Positions 1 to 47,763 of a stretch of DNA of 47,763 nt are shown one piece after another. The DNA is from an uncultured Clostridia bacterium (lineage in GTDB: Bacteria > Bacillota > Clostridia > Lutisporales > Lutisporaceae), in the NCBI GenBank assembly GCA_937930535.1, contig CALGKJ010000044.1, positions 1 through 47,763 of the forward strand, written 5' to 3'. A program made the position numbers and the translations under genes. Every line of letters begins with the position of its first letter. Position 1 is the first letter of the stretch. Under the pieces are notes generated by a model that worked only from the letters and a program-made list of their open reading frames with translations, was not told where the DNA came from and searched no databases.

Positions 1-10
1 ATTAAATAAT

Positions 11-52
11 AAAAAAACTGTTATCCAAAATGAAATTGGGTAACAGTTTTTA
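11..52 (-). terminator. Terminator of the redox/kinase operon
   Basis: An inverted repeat (AAAAACTGTTATCC and its near-complement GGGTAACAGTTTTT, 11-base loop) lies just after the stop of the last operon gene. Read on the minus strand it is followed by a run of T. It fits an intrinsic terminator closing the five-gene operon. Confidence 0.85.
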
Positions 53-63
53 AAATCCTTTTA

Positions 64-1797
64 TTATCTATTAAATCTTTTTTCTTCTTCTTTTAAGTCC
101 AGACCCAGTGTTCCGCCGGGATTCATTATATTATTAGGGTCAAAATGACGTTTTAAAGCCCTATATACATCCATTTGATTTTTGCCTATTTGTCCCTCCA
201 GCCAAGGTGCTATCATTTTTCCTATTCCATGGTGGTGGCTCATGGTTGCTCCGTGCTTTTGTATTGCGTCAAGTATGCCTGAATGATACGCCTTGTATTC
301 TTCAATGGTGTTCATTTTTGCTATGAAAATAAAGTATAAATTAGCTCCTTGGGGGTACATATGGGACATATGGGTCATGCAGATTGTGTCTGGTCTGCTG
401 TGGCAGTACTCCCTTACTCCCTCATGCACGTATTTCATATTATCCCATGATACTGTACATTCAAGGGTGTCTGTCATTACTCCAAAGTCCTGCAAGCTGT
501 CTCTCAGATATGGATCTCTGAATCTTCCATGCTCCCAGTTTTTTGTTACGTATCCTGTTGTGTACATTGCACCGTATTTTTTGCATACCTTGTGAAGCTT
601 TCTTTTTACTACCTTTGTAAAGTCCTTTTCTCCGTCAGTAAAGCCCAGCATCAAGCATCTTTCCATAGGCTTGTAGCCTCTTGCTATAAGCAGCTTGTCT
701 ATTGCTGTGCCTTCTACTCCATACAGCTTCATAGCCACATCAGTTTCCTCGGGGTCAGATATTCTGAATACAGATGGATAACCGAACTGTCCCTGCATTA
801 TTTCTTTTGTTGCTTCCATTGCATCATCCCAAGTCTTGAAAACATAGCTGAAACGCCTCTGATTCTCCGGCATATGTCTGAATATCCTTAAGGTGGCTGA
901 TACCAGTACTCCGAAAGCACCCTCGCTGCCCATCATTATTTCGTCAATGGATGGTCCTGTGGCATTTACAGGGTATTCGTCTGATTTTATTATACCTGCC
1001 GGAGTAACATATTCCTGACTGATAACCAGATCTTCGATTTTACCAAAATAGGTTGAGTTTTGTCCTGCTCCTCTGGTTACTACCCAGCCGCCTACTACTG
1101 AATATTCAAAGGATTGGGGGAAATGTCCGCAGGTATATGCTCTTTTGGCTCCGAAAAGCTCTTGTGCATTGTTAAGCACTTTTTCCAAGTCTGGGCCCGA
1201 CATGCCTGCTTCAACTGTTATTGTCTGGTTTCTTTCATTAAACTTTATTACACGCTTCATATGTACTCGCATATCGAGAGATACTCCGCCTTTTACACAT
1301 TCCACTCCTCTAGTTACCGAGGATCCTCCGCCGTAAATGTATACTGGTATTCTTTGTTCATTGCAGTATTTTACTATAGCGGCTATATCCTCCTTGCTTC
1401 TTGGGTGGAGTACTACGTCGGGGATATTTTCAGCGATTCCCTCTCTTAGGCGCATACAGTCAATCATAGTCTTTCCGTAGGCTATTTGCAGTCTTGAATA
1501 GCCGTCTATTTTGCAATTTTCAGTGCCAACTATGTCTCTAAGAACATCTATCTGCTCTATAGTTAAGCTTATGGAATTGTTCACATGTACTTTTTCCAGA
1601 CCTAGCTTTTGTGGGTTTTTAAAGTCCTCGTCTGTCATTTTGAAGGTTTGCTTCATTAATCTATATAAACGCTCATTTGGGTGCTTAAACTCGCTTGGCG
1701 AGCCCCATTTTAGTATGGATCTGTAGGACTGTTCAGGAGGTGCTTGTTCGTACCATTTTGGTTCTGGTTCGGTTTTATATTTTTTTGTTGTTGACAT
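64..1797 (-). CDS. FAD-binding oxidase, alkyl-DHAP synthase-like
   Basis: A 577-residue soluble flavoprotein of the FAD_binding_4 / FAD-oxidase C-terminal (VAO) family. The FAD domain spans about residues 125-310. It has the GGGSSVTRG loop, the stretch SVVGGWVVTRGAGQNS, and MGSEGAFGVLVSATLRI, all close to alkyldihydroxyacetonephosphate synthase. The C-terminal part carries the SHHHGIGK histidine cluster and the family ending FDPNNIMNPGG. In the known enzyme, acyl-DHAP is converted to alkyl-DHAP in ether-lipid synthesis. Here the true substrate is unknown, because clostridia make plasmalogens by another route. It is the last gene of the operon, 14 bases after the kinase. The neighbouring GlpA-like and GlpK-like genes suggest a glycerol-phosphate-like or other polyol-phosphate substrate. 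The family call is firm; the substrate is not. Confidence 0.85.
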   Translation of the reverse strand: MSTTKKYKTEPEPKWYEQAPPEQSYRSILKWGSPSEFKHPNERLYRLMKQTFKMTDEDFKNPQKLGLEKVHVNNSISLTIEQIDVLRDIVGTENCKIDGYSRLQIAYGKTMIDCMRLREGIAENIPDVVLHPRSKEDIAAIVKYCNEQRIPVYIYGGGSSVTRGVECVKGGVSLDMRVHMKRVIKFNERNQTITVEAGMSGPDLEKVLNNAQELFGAKRAYTCGHFPQSFEYSVVGGWVVTRGAGQNSTYFGKIEDLVISQEYVTPAGIIKSDEYPVNATGPSIDEIMMGSEGAFGVLVSATLRIFRHMPENQRRFSYVFKTWDDAMEATKEIMQGQFGYPSVFRISDPEETDVAMKLYGVEGTAIDKLLIARGYKPMERCLMLGFTDGEKDFTKVVKRKLHKVCKKYGAMYTTGYVTKNWEHGRFRDPYLRDSLQDFGVMTDTLECTVSWDNMKYVHEGVREYCHSRPDTICMTHMSHMYPQGANLYFIFIAKMNTIEEYKAYHSGILDAIQKHGATMSHHHGIGKMIAPWLEGQIGKNQMDVYRALKRHFDPNNIMNPGGTLGLDLKEEEKRFNR

Positions 1798-1811
1798 TTA
1801 TATTTCCCCCT

Positions 1812-3368
1812 TTAATATTCAGGATATTTTGTTATGTCCTGTATCTCTTTGTATAGACCTCTTATTTTGGAATATACCTTTTTATATACTCTGTTGTACA
1901 GCTTGCTGTATATTTCTGAATTGCTGCTGTCAGGCTTAAATTCCTTGCTGTACCTTACCATTCCTTTTACTGCATCATAATAGCTGTTGTACTTTCCGAG
2001 TCCCACCATGCAGCTTATTGCAGCTCCAAGTCCAGAGGCTTCATAGGTTATTCCCTTGTATACGCTTCTATTAAACATGTCTGCTGTAATCTGGCATATT
2101 ATATCGCTTTGGGAGCCTCCGCCCGAAAGCATTATTCTTTCGATTTTCTGCTTGGATTTTTTCTCTATTTTCTCTGTTCCGTCAATAAGTGCATAGTTGA
2201 TGCCTTCTATTATTGATCTGTATATGTGTGCTCTTGTATGTACATCTCCAAAGCCCAATATTGAGCCTTTGGCTTCCGGCATCTTATGGGCAGCTCCCCA
2301 ATAGGGTTGAAGTATCAAGCCGTGGGAGCCGGGTGGTATCTGGCTTAGAAGCTCATTGAGCAGCTCTTCGGGCTGTATGTTTCGTTCTTTTGCTTCAATT
2401 ACTTCTCTGGAGGAAAACTCCTTTTTAAACCAGCTTATCATCCAGTATCCTCTGTTAATCTCAATTTCTGGGTTGTAGTGTCCCGGTACTACCGCAGTAT
2501 ATGATGGAAAAAACTGTATCGGCTCATAATATCTGTTTGTTGTGGTTTGTATTGTTGCTGTTGTTCCGAAGCTTATACTTGCAGAGCCTTCATCAAGACA
2601 GCCGACCCCCAAGGTCTCACAGCTTTTGTCCGAGCCAGAGGCTACTACCGGCAGCCCTTCTTTTATGCCTGTTTCCTCTGCGGCTTTTTTTGTTATGCTG
2701 CCTAGTATCTCCCCCGGTGCTGCAAGCTGGGGCAGTTTTTCTCTTTCTATGCCAAAGACCTTCCATCTGAAATTGGTGTCGGACTTTGGCCAAGACATCT
2801 TTTTATATTCAAATGGTATATGTCCTACTTGATTGGCTATGGAATCTATCATTAATCCTGTCATTCTGTATGTGAAATATCCAGATATCAATAGATATTT
2901 ACAGGTTTTTTCCCATATTTCAGGCTGGTTTTCTTTTATCCAGTTTGCTTTGCTTTTTTTTCGTACGATATCTATAGTTTTGTTCATTCCTACAGCAGAA
3001 AACATTATATTATCCATAAAGGGAAGCTGTTCACTGCACCTTGCCATCCTTTGATCCAGCCAGATTATTGCAGGACGAAGCACCTCACCGCTGCTATTTA
3101 CCAATACCCCTGTGTCTCTTTGGGTAGTAATGGATACTCCGATAATATTTTTCCATATTTCTGGATAGCTTTGTTTTAGTTTCTGGGTGGCTATACATGT
3201 GCTGTCCCAGTATAAAGCCGGGTCTTGCTCTGCCCATCCGGGGTGGTGGGAAAAATATGGCTCAAATTCTACCTTTTCTTTTGCAATAAGATTTCCCCTT
3301 TTATCAAATATCAAGGCTCTAACGCTTTGAGTTCCGCAATCTATAGATAAAACATACTCTTGGCTCAT
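1812..3368 (-). CDS. FGGY-family carbohydrate/polyol kinase
   Basis: A 518-residue sugar kinase of the FGGY family (xylulokinase/glycerol kinase type), which transfers phosphate from ATP to a sugar or polyol. The N-terminal phosphate-1 loop reads LSIDCGTQSVRALIFD. The substrate-facing region includes ITTQRDTGVLV and IIWLDQR. The C-terminal half has the adenosine signature LSGGGSQSDIICQITADMF and SFGTTATIQ. Length is normal for the family. It lies 2 bases after the DUF1667 gene and 14 before the flavoprotein gene, so it is clearly co-transcribed. Partners suggest that its phosphorylated product is oxidised by the GlpA-like enzyme. Substrate specificity cannot be read from the sequence. Confidence 0.9.
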   Translation of the reverse strand: MSQEYVLSIDCGTQSVRALIFDKRGNLIAKEKVEFEPYFSHHPGWAEQDPALYWDSTCIATQKLKQSYPEIWKNIIGVSITTQRDTGVLVNSSGEVLRPAIIWLDQRMARCSEQLPFMDNIMFSAVGMNKTIDIVRKKSKANWIKENQPEIWEKTCKYLLISGYFTYRMTGLMIDSIANQVGHIPFEYKKMSWPKSDTNFRWKVFGIEREKLPQLAAPGEILGSITKKAAEETGIKEGLPVVASGSDKSCETLGVGCLDEGSASISFGTTATIQTTTNRYYEPIQFFPSYTAVVPGHYNPEIEINRGYWMISWFKKEFSSREVIEAKERNIQPEELLNELLSQIPPGSHGLILQPYWGAAHKMPEAKGSILGFGDVHTRAHIYRSIIEGINYALIDGTEKIEKKSKQKIERIMLSGGGSQSDIICQITADMFNRSVYKGITYEASGLGAAISCMVGLGKYNSYYDAVKGMVRYSKEFKPDSSNSEIYSKLYNRVYKKVYSKIRGLYKEIQDITKYPEY

Positions 3369-3370
3369 TT

Positions 3371-3742
3371 TTATACCCCCATCATAATGTACATATCAGA
3401 AGCAGCAACTATATCAACATCTAAATCTAAAACATTTTTTACTATTACTTCGCCGGATTTAACCATATGTGTTACTACAGCTTTATCAATAACCTTCATT
3501 ACCTCAAAAATCTTACCTAGGGGTACTTCTCCGCTGGTTTTAACAGGCAGTCTAGGAATTTCAGGGTATATGGTTTTTACAGTAGTGGTAATTGTCCTTG
3601 TAGGGTTAGTAAGCTCATTTATGGCAAATTCTCTGCCTCTTTTGCACATCTGCCCTGTTACAATATAACCCTCGTTTCCCTGTGCTTCTTCAATTTCAAG
3701 GGTACAGCCTCTGGGACAAATGATGCATGTGATTTTTCTCAT
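3371..3742 (-). CDS. DUF1667 cysteine-cluster protein
   Basis: A 123-residue protein of the DUF1667 family, often found beside GlpA-like and FAD/NAD oxidoreductases. The N-terminus has a cysteine cluster of the form C-x2-C-x3-C (CIICPRGC), followed about 16 residues later by MCKRG. These four cysteines could bind a metal or Fe-S centre. The rest is a small beta-rich domain. It sits 2 bases after the oxidoreductase gene and 2 bases before the kinase gene. By position it resembles a GlpC-like electron-transfer or maturation partner of the dehydrogenase, but that role is an inference. Confidence 0.82.
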   Translation of the reverse strand: MRKITCIICPRGCTLEIEEAQGNEGYIVTGQMCKRGREFAINELTNPTRTITTTVKTIYPEIPRLPVKTSGEVPLGKIFEVMKVIDKAVVTHMVKSGEVIVKNVLDLDVDIVAASDMYIMMGV

Positions 3743-3744
3743 TC

Positions 3745-5016
3745 TTATCCCTCCGTCATTATAATTTCAAGCTTGCAGTCCTGATTTATACTAATATTAC
3801 TCAGGTCAAGTTCAGCCTTTTCCATTTCGGGAGGTCTTATTACACTATGCTTATTCTGGTAAACTATGTTATATCCGCACCTTATTATTACCTTGACATT
3901 CTGCTTTACGTCTCTTGAACGGTAGTAAATTACTGCACTTTTATTGTCTGAACTTGTATCAATATACTGCGGTACTACATAAAGAAAATCCCTGTTGTTT
4001 GATTTTATCTCTATTAGATTTCTGTTATGGCTGTTTCTTGCGTATCTTGAGGCTTGCAATCCTGCCAGCTCACCGCTTTCTGAGACATAATCCACCAGAT
4101 CATTGACATGCAAAGCATTGCCGCAGGAAAAAACACCTTCCATTGTTGTCATAAAATTCTGATCTACAAGGGGTCCCTTGGTGTTTGGATCCAACTTAAT
4201 GTCTAGGGACTCAGCTATTTCATTTTCTGGTACCAAGCCTACTGATAGTATTACGCCGTCACACTTTACAACCTGCTCTGTACCTGAAATTGGCTTCATG
4301 CTTTCATCAACTTTGGAAATTTCGACTGCCTCTACCCTGCCGCTGCCTATAATTCTGGTTATTGTATGAGATAGGTACAGAGGTATATTATAGTCTTCAA
4401 GACACTGTACTATATTTCTTGCCAAGCCTGAGGGAGTTGATTTTGCTTCGTATACCCCCAATACCTTGGAGCCTTCCAGTGTCAGTCTTCTTGCCATTAT
4501 GAGCCCTATATCGCCGCTGCCAAGTATTACACATTCCTTGCAGGGCAGCATCCCCATAATGTTTACAAAGTACTGGGCAGTACCTGCGGTATATATTCCC
4601 GCTGGTCTTGAGCCATGTATAAAAACCTGCTTTGAGGTTCGTTCTCTACAGCCGTTTGCCAGTACAAGTGCTCTTGCTCTTAGGGCGAATACTCCGTTTT
4701 TTTTGTTTACTAACTGCAATTCAAATAACTCATTGTTTTTTTGTATACCTAGTACAAAGGTAGACATCAGCATTGGTATGGACAGCTCATTAACCATTTT
4801 GATATATCGTTCTGCATATTCGGGTCCTGTAAGCTTTTGTTTAAAGCGTATTATTCCAAAGCCGTCATGTATACACTGCTTAAGTATTCCCCCTGCTCTA
4901 TCTTCACGCTCTACGATCAGCACATCAGCTCCAGCTTGTTTGGCTGCATATCCTGCCGCCAGTCCTGCTGGCCCTGCACCAAGGACTATAACGTCATAGG
5001 TCTTTATTTCGCTCAT
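3745..5016 (-). CDS. FAD/NAD(P)-dependent oxidoreductase (GlpB-/HcnB-like)
   Basis: A 423-residue pyridine-nucleotide-disulphide-type oxidoreductase. The N-terminal FAD Rossmann motif is VIVLGAGPAGLAAGYAAKQ followed by an acidic VERED. The second nucleotide-binding fold, ILGSGDIGLIMARRL, lies near residues 163-177. A third conserved patch, GVFSCGNALHVNDLVDYVSE, matches the C-terminal FAD motif of the family. No CxxxxC active-site disulphide was seen, so it is not a thioredoxin reductase. The start overlaps the end of the GlpA-like gene by 4 bases (ATGA type), which suggests translational coupling. It probably forms a complex with that subunit and the DUF1667 protein, passing electrons from the substrate. 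Confidence 0.88.
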   Translation of the reverse strand: MSEIKTYDVIVLGAGPAGLAAGYAAKQAGADVLIVEREDRAGGILKQCIHDGFGIIRFKQKLTGPEYAERYIKMVNELSIPMLMSTFVLGIQKNNELFELQLVNKKNGVFALRARALVLANGCRERTSKQVFIHGSRPAGIYTAGTAQYFVNIMGMLPCKECVILGSGDIGLIMARRLTLEGSKVLGVYEAKSTPSGLARNIVQCLEDYNIPLYLSHTITRIIGSGRVEAVEISKVDESMKPISGTEQVVKCDGVILSVGLVPENEIAESLDIKLDPNTKGPLVDQNFMTTMEGVFSCGNALHVNDLVDYVSESGELAGLQASRYARNSHNRNLIEIKSNNRDFLYVVPQYIDTSSDNKSAVIYYRSRDVKQNVKVIIRCGYNIVYQNKHSVIRPPEMEKAELDLSNISINQDCKLEIIMTEG

Positions 5017-6746
5017 TTTTTTACCTCCTTTGCTATGCTGTCAGTTTTGGTTTCACCTGTCAGCAAATTAGAGGCATTTCCTTTTTTTGTGATTTCTATA
5101 GCTTTTATGCCAGCTTCATTTTGTATAAGCTTGACAACATTTGGCAGACAGAAGCCGCCCTGACATCTTCCCAGTCCTGCTCTGACTCTTCTTTTAATGC
5201 CGTCTATAGTTACACAGGGTATAGGGGATTTGATTGCATCAATTATTTCACCCTTGCTGATTTCCTCACATCTGCAAACTATAACTCCATAGTCAGGTCT
5301 TTGCTTTATGTATTTATTTCTTTCCTCTGGTGTCATTTTGTGAAGCTCTGGTATGCCTTTTCTGATAGGATTCCAGCTTTGTTTTTTATTGATTTGCTTA
5401 TACTGTGATAATACCTTGCAGGTCAGCCTTTCTATTTCCTCAGCAATTGCAGGTGCAGATGCAAGTCCCGGTGATTGTATTCCTGCGGCATGTATCAGGT
5501 TTGGCACGTATTCTGAGGCTTCTATTATAAAATCCTCCTCATAGGTGGCTGCTCTGATGCCTGCAAAATAGGTTATAACGTCTGAGGGTTTTAGTATTGG
5601 TAGTATTTCAAAATGCTTTTTCATAAGATTTTCTATATTTTCTCTGCTTGTGCTGTAGTCCTCTCTATAGGGCTGTTCATAAGAGTCGGGGCCTACCAGT
5701 ATGTTATCTTCTATGGTTCTTACAATGCCGCCGCCCTTTGTTGTTCCCTTGACATTTGTAATGCTGAGCTTGCCTATTACAGAGGTAAGCATACTGCCCT
5801 TCTTTTTATCAAGCAGCAGTACCTGACCCTTGCGAGGGTGTATGGTAAAAAAATTATCCTCTGCCATTTCTGCTATTTTGTCGGAGTATACTCCTGCTGC
5901 ATTAATAACTATTCTGGGAAAAATCTCTCCTCGATTGGTAAGTACAGAAGTGATATCATTCTTATGCTTTTTCATACCTAGTACTATTGTATTTAGACTT
6001 ATTTCTGCTCCATTCATCATGGCATTTTCTGCATAAGCTATAGTGAGCTTGTAGGGTGAAAGCACTGCTGTTGTATTGAAAAGTATACCCCCTGATACAC
6101 TGTCTGAAATCCACTGTTCACGAGCCTTTGCCTCAGCTCTGCTTAAAAGCCTGAAATCCTTTATGCCATTTTTGTTTCCTCTGATTTTAAGATATGGATA
6201 TATGAATTTTACCCAATAGCTGTCATAAACGACCAGAGAGCCGCTTCTTCGCATTGGTACATCCAGTTCTTGAGCTATTTTAGTATACATTTCATTGCCT
6301 TTGATATTGAAATATGCTTTTTTAGATCCAGGCTTTGGCTCAATGCCCGGGTGGATCATTCCGTCATTTCTTGATGAGGCGTGCATTGCCAAGTCCTCTT
6401 CCTTTTCCACCAGCAGCACTGATATATCCCACTTTGACAGCTCTCTGGCGATAGAGCAGCCGATTATGCCGCCGCCTATAACCAGTACATCTACCTTTTT
6501 CCCTTGCAGGGTTGTATCGGTAAACGAAGGACTATTGATCTGCGGTATTTCAAGTCCTTTGACGGTTAGTTTGTTTACAACTCCCTTATACCCCCTGTTT
6601 GCCGCTTTTTTCCCTGCGGCTGTTACTGTATCCCAGCTTTCAACCTTGCCTTCCAGTACAATAGAGTTTCTCCATTCTCTGCATTCAATGGAGTTTGATA
6701 TGTTTTTCCGAAGTTCAGCTTCTATTTTTTTTAGCTGTTTGCTCAA
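5013..6746 (-). CDS. GlpA-like FAD dehydrogenase with BFD-type [2Fe-2S] domain
   Basis: First gene of the operon, about 577 residues. It begins with a BON-like segment (about residues 20-60), then a DAO/GlpA flavin domain starting VLVIGGGIIGCSIARELS, with ASSRNDGMIHPG typical of G3P-dehydrogenase-like proteins. The C-terminus has a BFD-like Fe-S domain with cysteines in VIVCRCEE and LGRCQGGFC. This is the architecture of anaerobic glycerol-3-phosphate dehydrogenase subunit A relatives. An upstream TTG at 6761 is possible. I prefer the TTG at 6746 (LSKQLKK) because the GGGGGGTGG ribosome site sits just before it. A consensus promoter lies upstream. The exact substrate is unproven. Confidence 0.85.
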   Translation of the reverse strand: MSKQLKKIEAELRKNISNSIECREWRNSIVLEGKVESWDTVTAAGKKAANRGYKGVVNKLTVKGLEIPQINSPSFTDTTLQGKKVDVLVIGGGIIGCSIARELSKWDISVLLVEKEEDLAMHASSRNDGMIHPGIEPKPGSKKAYFNIKGNEMYTKIAQELDVPMRRSGSLVVYDSYWVKFIYPYLKIRGNKNGIKDFRLLSRAEAKAREQWISDSVSGGILFNTTAVLSPYKLTIAYAENAMMNGAEISLNTIVLGMKKHKNDITSVLTNRGEIFPRIVINAAGVYSDKIAEMAEDNFFTIHPRKGQVLLLDKKKGSMLTSVIGKLSITNVKGTTKGGGIVRTIEDNILVGPDSYEQPYREDYSTSRENIENLMKKHFEILPILKPSDVITYFAGIRAATYEEDFIIEASEYVPNLIHAAGIQSPGLASAPAIAEEIERLTCKVLSQYKQINKKQSWNPIRKGIPELHKMTPEERNKYIKQRPDYGVIVCRCEEISKGEIIDAIKSPIPCVTIDGIKRRVRAGLGRCQGGFCLPNVVKLIQNEAGIKAIEITKKGNASNLLTGETKTDSIAKEVKK

Positions 6747-6763
6747 ATAACCACCCCCCAAGT

Positions 6764-6777
6764 TTCGGTTGTCCGAA
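6764..6777. promoter_or_regulatory. Small inverted repeat, possible operator
   Basis: TTCGG and CCGAA separated by four bases lie between the operon promoter and its first start codon. The position would suit a repressor site or short leader hairpin. There is no second copy to compare, so this is only a candidate. Confidence 0.3.
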
Positions 6778-6797
6778 CATCCTAATATTCTAACCTC

Positions 6798-6826
6798 ATT
6801 ATATGTTATTATATTATGCTAGTCAA
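6798..6826 (-). promoter_or_regulatory. Sigma-A promoter of the redox/kinase operon
   Basis: On the minus strand TTGACT and TATAAT are separated by exactly 17 bases, about 50 bases before the preferred start of the GlpA-like gene. It lies in the short gap shared with the divergent XRE-TPR regulator, so that regulator could bind here. Confidence 0.75.
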
Positions 6827-6887
6827 ACAAAATATGAAACACTGGAATCAGTTTATTTACAGTTGATGCATTGAAAAGTATTGGTAT

Positions 6888-8180
6888 ATGTGCAATAATA
6901 TGAATATGAAAAAAGAAAATACATCACCTCTAAACACAAGCTTTATTAACCAACGTATTAAAGAACTGGATCTAAAACAAGTCTGGCTGGCATCAAAGAT
7001 AGGAGTTGATAAAATAACTATTAACCGATGGACCAGTGGAAAGGTAAAGCGAATTGCAAGCCATAATGCAAAGTTACTTGCACAATATCTTCAATGTACT
7101 GTTAACGATATTATTCTGAAAAATGATATTATAGCCGCTGGTACTAATGTTGAAAAAGAATCAGCTATTGAAAACATTCTGTCAGATGATTTAATAGCGA
7201 TTCTATCTCCCTTTGAAAAATGGGATTTGGCGGAAAGCATTATTAAGGCTTCTATTCATCCTAATATTGAGCCTCTAAAAATTGCCCAACTTTACAATCA
7301 TCTTTGGTGTGTTAATCTGAACAAAAACAATTTTGATCAAGCAATTTACTTTGCCTACAAAGCTCTAAGCATTAGCAAGAGATATGTTAATAAGAGAATG
7401 TTTGTTTTATCCTTATTTAATATTGCTACCGCTCATGTCTTAAATGGTAATTACAATTCTTCTATGAGTGTGTATGACTACTGTGTCCACAACATTGAGC
7501 ATTTAGCTTCTCAAAAGGAACAAGCAGCAATATACAATAATCTTGCCACCCTTCATCAATATTACTGCAATTTCAACACAAGCATAGATTCATTTAGTAA
7601 GTCTGTTAGTCTCCTCGCAAAAGAAGCTAATTATTTTAAGCTTTGTTTAACCTTTATAGGTATTGGTGATCTTTATATCGAGATCGGAAATATAGAAGAG
7701 GCTTTAAGTGCGCTATCTAAGGCATACGACTATGCTGTCAAGTCCAACTATCGTACTGGCACTATTCGCAGCACATTTTACAAAGTAGATGCATTCATTG
7801 TCAGCAGGCAGTTAGATGAAGCTGTTAATATGATGAAGTATGATTTGAATACTTTAGTTGAGAATAATATTAAGGATTTACACTGCTACGAGATTTTGGC
7901 AAGATATCACAGACATTTAGGGAATTTTAATAAAGCATTAGAAATAATCCAATCAGGTCTGAATACATGTTGCAGCCATCCTTTGGAAGAAGCTCGAATG
8001 TTACAGGAAGAAGCAAGACTTGCCCTCGTAATGATGAATTCTAAGGATGAATCAGCCTTTAGAAAAAAGGCAAACAGGCTTTTCAAAAGCGGCAGACTGT
8101 ACGACAGAATCTGGAACACAACCATTGCAGAGTATGGTCATATGTATAGTATTAATGATAAAAGCTGGTTATTAAAGTAG
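6888..8180 (+). CDS. XRE-type regulator with TPR sensor domain (RRNPP-like)
   Basis: A 430-residue protein, one of only two plus-strand genes. The N-terminal XRE helix-turn-helix (about residues 20-75) contains KQVWLASKIGVDKITINRWTSG. The rest is helical with tetratricopeptide-like pairs, for example AIYNNLATLHQYYCNFNTS and GIGDLYIEIGNIEEALSALS. This layout is that of RRNPP regulators (PlcR, Rgg, NprR, Rap), which read small peptides. No signal-peptide gene was recognised beside it. No strong ribosome site decides among the Met codons at 6888, 6900 and 6906. It is divergent from the redox/kinase operon and separated by about 140 bases, so it is a likely regulator of that operon. Confidence 0.85.
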   Translation: MCNNMNMKKENTSPLNTSFINQRIKELDLKQVWLASKIGVDKITINRWTSGKVKRIASHNAKLLAQYLQCTVNDIILKNDIIAAGTNVEKESAIENILSDDLIAILSPFEKWDLAESIIKASIHPNIEPLKIAQLYNHLWCVNLNKNNFDQAIYFAYKALSISKRYVNKRMFVLSLFNIATAHVLNGNYNSSMSVYDYCVHNIEHLASQKEQAAIYNNLATLHQYYCNFNTSIDSFSKSVSLLAKEANYFKLCLTFIGIGDLYIEIGNIEEALSALSKAYDYAVKSNYRTGTIRSTFYKVDAFIVSRQLDEAVNMMKYDLNTLVENNIKDLHCYEILARYHRHLGNFNKALEIIQSGLNTCCSHPLEEARMLQEEARLALVMMNSKDESAFRKKANRLFKSGRLYDRIWNTTIAEYGHMYSINDKSWLLK

Positions 8181-8211
8181 TATCCTCAATAACCAGCTTA
8201 GTTCTTTTTTA
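8162..8211. terminator. Terminator overlapping the regulator stop codon
   Basis: A 12-bp perfect stem (AAGCTGGTTATT / AATAACCAGCTT) begins inside the last codons of the XRE-TPR gene. It is followed on the plus strand by TTCTTTTTT. It also lies directly after the lipase stop on the minus strand, so it may work both ways for these convergent genes. Confidence 0.85.
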
Positions 8212-9930
8212 TTTACTTACTATATTCAGCTTGCTAGTAGCTTCATTAAAATTCAATAATATTGTACTATTTGTATTATTTAAATTAAGGTTCTCAATGG
8301 TATCTTTTTTTATCACTTGTGTAGCTGCATATTCTCTTGCCTGAATACTTGCTACGCTGGTTCCTGCAACCTCAATTCCATAGTCTTTAAGCTGACCTGG
8401 TACATAGACAATATACATTTCTCCGAGGGTTTGTATATATGAGCCTTTCTCAATGGTATTTAGCAGCTTAAGTCCATTTTCAGCTTGTACATATCCTATT
8501 TTTAATGATTTATTGGTTTTGTTATAAACAGTAGGAGACTTATCACTTTTTACTAATATTATTGTGCCATTTATACCTCTTTTCAGCACTTCGGCTTCAT
8601 CATCGGATTTTTCTGCTGCTGTAGAGGTTGTAGATGATAAAACCTGTTTTATATAGGTAATTACCTCAGGATTAACTGGCAGCTTCATATGATCTACTTC
8701 ATAAACAAATTTCTTTTGGGTTATATTAGGATTTCCAAGATCACATGCGCTTGGGAATGGAACTGTAGCATCACCAATATTAAAGTTGATTTCATCAAAA
8801 TGCAAGCCTCTATACCAAGGGTCATGGGCTTCCATTGTATACAGGGTCGGAAGACTTGAGCCAGCTACTACATAGTGCTTGACTCCATCCTTTACTACTG
8901 ATTGTCCATCAAAGCCGTTATGAAAAATATCGTTGGAGTTATATACACTAGCGTTAGAGTTATAGCGTCTTCTTATCATTTCTTTAATTTCATCAAAATC
9001 CAGATATTCAGTATCATCACCGTCACCATCCATATCTGCACTATTTTCATAGAAGTAGCTTGTCCAAGTCTTGCTTCCGTATTTATAGTAATATGGGTTG
9101 CTTACTACAAGTTCAAAGTATTTTCTGCTAGGCATTAGCTCATAACTAGATTTATAGTTCTTAACTAATTCTCTCACTTTATTATCGTTAATTCCTATCA
9201 ATGGATCTATAAAACAGAAGCTATCTCCTATGGTTAATGCAGCCATTGATTTTACAGAGCCTAAATAGGGACTTCCAAGACTTATAAATTTATGGACATT
9301 GCCACGATTTGCTGCACTTGTTAGTAAATATTTTTTTGTAAGCAGTCCGCCCATAGAATGAGCTATTATATCAACCTTATTCCAGCCGCTCCTTTGCTTT
9401 GCAATATCAATAACCTCTTGCAGAGAGTTTAATCTGGTTGAGATGCTGTATCTCCAATCAAAGGGTGCTGCAAACAGGTTAACACCTCTTTGATAACCAT
9501 TTCTCTCAAGTTCTTCAATAAGTGCATTCCATATATCTGAGCCTGTTTTATCTCTTAGTAAGCCGTCCAATAATCCGTTGTTAATTTGCTGCTGAGTGTA
9601 TCCGCCTATTCTCTTTGATGTATATATCTGATAAGTGGACATAAAGGGATTAACACCATCAGGGCTCAATCTCAATGGATTAAGGTGATTATCCCAAGGA
9701 TCAAGCAAGCAATCAGCAGTATCAAACCATCTATGGTTATATGTGTTTTGTCCATTAGATACGCCTTCAAAGGAGTATAGGTGGCTTCCCATCATACCAG
9801 GCACTAAAATAACAGGTTTTTTTGCAGATATTTCTGTTGATATGCTGCTTGCAGTTGCAACATTAGTAAATATTGTTCCTACAGATATTAGCAAAGCTAA
9901 TATCAACATACAGCTTATTATTTTTCTCAT
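8209..9930 (-). CDS. Secreted LCAT-family lipase/acyltransferase
   Basis: About 573 residues. A Sec signal peptide (Met-Arg-Lys, hydrophobic core, cleavage near TASS) precedes an alpha/beta-hydrolase of the lecithin:cholesterol acyltransferase-like group. PVILVPGMMGSHLYS opens the fold. The nucleophile elbow is AHSMGG, with Ser at about residue 190. Acid and histidine candidates are GDATVPFPSA and VDHMKLPVNP. The tail (about 100 residues) is probably a separate beta-rich or wall-contact region. The start is placed at ATG 9930, because AGGAGGG precedes it at normal spacing and abuts the upstream TTG. It likely hydrolyses or transacylates extracellular lipids or esters. It has no operon partner. 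Confidence 0.87.
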   Translation of the reverse strand: MRKIISCMLILALLISVGTIFTNVATASSISTEISAKKPVILVPGMMGSHLYSFEGVSNGQNTYNHRWFDTADCLLDPWDNHLNPLRLSPDGVNPFMSTYQIYTSKRIGGYTQQQINNGLLDGLLRDKTGSDIWNALIEELERNGYQRGVNLFAAPFDWRYSISTRLNSLQEVIDIAKQRSGWNKVDIIAHSMGGLLTKKYLLTSAANRGNVHKFISLGSPYLGSVKSMAALTIGDSFCFIDPLIGINDNKVRELVKNYKSSYELMPSRKYFELVVSNPYYYKYGSKTWTSYFYENSADMDGDGDDTEYLDFDEIKEMIRRRYNSNASVYNSNDIFHNGFDGQSVVKDGVKHYVVAGSSLPTLYTMEAHDPWYRGLHFDEINFNIGDATVPFPSACDLGNPNITQKKFVYEVDHMKLPVNPEVITYIKQVLSSTTSTAAEKSDDEAEVLKRGINGTIILVKSDKSPTVYNKTNKSLKIGYVQAENGLKLLNTIEKGSYIQTLGEMYIVYVPGQLKDYGIEVAGTSVASIQAREYAATQVIKKDTIENLNLNNTNSTILLNFNEATSKLNIVSK

Positions 9931-10090
9931 TTTCAACCCTCCTAAATTTATTGATTGTACAGTAGTTTAGTAAACAACTTTCTTTGCAGCCTTGCATAGT
10001 GTTAATTTGATTCCATGTTTTGAGTGTAATGTACTAGTACCATTTATGTAGATTATATAGCTGGTTAGAGTACATAGCAATTAACATAGG

Positions 10091-10131
10091 ATAACATCAC
10101 TTTATGCAATTTTTATAATGTGATGTTATCA
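10091..10131. repeat. 11-bp perfect inverted repeat
   Basis: GATAACATCAC and GTGATGTTATC flank a 19-base AT-rich loop in the gap between the lipase and GntR genes. There is no T-run, so it is not an obvious terminator. It could be an operator or a leader structure for the lipase gene about 160 bases away. Confidence 0.5.
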
Positions 10132-10139
10132 GCAAAAAA

Positions 10140-10168
10140 AGCAAAACCACAACTTGCTCAGTTGTGGC
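10140..10168 (-). terminator. Terminator of the GntR gene
   Basis: CCACAACT and AGTTGTGG form a stem about 12 bases after the GntR stop. On the minus strand it is followed by TTTTGCTTTTTTT, a good intrinsic terminator tail. Confidence 0.8.
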
Positions 10169-10179
10169 TAAAATAAACC

Positions 10180-10902
10180 TCATTTAACATCAGATCTATA
10201 GGAATATATATTTTCTGGAATAACGAATTTCAAATAGTAAAAGGGTTCTTTGCTGTCATTGCCGTAAATCCATCTTTCCAGATTCAAAACAGTAGTGCTT
10301 TCATCTATGTTAAGAAGCTCTTGCTCTTTGGCATCTGGTATCCTTGGAATTATGGTCTGCTCTACCTTATTAATAGTAATCTTTAATTCTTTTAGGATCA
10401 TATGGGCGAAAGAACCAGTAAAATCCAGCTTGTCAATATACTGCTCAAAAATGTCGCTAAAGTAGGAGTATTCCAATGCTATGGGGAAGTTTTCTGCATA
10501 TCTTATTCTTTGTATAAAATAGCATTTTTTCTGCTTTTTCCATTTTATCTTATTCAGCATTTGCTTATCCGGCTGTATTTCTGTTTGCTCCAATACGGTA
10601 CTGCTGGAGCTGATGCCTCTTGCATTTAAGGAATAGGTAAAGCTTATAAGGGGCTCAAAGCCAAGTGAAGGAAGCTTTCTTGCCACAAAGGTTCCTATGC
10701 CTTGCTTTTTGTATAGGTAGCCTTCGTTTACGAGCATGGATAGGGCCTCTCTGACTGTTGCCCTTCCTACCTCGTATTCCTCCATAAGCGACTTCTCAGT
10801 TGGGATTTGGGAGTCTACCGCCCATACCCCTTCTTTTATTTTGTTTTTTAGTTCTTCTTTTAGCTGTATGTATAATGGAATGTATTTATTTCTATCCAGC
10901 AT
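10180..10902 (-). CDS. GntR/HutC-family regulator with UTRA domain
   Basis: A 240-residue regulator. The N-terminal winged helix-turn-helix (about residues 8-75) has IPTEKSLMEEYEVGRATVREALSMLVNEGYLYKKQGIGTFV features of the GntR family. Residues about 95-235 form a UTRA ligand-binding domain (for example CYFIQRIRYAENFPIALEYSY). Such proteins usually sense sugars, sugar phosphates or amino-acid-like ligands and repress nearby transport or catabolic genes. No such operon is adjacent, so the target is unknown. It could act on the redox/kinase operon or the lipase to its left. It is transcribed alone and ends in its own terminator. Confidence 0.9.
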   Translation of the reverse strand: MLDRNKYIPLYIQLKEELKNKIKEGVWAVDSQIPTEKSLMEEYEVGRATVREALSMLVNEGYLYKKQGIGTFVARKLPSLGFEPLISFTYSLNARGISSSSTVLEQTEIQPDKQMLNKIKWKKQKKCYFIQRIRYAENFPIALEYSYFSDIFEQYIDKLDFTGSFAHMILKELKITINKVEQTIIPRIPDAKEQELLNIDESTTVLNLERWIYGNDSKEPFYYLKFVIPENIYSYRSDVK

Positions 10903-10950
10903 TTATATCCCCCAATATTGTGCATTTGCTAAATTTGTGTTTTATTAATA

Positions 10951-11044
10951 CGAAAATAAAGCTTCGCCTGTATTGGGTCACTTCCCTATACTTGCTTTAT
11001 TTTCATTGATTGCTGATGAAAAGCCGAGCGTACCGTCTTTTCAT
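10951..11044 (+). repeat. Structured 95-nt repeat, copy C
   Basis: Third copy of an element also found before cysK (45796-45890) and the efflux adaptor (42121-42215), here in the plus orientation. The outer stem is GAAAATAAAGC with GCTTTATTTTC. The inner stem GTATTGGG/CCCTATAC has a 6-base loop. The conserved linker is TGATTGCTG, and a final hairpin is ATGAAAAG/CTTTTCAT. The stems match those of the other copies through paired base changes. No plus-strand gene follows, so this copy is not a leader; it is either a free RNA or a stray repeat. Confidence 0.75.
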
Positions 11045-11068
11045 TTAATTTATATAGAGAAGCTTAAA

Positions 11069-11461
11069 CTATTTTTCAAGGTTGTATAACAGATTCTCAA
11101 AGTCCTTAATATAGCTGTTTACTATTCTTTCAGCTATTTCTTCCGCCATTTCCTCTTTATACACATGTGAAGTCAAATTTCTATCATTGAGCATTATGAG
11201 CCAGTTTTTTTCGTCTGCGATTATTTTCTGAGCGTATGCTTCTTTAATAACTGCTTTTGGTGAATTTCTATCTACTATGCCCAAGTCTTCAAGATACTCT
11301 TTTGTTGCTTTCCAAGCAAGCTCATATGTAAATTCAAACCGTTGAATCAAGCCGTCTCGTATAACATCACTGGTATAATTTTTGTCAAGCTCTTCTGCGG
11401 CTTCCTTGAGCCTTTTTAATGCATTGCTAAAGTTTATCAGCTTAGTTCCCAGCTTGCTCAT
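11069..11461 (-). CDS. hepT: HEPN toxin of a HepT/MntA pair (HI0074-like)
   Basis: A 130-residue all-helical protein of the nucleotidyltransferase substrate-binding/HEPN group. The HEPN ribonuclease motif Rx4HxY is present as RNLTSHVY near residue 95. Aromatic- and acidic-rich helices (FEFTYELAWKATKEYLEDLG) match HI0074/HepT. In type VII toxin-antitoxin systems the HEPN protein is an RNase toxin that the MNT partner silences by AMPylation. It overlaps the 3' end of the MNT gene by 20 bases, so the antitoxin gene is first and translation is coupled. It lies at the edge of a defence-remnant island. Confidence 0.88.
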   Translation of the reverse strand: MSKLGTKLINFSNALKRLKEAAEELDKNYTSDVIRDGLIQRFEFTYELAWKATKEYLEDLGIVDRNSPKAVIKEAYAQKIIADEKNWLIMLNDRNLTSHVYKEEMAEEIAERIVNSYIKDFENLLYNLEK

Positions 11462-11750
11462 ATATGATTACACCTTCATTCTTAATATTTTCCATTAGCT
11501 TATGATCTAATTTTTCATCAACAAATACAAGGTCTATTTTTTTTAATGTTTCAACTTCTTCCATATCCAAGCTAAAGCTTGCTTTCTCGTAAGCTGATAT
11601 ACCAGACTTAAATACCGCAATGTCATAGTCGCTTAAAGCGGAATTATCTCCTCTTGCACGTGAACCAAATAAAACTAATTTTTCAACATCGTATTTTTTG
11701 GCAAATTCACATATTTGCAGTAAAACACTATCCATAATTTCATTGCACAT
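11442..11750 (-). CDS. mntA: MNT nucleotidyltransferase antitoxin
   Basis: A minimal nucleotidyltransferase of about 102 residues. The diagnostic GSx10DxD motif is complete (GSRARGDNSALSDYD), with a later acidic strand KKIDLVFVDE for the third carboxylate. It is the expected antitoxin of the HEPN protein encoded next, transferring AMP to the toxin. An ATG at 11780 also opens the frame but has no ribosome site. The ATG at 11750 is preceded by TTGGAG at good spacing, so I chose it. Its promoter lies in the 57-bp direct repeat just upstream. Confidence 0.85.
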   Translation of the reverse strand: MCNEIMDSVLLQICEFAKKYDVEKLVLFGSRARGDNSALSDYDIAVFKSGISAYEKASFSLDMEEVETLKKIDLVFVDEKLDHKLMENIKNEGVIIYEQAGN

Positions 11751-11774
11751 TCTGTATTCTCCAATATAAAGATA

Positions 11775-11831
11775 TTTCATATATATTATTATATATTATG
11801 TGCCATATAATAACAATTAGAGATAAATATT
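11775..11831 (-). repeat. 57-bp direct repeat, copy 1, carrying a promoter
   Basis: Identical at 54 of 57 positions to 14099-14155. On the minus strand it holds TTGTTA and TATAAT 17 bases apart (11811-11816 and 11788-11793), about 40 bases before the MNT start. It is the left boundary of the BREX-remnant segment. Unlike copy 2, it lacks the right arm of the palindrome. Confidence 0.8.
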
Positions 11832-11869
11832 AAATATAGCTAACCTGTAGAGTACTTGCAAGCTCCTCT

Positions 11870-12031
11870 CTATACTCCAAAGCCAAAGTCATCTGAAAAT
11901 TTTTCGCCGGCTTCTTTGATATAGTATATTTTCATTTCAACAAGCAAAAGGATATCGCTTACATTTTCCCTCTGCATAAACTCAATATACGTAATATGGT
12001 TAGTTACCTTTCGGCTTAGAGAAGCCAGCAC
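11870..12031 (-). pseudogene. Unidentified open fragment, downstream part of the defence remnant
   Basis: An open stretch of about 53 codons in a different frame from the pglZ remnant, overlapping its end by 32 bases and running to TAG at 11870. Its translation includes NHITYIEFMQRENVSDILLL and ends SDDFGFGV. No ribosome site or convincing start was seen, and I do not recognise the family. It is probably the 3' end of a gene fused to the pglZ remnant by deletion. Confidence 0.35.
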
Positions 12032-12149
12032 AAATTATAGAATCAACCTCTTGAACGCGTTCTGCGTTATCATCATACCAAAATACAATCTTGCGTTCTG
12101 AATCCCTAAATTCATTATTCAGTTTGTCTTGAATGTTTTTCAAATCCAC
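12000..12149 (-). pseudogene. pglZ: 5' remnant of a BREX pglZ gene
   Basis: A 49-codon open frame with a GTG start at 12149, 11 bases after GGAGG. Its first part, VDLKNIQDKLNNEF then RKIVFWYDD, matches the well-conserved N-terminus of BREX PglZ phosphatases, as I recall that family. Full-length PglZ is more than 800 residues; here homology stops after about 38 residues and a stop follows. It lies downstream of the ATPase/nuclease pair, the place pglZ occupies after pglX in type 1 BREX operons. I infer a deletion remnant. It is short, so a profile search is needed to confirm it. Confidence 0.65.
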
Positions 12150-12208
12150 TGCATTCCCACTCCCTCCGAGTATTTTACAATGTGCATATAACGTTTTTAT
12201 CCTTAAGC

Positions 12209-12718
12209 TTATGCTGAGCTGATTGGGAATTTAGAATATAATGGATTATTATTCCATTCATCTATTGACAAAACTTCAAAGCTGCTGATAATTTGTTGCT
12301 TAATATCACCATCTGTCTGCAATTGAAATGGCAGCTTTGATGCAATTTTGTTTCTTATCATTTTTCTTGTGGTGGAATCACCCATTGGGTATTCTAAAAT
12401 ATATATATACCTGTAAGGTTTTTTATGTCCGCAGGCTTGAATATATATATAGCTGTCATAAAACTTATATGCTATTTTCAAAGTTGACTTATCCGATGAG
12501 GGAACAAAAGCGTTCGGATTACTAGCAGATGCAATATTTGAATTTTTATACTCTACAAATAATATATCGCTGTCTGTTTCAGCAACAAAATCCACATCGG
12601 ACAAAATAGATGCTACAGTATTATTAAATAAGCTATTAAGCTTGTCCGTTGACCAGACAGCAGATGAAAAATCAAATTGATATACTTGGTTTTCTTCTTT
12701 ATGAATAGTTCCAGCCAT
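12209..12718 (-). CDS. Putative PD-(D/E)xK-like nuclease partner of the ATPase
   Basis: A 169-residue protein I do not recognise by name. Residues about 40-60 read SDVDFVAETDSDILFVEYKN, an acidic residue, hydrophobic strand and E-x-K arrangement like the PD-(D/E)xK nuclease core. The following YKFYDSYIYIQACG strand and helix are compatible with this fold. It starts 2 bases after the ATPase stop, with its ribosome site (GGGGGAATAGG) inside the ATPase end, so the two are coupled. An ATPase plus nuclease pair is a common shape for anti-phage systems. The nuclease call is a motif-level inference only. Confidence 0.6.
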   Translation of the reverse strand: MAGTIHKEENQVYQFDFSSAVWSTDKLNSLFNNTVASILSDVDFVAETDSDILFVEYKNSNIASASNPNAFVPSSDKSTLKIAYKFYDSYIYIQACGHKKPYRYIYILEYPMGDSTTRKMIRNKIASKLPFQLQTDGDIKQQIISSFEVLSIDEWNNNPLYSKFPISSA

Positions 12719-12720
12719 TC

Positions 12721-13737
12721 CTATTCCCCCAAATTTTTATCATAGACTTCGTCTAGCAGTGCGTTAAATGCTTTTACAATAGAATTTTTCTTTATATCTT
12801 TAAAATAAATGTTTCTTTCACATTGCACTCCATTAGGAGACTCATAAAGTGAAAAAAACATAACATCATCCGCTGCTTTTCTTTTTACCTCAAAATACTT
12901 TGCAAAGATATAATCATGAGTTGCTATAAAAATTTGAACACCATTTCTTTGTAATTCAAGCAGCATTTCAACTATTACTGGAATATGAACAGGATTAATA
13001 TTTGCTTCTGGTTCATCCCAAAACAAAATAGAGCCTTTTTCAAGAGTACCATTTTTTATAAGCTGCCATAGCAATGCGATTTTACGAATACCCTCGGCAA
13101 CCAATTGAAACTCTATTTTAGCCTGATTTCCGGGCTTTATTAAATAAAATTTTTCTTTTTCTATAGTAACTTTTCCTGTGGTAATTTTTTGAAGTATAGC
13201 AAGATATTTTTTTCTATCCGTAGTATCTCGCCCAGAAGTAATATCTATTTTTGCAGATGTTACTATATCAACATATGTATCGTCAAAATCTACATTATTT
13301 TTGTCAACAGCCGCTTCAAGATTCCATGCATTCGATAGTATTTCTTTAGCTGGAATAAAGGTGCTTGTTAAATCTCCTAACTGTCTCTCCCATTTCTCTT
13401 CTGAAAATACTTCAGCATCCCATTTTTTAGTCAACTTACTAAATTTAGTTGAAATCGCTGCTGATTCGGATATAACCTTAATATTAGCACCTAAGTCACC
13501 TGGATTTTTTCTTACAAGTCTGCTAATCTTTAAATCGTCTGGCTTAAATACCTTTACCAGCTTGTGTGAAAAGGATATGTCTTTTCTCACTGCTTGACAA
13601 GCACTATATAATAATTTGATTATATGTGTTTTGCCTGTTCCATTTTCTCCGATAAATACGTTTATACCCTTACTAAAATCTATATCAAGCTTCTCAAATA
13701 CAGTAAAATTTTCAACGCTGATTTTCTTAATTGACAT
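12721..13737 (-). CDS. AAA/ABC-type ATPase, OLD-like (AAA_15/AAA_21)
   Basis: About 338 residues. Walker A is GENGTGKT (near residue 31), in the SMC/RecF-like context INVFIGENGTGKTHIIKLLYSA. Walker B is ILFWDEPEANINP and a switch histidine lies in FIATHDYIFAKYF. The signature region is degenerate (LVAEGIRKIALL). It has no TOPRIM domain, so it is not a full OLD protein. The start is placed at ATG 13737 after AAGGGGTG rather than 13773. It pairs with the nuclease-like gene downstream. Both lie between apparent pglX and pglZ fragments, so this was probably an accessory pair within a BREX operon. It is uninterrupted and looks functional. Confidence 0.85.
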   Translation of the reverse strand: MSIKKISVENFTVFEKLDIDFSKGINVFIGENGTGKTHIIKLLYSACQAVRKDISFSHKLVKVFKPDDLKISRLVRKNPGDLGANIKVISESAAISTKFSKLTKKWDAEVFSEEKWERQLGDLTSTFIPAKEILSNAWNLEAAVDKNNVDFDDTYVDIVTSAKIDITSGRDTTDRKKYLAILQKITTGKVTIEKEKFYLIKPGNQAKIEFQLVAEGIRKIALLWQLIKNGTLEKGSILFWDEPEANINPVHIPVIVEMLLELQRNGVQIFIATHDYIFAKYFEVKRKAADDVMFFSLYESPNGVQCERNIYFKDIKKNSIVKAFNALLDEVYDKNLGE

Positions 13738-13760
13738 ACTCGCACCCCTTTCCTTATTTA

Positions 13761-13863
13761 TATAGTCAAGCAACTCTAAAGCTCAAAATACTTTTCGCCA
13801 AGACTTGCTAGACTATTTGAGAGAAACAACAGGAAATATTTAATTTTGAAATTGTTCTCTATA
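13761..13863. repeat. MITE-like repeat R1, full copy a
   Basis: 103 bp, the most diverged full copy. It begins TATAGTCAAGCAACT and ends ATTGTTCTCTATA, with the family core CTCAAAATACTTTTCG. It lies between the pglX remnant and the ATPase start, so it separates the ATPase from its ancestral operon promoter. Confidence 0.8.
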
Positions 13864-13870
13864 TTATACC

Positions 13871-14053
13871 CTAAATCTTCCCTAATAAATCAAGCTTACT
13901 TGCCTTTTTCCCTCCTTTGCGGACTTCTATGCCTTGAAATTTGGCATAGTTTACGGTTACTATATCATCAAGGTAATGTTTCCAGTTGGTCTTTATTTCA
14001 CTGTCAGGATGCCCTTCCATCCCCTGCACTATATTCCAATGTTTATATCTCCT
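13871..14053 (-). pseudogene. pglX: 3' remnant of a BREX pglX methylase gene
   Basis: An open frame of about 60 codons running to TAG at 13871, with a stop just before it at the 5' side and no proper start (an internal ATG at 14020 is possible). The translation contains NWKHYLDDIVTVNYAKFQGI. This resembles the C-terminal LDDGVKVNYxKF signature of BREX PglX adenine methylases, as I recall it. The end KLDLLGKI fits the same region. The intact enzyme is well over 1000 residues, so nearly all of it is gone. Its place upstream of the ATPase, with a pglZ start downstream, supports a BREX origin. Confidence 0.6.
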
Positions 14054-14098
14054 TCAAAACTTATTGTATATAATTATAAATAATTGGTGCGTTTAATT

Positions 14099-14155
14099 TT
14101 TCATATATATTATTATATAGCATGTGCCATTTAATAACAATTAGAGATAAATATT
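14099..14155 (-). repeat. 57-bp direct repeat, copy 2, carrying a promoter
   Basis: 54 of 57 bases match copy 1 at 11775-11831. It holds the same TTGTTA/TATAAT pair with a 17-base spacer (14135-14140 and 14112-14117) reading toward the pglX remnant and the ATPase. It marks the right edge of the remnant segment. Confidence 0.8.
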
Positions 14156-14170
14156 CTCTAATTGTTATTA
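14132..14170. promoter_or_regulatory. 15-bp palindrome over the -35 of direct repeat copy 2
   Basis: TAATAACAATTAGAG and its exact complement CTCTAATTGTTATTA are separated by nine bases. The left arm contains the -35 box, so a dimeric repressor bound here could silence the promoter. Copy 1 has lost the right arm. Intrinsic terminator activity is unlikely. Confidence 0.55.
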
Positions 14171-14199
14171 TAGCTTAGATATAGCCATAAGCCTATAGA

Positions 14200-14250
14200 A
14201 AAGACACTTTAAGGTTGAAAAGTATTTTCACTCACCTTTAAAGTGTCTGC
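14200..14250. repeat. Imperfect stem-loop
   Basis: GACACTTTAAGG and CCTTTAAAGTGTC form a long imperfect stem between the defence island and the secreted protein genes. The tail is A-rich on the plus strand, with no clear T-run. Function is unknown. Confidence 0.4.
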
Positions 14251-14266
14251 GATAATAAATACATAA

Positions 14267-14305
14267 AAAAATAGACATACCCTAATATTAGTGCACATCT
14301 ATTTT
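14267..14305 (-). terminator. Terminator of the secreted protease pair
   Basis: AAAAATAGA and TCTATTTTT flank an inner TAATATTA, giving an AT-rich hairpin with T-run just after the stop at 14318 on the minus strand. It suits a terminator for the two-gene unit. Confidence 0.6.
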
Positions 14306-14317
14306 TCAAATACTTAT

Positions 14318-14899
14318 TTATTGTTCTATATATTCAATTAGCATATCCCAATCATTCTGAGCTTTGCTGTTTTTCTTTACATGTTTTATATCTTCGGTCA
14401 TTATTTTGTCGTTATTATATATTGTATTATCTTTATCCTTTATAAAAGCCCCTTGAGTTGCACCTAAAACAAAGTACGTATTTGCTTTATCATCATTTTG
14501 TTTTCCAAGGAATAGTATATATTCTTTATTTTCTTCAAGTACATTATTATCGGCTAATTCATAAATCAAAATATTACTGATTTTTTTGCCCTTTAATGTC
14601 CTTTCTATATCTATGGTTGAGCCATAGCTGAATTCACTTACTTTCTCAACTTTAATTACCCTTCCTGCTATTATTAAATCAGCTTTTTCTTTCATTTCTT
14701 TTAGTGAGTTATATCCAACTACTGTTGCACTTATAGTCCCTGATTTATCTAACTGATCAAGTTCGACAATTTTAACAGTTTCGCTGGAAGTAACTAAATT
14801 GCTTTGCTCAGTCTTATTTGAACTGGATACAGTATACAAAAAGCCTAGAACTGAAAATATTAGTATCGGCACTAAAATAATTATAAAATTTTTTTTCAT
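14318..14899 (-). CDS. Secreted or membrane-anchored protein of unknown function
   Basis: About 193 residues from the ATG at 14899, which follows AAGGGGTGG; an upstream start at 14929 would overlap the protease gene. An N-terminal hydrophobic stretch (about residues 5-22) is a signal peptide or anchor. The soluble part has a beta-rich region (ADLIIAGRVIKVEKVSEFSY, EENKEYILFLGKQ) that looks like the small extracytoplasmic domain found in many Firmicute lipoprotein-like proteins. There is no lipobox cysteine. It follows the metzincin-like gene by 26 bases, so it may be an inhibitor, chaperone or partner of that protease. Function is not known. Confidence 0.7.
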   Translation of the reverse strand: MKKNFIIILVPILIFSVLGFLYTVSSSNKTEQSNLVTSSETVKIVELDQLDKSGTISATVVGYNSLKEMKEKADLIIAGRVIKVEKVSEFSYGSTIDIERTLKGKKISNILIYELADNNVLEENKEYILFLGKQNDDKANTYFVLGATQGAFIKDKDNTIYNNDKIMTEDIKHVKKNSKAQNDWDMLIEYIEQ

Positions 14900-14925
14900 T
14901 AAAACCACCCCTTTATCTCTAATAC

Positions 14926-15597
14926 TCAATAAACATTTTTCATATGATTTACATCGCTAGTTGTTGGATTACTAACCCCCCATTGATCATAGAATATATT
15001 GTAATATGGATACATTAGTGATTTATTGCTAGATGTAGCTATTGTATTGTGGTCATAATAACCACCAGCATGACCATATTCATGTGCACCTATTGAATTC
15101 CACTTAGCTTCCGCAAATAAGCTAGTATTATAATTTGATACAGATATATCCCATACATAGTATACAGAAACTTTATTCATTTCATATACACTTTTGGTAT
15201 TTGATGCATAGACTCCTGTACCTTTGTATGTAGTGCTATTAAATACTGCAAATGCTGGTGATGATGATGGAATACCCATACTATTTGCCTCAGCTCTAGT
15301 AATCGCTATAAATCTCACATTATAATTCGATTCATCCCCACTCGCATAAGTCCTGCCATAGACTGATTGCCATGAATTTATGCTATATATTGATGTATTT
15401 TGTATGTAGCTATCGGGCATAGTACAACTTGATGTTTTAGCAAAATAATATTTTACTGTAGATGGCAAGAAACCTATTTGAGAAGAAACACTATACCAAT
15501 AAGAAAATTCTCCAAAGTCTGTTGCTGCTAATACAGCAATTAGGCTTAGCGAGAGTGATGTAATAATAAAAAGAGAAATTAAAACTTTCTTTTTCAT
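14926..15597 (-). CDS. Secreted metzincin-like zinc metalloprotease
   Basis: A 223-residue protein with a clear Sec signal peptide (MKKK, hydrophobic core, cleavage near LAAT). The zinc-binding helix is HEYGHAGGYYDH: HExxH, then a glycine two residues on, then D and H at positions 11 and 12. This is close to the metzincin motif HExxHxxGxxH/D. A Met-turn-like SLMYP follows about 23 residues later. The mature enzyme is small, similar in size to snapalysin-type proteases. AGGAGG precedes the start. It would act outside the cell. It shares a transcript with the companion gene after it. Confidence 0.8.
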   Translation of the reverse strand: MKKKVLISLFIITSLSLSLIAVLAATDFGEFSYWYSVSSQIGFLPSTVKYYFAKTSSCTMPDSYIQNTSIYSINSWQSVYGRTYASGDESNYNVRFIAITRAEANSMGIPSSSPAFAVFNSTTYKGTGVYASNTKSVYEMNKVSVYYVWDISVSNYNTSLFAEAKWNSIGAHEYGHAGGYYDHNTIATSSNKSLMYPYYNIFYDQWGVSNPTTSDVNHMKNVY

Positions 15598-15684
15598 AAG
15601 TACCTCCTAATTAAATATTCCAAATTTACATTTATTATGAATCATAATTTCATTTTTTAGTATAACACTACAGCCAGGAAGTGT

Positions 15685-15718
15685 AGAGTCCAAACCATCA
15701 TAAGATGATTTGGACTCT
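15685..15718. repeat. Inverted repeat after uvrA
   Basis: AGAGTCCAAA and TTTGGACTCT form a 10-bp stem directly after the uvrA stop. The minus-strand tail is not T-rich, so termination may be weak or factor-dependent. Confidence 0.55.
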
Positions 15719-15721
15719 CCT

Positions 15722-18550
15722 CTACCGATCTCTTTCCAGTATCTTTTTAAGAAACTGTCCTGTATATGATACAGGTGTTTCTGCTATCTGCTCTGGTGTT
15801 CCCTCGGTTATTATTGTGCCGCCTCGGTCACCGCCCTCGGGTCCTAAGTCAATAATGTGGTCTGCTCTTTTTATTACATCCAGATTATGCTCTATTACTA
15901 TGACTGAGTTTCCTGCATCCACAAGCCTGTCTAATATAACTAAAAGCTTATCTATATCGGCTATATGAAGTCCTGTTGTGGGTTCATCCAGTATATACAA
16001 TGTCTTTCCGGTACTTCTTTTGGAAAGCTCATAAGCCAGCTTTATTCTCTGGGCTTCTCCTCCCGAAAGCTGTGTAGAGGGCTGTCCAAGCTTTACATAG
16101 CCTAAGCCTACATCATATAGTGTCTGCATCTTTCTTTGTATTCTTGGAATATTTTCAAAAAATACAAGAGCATCTTCTACTGTCATATCCAGTAGCTCTG
16201 ATATGTTTTTCCCTTTATATCTTACTTCCAGGGTTTCTCTGTTGTATCTTTTGCCTTTGCAAACCTCACAGGGTACATATACATCCGGCAGAAACTGCAT
16301 TTCTATTTTTATTATTCCGTCACCCTTGCAGGCTTCACATCTGCCGCCTCTGACGTTGAAGCTGAATCTGCCGATCTTATAACCTCGTATCTTAGCTTCA
16401 TTTGTTGCAGCAAAAACATCTCTGATAAGGTCAAACACTCCTGTATAGGTTGCAGGATTGGATCTTGGCGTTCTGCCTATTGGTGATTGATCTATATCAA
16501 TTATTTTATCCAGATATTCGTCTCCTGTCAGGCTCTTATGCTCACCGGGTCGCATTTTGGAGCGATACAGCTTGCCTGCAAGTGCCTTGTATAGTATCTC
16601 ATTTACCAGTGTGCTTTTACCAGAGCCGGAAACACCTGTTACACATGTAAATACTCCCAAGGGTATTTTTACATTTATATTTTTTAAGTTATTTTCGTTA
16701 GCTCCCTTTATTTCTATCCATTTACCGTTAGGCTTTCTTCGCTCTACTGGTACAGGTATCTTTTTTCTGCCGCTTAGGTATTGACCTGTAATAGATTGTT
16801 CACATGCCATTATTTCGTGTATGCTTCCTTCTGCTACTACTTGACCTCCGTGTACTCCTGCACCTGGTCCAATATCAATGATGTGATCAGCAGCCCACAT
16901 GGTATCCTCATCATGCTCTACAACTAAAAGCGTGTTTCCTATATTGCAAAGGTTTCGCAGAGTTCCCAGCAGCTTGTCATTGTCTCTCTGGTGAAGTCCG
17001 ATACTTGGCTCGTCCAGTATATACAGTACTCCCACTAGACTTGATCCTATCTGTGTAGCCAGTCTTATTCTTTGTGCTTCTCCACCGGAAAGAGTTCCGG
17101 CAGCACGAGACAAAGTAAGATACTCCAGGCCTACATTATTAAGGAATTCCAAGCGTTCTTGCACTTCCTTCAATACCAGCTTTGAAATAATTTTCTGTTT
17201 TTCTGTAAGCTGTAACTCCCCAAAAAAATTCTTTATCTTATAAACAGACATATCGCATACCTGAGCTATTGACAGCCCTCCTATTTTAACAGAAAGACTC
17301 TCCTTTTTAAGCCTTTGACCGCTGCACTCAGGACAAGCGATTGAAGCCATATATTTTTCTACTTCTCCACGTATATAATCAGATTTGGTTTCTTTATACC
17401 GTCTTTCAAGGTTTTTTACTACCCCTTCTATTGCTACATTTACTTCACCCTTGCCATACTCTCTCTGATAGATAACCTTTAGCTTTTCTCCATTACTGCC
17501 GTATAGAATAATATCAATAAATTTCTGATCCAGCTGCGAAACAGGAGTATTTAAATCAAAGCCGTAATGCTTCGCCGCTGCCTCAATGACATTGTAGTGC
17601 CATGAATTTTCATCCATGTTTTTCCATGGTTCTATTGCACCTTCCATTATGGAAAGTGTTTTGTCTGGTATTATCAGCTCTGGATCTATTTCACGCATTT
17701 CTCCCAGTCCGTCGCACTTTGGACACTTACCGAAGGGGCTGTTAAAGGAAAACATTCTTGGTGCAAGATCTTCAATACTGATGCCGCAGTCAGTACATGC
17801 AAAGTTCTGGCTGAAAAGCATTTCCTCTTGTCCTATAACATCTATTAATGCTGTTCCTCCAGTAAGCTTTAGTACTGTTTCCAAGGAGTCTGTAAGTCTC
17901 TGCTCCATACCTTCCTTAACTACAAGTCTGTCAACCATTATTTCTATTGTATGCTTTTTATTTTTTTCAAGCTTTATTTCGTCGTTTATATCATAGACTT
18001 CTCCATCTACTCTGACTCTTACATATCCACCCTTTTTTATGTCCTCAAGAACCTTTTGATGCTCGCCTTTCTTGCCTCTGATAACAGGAGCCAGAAGCTG
18101 GAGCTTTGTTCCTTCCGGCAGCCCTTTTATAAAATCCACCATCTGGTCTACTGTCTGCTGTGATATTTGCTTGCCGCATTTGTGGCAGTGGGGTGTGCCG
18201 ATACGTGCAAAAAGAAGTCTCAGATAGTCATAGATTTCTGTAACTGTACCCACTGTGGATCTTGGGTTTCTGCTGGTGGTTTTTTGGTCTATGGATATTG
18301 CTGGGGATAAACCCTCTATATAATCTATATCCGGCTTCTCCATTTGACCCAAAAACTGTCTTGCATATGCAGACAAGGATTCAACATATCGTCTTTGTCC
18401 TTCTGCATATATGGTATCAAAAGCAAGTGAGGATTTTCCTGAACCGCTTAGTCCCGTAAGCACTACAAATTTATCACGTGGTATTTCTATATCTATGTTT
18501 TTCAAATTATGTTCTCTAGCACCTTTAACTATAATCTTATCTTTAGCCAT
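15722..18550 (-). CDS. uvrA: Excinuclease ABC subunit A
   Basis: 942 residues, full length. It is the ATPase and damage sensor of nucleotide excision repair, which loads UvrB. Two ABC modules are seen: Walker [13 protein letters not shown] near the N-terminus and [13 protein letters not shown] near residue 640. Signature [12 protein letters not shown] and Walker [15 protein letters not shown] belong to the first, [12 protein letters not shown] and [11 protein letters not shown] to the second. Zinc-finger CxxC pairs occur ([32 protein letters not shown]). It starts after GGAGG, 46 bases from the end of uvrB, in the same LexA-controlled unit. Confidence 0.98.
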
Positions 18551-18596
18551 ATTAATCCTCCAATAACTATTGTTCAGTGGGTGGCTGCAATATCTC

Positions 18597-20582
18597 CTAG
18601 GCTTTTATTTTCTTTCGCAGCTCTATTATTTTATCTCTAAGCTCGGCAGCTCTTTCGTACTGCATTGACTTTGCGCAGTCCTTCATTTCGGATTCCATTG
18701 CCGCTATTACTCTAAGTATGTCCTCACGCTTCATCTTGTCTACATCTCTCTTGGTTCCATACTTAACTGATTCTTCAGCCGCCGTTGTAGCTTCTATTAT
18801 ATTTCTTACAGCCTTAATAATTGTTTTGGGTTCAATGTTGTGCTTCTTGTTATATTCCACCTGAATATTTCTTCTTCTGTTGGTTTCGCTTATTGCCTTC
18901 TTCATGGAATCAGTCATGTTGTCAGCATACATTATTACTTTTCCCTCAACGTTTCTTGCGGCTCTGCCGATGGTCTGTATCAATGAGGTGCCGGATCTTA
19001 AGAAGCCTTCCTTGTCCGCATCAAGAATTGCAACCAGAGATACCTCTGGAAGATCCAAGCCTTCTCTTAAAAGGTTTATGCCTATAAGCACATCAAATTC
19101 ACCTAGCCTTAGGTCTCTAATGATCTTCATTCTCTCCATGGTATCTATATCTGAATGAAGATAACGAACCTTGATGTTTATTTCCTTCATATATGCGGTC
19201 AAATCCTCTGCCATCTTTTTTGTGAGGGTTGTAACCAGCACTCTCTGCTTTTTGGCTATTGTTTCATTGATTTCTCCAATAAGATGATCTATCTGTCCCT
19301 TGACAGGCTTTATCTCTATTTCCGGGTCTACCAAGCCTGTGGGTCTGATTATCTGCTCTGCTACTTGTGTACTCTTTTCAAACTCATAGCTTGCTGGAGT
19401 GGCACTTACAAATATTACTTGATTTAGTCGCTGTTCAAACTCGCCAAAGTTTAATGGGCGGTTGTCATAAGCTGATGGAAGCCTGAAGCCATGCTCTACC
19501 AGGGATTCCTTTCTTGAACGGTCGCCGCCGTACATGCCTCTTACCTGTGGTACAGTAACATGGGACTCATCTATAACCAGTAAAAAGTCTTTTGGAAAGA
19601 AGTCAATCAATGTATAGGGCGAGCTTCCCGAGTCCCTTCCGCTGATATGTCTTGAATAGTTCTCGATCCCAGGACAATAGCCTACCTCTCTCATCATTTC
19701 TATATCATAGTTAGTCCTTTGTGTAAGTCTTTGTGCTTCCAAAAGCTTATCCTGCTCCTTAAATTCCTTTACTCTTTGGTCAAGCTCGATTTCTATGTTT
19801 TTTATAGCTTTCTCCAGCTTTTCTGAGGTGGTGGCAAAGTGGGAGGCGGGATATATATATTCATGCTGCCGTTCACCTATTATGGTTCCTGTAAGTGAAT
19901 CAAACTCCAATATTCTTTCTATTTCATCGCCGAAAAACTCTACTCGTATTGCCTTATCTGAGGATGATGCCGGAAATATATCTACAATATCGCCTCTGAC
20001 CCTAAAAGTTCCTCTGACAAAGCTAATATCATTTCTGTCATACTGTATATCTACCAGCTTTCTCAAAACCTCGTCCCTATCCTTCTGCATTCCTTTGCGC
20101 AGAGACAGCATAAGGTTTTTGTAATCCTCCGGGTCACCCAAGCCGTATATGCAGGACACACTGGCTACGATTATAACGTCTTTTCTCTCAAACAGCGCAG
20201 CGGTAGCTGAGTGTCTCAGCTTATCTATTTCATCGTTTATGTCAGCAGTCTTTTCTATGTATGTATCAGTACGAGCAACATAAGCCTCCGGCTGATAGAA
20301 ATCATAGTAGCTGACAAAGTACTCTACACAATTGTTGGGAAAAAACTCCTTAAACTCACTGCAAAGCTGTGCCGCCAAGGTCTTATTATGGGCTAATACC
20401 AATGTAGGCTTTTGAACCTTTTGAATAACATTAGCAATGGTAAATGTCTTTCCAGAGCCTGTTACTCCAAGCAGAGTCTGAAATTTGTTTCCTTTTATCA
20501 CACCTTCGGCAAGTGCTTCAATTGCTTGGGGCTGGTCTCCAGTTGGATTGTAATCCGAGACAATTTTGAACATATCCACCAT
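18597..20582 (-). CDS. uvrB: Excinuclease ABC subunit B
   Basis: About 661 residues. It is the damage-verifying helicase-like subunit of UvrABC. Walker A is [12 protein letters not shown]. The beta-hairpin region reads [20 protein letters not shown]. Helicase motifs follow ([18 protein letters not shown]). The C-terminal UVR motif, which contacts UvrC, contains [15 protein letters not shown]. Three in-frame ATGs compete (20585, 20582, 20573). The second has the best distance from AGGAG and is used here. The gene is first in the uvrB-uvrA operon, with promoter and LexA box upstream. Confidence 0.97.
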
Positions 20583-20630
20583 CATCTCTCCTATATATTT
20601 ATTATTATCAACATTATGTTTACATAAAAT

Positions 20631-20659
20631 ATTATAACCTACTTATATTTAACAGTAAA
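20631..20659 (-). promoter_or_regulatory. Sigma-A promoter of uvrBA
   Basis: Minus-strand TTTACT and TATAAT with a 17-base spacer lie about 50 bases before uvrB. The LexA box is 14 bases upstream of the -35, where bound LexA could still obstruct polymerase. Confidence 0.7.
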
Positions 20660-20672
20660 GAATAAACAATTA

Positions 20673-20684
20673 GAACAAGCGTTC
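20673..20684. promoter_or_regulatory. LexA (SOS) box
   Basis: GAACAAGCGTTC matches the Gram-positive LexA consensus GAACNNNNGTTC with both half-sites perfect, upstream of uvrB. It predicts SOS induction of uvrBA after DNA damage. Confidence 0.88.
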
Positions 20685-20738
20685 GTAATAATTGTATTAT
20701 TTATCAATGTTACTGTCAACAGTTAGATAAAAAATAAA

Positions 20739-20761
20739 AGATCTCCTATCTAAGGAGATCC
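20739..20761 (-). terminator. Terminator overlapping the end of the PucR/CdaR-type gene
   Basis: GGATCTCCTT and its complement form the stem, with TTTTATTTTTT after it on the minus strand. The stem includes the last codons and stop of the regulator gene. Confidence 0.85.
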
Positions 20762-21756
20762 TGCTTTCCTATAACCCATGCCAGCTTAAACAGCCAGCAG
20801 TCTTCAAATTTTCTTAAATCAAAGCCTGTGTATTTATATATTTTTTCTATTCTATAAAGAAGTGTATTTCTGTGAACATATAATCTATTGGCGGTATCAG
20901 TTAAATTAAGGTTGCATTTAAAAAATTCCTCTATGGTAGTTTCCATTTCGCTGTTTAAAGCTTCCTTGAACTTAGGTGTAAAAACCTTTTGTATTATACT
21001 GCTTTTCAATTCCTCTGAAAGACTAAAGGCAATTCTGTAGTTGTACATATTATCATAATGCAGCACTCTACCTGCTATATCGTATTTCCTTTTAAGATAT
21101 AAAGCATTAAGACAGTTATCGTATATTTGGGGCAGTTGGGCTATATTATCCAGCTTTCCGCCCACAGCTACAGCACATTCCAAGTATAGCTCTGTCAAAA
21201 GATTTTCAGCTAAATCCTCAGCACTTCTTATTATATTTTCATCCTCGGCTATAACTAGTATTCTATCTGCATAATCAAGTATAAGTATTGTATTAAAGGT
21301 ATTTCTGATTATCTCATGTACTTCATTTATACTGTCCTTGGATGCGGCATTTTCTATCAAAAGCAAATAGCTGTTGATCAAATTGCCGTAGCTTTGCTGA
21401 AGCTTCAAAATATCTGATTGCTCATAATTTCCGCTGATTATTTTTTTGATATAATCTTCATTAAAGTCAGCTTTTTTGAGCATAGATTCAAAGCTTAGCA
21501 AAAGGAGCTTTATTAAATCAGAATCTTCGTATTCCTTTGCTTGTATGCATATGTAGTAAACATTATCTGTATTATCTAGGCTATAGATGCTATATCCTTT
21601 ATAGTTGGTGTTTACATTTTCTTTAAGCTCTTCAAAATCAAGATTAAAATGTTCTTCTTCTAAAGGATAAGTTATCCTGTCATTTTTAGAAACTACTGCT
21701 ATATTTCGTTTTAAAATGCTTACTGTTTTGATCAGCAAATCCTTTATACTTGTCAT
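20746..21756 (-). CDS. CdaR/PucR-type transcriptional regulator (HTH_30)
   Basis: A 336-residue regulator. The C-terminus has the PucR-family helix-turn-helix: FKCNLNLTDTANRLYVHRNT followed by LLYRIEKIYKYTGFDLRKF. The middle part (ILDYADRILVIAEDENIIRS; CAVAVGGKLDNIAQLPQIY) looks like the GGDEF-like/CdaR core that precedes this domain. There is no separate N-terminal PucR ligand domain. Such proteins activate purine, sugar-acid or glycerate genes. It sits alone, downstream of the msmX-like ATPase gene and separated from it by a terminator, so a link to sugar import is possible but unproven. Confidence 0.85.
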   Translation of the reverse strand: MTSIKDLLIKTVSILKRNIAVVSKNDRITYPLEEEHFNLDFEELKENVNTNYKGYSIYSLDNTDNVYYICIQAKEYEDSDLIKLLLLSFESMLKKADFNEDYIKKIISGNYEQSDILKLQQSYGNLINSYLLLIENAASKDSINEVHEIIRNTFNTILILDYADRILVIAEDENIIRSAEDLAENLLTELYLECAVAVGGKLDNIAQLPQIYDNCLNALYLKRKYDIAGRVLHYDNMYNYRIAFSLSEELKSSIIQKVFTPKFKEALNSEMETTIEEFFKCNLNLTDTANRLYVHRNTLLYRIEKIYKYTGFDLRKFEDCWLFKLAWVIGKQDLLR

Positions 21757-21781
21757 ATGACACCTCTGATATATTTTTAAA

Positions 21782-21810
21782 AGGGCATATGTTTTAAAAA
21801 CATATGCCCT
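21782..21810 (-). terminator. Terminator of the msmX-like gene
   Basis: AGGGCATATGTTTT and AAAACATATGCCCT make a long perfect stem in the gap after the ATPase gene. T-rich sequence follows on the minus strand. Confidence 0.82.
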
Positions 21811-21852
21811 AATATAATACTATTTATGTATAGTATACTCTAGTTCAGACTT

Positions 21853-22965
21853 CTATACAATCGCATTTTCAGTAGCAACATCAAATAGATGTACTTTATC
21901 CCATTTGAATTGAAGAGTTACACTGTCTCCTGCTCTCTTTTTGTTGTGTGAGTCTACTCTTGCTACAACTTGTTTATCGCATATTGTTAGATATAGGTAT
22001 GTTTCAGAACCCATAAGCTCTGCTACTTCTACTTTACCAGTAGCTGTTGAGAACTCGCTTCCTAGGGATTCAGTGTCAACATCAACAAAATTTTCTGGTC
22101 TGATTCCTACGTATACTTCCTTGCCAACATAACCGTTGCTCTTTAGTGTAGCTTCTTTTTTAGCTGTAACATTTATCATTGTTCCATCAGTAAGCTTAAC
22201 CGCTGGCTTTCCGCCATTTTCTACAACAGTTCCTTTTAGTATGTTCATTTGAGGGCTTCCTATAAAGCCTGCAACGAACAGGTTTGCTGGGTTTTCGTAT
22301 GCATTTTGAGGGCTGTCGATCTGTTGAATGTCCCCATCCTTCATTATAACTATTCTTGTTCCCATTGTCATAGCTTCTGTTTGGTCATGTGTAACATAAA
22401 CGAAAGTTGTCTGCAATCTTTGATGCAGTTTTGAAATTTCTGTTCTCATTTGTACTCTTAATTTTGCATCCAGATTGGACAATGGCTCGTCCATAAGGAA
22501 TACTTTTGGCTCTCTAACTATCGCTCTTCCTAATGCAACTCTCTGTCTTTGTCCGCCGGAAAGTGCTTTTGGCTTTCTGCTTAGTAAGTGTTCTATTTCT
22601 AATATTTTTGCTGCATTTTTTACTCTTTCGTCTATTTCAGCCTTTGGAACTTTTTTCAGTTTTAATCCGAATGCCATGTTTTCATATACTGACATATGTG
22701 GATATAATGCATAGTTTTGGAATACCATAGCTATGTCTCTATCCTTTGGAGGTACATCATTAACTAATTTATCTCCTATAAAAAGCTCACCATCGGTAAT
22801 ATCTTCCAAGCCTGCAATCATTCTCAAAGTTGTAGTTTTACCACAGCCTGATGGTCCAACTAAAACGATAAATTCCTTATCTGCAATTTCCATATTAAAA
22901 TCTCTAACAGCTGTAACATTGCCAGGATATACTTTTTTGATCCCTCTAAGTGAAAGATTTGCCAT
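21853..22965 (-). CDS. msmX: Sugar ABC transporter ATPase, MsmX/UgpC type
   Basis: A 370-residue ATPase. Walker A is VGPSGCGKTTTLRMIAGLED, the Q-loop is MVFQNYALYPHMSV, and the signature is LSGGQRQRVALGRAIV. Walker B is VFLMDEPLSNLDAKLR and the H-loop is VTHDQTEAMTMG. The C-terminal TOBE region (about residues 280-370) is typical of the MalK/UgpC/MsmX class. No permease or binding protein gene is nearby. In Bacillus, MsmX is a shared ATPase that powers several sugar importers, and the solitary setting here fits that role. It has a MANLSL start and its own terminator. Confidence 0.92.
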   Translation of the reverse strand: MANLSLRGIKKVYPGNVTAVRDFNMEIADKEFIVLVGPSGCGKTTTLRMIAGLEDITDGELFIGDKLVNDVPPKDRDIAMVFQNYALYPHMSVYENMAFGLKLKKVPKAEIDERVKNAAKILEIEHLLSRKPKALSGGQRQRVALGRAIVREPKVFLMDEPLSNLDAKLRVQMRTEISKLHQRLQTTFVYVTHDQTEAMTMGTRIVIMKDGDIQQIDSPQNAYENPANLFVAGFIGSPQMNILKGTVVENGGKPAVKLTDGTMINVTAKKEATLKSNGYVGKEVYVGIRPENFVDVDTESLGSEFSTATGKVEVAELMGSETYLYLTICDKQVVARVDSHNKKRAGDSVTLQFKWDKVHLFDVATENAIV

Positions 22966-23330
22966 ACATTTCCCTCTTTTCTCAAAAATAAATTGTACTT
23001 CATATATTTAATTATGCTATATAGAAAGCAATAAATATATGTATATGTACAATATTAGTATACTTTATCAGAAGCAATCCTTCCATTATGATTATACATA
23101 AATATTTAAAAGCTTTTTTGTAAATACTTATAATTTATAGTATAATAATGTAAACTGTATAAATAATAAGGAGTGCATTGTATTGCTTTGACATATTCTT
23201 GAATACTTTTTTACTTTATATGTTAAAAAGAGTAAATTCATAGCAGTTGTTATGCAAAATTTATCTGCATTTATGTTTATATAGAATAAATTTTATATAC
23301 AAAAAATATAATAACTATGAGGTGATTCTT
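22966..23330. other. AT-rich gap between divergent genes
   Basis: About 365 bases very rich in A and T, holding the presumed promoters of the msmX-like gene (left) and of the 56-residue small protein (right). Several TATAAT-like strings occur, but no promoter pair has both boxes convincing. No RNA gene or repeat was recognised. Confidence 0.5.
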
Positions 23331-23501
23331 ATGAATAGTAATTTTGGTGATTTTAAAAATGAAGCTTTAACAGATACTAAGGATGATTATATGGAACCAT
23401 TCAAATATCTTGAGCAAATCAGCCATAAAAATAGGATGATATTCAATGAGCTGTTACAGTACACCAGTGAGAGCTTTAACAAAATGAACAATCAAGAATG
23501 A
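23331..23501 (+). CDS. Small acidic protein of unknown function
   Basis: 56 residues from an ATG preceded by GAGGTGATT at normal spacing; an upstream in-frame ATG at 23247 has no ribosome site. The sequence is hydrophilic and helical (EPFKYLEQISHKNRMIFNEL), with no membrane segment or cysteine. It is on the plus strand against the trend of the window and ends before a shared terminator. I do not recognise a family. The ribosome site and terminator make it a likely real gene, perhaps a small regulatory or sporulation-type protein, though nothing shows which. Confidence 0.65.
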   Translation: MNSNFGDFKNEALTDTKDDYMEPFKYLEQISHKNRMIFNELLQYTSESFNKMNNQE

Positions 23502-23570
23502 CCTTTGGATCATCTTATTTAATAATCACAAAAGGGATGCCTCCACACTGTATTAAGCTTTATTAAAATA

Positions 23571-23630
23571 AAAACCACCATGGTTTTCTGATGCTATTAT
23601 CAGTAGGCTATGGTGGTTTGTTTTATTTAG
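23571..23630. terminator. Bidirectional terminator
   Basis: AAACCACCAT and ATGGTGGTTT flank a loop that itself contains CTGATG/CATCAG-like pairing. T-runs occur on both outer sides (TTTTATTT to the right, TTTTTATTTT to the left on the minus strand). It ends both the small plus-strand gene and the MinJ-like gene. Confidence 0.82.
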
Positions 23631-24897
23631 ATTTTCTTTTAAAGTATTCTATAATTTTTTTTATGGTTGCTGAGGTTTCATTTAGTTCAAAGTATAAGGA
23701 AGCATTTGTTGGAACTATAAGAGCACCTATACCCACAACTCCTCTTCCATAATCCTGATATTCCACGGACTTTACACTGCCGTCAGTCTTTCTAATTTCC
23801 ATCCAGACTACAGCGGGACGGCTTGATAAAAACTCTGCCAGTTGGACTTCATTTTCTATCTGATTGTTGTTAACACTTAATATTTTATCACCGGGTTCCA
23901 GCTTCATTAAGCTTGCAGGTGAATTCTTTTTTATGTATAGTACTGTCAAGCCGCCTTTGGAAGAATCAAACAACGGCTCCCCTTCCTCTTCTTCTTTTTT
24001 ACCGTAAACAATAATCAGCTCATGGGCTACAGGTGCAAATATGGCAGCCATATATGCAACTATAGTATACCAAACAGAAGCAATGGATAATAGAATCAAT
24101 ATTATACTATACAATGCCAGTCTTGTTGAGGTTTCCCTGCATCTATTTTCAGGTGTTTTGGTAATAGCCACATCGCCATATCCTAGTACCACTGGTACAA
24201 GAAAGGGCAGGTATCCTAGACCTCCATTAAGCCAAGCTCCTTGCTTCATTATTGGCCACCACTGGGGCATACCCTGAGGTCCGATTATATTTCTGGCTGC
24301 TGCCAGTGAAAATCCAAATGCCAGAAGCACCAGAGGAATAGGCCACATCTTATTCATCATATATCCGCCTACGATTTTTCCATCCTTACGCTTTAAGAAA
24401 AGCGGTACGGAATAGGTATGACCATCAAGGCGTATTAACACGCTTTCTATAAGGTGCAGTATTCCTATAAGTGCCAGTATTCCTGGTACATTAATGTTGG
24501 GAAAGCCTGAAATCAAGTTAGATAATGCTACAATGCCCCCTGCATAGGAAAAGCATAAATACCTTGGATTTACCATTGCTAATAATATGGCAATAATCCA
24601 TATATATAAAATCCCTGATGCTAAGGCAGTATATTCGCCGTTGGTGTAGTTTTGGAGCGTAATCCCAAGAATCATCACTAACAGACTCCCTATTAAACCT
24701 CCCATAATGCCGACTACAAGGGAGCCAGACACCTTTTCAACTAATGGAAATTTCTTTCCCATCATTACATTCTCTATATTGGAGCTTTTTTTGTACATTA
24801 ATACAAGAAGTAAAAATATTAACCAAAAAAATTGACTGGTTACCAAGCTGCTGGTTTCCCTTAATACTATTCCTGCTATCCTGAGTATATCATACAT
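23623..24897 (-). CDS. MinJ-like PDZ-domain membrane protein
   Basis: About 424 residues. Roughly eight hydrophobic segments lie in the first 300 residues (for example VVGIMGGLIGSLLVMILGI and ILYIWIIAILLAMV). A cytoplasmic or surface PDZ domain follows at about 310-385 (LTVLYIKKNSPASLMKLEPG then DKILSVNNNQIENE). Bacillus MinJ, which bridges DivIVA and MinD at the division site, has the same layout and sits near ctpB and ftsEX. The ATG at 24897 follows GAGGTG. It is coupled to the ctp gene 16 bases upstream. The MinJ function is inferred from architecture and position. Confidence 0.8.
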   Translation of the reverse strand: MYDILRIAGIVLRETSSLVTSQFFWLIFLLLVLMYKKSSNIENVMMGKKFPLVEKVSGSLVVGIMGGLIGSLLVMILGITLQNYTNGEYTALASGILYIWIIAILLAMVNPRYLCFSYAGGIVALSNLISGFPNINVPGILALIGILHLIESVLIRLDGHTYSVPLFLKRKDGKIVGGYMMNKMWPIPLVLLAFGFSLAAARNIIGPQGMPQWWPIMKQGAWLNGGLGYLPFLVPVVLGYGDVAITKTPENRCRETSTRLALYSIILILLSIASVWYTIVAYMAAIFAPVAHELIIVYGKKEEEEGEPLFDSSKGGLTVLYIKKNSPASLMKLEPGDKILSVNNNQIENEVQLAEFLSSRPAVVWMEIRKTDGSVKSVEYQDYGRGVVGIGALIVPTNASLYFELNETSATIKKIIEYFKRKSK

Positions 24898-24913
24898 AAG
24901 CACACCTCAATAG

Positions 24914-26107
24914 TTATCTAATTTGCTTTAATATTTCTTCCTTAGCCCTATCCAACTGAACATCCTTAATATCTTCCTGTCTCTGACCTTCCTCTATTTT
25001 TAAAGGCTCAACAACTATATCAGGCTCTATGCCCACCTTATTAATGCTTGTTCCGCTTGGAGTAAAATATTTTTGAATAGTCAGCTTATAGCCTGAACCG
25101 TCGTCAAGGGGCTGAACATTTTGAACCAAGCCCTTTCCAAAGGTTTTAGTTCCTATAAGCTTACCTGCATTTCTATCCTTTACAGCACCTGATACTATTT
25201 CAGAAGCACTGGCACTGCCGCCATCTACAAGTACTACAAAAGGAATATCAAGCTTACCTTGCTTTGACTTATAGGTTTCACGTTCCTTGGCACTATCCTC
25301 CGCGTAGAATATTATTCCTTCATCCAAAAGTACATCAGCAATTTTCACACATTCTCTGACATAGCCTCCGGGATTCTGCCTTAAATCAATTACAAGTCCC
25401 TTCATATTCTGATTTTGCAGACCTTCCACCGCTTTTATAAACTCTTTTCCGCAGTCCGCATCAAACATGCTGATTCTGATATAGCCAATGCTGTTCTCAA
25501 GCATTTCACTTTTAACATATTTAATATTTATCATTTCTCTTTTTATGTTAAAATCTATAGGCTGGTTGACGCCTTCCCTTACAACTGTTATTATAACCGT
25601 TGTATCTGGTTTGCCCTTCATCATTACCACTGCCTTATCAGTATCTATGCCTATTACATCCTGACCATCAACCTTAACTATTTTGTCATTAGTCTTTATG
25701 CCTGCCTTTTCTGCTGGTGTTCCTTCAATTGGCGCAACTACGGTTATAAAGCCATCATCATCCTGATCGAAATATATTCCTATTCCTCCATAAGAACCAG
25801 AAGTTTGTTCATTTAAGCTTTTAAATTCTTGGGCATTTAAGTAAACTGAATAGGGATCCCCTAATGATTGGAACATTCCTTTTAATGCTCCTTCCATAAG
25901 CTTATCAGTGTCCGCCCCATCTACGTAATATTTCTTAATCTCGCTTCTCAGCTTTAACAGCTTTTCGATGCTTTTATACTGCTCCTTAGAAATCAGCACC
26001 TTGTTGCTAAAGGCTAAATCAATTACATTTGTCAGCGAATAAGTAACCATTGAAGTAACAATGACTAAAATAAGTGCCCAGGTAAAAGCGGTTTTTTTGT
26101 TTATCAT
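24914..26107 (-). CDS. S41 carboxyl-terminal processing protease, CtpB-like
   Basis: A 397-residue protein with one N-terminal membrane anchor (about residues 8-28). A PDZ domain lies at about 100-175 (GSYGGIGIYFDQDDDGFITV; GTPAEKAGIKTNDKIVKVDG). The S41 catalytic domain has the serine in GGSASASEIVSGA and the lysine in GTKTFGKGLVQ; LVIDLRQNPGG is the family motif. It acts on secreted or membrane proteins, as CtpB does on a sporulation signal in Bacillus. It ends the envelope gene run and precedes the MinJ-like gene by 16 bases. Confidence 0.93.
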   Translation of the reverse strand: MINKKTAFTWALILVIVTSMVTYSLTNVIDLAFSNKVLISKEQYKSIEKLLKLRSEIKKYYVDGADTDKLMEGALKGMFQSLGDPYSVYLNAQEFKSLNEQTSGSYGGIGIYFDQDDDGFITVVAPIEGTPAEKAGIKTNDKIVKVDGQDVIGIDTDKAVVMMKGKPDTTVIITVVREGVNQPIDFNIKREMINIKYVKSEMLENSIGYIRISMFDADCGKEFIKAVEGLQNQNMKGLVIDLRQNPGGYVRECVKIADVLLDEGIIFYAEDSAKERETYKSKQGKLDIPFVVLVDGGSASASEIVSGAVKDRNAGKLIGTKTFGKGLVQNVQPLDDGSGYKLTIQKYFTPSGTSINKVGIEPDIVVEPLKIEEGQRQEDIKDVQLDRAKEEILKQIR

Positions 26108-26345
26108 AAATCCACCTCGTATAACAATTTAGTATAACTTATAAAAAATTATGTTGCCTATATAATAAAAGCTGGTAATATATTCAGCAGTCAAACTTTC
26201 TATATAGTATTACAGATTATATCATATTTTTATTTACTCTACCAAAAATATTATTTATGAAGTTATTTCTCTATAATTTGATTATATTTGTTAAAGACAT
26301 GCAATATTACTAAGTTTATGAAGAAATTTTCTGTGGAGCTATAAT

Positions 26346-26780
26346 TTATCTGTTTTGTTCTATATTGCATTTGCTGCAATATCCATAAATCTCAAATTTG
26401 AGCTCCGTAGGTGTAAAGCCAAGCTGCTCTAACATTCTGCTGTCTAAGCTGTGACATGGGCATATTTCTATAACCTGCACTTCACCACAGCCCTTGCATA
26501 TGGCATGGTGGTGATGACCTGCTCCCATAATCTCAAAGTGTGTTACACCCTGCTTAATATTCAGGCTTGTAATAATTTTAAGCTTGCTTAACAGCTCTAA
26601 GTTTCTGTATACTGTTGAAAAATTTATATTGCACTTCTGTCTGGCAGCTTCATACACCTCCTGAGCTGTGCATGGAGTTTCACTTTTATTTAATATATCA
26701 ATTAGTATACTTCTTTGCTCAGTCAACTTATAACCTTTATTTCTCAGTTGTTTTTCAATTATATATACATCCATTAGCAT
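26346..26780 (-). CDS. zur: Fur-family zinc-responsive repressor
   Basis: A 144-residue Fur-family protein, the last gene of the znu operon (11 bases after znuB). The DNA-binding region includes YKLTEQRSILIDILNKSETP and NFSTVYRNLELL. The metal region holds GHHHHAICKGCGEVQVIE, a later CPCH, and the C-terminal CSKC. The two CxxC pairs form the structural zinc site, and the histidine-rich segment is the likely sensing site. Co-transcription with znuACB and the palindrome before znuA make a Zur role much more likely than Fur or PerR. AGGAG precedes the start; Met 26774 is an alternative. Confidence 0.9.
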   Translation of the reverse strand: MLMDVYIIEKQLRNKGYKLTEQRSILIDILNKSETPCTAQEVYEAARQKCNINFSTVYRNLELLSKLKIITSLNIKQGVTHFEIMGAGHHHHAICKGCGEVQVIEICPCHSLDSRMLEQLGFTPTELKFEIYGYCSKCNIEQNR

Positions 26781-26791
26781 AATTCTCCTAT

Positions 26792-27613
26792 TTATCTATA
26801 TGAGAGAGAAAAGCTTCCTATTTTTTTCATTATAATAATTATTATAAGCAATAATACCGATATTAGAACAATAGTTCCTCCGGGAGCCAAATCTAAATAG
26901 TATGAAGTAAAAAGTCCTGAAACAACAGAAAACAATGCGAATAAAACTGATAAAAGCATTGTATTCTTAAAGCTTGTGGAAATCTGCAAGCTGGCAGCTA
27001 CCGGCACTACCAAAAGAGAGGATACCATCATTATTCCTACAATACGCATTGATACAACGATAGTCATGGCAGTTAATACAGTAAAATAGATATTCAATGC
27101 TGTCACTGGAATACCCGAAATTGCCGCTCCTTCCTCGTCAAAGGATATATATAAAAACTCCTTGTAAAAAATATATACCGATAATATTATTATTATGCTT
27201 AAAGCACTTATCATATGGATATCCTTCATGCTTACTGCTATTATGCTTCCAAAAAGATAGCTCATAAGATCTGCGTTAAAGGACTTTGCCAAACTGATTA
27301 GTACTACAGCCAGACCAATGCTTGCCGACAGTACTATTGATATGGATAGCTCAGCGTACTGACTAAAGCTCCTTCTTAATCTTTCAACACCCAATGCAGC
27401 AGCAATAGAAAATATAAGAGCACCCCATAATGGATAAAAGTTGCCTGCCATACCTGCTGCTATTCCCGCAAGGGAAGCATGGGATAATGTATCACCAATC
27501 ATTGAAAGTCTTCTTAGAACTATAAAGGTTCCTATAAGGGGGCATATCAAAGCCACCAGAATCCCCGCCATAAACGCTCTCTGCATAAATCCGTAATTTA
27601 ATACCTCAAACAT
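26792..27613 (-). CDS. znuB: Zinc ABC transporter permease
   Basis: About 273 residues, with seven to eight membrane segments (for example AFMAGILVALICPLIGTFIV and GIMMVSSLLVVPVAASLQIS). The metal-ABC permease signature is GDTLSHASLAGIAAG near residue 45. The frame is open from 27688, but the ATG at 27613 follows GGAGGACA and gives the normal N-terminus, so I chose it. It follows znuC by 19 bases. It forms the membrane channel for Zn(II), or possibly Mn(II), delivered by the ZnuA lipoprotein. Confidence 0.93.
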   Translation of the reverse strand: MFEVLNYGFMQRAFMAGILVALICPLIGTFIVLRRLSMIGDTLSHASLAGIAAGMAGNFYPLWGALIFSIAAALGVERLRRSFSQYAELSISIVLSASIGLAVVLISLAKSFNADLMSYLFGSIIAVSMKDIHMISALSIIIILSVYIFYKEFLYISFDEEGAAISGIPVTALNIYFTVLTAMTIVVSMRIVGIMMVSSLLVVPVAASLQISTSFKNTMLLSVLFALFSVVSGLFTSYYLDLAPGGTIVLISVLLLIIIIIMKKIGSFSLSYR

Positions 27614-27632
27614 TCTGTTGTCCTCCGTACAT

Positions 27633-28328
27633 TTAGTTGCTAAAGACCTTGCTTTTATCAGTCTCAAATATCCTGCCTTCTGCCACATTCATAACCCTGT
27701 TTACTCTGTTTAATATTGCTCCAAAATCATGGGTTATCATTACTAATGTTATTTTCTTGCTTTTATTAAGATATTCCATAAGATCATAAAAGCCTGCTTC
27801 TGATTTTTTATCAATACCTACAGTGGGTTCATCCATAAAAATAATTTTGGGCTGGCTGACCAATGATTTAGCAATAAATATTCGCTGCTGCTGACCACCT
27901 GAAAGCCTGCCTATAAGTCTCTTTTTATATTCCTTCATGCCTACTATATCCAGTACTTCATCAATTTTGTCCTTATTCTCTTTTTTTATTATACTGCCAA
28001 ACCCCAGTTTATGACATAGGTTTGCTGATATTATTTCTTCAACGGTTGCAGGGAAAGACTGATTGAAGGCTGTAGCCTTCTGAGGTATATAGCCTATGTC
28101 CTTCCAATTCTTAAATTTATCTATATCAGTACCAAATAGCTTTATATTGCCAAACTGGGGCTTAATAAGCCCCAGACAGATTTTGAGAAAGGTACTTTTA
28201 CCAGAACCATTAGAACCAACTAACCCTAAAAAATCACCCTTATGTACTTGTAAATTAACATTGTTCAGTATAGTGTTGCTGCCATAATTAAAGGTAATAT
28301 TTTGTGCAGACAGTACATTTATATCCAT
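27633..28328 (-). CDS. znuC: Zinc ABC transporter ATPase
   Basis: 231 residues. Walker A is GLVGSNGSGKSTFLKI. The Q-loop region is IGYIPQKATAFNQSFP, in line with metal-type ABC ATPases. The signature is LSGGQQQRIFIAKSL, Walker B is IIFMDEPTVGID, and the switch histidine is in VMITHDFG. The start codon overlaps the znuA stop (TAATG). It powers the ZnuB channel. Confidence 0.93.
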   Translation of the reverse strand: MDINVLSAQNITFNYGSNTILNNVNLQVHKGDFLGLVGSNGSGKSTFLKICLGLIKPQFGNIKLFGTDIDKFKNWKDIGYIPQKATAFNQSFPATVEEIISANLCHKLGFGSIIKKENKDKIDEVLDIVGMKEYKKRLIGRLSGGQQQRIFIAKSLVSQPKIIFMDEPTVGIDKKSEAGFYDLMEYLNKSKKITLVMITHDFGAILNRVNRVMNVAEGRIFETDKSKVFSN

Positions 28329-29314
28329 TATTCATTCAACGCCTTCTTTAGATTTTCAAGATTTTCGTACATTATACTTATATAGTCCTTCCCTGCCTCA
28401 GCCTCTTTATCATCAAGTCCATGTACAGCATTAAGCACCAAAACCTTGGCACCAACTTCACTGGCTAAAATCTCTGACAGCTTTTTGCTTACCAGCTTTT
28501 CAAAGAAGATATATTTAACATTATGCTCTTTACATTCCTCTATCAGCTCAGCCATCTTTGCTGGGCTTGGTTCATCATCAGGTGATACCCCTCTTATGGC
28601 AATCTGCTCCAAGCCATAGTCATGTGCCAGATATCCAAAGGCATCGTGAGAAGTAACAATAATATTTGACTTGCAGTCTTTTATAGTTTTCTCTATATCG
28701 TTGCTTAACTTCTCAAGCTTTTCTGCAAGCTTATTGTAATTGGTCTTGTAATAATCTGCATTAGCAGAATCAATATTCACCAAGGCATTCATAACATTTT
28801 GTGCCTGCTGTATTAATCTCTTGGGACTAACCCATACATGGGGATCATAATCACCGTGATCATGTTCATGAGTATCCTCCTCATGCTCGTCCTCGTGATC
28901 ATCATGGTCATCCTTGTGTTCATGCTCCTTTGGCTTAATCAGCTCCAGTTTATCACTGGCACATACTATTTCAATTTTAAGGTCAGACAAAATACCAGTT
29001 ACCTTATCAACCCAAGCTTCCATGCCGGCTCCATTATATATAAACATGTGACCCATCTGCATTTTTGCTATGGTTTTGGCGGTGGGTTCCCAGTCATGGG
29101 GCTCAACTCCTGCGGGAGTAAGGTTTATTACCTCTGCTTTTTCACCTGCTATTTCGCTTGTAATAAAATACATGGGATAAAATGTGGTATATAATATGAG
29201 TCTCGAATCTCCAGTATCAGCACTATGCTCTGATAATACCTGCTTAGAAGTGCAGCCTGATAGTATAATAGCTACAACAATTAGATAAACTATAATTTTA
29301 TTACATTTTTTCAT
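28328..29314 (-). CDS. znuA: Zinc-binding lipoprotein of the Znu transporter
   Basis: About 328 residues from the ATG at 29314, after GGAGGGTA; the frame is open further upstream but the palindromic operator lies there. The signal peptide ends in a lipobox (ILSGC), so the protein is anchored outside the membrane. Metal ligands are expected in GVEPHDWEPT, in DPHVWVSPK, in TSHDAFGYLA and near the C-terminus. Between the first two lies a loop with about fifteen His, Asp and Glu residues in a row of 30, typical of zinc-specific ZnuA rather than manganese-binding proteins. Confidence 0.94.
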   Translation of the reverse strand: MKKCNKIIVYLIVVAIILSGCTSKQVLSEHSADTGDSRLILYTTFYPMYFITSEIAGEKAEVINLTPAGVEPHDWEPTAKTIAKMQMGHMFIYNGAGMEAWVDKVTGILSDLKIEIVCASDKLELIKPKEHEHKDDHDDHEDEHEEDTHEHDHGDYDPHVWVSPKRLIQQAQNVMNALVNIDSANADYYKTNYNKLAEKLEKLSNDIEKTIKDCKSNIIVTSHDAFGYLAHDYGLEQIAIRGVSPDDEPSPAKMAELIEECKEHNVKYIFFEKLVSKKLSEILASEVGAKVLVLNAVHGLDDKEAEAGKDYISIMYENLENLKKALNE

Positions 29315-29331
29315 CTTTTTACCCTCCGTTT

Positions 29332-29346
29332 TGCAAATCATTTGCA
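29332..29346. promoter_or_regulatory. Zur operator (7-1-7 palindrome)
   Basis: TGCAAAT-C-ATTTGCA is a perfect 7-1-7 inverted repeat, the geometry of Fur-family boxes. It lies between the znuA promoter and ribosome site. With a Fur-family gene at the end of the operon, it is the likely autoregulatory zinc operator. Confidence 0.82.
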
Positions 29347-29353
29347 TTTATAT

Positions 29354-29381
29354 TGTATAATATTACCTTATTCTGTGTCAA
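29354..29381 (-). promoter_or_regulatory. Sigma-A promoter of the znu operon
   Basis: Minus-strand TTGACA and TATACA, 16 bases apart, with the Zur palindrome starting about eight bases downstream. Repressor bound there would block the transcription start. Confidence 0.75.
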
Positions 29382-29424
29382 ATATACATACACTCACTTT
29401 TTTGTATACTATTTAAAAAATAGA

Positions 29425-29447
29425 AAAAGCACTCGCTATGAGTGCCT
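29425..29447 (-). terminator. Terminator of the ftsE-ftsX-hydrolase run
   Basis: GCACTC and GAGTGC make the stem directly after the hydrolase stop, with CTTTTTC after it on the minus strand. It separates this run from the znu promoter. Confidence 0.78.
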
Positions 29448-29450
29448 TTC

Positions 29451-30584
29451 TTATTTACTTTTAAAGTATTTCATGGGGTCAACATGCTGTCCATTTTCTC
29501 TAACCTCAAAATGAAGGTGGGGTCCTGTGGATAGACCTGTACTGCCAGATTTGGCTATAGTCTGTCCTTTTTTTACCTGATCGCCCACTGATACTAATAA
29601 TTTAGAATTGTGAGCATATAGTGTTGATATTTTACCGCCATGGTCAATTATAACAGCATAGCCGTAACCACCATAGTAATCTGAATAAATAACCTTACCA
29701 TCATTTGCTGCAACTATATTATTACCTGATGGTACTCCTACATCGATTCCTGTATGCATCTTTTTTACTTTCAGCACGGGATGTATTCTATACCCATACT
29801 CAGAGGTAACTCTAAAATATCCTGGCGCAGGCCAGCTCATATCGCCATCAGCATATTTGTTTTTTGATTGGGCTGCTACTATCAGCTTGGCAAATTCCTC
29901 TGACTCCTTCATCAGCTTGTCCAATTGTTTTTCTAGCTGCTCCAGATTATTTTCTATACTATCAATAGTTTTTTTCTTATCAGTTTTGAGCTTTTCCATC
30001 TGCTCCTTTTTATTTCCTATATCCTTTTTAAGCTTCTCCTTCTGCTCCTGCTCAGCTTGCAGCTGCACCTTTGTTTCTTCAATATTGTTTCGGTACTCAT
30101 TGGCTTCCTTTAGAAGCTTATTATCATGTTGTATTATTTTTCTAAGAAAATCCAGCCTGACTAAAAAATCTGAAAAGCTTGTGGAGTCCAATAATACAGA
30201 CAAATAACCTACGCTTCCGTTTTCATACATTACACGAACCCGCTTTTTCAGCAGTGCCTTCTGCTCTTCAGCACTTTCTGAGGCTCGCTCTAGTTCTCGG
30301 ATAGTAATAGCAATCTTATTATCCAGCTTAGCCAGTTCGATTTCTACTGCTTCAAGCTGTGATTCCGTTTTGTTAAGGTTTTTGTCCAGATCAACTAATT
30401 GCCCCTCCAGCTTTTTCATTTCCTTATTTTTCTGTTCAATTGTATTTTGTACAGACTGCTGATTTTTCTTATTCTTATTCTGCTTCTCGGTAAGAGCTTT
30501 TATATCATCATCCGGTGAAGCATATAAAGGAGCTATACTAAAGGCAAAGCATATAATTAATAATATTCCCAGAAATCTTTTCAT
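29451..30584 (-). CDS. EnvC/PcsB-like hydrolase with M23 domain
   Basis: About 377 residues. A signal peptide (RFLGILLIICFAFSIAPLYA) is followed by a long coiled coil (about residues 25-230, with many Glu, Lys, Gln heptads). A C-terminal LytM/M23 peptidase has HTGIDVGVPSGN and the zinc motif PHLHFEV. The coiled-coil plus M23 form is that of EnvC-type proteins, whose activity is controlled by FtsEX across the membrane. The M23 zinc residues are intact here (H and D of HTGID, H-L-H), so it may be an active endopeptidase, unlike E. coli EnvC. The start at 30584 places the signal peptide correctly. It follows ftsX closely. Confidence 0.9.
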   Translation of the reverse strand: MKRFLGILLIICFAFSIAPLYASPDDDIKALTEKQNKNKKNQQSVQNTIEQKNKEMKKLEGQLVDLDKNLNKTESQLEAVEIELAKLDNKIAITIRELERASESAEEQKALLKKRVRVMYENGSVGYLSVLLDSTSFSDFLVRLDFLRKIIQHDNKLLKEANEYRNNIEETKVQLQAEQEQKEKLKKDIGNKKEQMEKLKTDKKKTIDSIENNLEQLEKQLDKLMKESEEFAKLIVAAQSKNKYADGDMSWPAPGYFRVTSEYGYRIHPVLKVKKMHTGIDVGVPSGNNIVAANDGKVIYSDYYGGYGYAVIIDHGGKISTLYAHNSKLLVSVGDQVKKGQTIAKSGSTGLSTGPHLHFEVRENGQHVDPMKYFKSK

Positions 30585-30601
30585 CCTATTTGTATGCCTC
30601 C

Positions 30602-31498
30602 TTATACCTTGATAAACCTTCTGACAGACAGAAGGCTGCCTATTGTTCCTATTACCAGGCCGACGCATAGTAATAAAGCTGTCATACTCATAGTCACCTG
30701 TTTAAATGGCATTAGTGTAATAGATAGTATACCTATCATCTGATCTCTTACAAGATTAATGCAGTAATAATATCCTGCTCCTAACAAAGCTGTTGCTGCT
30801 ATACCTCCTATTACCCCCAGTAACATTCCTTCTATAACAAAAGGACCTCTTACAAACCAATCTGTAGCACCTACAAACTTCATTATCCCTATTTCCCGCC
30901 GCCTTGCGAACACTGTCAGCTTTATTGTATTTGATATGATGAATATTGAAATAAACAACAGTATAACAATAACCAATAAACTTGCCATCCTTAATACATA
31001 GGTGGCTTTTAAAAGCTTTTCCAAGTCTTCCTTACCATAGGATACCTTTTCGATATTTGCCATGGAGGATAATGCTAGTGATACGCTAGAGGCATCCTGA
31101 GGATTCTTTAGTGTAATAATAAAAGTATTAGGCAGTGGATTATCACTTTCCAAGCCCTCTAATAAATATGCATTGTCACCTAACTTTTTCTGCATGTCCT
31201 TAAGAGCCGTATCCTTGGAAATAAATAATATGTCCTTAACTCCATTTATTGATTTGATTTCATCTCTCATTACAGAGATAGTTTCCTCACTTAAGCCTTC
31301 ATCCAGATATACCATCATTTCTATTTGGGATTCTAATGCTGAGGCGGCATAATCAATGTTAAGCATAATTATAAAGAATATACCTATTACTAAAAGTGCC
31401 GCTATTACTGATGTAATGGAGGCAGCACTCATAACCTTGTTTCTGCTAAGGTTATTAAAGCCTTCCTTTGCAAAATACTTGGTGGTTCTAAGCTTCAT
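30602..31498 (-). CDS. ftsX: Cell-division ABC permease
   Basis: About 298 residues with four membrane segments: one near residue 25 and three in the last 140 residues (LVIVILLFISIFIISNTIKL and others). The extracellular domain between them (about 55-165) contains MVYLDEGLSEETISVMRDEI. FREI-like RRREIGIMKFVGAT is the conserved FtsX coupling loop. The ATG at 31498 after GAGGTGG is used; it overlaps the ftsE end by 11 bases. FtsX passes an FtsE signal to the wall hydrolase encoded next. Confidence 0.94.
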   Translation of the reverse strand: MKLRTTKYFAKEGFNNLSRNKVMSAASITSVIAALLVIGIFFIIMLNIDYAASALESQIEMMVYLDEGLSEETISVMRDEIKSINGVKDILFISKDTALKDMQKKLGDNAYLLEGLESDNPLPNTFIITLKNPQDASSVSLALSSMANIEKVSYGKEDLEKLLKATYVLRMASLLVIVILLFISIFIISNTIKLTVFARRREIGIMKFVGATDWFVRGPFVIEGMLLGVIGGIAATALLGAGYYYCINLVRDQMIGILSITLMPFKQVTMSMTALLLCVGLVIGTIGSLLSVRRFIKV

Positions 31499-32174
31499 TG
31501 CAGTAACCACCTCTTTTCTCATCCCTGATTATATCTCCATTTTCAATGGCAATAACTCTTTTCTTCATGCCGTTTACTATTTCTCTATCATGAGTTGCCA
31601 TAATAATTGTAGTTCCACGCTGATTAAACTCATTAAGCATTTTTACAATGTCCCAAGACATCTCTGGGTCAAGATTGCCTGTCGGCTCATCAGCAATCAA
31701 TAGAGATGGTCCATTTACCATGGCTCTAGCCATAGAAACTCTCTGCTGCTCTCCTCCTGAAAGCTGTTTTGGATATAAGCCTGATTTTTTGCTTAAGCCC
31801 ACCATGCTTAGAGCTATAGGCACCTGTCTTCTTATTTCTCTTGCCGATGCCTCAGTTACCTGCATTGCAAAGGCAACATTTTCGTATACTGTCTTATCTT
31901 GAAGCAGTCTGAAGTCCTGAAACACAACTCCCATACTTCTTCTTAGATAGGGAATTTCTCTTCTTTTTAATTTAGTGATATTTTTTCCATCAACTACGAT
32001 CTTGCCTGATGTAGGCTCCAGCTCTTTCATTAGCAGCTTGATTAAGGTTGATTTTCCCGAACCGCTTTGCCCTACTATAAAAACAAATTCACCTCTGTCA
32101 ATAAACATATTAATATCATTTAAAGCCTTGTGGCCATCTTGAAAGGTCTTACTTACGTTTGTCAATTCAATCAA
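31488..32174 (-). CDS. ftsE: Cell-division ABC ATPase
   Basis: 228 residues. Walker A is [20 protein letters not shown]. The Q-loop is MGVVFQDFRLL, typical for FtsE, and the signature is LSGGEQQRVSMARAMV. Walker B is LLIADEPTGNLDPE and the H-loop is MATHDREIV. It is the first gene of the ftsE-ftsX-hydrolase run. This ATPase acts with FtsX to activate peptidoglycan cleavage at division. Confidence 0.95.
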   Translation of the reverse strand: MIELTNVSKTFQDGHKALNDINMFIDRGEFVFIVGQSGSGKSTLIKLLMKELEPTSGKIVVDGKNITKLKRREIPYLRRSMGVVFQDFRLLQDKTVYENVAFAMQVTEASAREIRRQVPIALSMVGLSKKSGLYPKQLSGGEQQRVSMARAMVNGPSLLIADEPTGNLDPEMSWDIVKMLNEFNQRGTTIIMATHDREIVNGMKKRVIAIENGDIIRDEKRGGYCNEA

Positions 32175-32328
32175 GTGTTACTCACCCCTTTATCCTCACT
32201 TGACGCATACATTTTAGCATTATTTTCCATTTTATAACGCATCCAATTTATTTACTTCTACATAAAGACACAAATTCCTTTATAATCTTCTAAATTATTA
32301 TTGTGAGTTCTGTAATTTTGACAAAATA

Positions 32329-32361
32329 AGTCCGCAGCCCTGTTATAGGTATGCGGACTTA
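32329..32361 (-). terminator. Terminator of the glucosaminidase-like gene
   Basis: AAGTCCGCA and TGCGGACTT form a nine-base-pair stem after the stop at 32368, followed by ATTTTG on the minus strand. Confidence 0.75.
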
Positions 32362-32367
32362 GCTATA

Positions 32368-33603
32368 TCATTGCAGCTTAAGATATTCCACTTCCCTCTC
32401 TAGCTGCTTAAATAGTTTTCTTACACTTTTCCACCATTCCTTATCCTCTGCATACTTCCTGTTAATCCATTCTATGGGGTCTCTATATACTGGTCTGTTT
32501 TTGCCAAGATTAAGGATAGTTCTTGCGGCTATTGCAGCAGAATCGCTGATGTTGGTATTATATTTCTGCCAGCTTCCATAAACATTAAAGGGGTTGTTTG
32601 CAATTTGTTTTGCCGTGCTTGTATCAGCAGGAACAAAACCCTGCTCCTGCCCCGTTATTGCAAACATCAAAAGAGGATTTATATTATACTGCTCCGCTAT
32701 ACTGACTATAGTTGAAAAATATGGTTCTTGCGTCAGTATAGAGTTTTTGGCCTGCAAAAAGCTCTTTAATTTTTCCTTGTTTATGGCTTTATATTTAAGC
32801 TCCTCGTGTAAATCATGCTCGATATCATATAAATACTCTGAAGCCCTGATGTTTTTATTGGTATGCCTGTCAAGCATACTACCAATGCTAAGCAGCTCCT
32901 GAACCTGTTCCCTTATATCCTTTACACCCGAATCCGCAGTAATAATACTTTTACTGTTAAAGGTAAATATTGCTGCACAAATCAAGAGGAAAGCTGCGGC
33001 AGTAGAGGTTTTGTAGCTTGTCCTTATAGTTCTAAAAGGTTGATATAGTCTATGTAAGCATCTTACAATACATTTTTTCAGATTTGACCTGCTGTTATGT
33101 AATACAACTTCCTGTTCCTTATTATGTACTGTCAGTATTGGAATCTGAGCGGCGGCTGACAGTTGTGTTATTATTGTGTCCAGCTCATAATTTATACTCT
33201 GCTCATCATATTTGCATACTGCATAAGCAAGCTCTTTCACCTGTTGTTGAGTGATAGGCATAGTTTCATATTTATTTATCCAGTGGGTGAAGGAGCTCAA
33301 ATAATCGTCATTTACTATTTTCAAAGCAAAGCATGATCTAAATATATCCTCTGCATTTATATAGAAATTTTCCTTAAGTGCAGCTTTTTTTAGTACATTT
33401 TCTCTTATGGCTTGTTTATAGCAGTTGTCAAATTGCGGTATATTATTATTTATAACCTTTTTTATTGCATCAGCCAGTATTGCAGATACCTGCTGACTGC
33501 TGCAATCAGGATATTTATCCTTAATATACTCCCGCAGCTCCTGAACGTCACTACTACTTATTATCTCTTTAGTTTTCAGGTTATTTATTATACTAGTAAA
33601 CAT
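32368..33603 (-). CDS. Membrane protein with glucosaminidase/lysozyme-like domain
   Basis: 411 residues. Residues 1-190 are helical and unrecognised. A single membrane segment is near 200-218 (STAAAFLLICAAIFTF). The C-terminal third looks like a glucosaminidase/lysozyme-fold domain: IAEQYNINPLLMFAITGQEQGF with a candidate catalytic Glu, and NNPFNVYGSW, which resembles the N-x-F-N motif of FlgJ/LytG-like enzymes. The placement implies a cytoplasmic N-terminal part and an extracellular wall hydrolase, an unusual arrangement. It is transcribed alone. A truncated copy of repeat R1 lies about 35 bases before its start. The domain call is moderate. Confidence 0.65.
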   Translation of the reverse strand: MFTSIINNLKTKEIISSSDVQELREYIKDKYPDCSSQQVSAILADAIKKVINNNIPQFDNCYKQAIRENVLKKAALKENFYINAEDIFRSCFALKIVNDDYLSSFTHWINKYETMPITQQQVKELAYAVCKYDEQSINYELDTIITQLSAAAQIPILTVHNKEQEVVLHNSRSNLKKCIVRCLHRLYQPFRTIRTSYKTSTAAAFLLICAAIFTFNSKSIITADSGVKDIREQVQELLSIGSMLDRHTNKNIRASEYLYDIEHDLHEELKYKAINKEKLKSFLQAKNSILTQEPYFSTIVSIAEQYNINPLLMFAITGQEQGFVPADTSTAKQIANNPFNVYGSWQKYNTNISDSAAIAARTILNLGKNRPVYRDPIEWINRKYAEDKEWWKSVRKLFKQLEREVEYLKLQ

Positions 33604-33638
33604 TATATCACCCCAAAAACCTTAATCATTAGTTTGTT

Positions 33639-33718
33639 AATTTTTCCAGTTGTTTCTCACAAATAGATTAGCAACTCTTAACGAAAAGTATTTTGAGTTT
33701 TAGAGTTGGTTATCTATA
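33639..33718. repeat. MITE-like repeat R1, truncated copy b
   Basis: 80 bp, reversed relative to copies a, c and d, almost identical to c and d over its length. The last 24 or so bases (second arm of the right-hand hairpin and the end repeat) are missing. Confidence 0.85.
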
Positions 33719-33821
33719 TATTATAATAAAGATTAAAGAATATTGCGATAGAAATTTCTATATTTTGCTAATTATTTACCAAAATTGAGACTGTAGAACT
33801 ATAAATAGTATATAAAAGTAA

Positions 33822-33858
33822 AAAAATAGGTGCGCTTATGCAGCAACACCTGTTTTTT
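33822..33858 (-). terminator. Terminator overlapping the MFS gene end
   Basis: AGGTG and CACCT stem with A-run and T-run on the two sides (TAAAAAAACAGGTG / CACCTATTTTTTT on the minus strand). The stop codon lies inside the structure. Confidence 0.7.
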
Positions 33859-35104
33859 TACTTTTATATTTGATTTCAAATATGTTAAGCAGCAGCATAT
33901 AAATTGAAGCCATTACTGCAAGTATAAAGCACATAAACCAAAGGTTCTGTAAGCCTAGCTTGTCAATTATTCTACCAAATACGAATATACCCAGTGTATG
34001 TCCGCTTCCCATAAGCAGCGGCAGAACTGCATTAAATCTCGCCCTGTGATTAATGGGTGAATGATTTGCCAGATATACGCCTGAGTTGGTTACATCTAAT
34101 ATCTCTCCAACTGTAAAAATAAAGGCTGATACAAAATAAAATATCATGCTGCTGGCAAAGGCAAGCATCCCGAAGCCTACAGCATAGAAAACTCCTGCCA
34201 GTGCCTCATTGATTATTGGTCTGTTCCTTGCTGTCAGCCTTAGAGAAGGCAGCGTAAAGGCAATTACTACAAAGCCTGTAAAGGACATGACATATCCAAA
34301 ATAAGTGGGCCCCAGCTTGGTGCCGAAGGTGCTGCTGATTTGCAGCGGTATTGCAAAGCCTATTGAAGCATATACAAATGAATATATAAATCTCGCCAGC
34401 ATAAACATGAGCAGTATGGGACGTCTTATAAGTGCTACTATAAGCCACTTGGATTCTGCTGCCTCGTCATCCTCCATAGTTCTGCTGGCTTCCAGCTCCT
34501 CTTGAGTTGGTATGGTTTCCTTTACTAAAAAAATCAGCAGCAGTATTGTTAGTATATTTGCCGAAGCATTGCCAAGGAATATCCAAGCTGTATGATAGTT
34601 ATATAATAATCCCGCTAAGGTAGGGCCGAAGGTAAAGCCGATATTGATTCCCAGATATAATAGTGACATGGCAAATTTTCTGTTATCCTTATTTGTTAAA
34701 TCTGCCACCATTGCTGAATTGGCTGGCTGTGCCGCACTGGAAAAGAAGCCCGCTGCTATTAGCAGTCTCGGAATCCAGATAAGCTCTGTTGCAAAGGCGC
34801 AAGCCCCAAAGCATATGGCTGCAATTCCCTGAAAAAGCACCATAAGCTTTTTTCGTCCAAGATGATCTGCCAGCTTGCCTCCAAATAGTGTACCAAAGGA
34901 ATTACAAATGAAGCTGTAAATAAAATAATTGCTTGCCTCAGTGGCACTAAAACCAATCTTTTGCGTAAGAAATAATGTTAGAAATGGATAAACGAAGTTT
35001 CCCAGTGCATTTACTACCCGTGTGATAAATAGTATGTAGATGGAGCGCGGCAAGCCAAAGTAGTCTTTAAGCTTCTCCATCAAGTAGTTATTAACTCGGT
35101 TCAA
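33836..35104 (-). CDS. MFS transporter (drug or metabolite exporter type)
   Basis: About 422 residues with about twelve membrane segments. The MFS loop 2-3 motif is GGKLADHLGRKKLMV. Related family features are PRSIYILFITRVVNALGNFV at the start and GINIGFTFGPTLAGLL in helix 5, which points to a drug/H+ antiporter-like clade. A charged central loop (ASRTMEDDEAAESKW) separates the halves. The start could be TTG 35119, TTG 35104 (with GGGGG upstream) or ATG 35080; I prefer 35104. It is transcribed alone. Substrate unknown. Confidence 0.85.
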   Translation of the reverse strand: MNRVNNYLMEKLKDYFGLPRSIYILFITRVVNALGNFVYPFLTLFLTQKIGFSATEASNYFIYSFICNSFGTLFGGKLADHLGRKKLMVLFQGIAAICFGACAFATELIWIPRLLIAAGFFSSAAQPANSAMVADLTNKDNRKFAMSLLYLGINIGFTFGPTLAGLLYNYHTAWIFLGNASANILTILLLIFLVKETIPTQEELEASRTMEDDEAAESKWLIVALIRRPILLMFMLARFIYSFVYASIGFAIPLQISSTFGTKLGPTYFGYVMSFTGFVVIAFTLPSLRLTARNRPIINEALAGVFYAVGFGMLAFASSMIFYFVSAFIFTVGEILDVTNSGVYLANHSPINHRARFNAVLPLLMGSGHTLGIFVFGRIIDKLGLQNLWFMCFILAVMASIYMLLLNIFEIKYKSKKTGVAA

Positions 35105-35164
35105 ATAGTTAACCCCCAATCAAAATAAAAAAAATTTGGTATGATTAACTCCAATTATAACAAA

Positions 35165-35198
35165 AAAATACCACCGTAATATAGTGGTATTTATAAAT
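35165..35198 (-). terminator. Terminator of the LytTR regulator
   Basis: AAATACCAC and GTGGTATTT form a stem about 30 bases after the regulator stop. A T-run follows on the minus strand (TTTTTTTG). Confidence 0.75.
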
Positions 35199-35224
35199 GT
35201 TTTAAGCTGTCTTTAGTTCTAGGT

Positions 35225-35968
35225 TTAGGACATAAATATCTTCTCCAGCTCAGCATATTTATCATGGGTAAGCAATGCATCCTTTTCTGTATTTCTAAGC
35301 TTTACAATATATGTCCATCTTCCATATGGATATATTTTATCAACTAGAGACAGATTTATTATATATGATTTATGACATCTGAAAAACTGCGTTTTATCCA
35401 GACGATCCTCCAGATCACCAAGGCTTTCTGATGTGGAATAGCTTTCCCGGAAGGTGTATATTACTGTACTTCGGTTTTCTCTCTGTATCATAATAATATC
35501 ATTCATATCTATAAAGCTTATGCCTTCTTTGCTTTTTACTATCAGCTTATCGAGACCCTTATCATGCTTTATTATTTTTTGAATGCCTTTATTTTCATGC
35601 TTGTCACCTATAGATTTAATACGCTCCATAGTCTGATATATACGCTCTATTTTAAAGGGCTTGATAAGATAATCAAAGGCATAGAGTTCAAAGGCATCCG
35701 ACATATATTCTCCATGCGCTGTGGCAAAAACAATAAAGGTTTTGGGATTTATGTCCATTATTTTTTTCGCGCAGTCTATTCCCGTCACATTTGGCATTTC
35801 CACATCTAAAAATACTACATCCGGCTTCAGCTCATCATATAGACAAAGAGCAGCTTCACCATTTTCTGCTTCTCCTGCTATTTCTACATCATCTATATTT
35901 TTAAGTGCTTTTCTCAGCACCAATCTCATGCCGCAATCATCATCTGCAATCAGTACCTTAAGGCTCAA
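35225..35968 (-). CDS. LytTR-family response regulator
   Basis: 247 residues. The receiver domain (1-120) has the acidic pocket ADDD, the phosphorylated Asp in VVFLDVEMP and the Lys in YLIKPFK. The LytTR DNA-binding domain spans about 145-245 (IIMIQRENRSTVIY; FFRCHKSYIINLSLVDKIYP). Regulators of this type control wall, quorum or membrane functions. The likely kinase is the one at 36633, two genes upstream in transcription order, with an NfeD gene in between. It ends in its own terminator. Confidence 0.9.
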   Translation of the reverse strand: MSLKVLIADDDCGMRLVLRKALKNIDDVEIAGEAENGEAALCLYDELKPDVVFLDVEMPNVTGIDCAKKIMDINPKTFIVFATAHGEYMSDAFELYAFDYLIKPFKIERIYQTMERIKSIGDKHENKGIQKIIKHDKGLDKLIVKSKEGISFIDMNDIIMIQRENRSTVIYTFRESYSTSESLGDLEDRLDKTQFFRCHKSYIINLSLVDKIYPYGRWTYIVKLRNTEKDALLTHDKYAELEKIFMS

Positions 35969-36004
35969 ATAATACCACCGTCCCTTTCTTGCCGCTTTGC
36001 AAAC

Positions 36005-36508
36005 CTATATGTCTACAGCCTTTACTACTATACGTCTGCCCTGAACCTTTGTAATTTTAACCAGTGTATCCTTTTGAATAAATTCACCGTCAGTAACAAC
36101 ATCAAGTCTTACACCGTCAAAATCCGCAGTTCCTGAGGGTCTCAGTGTAGTTAAAGCCCTGCCTTCCTTGTTTAGAAAATACTCAAGATCCTCCATTCCT
36201 ATATAGCCTGCTTCCTTTAGCTGTGATTCATTTAAAATCAAATGTTTGGACAGTCTTCCTTTTGCGGCTGACTGTATTACTACTACTAATGCCATTGCCA
36301 GTAATGCGAGAATTATTATAATCAATATCAGCACTTCAAAAAAGGTTCTTGCTGTAAATATTACTCCTAAAAATAAAAGTATGCTTCCTGTAACTCCTGG
36401 AGCGCCAAAGCCTGGCAGATACATCTCCACTATTATGAGAATAAATCCTAGTAGAAAACATACGGCACTTAAAAGACTTATATTTGAAATGAAACTAAGT
36501 ATATCCAT
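36005..36508 (-). CDS. NfeD-like membrane protein
   Basis: 167 residues. Two or three N-terminal membrane helices (LLSAVCFLLGFILIIVEMYL; LLFLGVIFTARTFF then LILIIIILALLAMALVVV). The first helix carries EMYLPGFGAPG, the typical NfeD1b signature. The C-terminal OB-fold domain (about 100-165) includes GRALTTLRPSGTADFDGVRL. NfeD proteins usually pair with a slipin/SPFH protein in membrane domains, but no such gene is here. Instead it lies between the kinase and regulator genes. Confidence 0.87.
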   Translation of the reverse strand: MDILSFISNISLLSAVCFLLGFILIIVEMYLPGFGAPGVTGSILLFLGVIFTARTFFEVLILIIIILALLAMALVVVIQSAAKGRLSKHLILNESQLKEAGYIGMEDLEYFLNKEGRALTTLRPSGTADFDGVRLDVVTDGEFIQKDTLVKITKVQGRRIVVKAVDI

Positions 36509-36632
36509 ATCTCCACCTCCATTTTATAGGATATAATCTTTAAACATTATAATAATAAGCTACTCTGAATGTTTTTTAAATAGTTAACGGCTGTAATGTA
36601 CATATTAGTGTTTAATATGTCATTTTTAGATG

Positions 36633-37496
36633 TTAAGCACTTTTGGGAATATATCCCTCAAATATAGTAAGAGCTTCGCTGCTCTTTACTTCGATAGCTC
36701 CATTATGTTCTGCTAAAATTTCTTTCGTTATGGCTAATCCCATGCCGTCGCCCTTATCGCCTTTTGTAGTAAAGCCTGCATCAAAAATCTTATCTATTAT
36801 GTCATCATCAATCCTTGGACCGTTATTACTAACTGTAAAGCTATGAGATTTTAAATCCTCAAACAGCTCTATATTCAGAAGCTTATCATTTTTATTGTAT
36901 TGAAGGGCGTATATAGCATTATCTATAATATTGCTTAGCACCCTGCAAAGCTCCCATGCAGGCAGGCTCATATCCTTCAAGTGTGTTCTTATATCAATTT
37001 TTACGTTTATGCCCTGCTTCTCCGCGTGGATCATTTTTGCTTGCAGAAGCGCATTTACAGCAGGATTGCTTGTTTTTAATATCTTATTAACCTTTTGGAT
37101 ATCTGCGTATATTTTTTCTATATAGTCCTTTGCATCTCTATACTCATCCATTTCTATAAGGCTGTATACCACCTGCAAATGATTCATAAAATCATGTCTT
37201 TGAGCACGCAGGGTATTATTTAATTTTTCCAATTGATTGTTTGTCTGACTCAGCATATCATAGTATGAGCTGTGACTATTGAATATATGAATATACCTTA
37301 TTACTAATATACTGTTAATAACAACAGTAAGTACTATTAAAAACAAAAACAAGGTAAATCCGTAGTTAGTATTTTTTCCAGAAGATATGCCGTAAAAATA
37401 TGAATATACAAGCATTGATGCAACTGAAAGTATTTGTATCAAGTACACTACAAAAAGGAAAACCACTGATTTTTTTAAGCTAAGCCTCTGATTCAA
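36633..37496 (-). CDS. GHKL sensor histidine kinase (SpoOB-like/CitA-type)
   Basis: About 287 residues with two N-terminal membrane segments (VVFLFVVYLIQILSVASML; TLFLFLIVLTVVINSILVI). The H-box is RAQRHDFMNHLQVVYSLIE, the form of kinases that partner LytTR regulators. The N-box is LSNIIDNAIYAL and the G-box GDGMGLAITKEIL. A TTG start at 37496 after GAGGGGGG is chosen; the frame is open to 37514. The small loop between the membrane segments has little room for a ligand, so it may sense the membrane. Likely partner: the LytTR regulator at 35225. Confidence 0.88.
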   Translation of the reverse strand: MNQRLSLKKSVVFLFVVYLIQILSVASMLVYSYFYGISSGKNTNYGFTLFLFLIVLTVVINSILVIRYIHIFNSHSSYYDMLSQTNNQLEKLNNTLRAQRHDFMNHLQVVYSLIEMDEYRDAKDYIEKIYADIQKVNKILKTSNPAVNALLQAKMIHAEKQGINVKIDIRTHLKDMSLPAWELCRVLSNIIDNAIYALQYNKNDKLLNIELFEDLKSHSFTVSNNGPRIDDDIIDKIFDAGFTTKGDKGDGMGLAITKEILAEHNGAIEVKSSEALTIFEGYIPKSA

Positions 37497-37583
37497 ATTT
37501 TTATCCCCCCTCAACTAGCCGCTGTATATAATGAAACAACTATATATATATTGTAATAAATTTATTGTAAAAAGTCATGAAAA

Positions 37584-37618
37584 AAAGTGCGGATTAAATT
37601 TCCGCACGTTTTTGTCCT
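37584..37618 (-). terminator. Terminator overlapping the RND pump stop
   Basis: GTGCGGA and TCCGCAC make a stem that includes the end of the pump gene, with TTTTTTT after it on the minus strand. It is a clean intrinsic terminator. Confidence 0.88.
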
Positions 37619-40600
37619 TTAAGCTTTATTGATAAATCGTCAAACAGTGTGTATATTACCGGTATTATTACCAGTGTAAGTATAGTGGAGCTTAGTAAGC
37701 CTCCTATAACAACTGTTGCTAGGGGTGCCTGCATCTCTGCACCTTCTCCAAAGCCTAAGGCTAAGGGCAGCAGTCCTAATACCGTTGTCAGGGTTGTCAT
37801 AAGTATAGGTCTTAGTCTTGTTGGTCCTGCCTTGATTATGGCTTCATTTCTGTCCATGCCTCTTTTTCTTAAGGTATTTATATAGTCAATCAATACTATG
37901 GCATTATTTACAACTATTCCTGCAAGCATTATTACACCGATAAAGGCAGGTACGCTTAAGGTTCTTCCTGTGACTATCAGACCAAAAGCTGAGCCTGTAT
38001 AAGCCAGTGGTACTGAAAACATTATAATAAATGGATACAACAGAGATTCAAATTGTGCTGCCATTATCATATATACTAAAAATATTGACAACAGCAGTGC
38101 CAAACCTAAGTCCGAAAAAGACTCCATCATTTGCTGACGCTGTCCTCCTAGAGTTATGTTATAACCAAAGGGTACAGTAAGCTTATCCAGCTTATTGCTT
38201 ATATCTCTGTTTACACTTCCTACATCTCTGCCAAAGATATCTGCGGTAACTGTAACATATCTTTCCTGAGCAGAGCGTGTTATTGTTGTAGGTCCCTGCT
38301 CTATTACTACCTCCGCTATATCCATCAGTGTAACCTCTGCACCTGTTGCAGAAGTGATCTTCACTGATTTTAAAGCTTCCAGACTCTTATTATAGGATGC
38401 AGGCAGTTGAACACGAACATCTATTTCATTTCCTTCTACCCGATACCTTGTGGCTACACGCCCTTCTATGGAGGTTCTCACAGATGCCGCTACCTGAGCC
38501 GAGCTGAGTCCATAGGTGGCAGCCTTATCTCTATTAACGTATATGCGGGCTTCCGGTCGTCCTTCAGCTATACTTGATTCTACCTGCCTTGTACCATCTA
38601 CCGTACTTACAATATCCTGAACCTGCACGGCTATTTGTTGAAGCTGATCCAGATCAGGACCAGATATCTGAATGGATACGGCTGCTCCCCCTGCAAAGGG
38701 ACCTCCTCCGCCTCCTCCAAAGGTTGAGCTTACCTCATTAACCTTTATTTCTGCACCGGGTATACGACTTGTCTTTTTTCGTACCTCGTCTACTATTTGT
38801 GCTGTTGTCTTTTGTCTTTTGTTTACTGATACTAAGGTGGCATTTATATTAGCTTTATTACTGCCTTCGTTTCTAGCAGCATTAAAGCCTCCTCCTCCGC
38901 CACCACCGCCTACTGTTACGAACATTTTTTCCATTTCCGGCATATCCTTTAGCATGGCTTCTATTTCTTCTGCAACTTTGTTTGTTTCTCTTAGCAAAGC
39001 TCCTTTTCCAAGCTCTATATCAACTGTAAACTGTCCCTGATCCATAGCCGGGAAAAATTCTGTTCCTACAAGGGGTAAAAGTGCTAAGCTGAGAATAAAT
39101 ATTCCCAATACTGCTGTTACTGTCAGCTTTCTATGTCTTAGAACCCAAAGCAGCAGATTTTTGTAATAGTTATCTATGCGGCTTAGCGGACTCTCAGACT
39201 TGCTGAAAACTATATCAAGAACATTGTTTTTCGTGACTTCGTTTTTCTTTTCTGCCTTTAACATTCTGGCACTCATTGCAGGTATTACTGTTAACGCCAC
39301 AATAAGGGATGCACCTAATGAAAAGGCAACTGTCAAGGCAAGCTGCTTGAATATTTCCGCTGTAAAGCCCTGTGTAAACACTATTGGAAGAAAAACAACT
39401 ACCGTAGTAAGTGTGGAGGCTATTATGGCTCCTCCGACCTCTTGTGTACCCAGCTTGGCGGCTTCCTTCCTGTCATATCCCTCATTTCTGTGTCTATAAA
39501 TATTTTCAAGCACAACAATGGCATTGTCCACCAGCATTCCTACTCCTAGTGCCAGACCGCCCAGAGAAACCAGATTTAAGGTTATCCCTGAAAAATAGAT
39601 AAGCACAAAGGTTGCAATAATGGATATAGGTATAGCAGTACCTATTATCAAGGTAGTTCTTATATTTTTAAGGAATATAAGCAATATAAAAACTGCAAGT
39701 ATTGCTCCAATAATCGCACTTTTTGAAACATTGTTTATAGAATCCTCAATGTATTTGCCTTGGTCAAAAACCAACTGGATTTTTATATCAGTATTTTTCT
39801 TATTTATAGCTTCTATTTCTTTCTTTACTGCATTTACAACCTTTACTGTATTTGATCCGGTTTGTTTTTGTATGGAAAGACCTATGCTGGTGCTTCCATT
39901 CATCCTGTTATATGAAGCTGCTTCCTTATAGTCGTCCTTGGTTTGTGCAAAATCACGTAAATATATAACCATGCCTGTAGGCAATGTTATGGGAACGTCC
40001 ATAATCTGTTGAATGCTTTGAAATTCTCCTATGCTTCTTACTAAAAGACTCTTGTCTCCGTATTCTACAACACCAACGGGCTGGTTAAGATTTTCTGCTT
40101 GCAGTATTCCAATTATCTGGTTAAAGGAAATGCCATAGCCAGACATTCTGACTGGATCTACCTCTACCTTTATTTCTCTGGTTTTACCTCCTGTAACAGT
40201 GACAGAAGCAACACCATTCAGGCTTTCAAGCCTTGACTTGACTTTATCCTCTATGAAGTTTTTCAGCTCAACATCATTCATACTTCCCGAAACGCCTAAG
40301 CTTACAACTGGAAGCATATTAGGATCGATTTTTATAACCATTGGCGACTCTACTTCAGCAGGCAGAAATCTTTTTATAAGGTCGATTTTTTCTCGCATCT
40401 GCAATGTTGCATAATCCATATCAGTACCGTAGTTAAATTCAGCTATTACTATGGAATTTCCCTCTGAGGAGGTTGAACGTACTGATTTTATATTATTAAC
40501 TGTTGCAATTGCACTTTCTATGTTTTTTGTTACTATATTTTCTATTTCCTGCGGTCCTACTCCCTGATAGCTTGTTGAAACTATGGCAATGGGAAGATTC

Positions 40601-40719
40601 ATTTCTGGTATCAGGTCAATTGGCACTCTTGTAAAAGAAACAAATCCTAACAGCAGTACGATCAGGACGCACATCAGCACAGTTACAGGACGATTTATAG
40701 AGATTTCATGTATTTTCAT
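37594..40719 (-). CDS. RND-type efflux pump (HAE1/AcrB-like)
   Basis: 1041 residues, normal length. It has the first membrane segment near residue 10, then large external domains and the twelve-helix core. TM4 has LGGLALGVGMLVDNAIVVLE, with the proton-relay Asp, followed by NIYRHRNEG. PAFIGVIMLAGIVVNNAIVLIDY marks the second half. Periplasmic-type porter domains are present, although the organism should have no outer membrane. Two runs of glycines (about 38690-38725 and 38885-38920, minus strand) are unusual. It follows its adaptor gene by 144 bases, with repeat R1c between. Likely exports drugs, lipids or peptides. Confidence 0.92.
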   Translation of the reverse strand: MKIHEISINRPVTVLMCVLIVLLLGFVSFTRVPIDLIPEMNLPIAIVSTSYQGVGPQEIENIVTKNIESAIATVNNIKSVRSTSSEGNSIVIAEFNYGTDMDYATLQMREKIDLIKRFLPAEVESPMVIKIDPNMLPVVSLGVSGSMNDVELKNFIEDKVKSRLESLNGVASVTVTGGKTREIKVEVDPVRMSGYGISFNQIIGILQAENLNQPVGVVEYGDKSLLVRSIGEFQSIQQIMDVPITLPTGMVIYLRDFAQTKDDYKEAASYNRMNGSTSIGLSIQKQTGSNTVKVVNAVKKEIEAINKKNTDIKIQLVFDQGKYIEDSINNVSKSAIIGAILAVFILLIFLKNIRTTLIIGTAIPISIIATFVLIYFSGITLNLVSLGGLALGVGMLVDNAIVVLENIYRHRNEGYDRKEAAKLGTQEVGGAIIASTLTTVVVFLPIVFTQGFTAEIFKQLALTVAFSLGASLIVALTVIPAMSARMLKAEKKNEVTKNNVLDIVFSKSESPLSRIDNYYKNLLLWVLRHRKLTVTAVLGIFILSLALLPLVGTEFFPAMDQGQFTVDIELGKGALLRETNKVAEEIEAMLKDMPEMEKMFVTVGGGGGGGGFNAARNEGSNKANINATLVSVNKRQKTTAQIVDEVRKKTSRIPGAEIKVNEVSSTFGGGGGGPFAGGAAVSIQISGPDLDQLQQIAVQVQDIVSTVDGTRQVESSIAEGRPEARIYVNRDKAATYGLSSAQVAASVRTSIEGRVATRYRVEGNEIDVRVQLPASYNKSLEALKSVKITSATGAEVTLMDIAEVVIEQGPTTITRSAQERYVTVTADIFGRDVGSVNRDISNKLDKLTVPFGYNITLGGQRQQMMESFSDLGLALLLSIFLVYMIMAAQFESLLYPFIIMFSVPLAYTGSAFGLIVTGRTLSVPAFIGVIMLAGIVVNNAIVLIDYINTLRKRGMDRNEAIIKAGPTRLRPILMTTLTTVLGLLPLALGFGEGAEMQAPLATVVIGGLLSSTILTLVIIPVIYTLFDDLSIKLKGQKRAEI

Positions 40720-40735
40720 ATTTGCACCCCATTCT

Positions 40736-40838
40736 TATAGATAACCAACTCTAAAACTCAAAATACTTTTCGTTAAGAGTTGCTAATCTCTATGTGAGAA
40801 ACAACTGGATCTTTTAATTTTGTAGTTGTTTCTCTATA
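40736..40838. repeat. MITE-like repeat R1, full copy c
   Basis: 103 bp between the efflux adaptor and pump genes. TATAGATAACCAACT at one end and AGTTGTTTCTCTATA at the other are related inverted ends (12 of 15 matching). Two hairpins lie inside. On the minus strand the left end offers TTGAGT and TATAAG 16 bases apart, reading into the pump gene. Confidence 0.88.
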
Positions 40839-40863
40839 ACTCATTAGCATTCTGGCTATCACT

Positions 40864-42102
40864 TTACTTTACGATAACCCTGATACCATCTTGCAGAAAG
40901 TCTTGACCTTTAATTACTACTAAGTCATTTTCCTTGATACCGCTTTGTATCTCTACATACTTATTATCCTGCAAGCCTGTTATTACTTCTTTCTTTACTG
41001 CTATATCTCCCTCAACTATGAAAACTGATTTTTTACCCTGTTCATCAATTACTGCACTTATAGGTACAGCAATAGCATTTTCACTTCTGGCAAGTATAAA
41101 CTCTGCCTCAGCAAACATGCCGCCTTTTAATATTCCCTGTATGTTAGACAATCTTATTTTTACTGGATAGCTTTGCAGTCTCGCATCTGCGCTTGGTGAT
41201 ATAGCTGTTATCTCACCCTCGAAGGTATTATTAAGTGAGGGTATATTAATTCCGACCTTATCTCCTAGGCTTATTCTATTAATAATGCTTTCCGTTACGT
41301 TTACATCTACTGTTACCTCTGAAATATCAACGATAATCATTGCCGCTCCCGCACTGCCGGCAAGCTCACCTGCATCTACATTTCTGGCTGATACAATGCC
41401 GTCAATGGGTGACACTATAGCTAGATTATCCAGTTGGCTTTTAGCAAGATTATAGGAGCTTTGCGCCTGCTTGTATTGCGCTTCTGCTATGGCTATACTC
41501 TCAGGTATTCCCTTATTTTCGGCAAGCTCCAGATTTGTCTTGGCTGCTTTGTACTGCTGCTCTGATGCCTTATATTGAGCTTCTGCCTTATCTAGTAAAT
41601 CCTTTTGTACTGCACCTGTTTCAAATAGCTGCAATGTCCGTTCATAGCCTTCCTTTGCTGCTGAATAAGCGGATTCCGCCCCTGAATATGCAAGCTTGAG
41701 CTGTTCTAGCTGCTGCTCGCTTCCGCTGCTTTTTGTTCTTATATAGTTTGCCTTGGCTACATTTACAGCAGCCTGAGCTTGAGAAAGCTGTAGTCTTATA
41801 TCCTTTTCATCCAGAGTAAACAGCACCTCACCCTTTTTTACCCTTTGACCTACATCCACTCTGACACTGGATACCTTGCCCGGTACCTTTGGTGCTATTA
41901 TTATTTCCTGTGACGGCTTTACCCTGCCGTTTAGTATAAGTCTTGATACTATTTCTTTTCTCTCTGCTTTTTGTATCTCCACTGCTACTGATTTTTCTTC
42001 ATCAACCTTTGCAGTCTGGTCTTTTTTTAGTAAACCGCAGCCCGAAAACAAGACTGCTGTAATAAAAATCAAAATAACTATTATAGACAAATATCTTTTC
42101 AT
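40864..42102 (-). CDS. RND efflux adaptor lipoprotein (MFP family)
   Basis: 412 residues. A lipoprotein signal peptide ends in LFSGCG. The biotinyl-lipoyl-like half motif KVPGKVSSVRVDVGQRVKKG and the second half SPIDGIVSARNVDAGELAG flank a long alpha-helical hairpin (about residues 100-210, rich in Ala, Gln, Lys). The membrane-proximal beta domain follows (GMFAEAEFILARSENAIAVP). It joins the pump encoded next. Its ribosome site (AGGAGG) follows closely on the structured repeat copy B, which may control translation. Confidence 0.92.
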   Translation of the reverse strand: MKRYLSIIVILIFITAVLFSGCGLLKKDQTAKVDEEKSVAVEIQKAERKEIVSRLILNGRVKPSQEIIIAPKVPGKVSSVRVDVGQRVKKGEVLFTLDEKDIRLQLSQAQAAVNVAKANYIRTKSSGSEQQLEQLKLAYSGAESAYSAAKEGYERTLQLFETGAVQKDLLDKAEAQYKASEQQYKAAKTNLELAENKGIPESIAIAEAQYKQAQSSYNLAKSQLDNLAIVSPIDGIVSARNVDAGELAGSAGAAMIIVDISEVTVDVNVTESIINRISLGDKVGINIPSLNNTFEGEITAISPSADARLQSYPVKIRLSNIQGILKGGMFAEAEFILARSENAIAVPISAVIDEQGKKSVFIVEGDIAVKKEVITGLQDNKYVEIQSGIKENDLVVIKGQDFLQDGIRVIVK

Positions 42103-42120
42103 TTTTCCCTCCTAACCTGT

Positions 42121-42215
42121 ATGTAAAGCTGGTCTACCCAGATTTACAGCAGCAATCAATGAAAATAGAGTAAGTCTCAGGCAGCAACCCAAGACAGACG
42201 CAGCTCTATTTTCAT
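42121..42215 (-). ncRNA. Structured 95-nt element, copy B, before the efflux adaptor
   Basis: Minus-strand element with outer stem ATGAAAATAGAG/CTCTATTTTCAT and inner stem-loop GTCTTGGG/GCCTGAGAC. The linker TGATTGCTG is unchanged, and a final hairpin TGTAAATCTGG/CCAGCTTTACA follows. A-T in the outer stem of copy C becomes G-C here. The final stem ends about 7 bases before AGGAGG of the adaptor gene. Confidence 0.7.
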
Positions 42216-42302
42216 AAATCAATCTTTTGCGCCAGTTAAATTATATTCTGATCATTCTTACTATTTACAATATCATAAGTAATCTTCTTAATACAGAGAA
42301 AA

Positions 42303-42332
42303 AAGCATTAACCTCCTTTTGGGGCAGGTTTG
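42303..42332 (-). terminator. Weak terminator after thiI
   Basis: AACCTGCC and GGAGGTT pair with one bulge after the thiI stop, followed by TTTTTT a few bases on. The stem is short, so read-through to the adaptor gene is possible. Confidence 0.45.
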
Positions 42333-42341
42333 AAAAACATT

Positions 42342-43481
42342 TTATAATAGTATTATTTCCGCACCATCTGCCGCTTCCTTTATAAGTTCTTCTACAGACA
42401 GCTTCTGCTCTGAATTTTTAATATCCTTAAGCTTTGGCTTGGTCTTAGGATGCTTGGGTACAAATACGGTACAGCAATCCTCGTAGGGCAGAATAGAAGT
42501 ATCATATGTACCTATTTTTCTTGATACATCCATTATGTCTACTTTATCCATGCCAATAAGGGGTCTGAATACCGGCATTGTTATATCGCTGTTGGTAACA
42601 TACATACTCTCCAGTGTTTGGCTTGCAACCTGTCCCAAGCTCTCGCCTGTTACCAATGCAAGTGCATTTTCTCTACAGGCGATTTCCTGAGCTATACTCA
42701 TCATAAATCTTCTCATGATTATTGTCAGCTCGTCCTCTCTGCATTTTTCCATTATTTCCATCTGTATTCTTGTAAATGGAACTACATACAGCTTCATGGA
42801 GCCGGTGTACTCTGCAAGCTTTTTGGCTAAGTCTATTACCTTTTCCTTTGCTCTTTCGCTGGTATAAGGATGACTGTGATAGTATACTGCCGTAAGCTCC
42901 ATTCCTCTTCTTGCCAGCATATAGCCTGCCACAGGACTGTCTATACCGCCGGAAAGCAGCAGTATCCCCTTGCCGGAGCTTTTGTAGGGTAGTCCTCCGA
43001 CACCTTTATATTCCTTGGTGTATACATAGCCCTTATCACGTATCTCTACATTTACGATTATATCAGGCTTATGTACATCAACCTTTATTCCCTCTATATT
43101 CTTAAGAATCTCTCCTCCTACCAGCCTTGATACGTCCATGGATGCAATAGGAAAGCGTTTATCTGCTCTTTTAGTCTCCACCTTAAAGGTTCTAACATTG
43201 ACAATAGATTTTAGCTGTTCTATGGCGGCTCTTGAAATATCCTGGATTTCTTTTTCAACAACCTCTGCTTCCGCTACGGATATAATTCCAAAAACCTTAA
43301 CCAGCTTTTGAGCCAAGTCAGAAGAAGCTGTGTAAATGAACATTCTGCCTGATTCCTTCTCAATTGTATGCTCTTTTCCGATGCTTACCTTAATATTTCT
43401 TATTAAAGCGTCCTCGAAAATCCTTCGGTTTAAACCCTTTAGTGTTATTTCACTAGAATACTTCACTAATAATCTTTTCAC
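42342..43481 (-). CDS. thiI: tRNA 4-thiouridine sulfurtransferase
   Basis: 379 residues: an N-terminal ferredoxin-like/THUMP region (about 1-165) and a PP-loop ATPase domain with SGGIDSPVAGYML. The RxGxxxxxVH-type later motif ESLGQVASQTLESM is present. There is no rhodanese domain; ThiI proteins lacking it obtain sulfur in other ways. Sulfur donor: the cysteine desulfurase encoded just upstream, whose gene overlaps by 4 bases (ATGA). It makes 4-thiouridine at tRNA position 8. It may also serve thiamine synthesis, but no thi genes are seen nearby. Confidence 0.94.
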   Translation of the reverse strand: MKRLLVKYSSEITLKGLNRRIFEDALIRNIKVSIGKEHTIEKESGRMFIYTASSDLAQKLVKVFGIISVAEAEVVEKEIQDISRAAIEQLKSIVNVRTFKVETKRADKRFPIASMDVSRLVGGEILKNIEGIKVDVHKPDIIVNVEIRDKGYVYTKEYKGVGGLPYKSSGKGILLLSGGIDSPVAGYMLARRGMELTAVYYHSHPYTSERAKEKVIDLAKKLAEYTGSMKLYVVPFTRIQMEIMEKCREDELTIIMRRFMMSIAQEIACRENALALVTGESLGQVASQTLESMYVTNSDITMPVFRPLIGMDKVDIMDVSRKIGTYDTSILPYEDCCTVFVPKHPKTKPKLKDIKNSEQKLSVEELIKEAADGAEIILL

Positions 43482-44623
43482 TTACGCATCCTCCTTAAAA
43501 ATGGCAATATTTTCTTAAGTGCTTCTATTGCTGTATCTATTTCTTCTTTAGTATTTTCATATGAGAAGCTGAATCTTACAGCACCCTCTAAGTAACTGCT
43601 TTTTAAGCCGATGGCAGACAGTACATAGTTTGAATGCTTTGAATTTCTTGAGGAGCAAGCCGAGCCTGTAGAAACGTATATGCCGTAATCCTCAAGAGCA
43701 TGGAGCAATACCTCACCTCTCACCCCTTCAAAGGCTGCGTTAAGAATGTTGGGTATGTGCATTTCATCCATTAAGCTATTTATTACCACCTTGTCAATTT
43801 CTTGCAGTCTTTTTATAAAATAAGCCTTAAGCTCTTTTACCTTATCAGCCTTGCCTTGCATATCAGTACCTGCTATTTGTGCAGCTATACCAAAGCCTGA
43901 TATTGATGGCAGGTTTTCTGTGCCTGATCTTAAGCTGCCCTCCTGTCCTCCTCCAAATATCAAGGGCTTAAGCACCAAGCCTTTTTTCATGTATAATGCT
44001 CCTGCCCCCTTGGGACCGTGTATTTTGTGGGCACTTATGGAGAGCATATCAACGTCTAACTGCTTTACATTCAGCGGCAGTTTTCCAAGAGCTTGCACTG
44101 CATCTACATGAAATTTTGTCCTTTTATTTCTGTCTCGTATTATGGATGCTATACGGCTTATTGGCTGAATTGAGCCTATTTCATTATTAACATGCATTAT
44201 GGTAACCAGACGGGTATTATCCTTTATAGAGTCTTTTAACTGCTCAGTATCTGCTATTCCGTTTTTGTCTACATCCAGATATGTAACCTCATAGTTTTCC
44301 TTTTGCAGTGCCTTAAGCAGCATAATAACGCTTGGATGCTCTATTTGTGAAGCAATAATATGATCTCCCGGTGATAAGACTCCCAGTATTGCCATATTAT
44401 TTGACTCACTGCCGCCAGATGTAAAATATATCTCTCCTGCTGCCGCACCGATTAAGCCTGCCACTCTCTCACGAGCCTCTTTTAGTTTTTTTTCTGCGTC
44501 TAAACCAAGCTTATGTATTGATGATGGATTGCCATAGTATTTCTCCATGCAATCTGCGACTTCCTCTATTACTTCCTTGTGGGGTTTTGTGGTTGCGCTG
44601 TTATCAAAATATATAAAATTCAT
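43478..44623 (-). CDS. iscS: Cysteine desulfurase (IscS/NifZ-type)
   Basis: 381-residue PLP enzyme that takes sulfur from cysteine. The N-terminal IYFDNSATTKP is a family mark. The PLP lysine lies in SISAHKIHGPKGAGALYM. The active-site cysteine is in GSACSSRNSKHS near residue 325. It overlaps thiI, so its persulfide is probably passed to ThiI, like the NifZ-ThiI pairs of Firmicutes. No iscU or other Fe-S scaffold gene follows, which supports a tRNA-thiolation role. Start follows AGGAGAAACA. Confidence 0.92.
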   Translation of the reverse strand: MNFIYFDNSATTKPHKEVIEEVADCMEKYYGNPSSIHKLGLDAEKKLKEARERVAGLIGAAAGEIYFTSGGSESNNMAILGVLSPGDHIIASQIEHPSVIMLLKALQKENYEVTYLDVDKNGIADTEQLKDSIKDNTRLVTIMHVNNEIGSIQPISRIASIIRDRNKRTKFHVDAVQALGKLPLNVKQLDVDMLSISAHKIHGPKGAGALYMKKGLVLKPLIFGGGQEGSLRSGTENLPSISGFGIAAQIAGTDMQGKADKVKELKAYFIKRLQEIDKVVINSLMDEMHIPNILNAAFEGVRGEVLLHALEDYGIYVSTGSACSSRNSKHSNYVLSAIGLKSSYLEGAVRFSFSYENTKEEIDTAIEALKKILPFLRRMRK

Positions 44624-44716
44624 ATTGTTTCTCCTTATGTTACTCCTATTTTATGTCCTGTTCACTTTATGATATTATTCACTTACTTATTATGGAGTAA
44701 CAGCCTTATAATATAC

Positions 44717-44732
44717 AAAATAGTCGGAATAA
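44717..44732. promoter_or_regulatory. Possible Rrf2-family site before iscS
   Basis: AATAGTCGGAATAAAG is loosely like the TATAGCCGAGTATTCC before the Rrf2 gene (46409-46424). The match is partial, so shared control is only a suggestion. Confidence 0.25.
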
Positions 44733-44815
44733 AGTTCGTCATAGGATGGTCAAGTTCCTTTATTATTTTTCAATTTATTAAGATTTTATATTACAGAGCT
44801 TTGGTTTCTGCCATA

Positions 44816-44842
44816 AAAAAGGAACCCTCTTGGGGTTCACTT
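44816..44842 (-). terminator. Terminator of cysK
   Basis: GAACCCC and GGGTTC pair across AAGA right after the cysK stop, with CTTTTTT on the minus strand. Confidence 0.82.
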
Positions 44843-44843
44843 T

Positions 44844-45776
44844 TCATATTTTAAATAAATCAGTTGAAAGGTATCTTTCACCCGTATCAGGAAGCAATAC
44901 TACTATATTCTTTCCTTTATTTTCTGGACGTTTTGCCAGCTCAGTAGCTGCATATAGTGCAGCACCGGAGGATATTCCCACAAGCAGACCTTCTGCCTTT
45001 GCCAGTCTTCTTGCACCTTCAAAGGCTTCCTCATTTTTAATTTTTATGATTTCGTCTATTACCTGCATATTAAGAATATCTGGTACAAAGCCTGCACCGA
45101 TACCTTGTATTTTGTGGGGTGCAGGACTTCCGCCTGATAATACCGACGAGTCATTTGGTTCAACGGCTATGATTTTTATATCTGACTTTTTGCTCTTTAG
45201 TACTTCTCCGATTCCTGTTATTGTACCGCCTGTTCCTACACCTGCAACAAATATATCTACATCACCATCAGTATCTCTCCATATCTCCAAGGCTGTTGTA
45301 TTTCTATGCACTTCAGGGTTTGCGAGGTTTTTAAATTGCTGTGGTATATATGAGTTGGGTATTTCCTTTGCCAGCTCCTCAGCCTTCTTAATAGCTCCGT
45401 TCATTCCTTCCGTACCGGGAGTCAAAACCAGCTCTGCTCCTAATGCAGCAAGAAGGTTGCGCCTTTCTATGCTCATTGTCTCAGGCATGGTAAGTATCAG
45501 CCTATAACCCTTTGCTGCTGCTACAAAGGCCAGTGCTACTCCAGTATTTCCGCTGGTAGGCTCGATTAATACAGAGTCCTTGTTAATAAGCCCTTTATCC
45601 TCTGCATCTTTTATCATTGCATCTCCTACCCTGTCCTTTACACTTCCTCCGGGGTTAAAGTACTCCAGCTTTGCTATAAGCCTTGCATCCAGTTTATTGG
45701 TTTCGTTATAATTCGACAGTTCCAGCAATGGGGTGTTTCCTATAAGCTCAACTAAGCTTTTTGATATTTTTGCCAT
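44844..45776 (-). CDS. cysK: Cysteine synthase A (O-acetylserine sulfhydrylase)
   Basis: 310-residue PLP enzyme making cysteine from O-acetylserine and sulfide. The PLP lysine is in [15 protein letters not shown]. Substrate loop [12 protein letters not shown], phosphate loop [14 protein letters not shown], and [11 protein letters not shown] follow in the expected order. Length is typical. It follows the Rrf2-type regulator, and structured element A lies between them. In Bacillus and Staphylococcus, CysK also binds CymR and strengthens its DNA binding. Adjacency here suggests the same. Confidence 0.95.
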
Positions 45777-45795
45777 ACTACTCCTCCTAACCTGT

Positions 45796-45890
45796 ATGTA
45801 AAGTTGGTCTACCCAACTTTACATCAGCAATCAATGAAAAGAAAGCAAGTCTCAGGAAATGACCCTAGACAGACGCAGCTTTATTTTCAT
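45796..45890 (-). ncRNA. Structured 95-nt element, copy A, before cysK
   Basis: Minus-strand element: outer stem ATGAAAATAAAGC/GCTTTCTTTTCAT, inner stem-loop GTCTAGGG/TCCTGAGAC, linker TGATTGCTG, and final hairpin ATGTAAAGTTGG/CCAACTTTACAT. The final hairpin is 7 bases from TTAGGAGGAG, the cysK ribosome site. Copies B and C keep the pairing with changed bases. Confidence 0.72.
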
Positions 45891-45928
45891 ATTAAATCAC
45901 ATTGAATGTAATTCGTAAATTTTTATAG

Positions 45929-46375
45929 CTAAATATAATACATATAATTACCTGTATCATTTAATCTGATATATTCTGAAATTAAATTATCCAGTGTTAC
46001 TCCGTCTATCACACTATTTATAGTTGAATCCATTACCTTCCATACCTTTTCATTTATACACCTTAGAAAGATATTCTCTTCATCTCCTGCCTTGAGCTTG
46101 CTGTCTGCAACAGATAATTCACCTTCTAAGGCTCTAAGTATCTCCCCTATGGTTATTTCTGAGGGGCTCTTTGATAGTACATATCCTCCTTGTGCTCCTT
46201 TAATGCTGTTAACCAGCCCTGCTTTTCTTAAGGTGGAAAATACCTGTTCAAGATAGCTCTCCGAAATATCCTGTCTTTCTGCAATATTTTTAAGGGACAC
46301 ATGATCACCTATAGAGTTTATGGCAAGATCCAACAGTGCTCTGAGTCCATATCTTCCTTTTGTAGATATCTTCAC
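45929..46375 (-). CDS. cymR: Rrf2-family regulator, CymR-like
   Basis: 148 residues. The winged helix-turn-helix is N-terminal (YGLRALLDLAINSIGDHVSL then KNIAERQDISESYLEQVFST). The wing is GAQGGYVLSKSPSEITIG. Only one cysteine (CINEKVW) is present, while the Fe-S sensor IscR needs three. It therefore resembles CymR, the cysteine-metabolism repressor that works with CysK, whose gene is next. Promoter and a candidate autoregulatory site lie upstream. The CymR name is inferred from context and cysteine content. Confidence 0.82.
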   Translation of the reverse strand: MKISTKGRYGLRALLDLAINSIGDHVSLKNIAERQDISESYLEQVFSTLRKAGLVNSIKGAQGGYVLSKSPSEITIGEILRALEGELSVADSKLKAGDEENIFLRCINEKVWKVMDSTINSVIDGVTLDNLISEYIRLNDTGNYMYYI

Positions 46376-46405
46376 AATTTCACCTCTTTGCTACGACAAT
46401 TATAT

Positions 46406-46423
46406 GAATATAGCCGAGTATTC
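46406..46423. promoter_or_regulatory. Candidate Rrf2/CymR operator
   Basis: GAATA and TATTC flank eight bases (TAGCCGAG), located after the -10 of the Rrf2 gene promoter. The position suits autorepression. Confidence 0.4.
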
Positions 46424-46444
46424 CTATAAACTTACTATACATTC

Positions 46445-46473
46445 ATTATAGGACGTTTAAATAAATATGTCAA
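46445..46473 (-). promoter_or_regulatory. Consensus sigma-A promoter of the Rrf2 gene
   Basis: TTGACA and TATAAT with a 17-base spacer, a perfect consensus pair on the minus strand, about 70 bases before the regulator start. It probably also drives cysK. Confidence 0.88.
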
Positions 46474-46522
46474 TAGTTACAAAATAATAAACTATCAATT
46501 ATAAAGTTTATATCAGTATTGA

Positions 46523-46626
46523 TATAGATAAGCAACTCTAAAACTCAAAATACTTTTCGTTAAAAGCTGCTAATCTCTTTGTGAGAAACAACTGGAAAAA
46601 TTCAATTTTGAAGTTGTTTCTCTATA
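46523..46626. repeat. MITE-like repeat R1, full copy d
   Basis: 104 bp, very like copy c. Ends are TATAGATAAGCAACT and AGTTGTTTCTCTATA. It lies between the manganese exporter gene and the Rrf2 gene promoter. Confidence 0.88.
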
Positions 46627-46638
46627 GTTTTATTGAAA

Positions 46639-47364
46639 TTATCTACGCTTATCCTTAGTTATCACTGCTTCATTTGTTGGAGTATCCTGTCTTCTTATCA
46701 GCCAGCTTGATACTATCATAAGCAGTGCTGCCAAACTCACTATTGCTATTAAGGCAGTCTGAATACTGTAGCCGAGCATTCCTGTTGCTACCTGATAGCT
46801 GCCTAATAGTCCAAACAGCATAAACACTGATGCGGATATGATAGTCATAGTTTTTTCTGATATATGTCTGCTGATAATATCACCCAGACCTATGCCTATA
46901 AGATTGGCTATTATGAGACCAAAGGTACCGCCTAAAAATACTCCTATAGGGCTTTCAGGAAACTTAGCCGCAAATGCCATAGTTGCCAGTTGGGTTTTAT
47001 CTCCCAGCTCTGCAATGAAAAAAGCTATTGCCACTGTCATAACTGGTCCAAGCTTAAACCTTGTTTCTGCATTTTCTTCCTCTGCATCTTCTTTTTTCGA
47101 CAGAGTCCATAAGCCAAATCCTATAAAGGATATTGCCGCCAAGCTCTGTATCCATATCTGCAAGCCTTCGAATCTTGTTATGTAATTTCCAACAGCCACA
47201 GCAGTTGAACTAAGCAATACAATGGCTATAGTTATTCCCAGGAAAACCTTTTTGGGTTTGTATTTAGCCGCAAATGCCATAGCCAATAGCTGTGTCTTAT
47301 CTCCCATTTCTGCTAGTGTTACTCCTGCCAAAGTAAGCAGAAAGGCTAAAACTTGAGAACTCAT
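46639..47364 (-). CDS. GDT1/TMEM165-family manganese exporter
   Basis: About 241 residues of the UPF0016 family with six to seven membrane helices in two repeats. Each repeat carries the hallmark E-x-G-D-K-T-Q motif: EMGDKTQLLAMAFAAKY and ELGDKTQLATMAFAAKF. Family members export Mn(II) or exchange cations for protons. The ATG at 47364 follows AAGGAG at good spacing; a GTG at 47373 is possible. A yybP-ykoY manganese riboswitch lies upstream, which strongly supports the manganese assignment. Confidence 0.93.
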   Translation of the reverse strand: MSSQVLAFLLTLAGVTLAEMGDKTQLLAMAFAAKYKPKKVFLGITIAIVLLSSTAVAVGNYITRFEGLQIWIQSLAAISFIGFGLWTLSKKEDAEEENAETRFKLGPVMTVAIAFFIAELGDKTQLATMAFAAKFPESPIGVFLGGTFGLIIANLIGIGLGDIISRHISEKTMTIISASVFMLFGLLGSYQVATGMLGYSIQTALIAIVSLAALLMIVSSWLIRRQDTPTNEAVITKDKRR

Positions 47365-47394
47365 AAGATACACTCCTTTATAATTTATATTTGA

Positions 47395-47444
47395 TAGAAC
47401 ACGTACATAGCGATTGCCTGATATAATTTCTTTAACGTGTTCTA
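47395..47444. repeat. 10-bp inverted repeat in the exporter leader
   Basis: TAGAACACGT and ACGTGTTCTA are perfect complements separated by 30 bases, between the riboswitch terminator and the ribosome site. It may be a second hairpin or a DNA operator. Confidence 0.55.
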
Positions 47445-47463
47445 TATATTCAAAATCAGCAAT

Positions 47464-47508
47464 AAAAAAGACCTATAACACAACTTTGTCCTATGACAAA
47501 ATTATGCT
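47464..47508 (-). terminator. Riboswitch-controlled terminator
   Basis: TAGCATAATTTTGTC and GACAAAGTTGTGTTA pair over 15 bases (with G-U pairs) around an ATAG loop, followed by GGTCTTTTTT. The stem can extend into the AGAC of the aptamer end, so the two folds exclude each other. Confidence 0.85.
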
Positions 47509-47608
47509 AAAAGTCTCGTTTCCTAAATATAGGCTGCAAAGCCAGGTGTCTTTCTGCTAAATTAAGACCACCAGTATGTTGACTTTGCAATTGTAACTAC
47601 TCCCTTTT
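47509..47608 (-). ncRNA. yybP-ykoY manganese riboswitch aptamer
   Basis: Begins AAAAGGGAGTAG and ends ACGAGACTTTT, which pair as P1. Inside, GCAAAG with CTTTGC, and the GTCAACATACT element, match the family as I know it (AAAGGGGAGTAG ... AAGACCTTT). Binding Mn(II) would prevent the terminator downstream and turn on the exporter. Conservation is good, but one G of the usual GGGGAG is missing. Confidence 0.87.
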
Positions 47609-47633
47609 AACAGTACTGATTTACATTATTAAT

Positions 47634-47662
47634 ATGTTAGCATCGTGCAACTTATATGTCAA
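47634..47662 (-). promoter_or_regulatory. Promoter of the riboswitch transcript
   Basis: TTGACA and TAACAT with a 17-base spacer on the minus strand, about 26 bases before the aptamer start. Confidence 0.72.
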
Positions 47663-47693
47663 TAATTTCTTGATAATTATCTGAATTTTGAGC

Positions 47694-47741
47694 TATAGAT
47701 AACCAACTTCAAAATTAAAACTTTCCAGTTGGTTATCTATA
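47694..47741. repeat. R1 fold-back derivative, copy e
   Basis: 48 bp. TATAGATAACCAACT and its exact complement AGTTGGTTATCTATA enclose 18 bases resembling the loop of the right-hand R1 hairpin. It looks like a minimal or internally deleted form of R1. Confidence 0.82.
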
Positions 47742-47763
47742 AAAACCTTATTCTTATCTTTTT

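Follow-up and report, generated by a model that had tools for sequence, protein, structure and literature searches.

A probable remnant of a type 1 BREX region with an intact HEC-02 gene pair in an uncultured Clostridia bacterium

The remnant and its flanking repeats

The window, which is the whole stretch of 47,763 nucleotides analysed here (contig CALGKJ010000044.1 of an uncultured Clostridia bacterium), carries on its minus strand, from 14155 to 11772, a direct repeat (R1), a composite scrap of pglX, an intact ATPase gene, an intact partner gene, a scrap of the start of pglZ, a second pglZ scrap and a further copy of the direct repeat (R2), the last of which runs into the start of an mntA-hepT pair on the same strand. 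Both groups of scraps and the intact pair share one strand and follow the order of a BREX operon. An earlier note on this DNA had described two broken genes around two intact ones and had read the former as the end of PglX (13871-14053) and the start of PglZ (12000-12149); the order and strand are as it gave them, both intact genes are real, and the profile search which it proposed for the fragments, once run, returned matches to both PglX and PglZ profiles. The note was thus right as to these two scraps, while an inner piece of PglX, an inner piece of PglZ and the 60-bp repeats had been overlooked.

The pglX scrap is composed of codons ~271-289 (MEGHPDSEIKTNWKHYLDD; 13964-14020, minus strand), which show 63% identity over 19 amino acids to the intact PglX of locus L105, joined in frame at a shared LDD to the last ~33 codons and the stop codon (LDDIVTVNYAKFQGIEVRKGGKKASKLDLLGKI; 13871-13972, minus strand). 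The latter piece matches positions 670-706 of the 707 positions of PADLOC profile PDLC02517 (E 3.4e-7) and is 73% identical over 34 amino acids to the end of the intact PglX of locus L047. At the other end of the remnant, codons 1-~44 of pglZ, with the motif KIVFWYDD, are found at 12033-12149 (minus strand) and match positions 1-44 of the 855 positions of PADLOC profile PDLC02564 (E 2e-7); the same PglZ start also matches NCBIfam TIGR02687, at E 0.0065 and with a score well under the curated cut-off. A third scrap (11870-12031) consists of pglZ codons 743-789 (11888-12028, minus strand; PDLC02564, E 4.2e-9), frame shifted relative to the 5' scrap, and of the pglZ terminus SDDFGF (codons 850-855; 11879-11896, minus strand), joined after codon ~788, this last piece being short and identified by its position. 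Those deletion junctions that are readable coincide with short stretches of similar sequence.

The remnant is bracketed by R1 (14096-14155) and R2 (11772-11831), which are 60-bp direct repeats, 93% identical and both on the minus strand, whose homology extends in the alignment to about 14199 and about 11853, respectively, with an indel in R2. Both copies contain the promoter-like site TTGTTA-17-TATAAT, which in R1 reads into the remnant and is directed at the intact pair, and R1 additionally has an overlapping palindrome with 16-bp arms. The start codon of an intact mntA-like nucleotidyltransferase antitoxin gene (11442-11780, minus strand; 46.5 bits, where the NCBIfam cut-off is 60) lies within R2, as does its promoter-like region; this gene is followed by an intact hepT-like partner gene of the HI0074 family (11069-11461, minus strand). 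The mntA-hepT pair (11069-11780) lies directly downstream of the relic, and R1 is a second copy of its promoter region and start codon, from which copy the intact ATPase-partner pair may be transcribed. No other copy of the repeat at its 60-bp length was found in the genome. As read from the sequence, the repeats would fit either insertion of the segment at mntA or a local duplication. One same-genus genome was compared for an empty site, and it gave no match to mntA and a match of only 44% to the neighbouring lipase-like gene.

A type 1 BREX system comprises the six core genes brxA, brxB, brxC, pglX, pglZ and brxL, and in the window these are represented by pglX and pglZ scraps only, in operon order and on one strand. 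The matches to pglZ in the genome are these scraps alone, and queries with BrxC and BrxL from G010, a genome of the same family, found nothing in that of the window, the assembly of which is 97% complete, an empty answer of this kind being weaker evidence than a match. The one other PglX-like match in the genome (G000:C3:32777-33184) is a partial, low-score match in a 600-amino-acid open frame and was judged to be unrelated to BREX. As the core genes are reduced to scraps and no brxC, brxL, pglX or pglZ was found elsewhere in the genome, the locus is regarded as a relic and not as a BREX system. Genome G010 itself has type 1 BREX in intact form (L105), the gene between pglX and pglZ being of the Schlafen/AlbA type, which indicates that BREX occurs in this family and that the content of this slot is variable.

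The HEC-02 pair and its association with BREX

The first of the two intact genes (12721-13737, minus strand) encodes a 338-amino-acid ABC-type ATPase that matches the PADLOC HEC-02A profile with 433.9 bits; its start is taken as the ATG at 13737, the listed TTG start at 13773 being probably too early. Its Walker A (GENGTGKT), Walker B (FWDEPEAN) and THDY motifs are conserved in 46 relatives, and its AF2 model (pLDDT 88) has as nearest folds PtuA of Septu and retron I-A and the heads of Rad50/SMC proteins. The second gene (12209-12718, minus strand) encodes a 169-amino-acid protein which matches the HEC-02B profile with 226.8 bits. Both profiles are covered nearly entirely and the two genes are adjacent and in the same order as in HEC-02, so that the pair, which the earlier note had termed ATPase/nuclease-like, can now be named HEC-02A and a PD-(D/E)XK-like HEC-02B.

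The nuclease assignment of HEC-02B comes from its motif and its predicted structure. Position 43 is D or E (D43 here) and E56, K58 and K85 are invariant in 59 sequences, which in the AF2 model (pLDDT 93; strands 44-47 and 52-59, helix 76-95) places an acidic residue and the (D/E)-x-K element, E56-x-K58, on adjacent strands, as in the PD-(D/E)XK motif. The top VIA folds are mostly of the PD-(D/E)XK type (Can2, BstEII, EcoO109I, FokI, BspD6I and McrC), at Z scores of 5-6.3 that are individually weak. Foldseek with the same model gave no match below E 0.03, and a comparison of the HEC-02B sequence with solved structures found nothing. Given the motif, the confident model and the fold matches of modest Z score, HEC-02B is likely to have nuclease activity. 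Across loci L016-L095 the HEC-02B partners fall into three types (E-Y-K-N, E-A-K and other), which are as low as 13-20% identical and which are paired with ATPases that are 55-63% identical to each other; the partner type switches ~5 times on the ATPase tree as compared to a mean of 31 when shuffled, and the nuclease may have been swapped, or may be diverging fast, under a conserved ATPase.

The distribution of the pair was surveyed in the best 80 relatives of the ATPase in GTDB genomes, a search seeded with the ATPase. As ABC ATPases match everywhere, searches with the HEC-02A family are noisy and a match was read as HEC-02 at E < 1e-50. The earlier note had proposed a comparison with related genomes, which in 9 of the 80 showed the same pair exactly in the pglX-pglZ interval of a type 1 BREX operon (L043, L045, L046, L047, L053, L055, L064, L069 and L079). 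At L052 the pair lies between brxC and a split pglX, at L056 it is just upstream of brxA, and on the Methylomonas plasmid pLM6 a pair of which both ATPase and partner were confirmed as HEC-02 is located between brxC and pglX. The remaining surveyed loci have a solo pair or a contig too short to judge, most pairs being solo. BREX linkage is scattered on the ATPase tree, requiring 12 changes, or 9 when relics are counted as BREX and short contigs are dropped, which implies repeated movement of pairs into and out of BREX. Among the HEC-02A relatives, those nearest to the window (L016-L018, 71-79% identical) are solo and have no convincing BREX scrap, so that the window's own lineage offers no intact BREX intermediate.

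Several loci show further features. The closest relative of the pair (79%; L016:15043-21010) is solo and lies ~4 kb from genes which by eye resemble a type I restriction-modification set. In L017 (positions 1-9000) the pair is found among three ~1 kb repeated units containing integrase-like fragments, two of which are 100% identical and flank the pair, with nucleotidyltransferase and MNT-HEPN genes between units, and the region looks like a cassette array. The pglX of L052 (8373-11882) is split and out of order, its C-terminal part (865-1165) preceding its N-terminal part (1-859), and this may be a specificity region that has been rearranged or can invert. In other BREX operons the pglX-pglZ slot is occupied by a Schlafen/AlbA_2 gene (L105, 13723-14883) or by a gene for a YhcG PDDEXK nuclease (L117, 17105-18262), and the slot is a general docking place for accessory genes.

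Taken together, the segment is most probably what is left of a type 1 BREX region that carried the HEC-02 pair, a predicted ATPase-held nuclease, in its pglX-pglZ slot, the deletions having spared the pair. By this account brxA, brxB, brxC, brxL, nearly all of pglX and most of pglZ would have been lost by deletion. A rather unlikely alternative is that a full BREX was never present at this site and that transfer brought in a recombined cassette, in which short pieces of pglX and pglZ flanked the HEC-02 pair, and which on insertion upstream of mntA-hepT left the 60-bp repeats. The direct repeats that duplicate the mntA 5' region and bracket the remnant are in keeping with such an event, as are the mobility of the pairs indicated by the 12 changes on the ATPase tree and the position of the L017 relative among repeated integrase-like fragments. 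However, both ends and the interior of pglZ, as well as the interior and the end of pglX, are represented among the scraps, which implies that complete genes were cut down in several deletion steps, at one place or another, either before arrival or afterwards. The segment showed no integrase or transposase.

Recurrent BREX relics and selection on the pair

The reading of the segment as a decayed BREX region can be set beside the other solo loci, for each of which the 350 bases upstream of the ATPase were scored against PglX ends and the 350 bases downstream of the partner against PglZ starts, a total of 127 tests over 69 loci, for which 3,000 segments drawn from these loci served as controls. 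Scores above every control were obtained in five tests, namely PglX at L051 (191), L050 (89), L035 (76) and L061 (63) and PglZ at L026 (65), and in all five solo pairs the scrap lies on the correct flank and strand. PglX scraps at L017 and L092 (48 and 52) were slightly above the 99% control level and were left uncounted. At L051, which has the clearest relic, brxA codons 1-22 form an in-frame fusion with the final 40 codons of pglX, and the pair follows immediately. L061, the sister of L051, keeps the last 16 pglX codons and shares with L051 66 bp of upstream DNA at 82%, while L026 and L035 are sisters that retain opposite ends. The relic label needs four changes, on the starred branches of the ATPase tree, and the window and the five other loci constitute at least four separate relic lineages; BREX has therefore collapsed repeatedly onto an embedded HEC-02 pair. 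No description of such recurrent collapse was found in the literature consulted, and its ingredients are each of a known kind, namely HEC-02 and PARIS-like modules inside BREX.

Between the ATPases of the window and L016, dN is 0.14 and dS is 1.7, a comparison in which dS is near saturation and the time before BREX loss is mixed with the time after it. For both genes of the relic-bearing sister pairs L026/L035 and L051/L061, dN/dS is about 0.08-0.15. Judged by these substitution ratios, the codons of the pair are under purifying selection, and this would apply to the period after BREX loss if, as we infer, each sister pair shares a single loss. The relics at five other loci and a dN well below dS both help the suggestion of the earlier note that the pair was selectively retained. 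A bystander pair, so far spared by chance and not kept by selection, is unlikely, slightly more so than insertion of a cassette. If the decay is recent, an intact ~1.5 kb might remain by chance, and the antiviral role of the pair is a prediction. Yet the pair is intact in at least four relic lineages in which the BREX genes to either side have been reduced or lost, and dN is far below dS in the relic-bearing sister pairs. The recurrence argument is weakened by the ATPase-seeded survey, which is blind to loci that lost the pair, the frequency of BREX decay without the pair being outside its reach.

Chance resemblance of the scraps to PglX and PglZ can be dismissed, for despite their short length (19-50 amino acids) there are at least four pieces with the correct order, strand and gene termini and E values down to 4e-9, and the local-alignment scores of the flanks of the window pair, 109 for PglX and 119 for PglZ, compare with control maxima of 55 and 60 in 3,000 segments. 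In addition, HMMs built from the intact, full-length PglX and PglZ of BREX-bearing loci and run against six-frame translations of the fetched loci and of 6 kb of the window returned BREX loci, the relic at L051 and the scraps of the window, besides which there were only two weak matches of methyltransferase type.

Proposed function and meaning of the surviving pair

HEC-02 is listed in PADLOC-DB as a candidate defence pair, among the Hma-embedded candidates, and the window pair resembles it at full length, being here linked to BREX scraps. No paper was retrieved from the accessible literature under the name HEC-02; some HECs are reported as validated, HEC-02 not being singled out. A two-gene ATPase-DUF4435 insert is known from the Salmonella StySA BREX, and we take it to be PARIS (the ABC-ATPase AriA with AriB, DUF4435/TOPRIM). 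This insert likewise lies between pglX and pglZ, and deletion of either gene leaves methylation unaffected (PMC9009780). The likeness to HEC-02 is that of an ABC-ATPase with a small nuclease, predicted in the case of HEC-02B, in the same slot. HEC-02A has a secondary match to the AriA profile, with 72.5 bits (E 1.4e-20), its match to the HEC-02A profile in PADLOC being 434 bits. The partners differ, as HEC-02B has a PD-(D/E)XK-type motif and predicted fold whereas the PARIS partner has TOPRIM; no Pfam match of HEC-02B to DUF4435 was obtained at E up to 1, and its best PADLOC match is HEC-02B, so that it does not qualify as AriB. Similarly, the fold of HEC-02A is nearest to PtuA and the Rad50/SMC heads, but HEC-02B differs from PtuB, the HNH partner in Septu and the retron I-A effector, in being non-HNH, with no HNH match in Pfam and no PtuB match in PADLOC, and the pair is thus not Septu. 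In the accessible part of a 2026 survey, pairs of an OLD-ABC ATPase with a nuclease, of the PD-(D/E)XK or another type, are presented as backup effectors inside BREX loci (PMC12839542). The pairs with PD-(D/E)XK nucleases have the same architecture and the same proposed backup role; they sit in intact loci, and in that part of the text no mention was found of collapse onto the pair.

By analogy with PARIS and Septu, the best-supported mechanism would be that of an ATPase sensor which holds and then releases a nuclease. HEC-02A would be a PtuA/AriA-like ABC-ATPase sensor holding HEC-02B, a putative PD-(D/E)XK nuclease, and release of HEC-02B would follow a phage trigger, which might be a phage protein acting to disable restriction or BREX. 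Once released, HEC-02B may cut phage or host nucleic acid and stop the infection. A guard that is triggered by phage anti-restriction proteins would be a natural extension of this analogy to HEC-02. It is proposed that, being self-contained, the pair would keep its value after BREX loss.

We tentatively suggest, as one possibility, that BREX collapses repeatedly onto the pair because the latter acts as an autonomous guard, the trigger of which (such as an anti-restriction protein of a phage) outlasts BREX, and that deletions can set the pair beside the former BREX promoter region, as in L051, or under a duplicated toxin-antitoxin promoter, as in the window. If this is true, loss of BREX turns a backup into a free-standing system. 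That the same outcome is seen in unrelated bacteria suggests that the embedded pair is useful alone. Embedded defence genes are found through guilt by embedding, which does not reveal whether they depend on the host system. Loci that have lost the host system by deletion but kept the embedded pair are natural experiments on this point, and they indicate that HEC-02 can outlive BREX; the window, L051, L061, L050, L026 and L035 provide concrete loci at which the autonomy of HEC-02 can be addressed.
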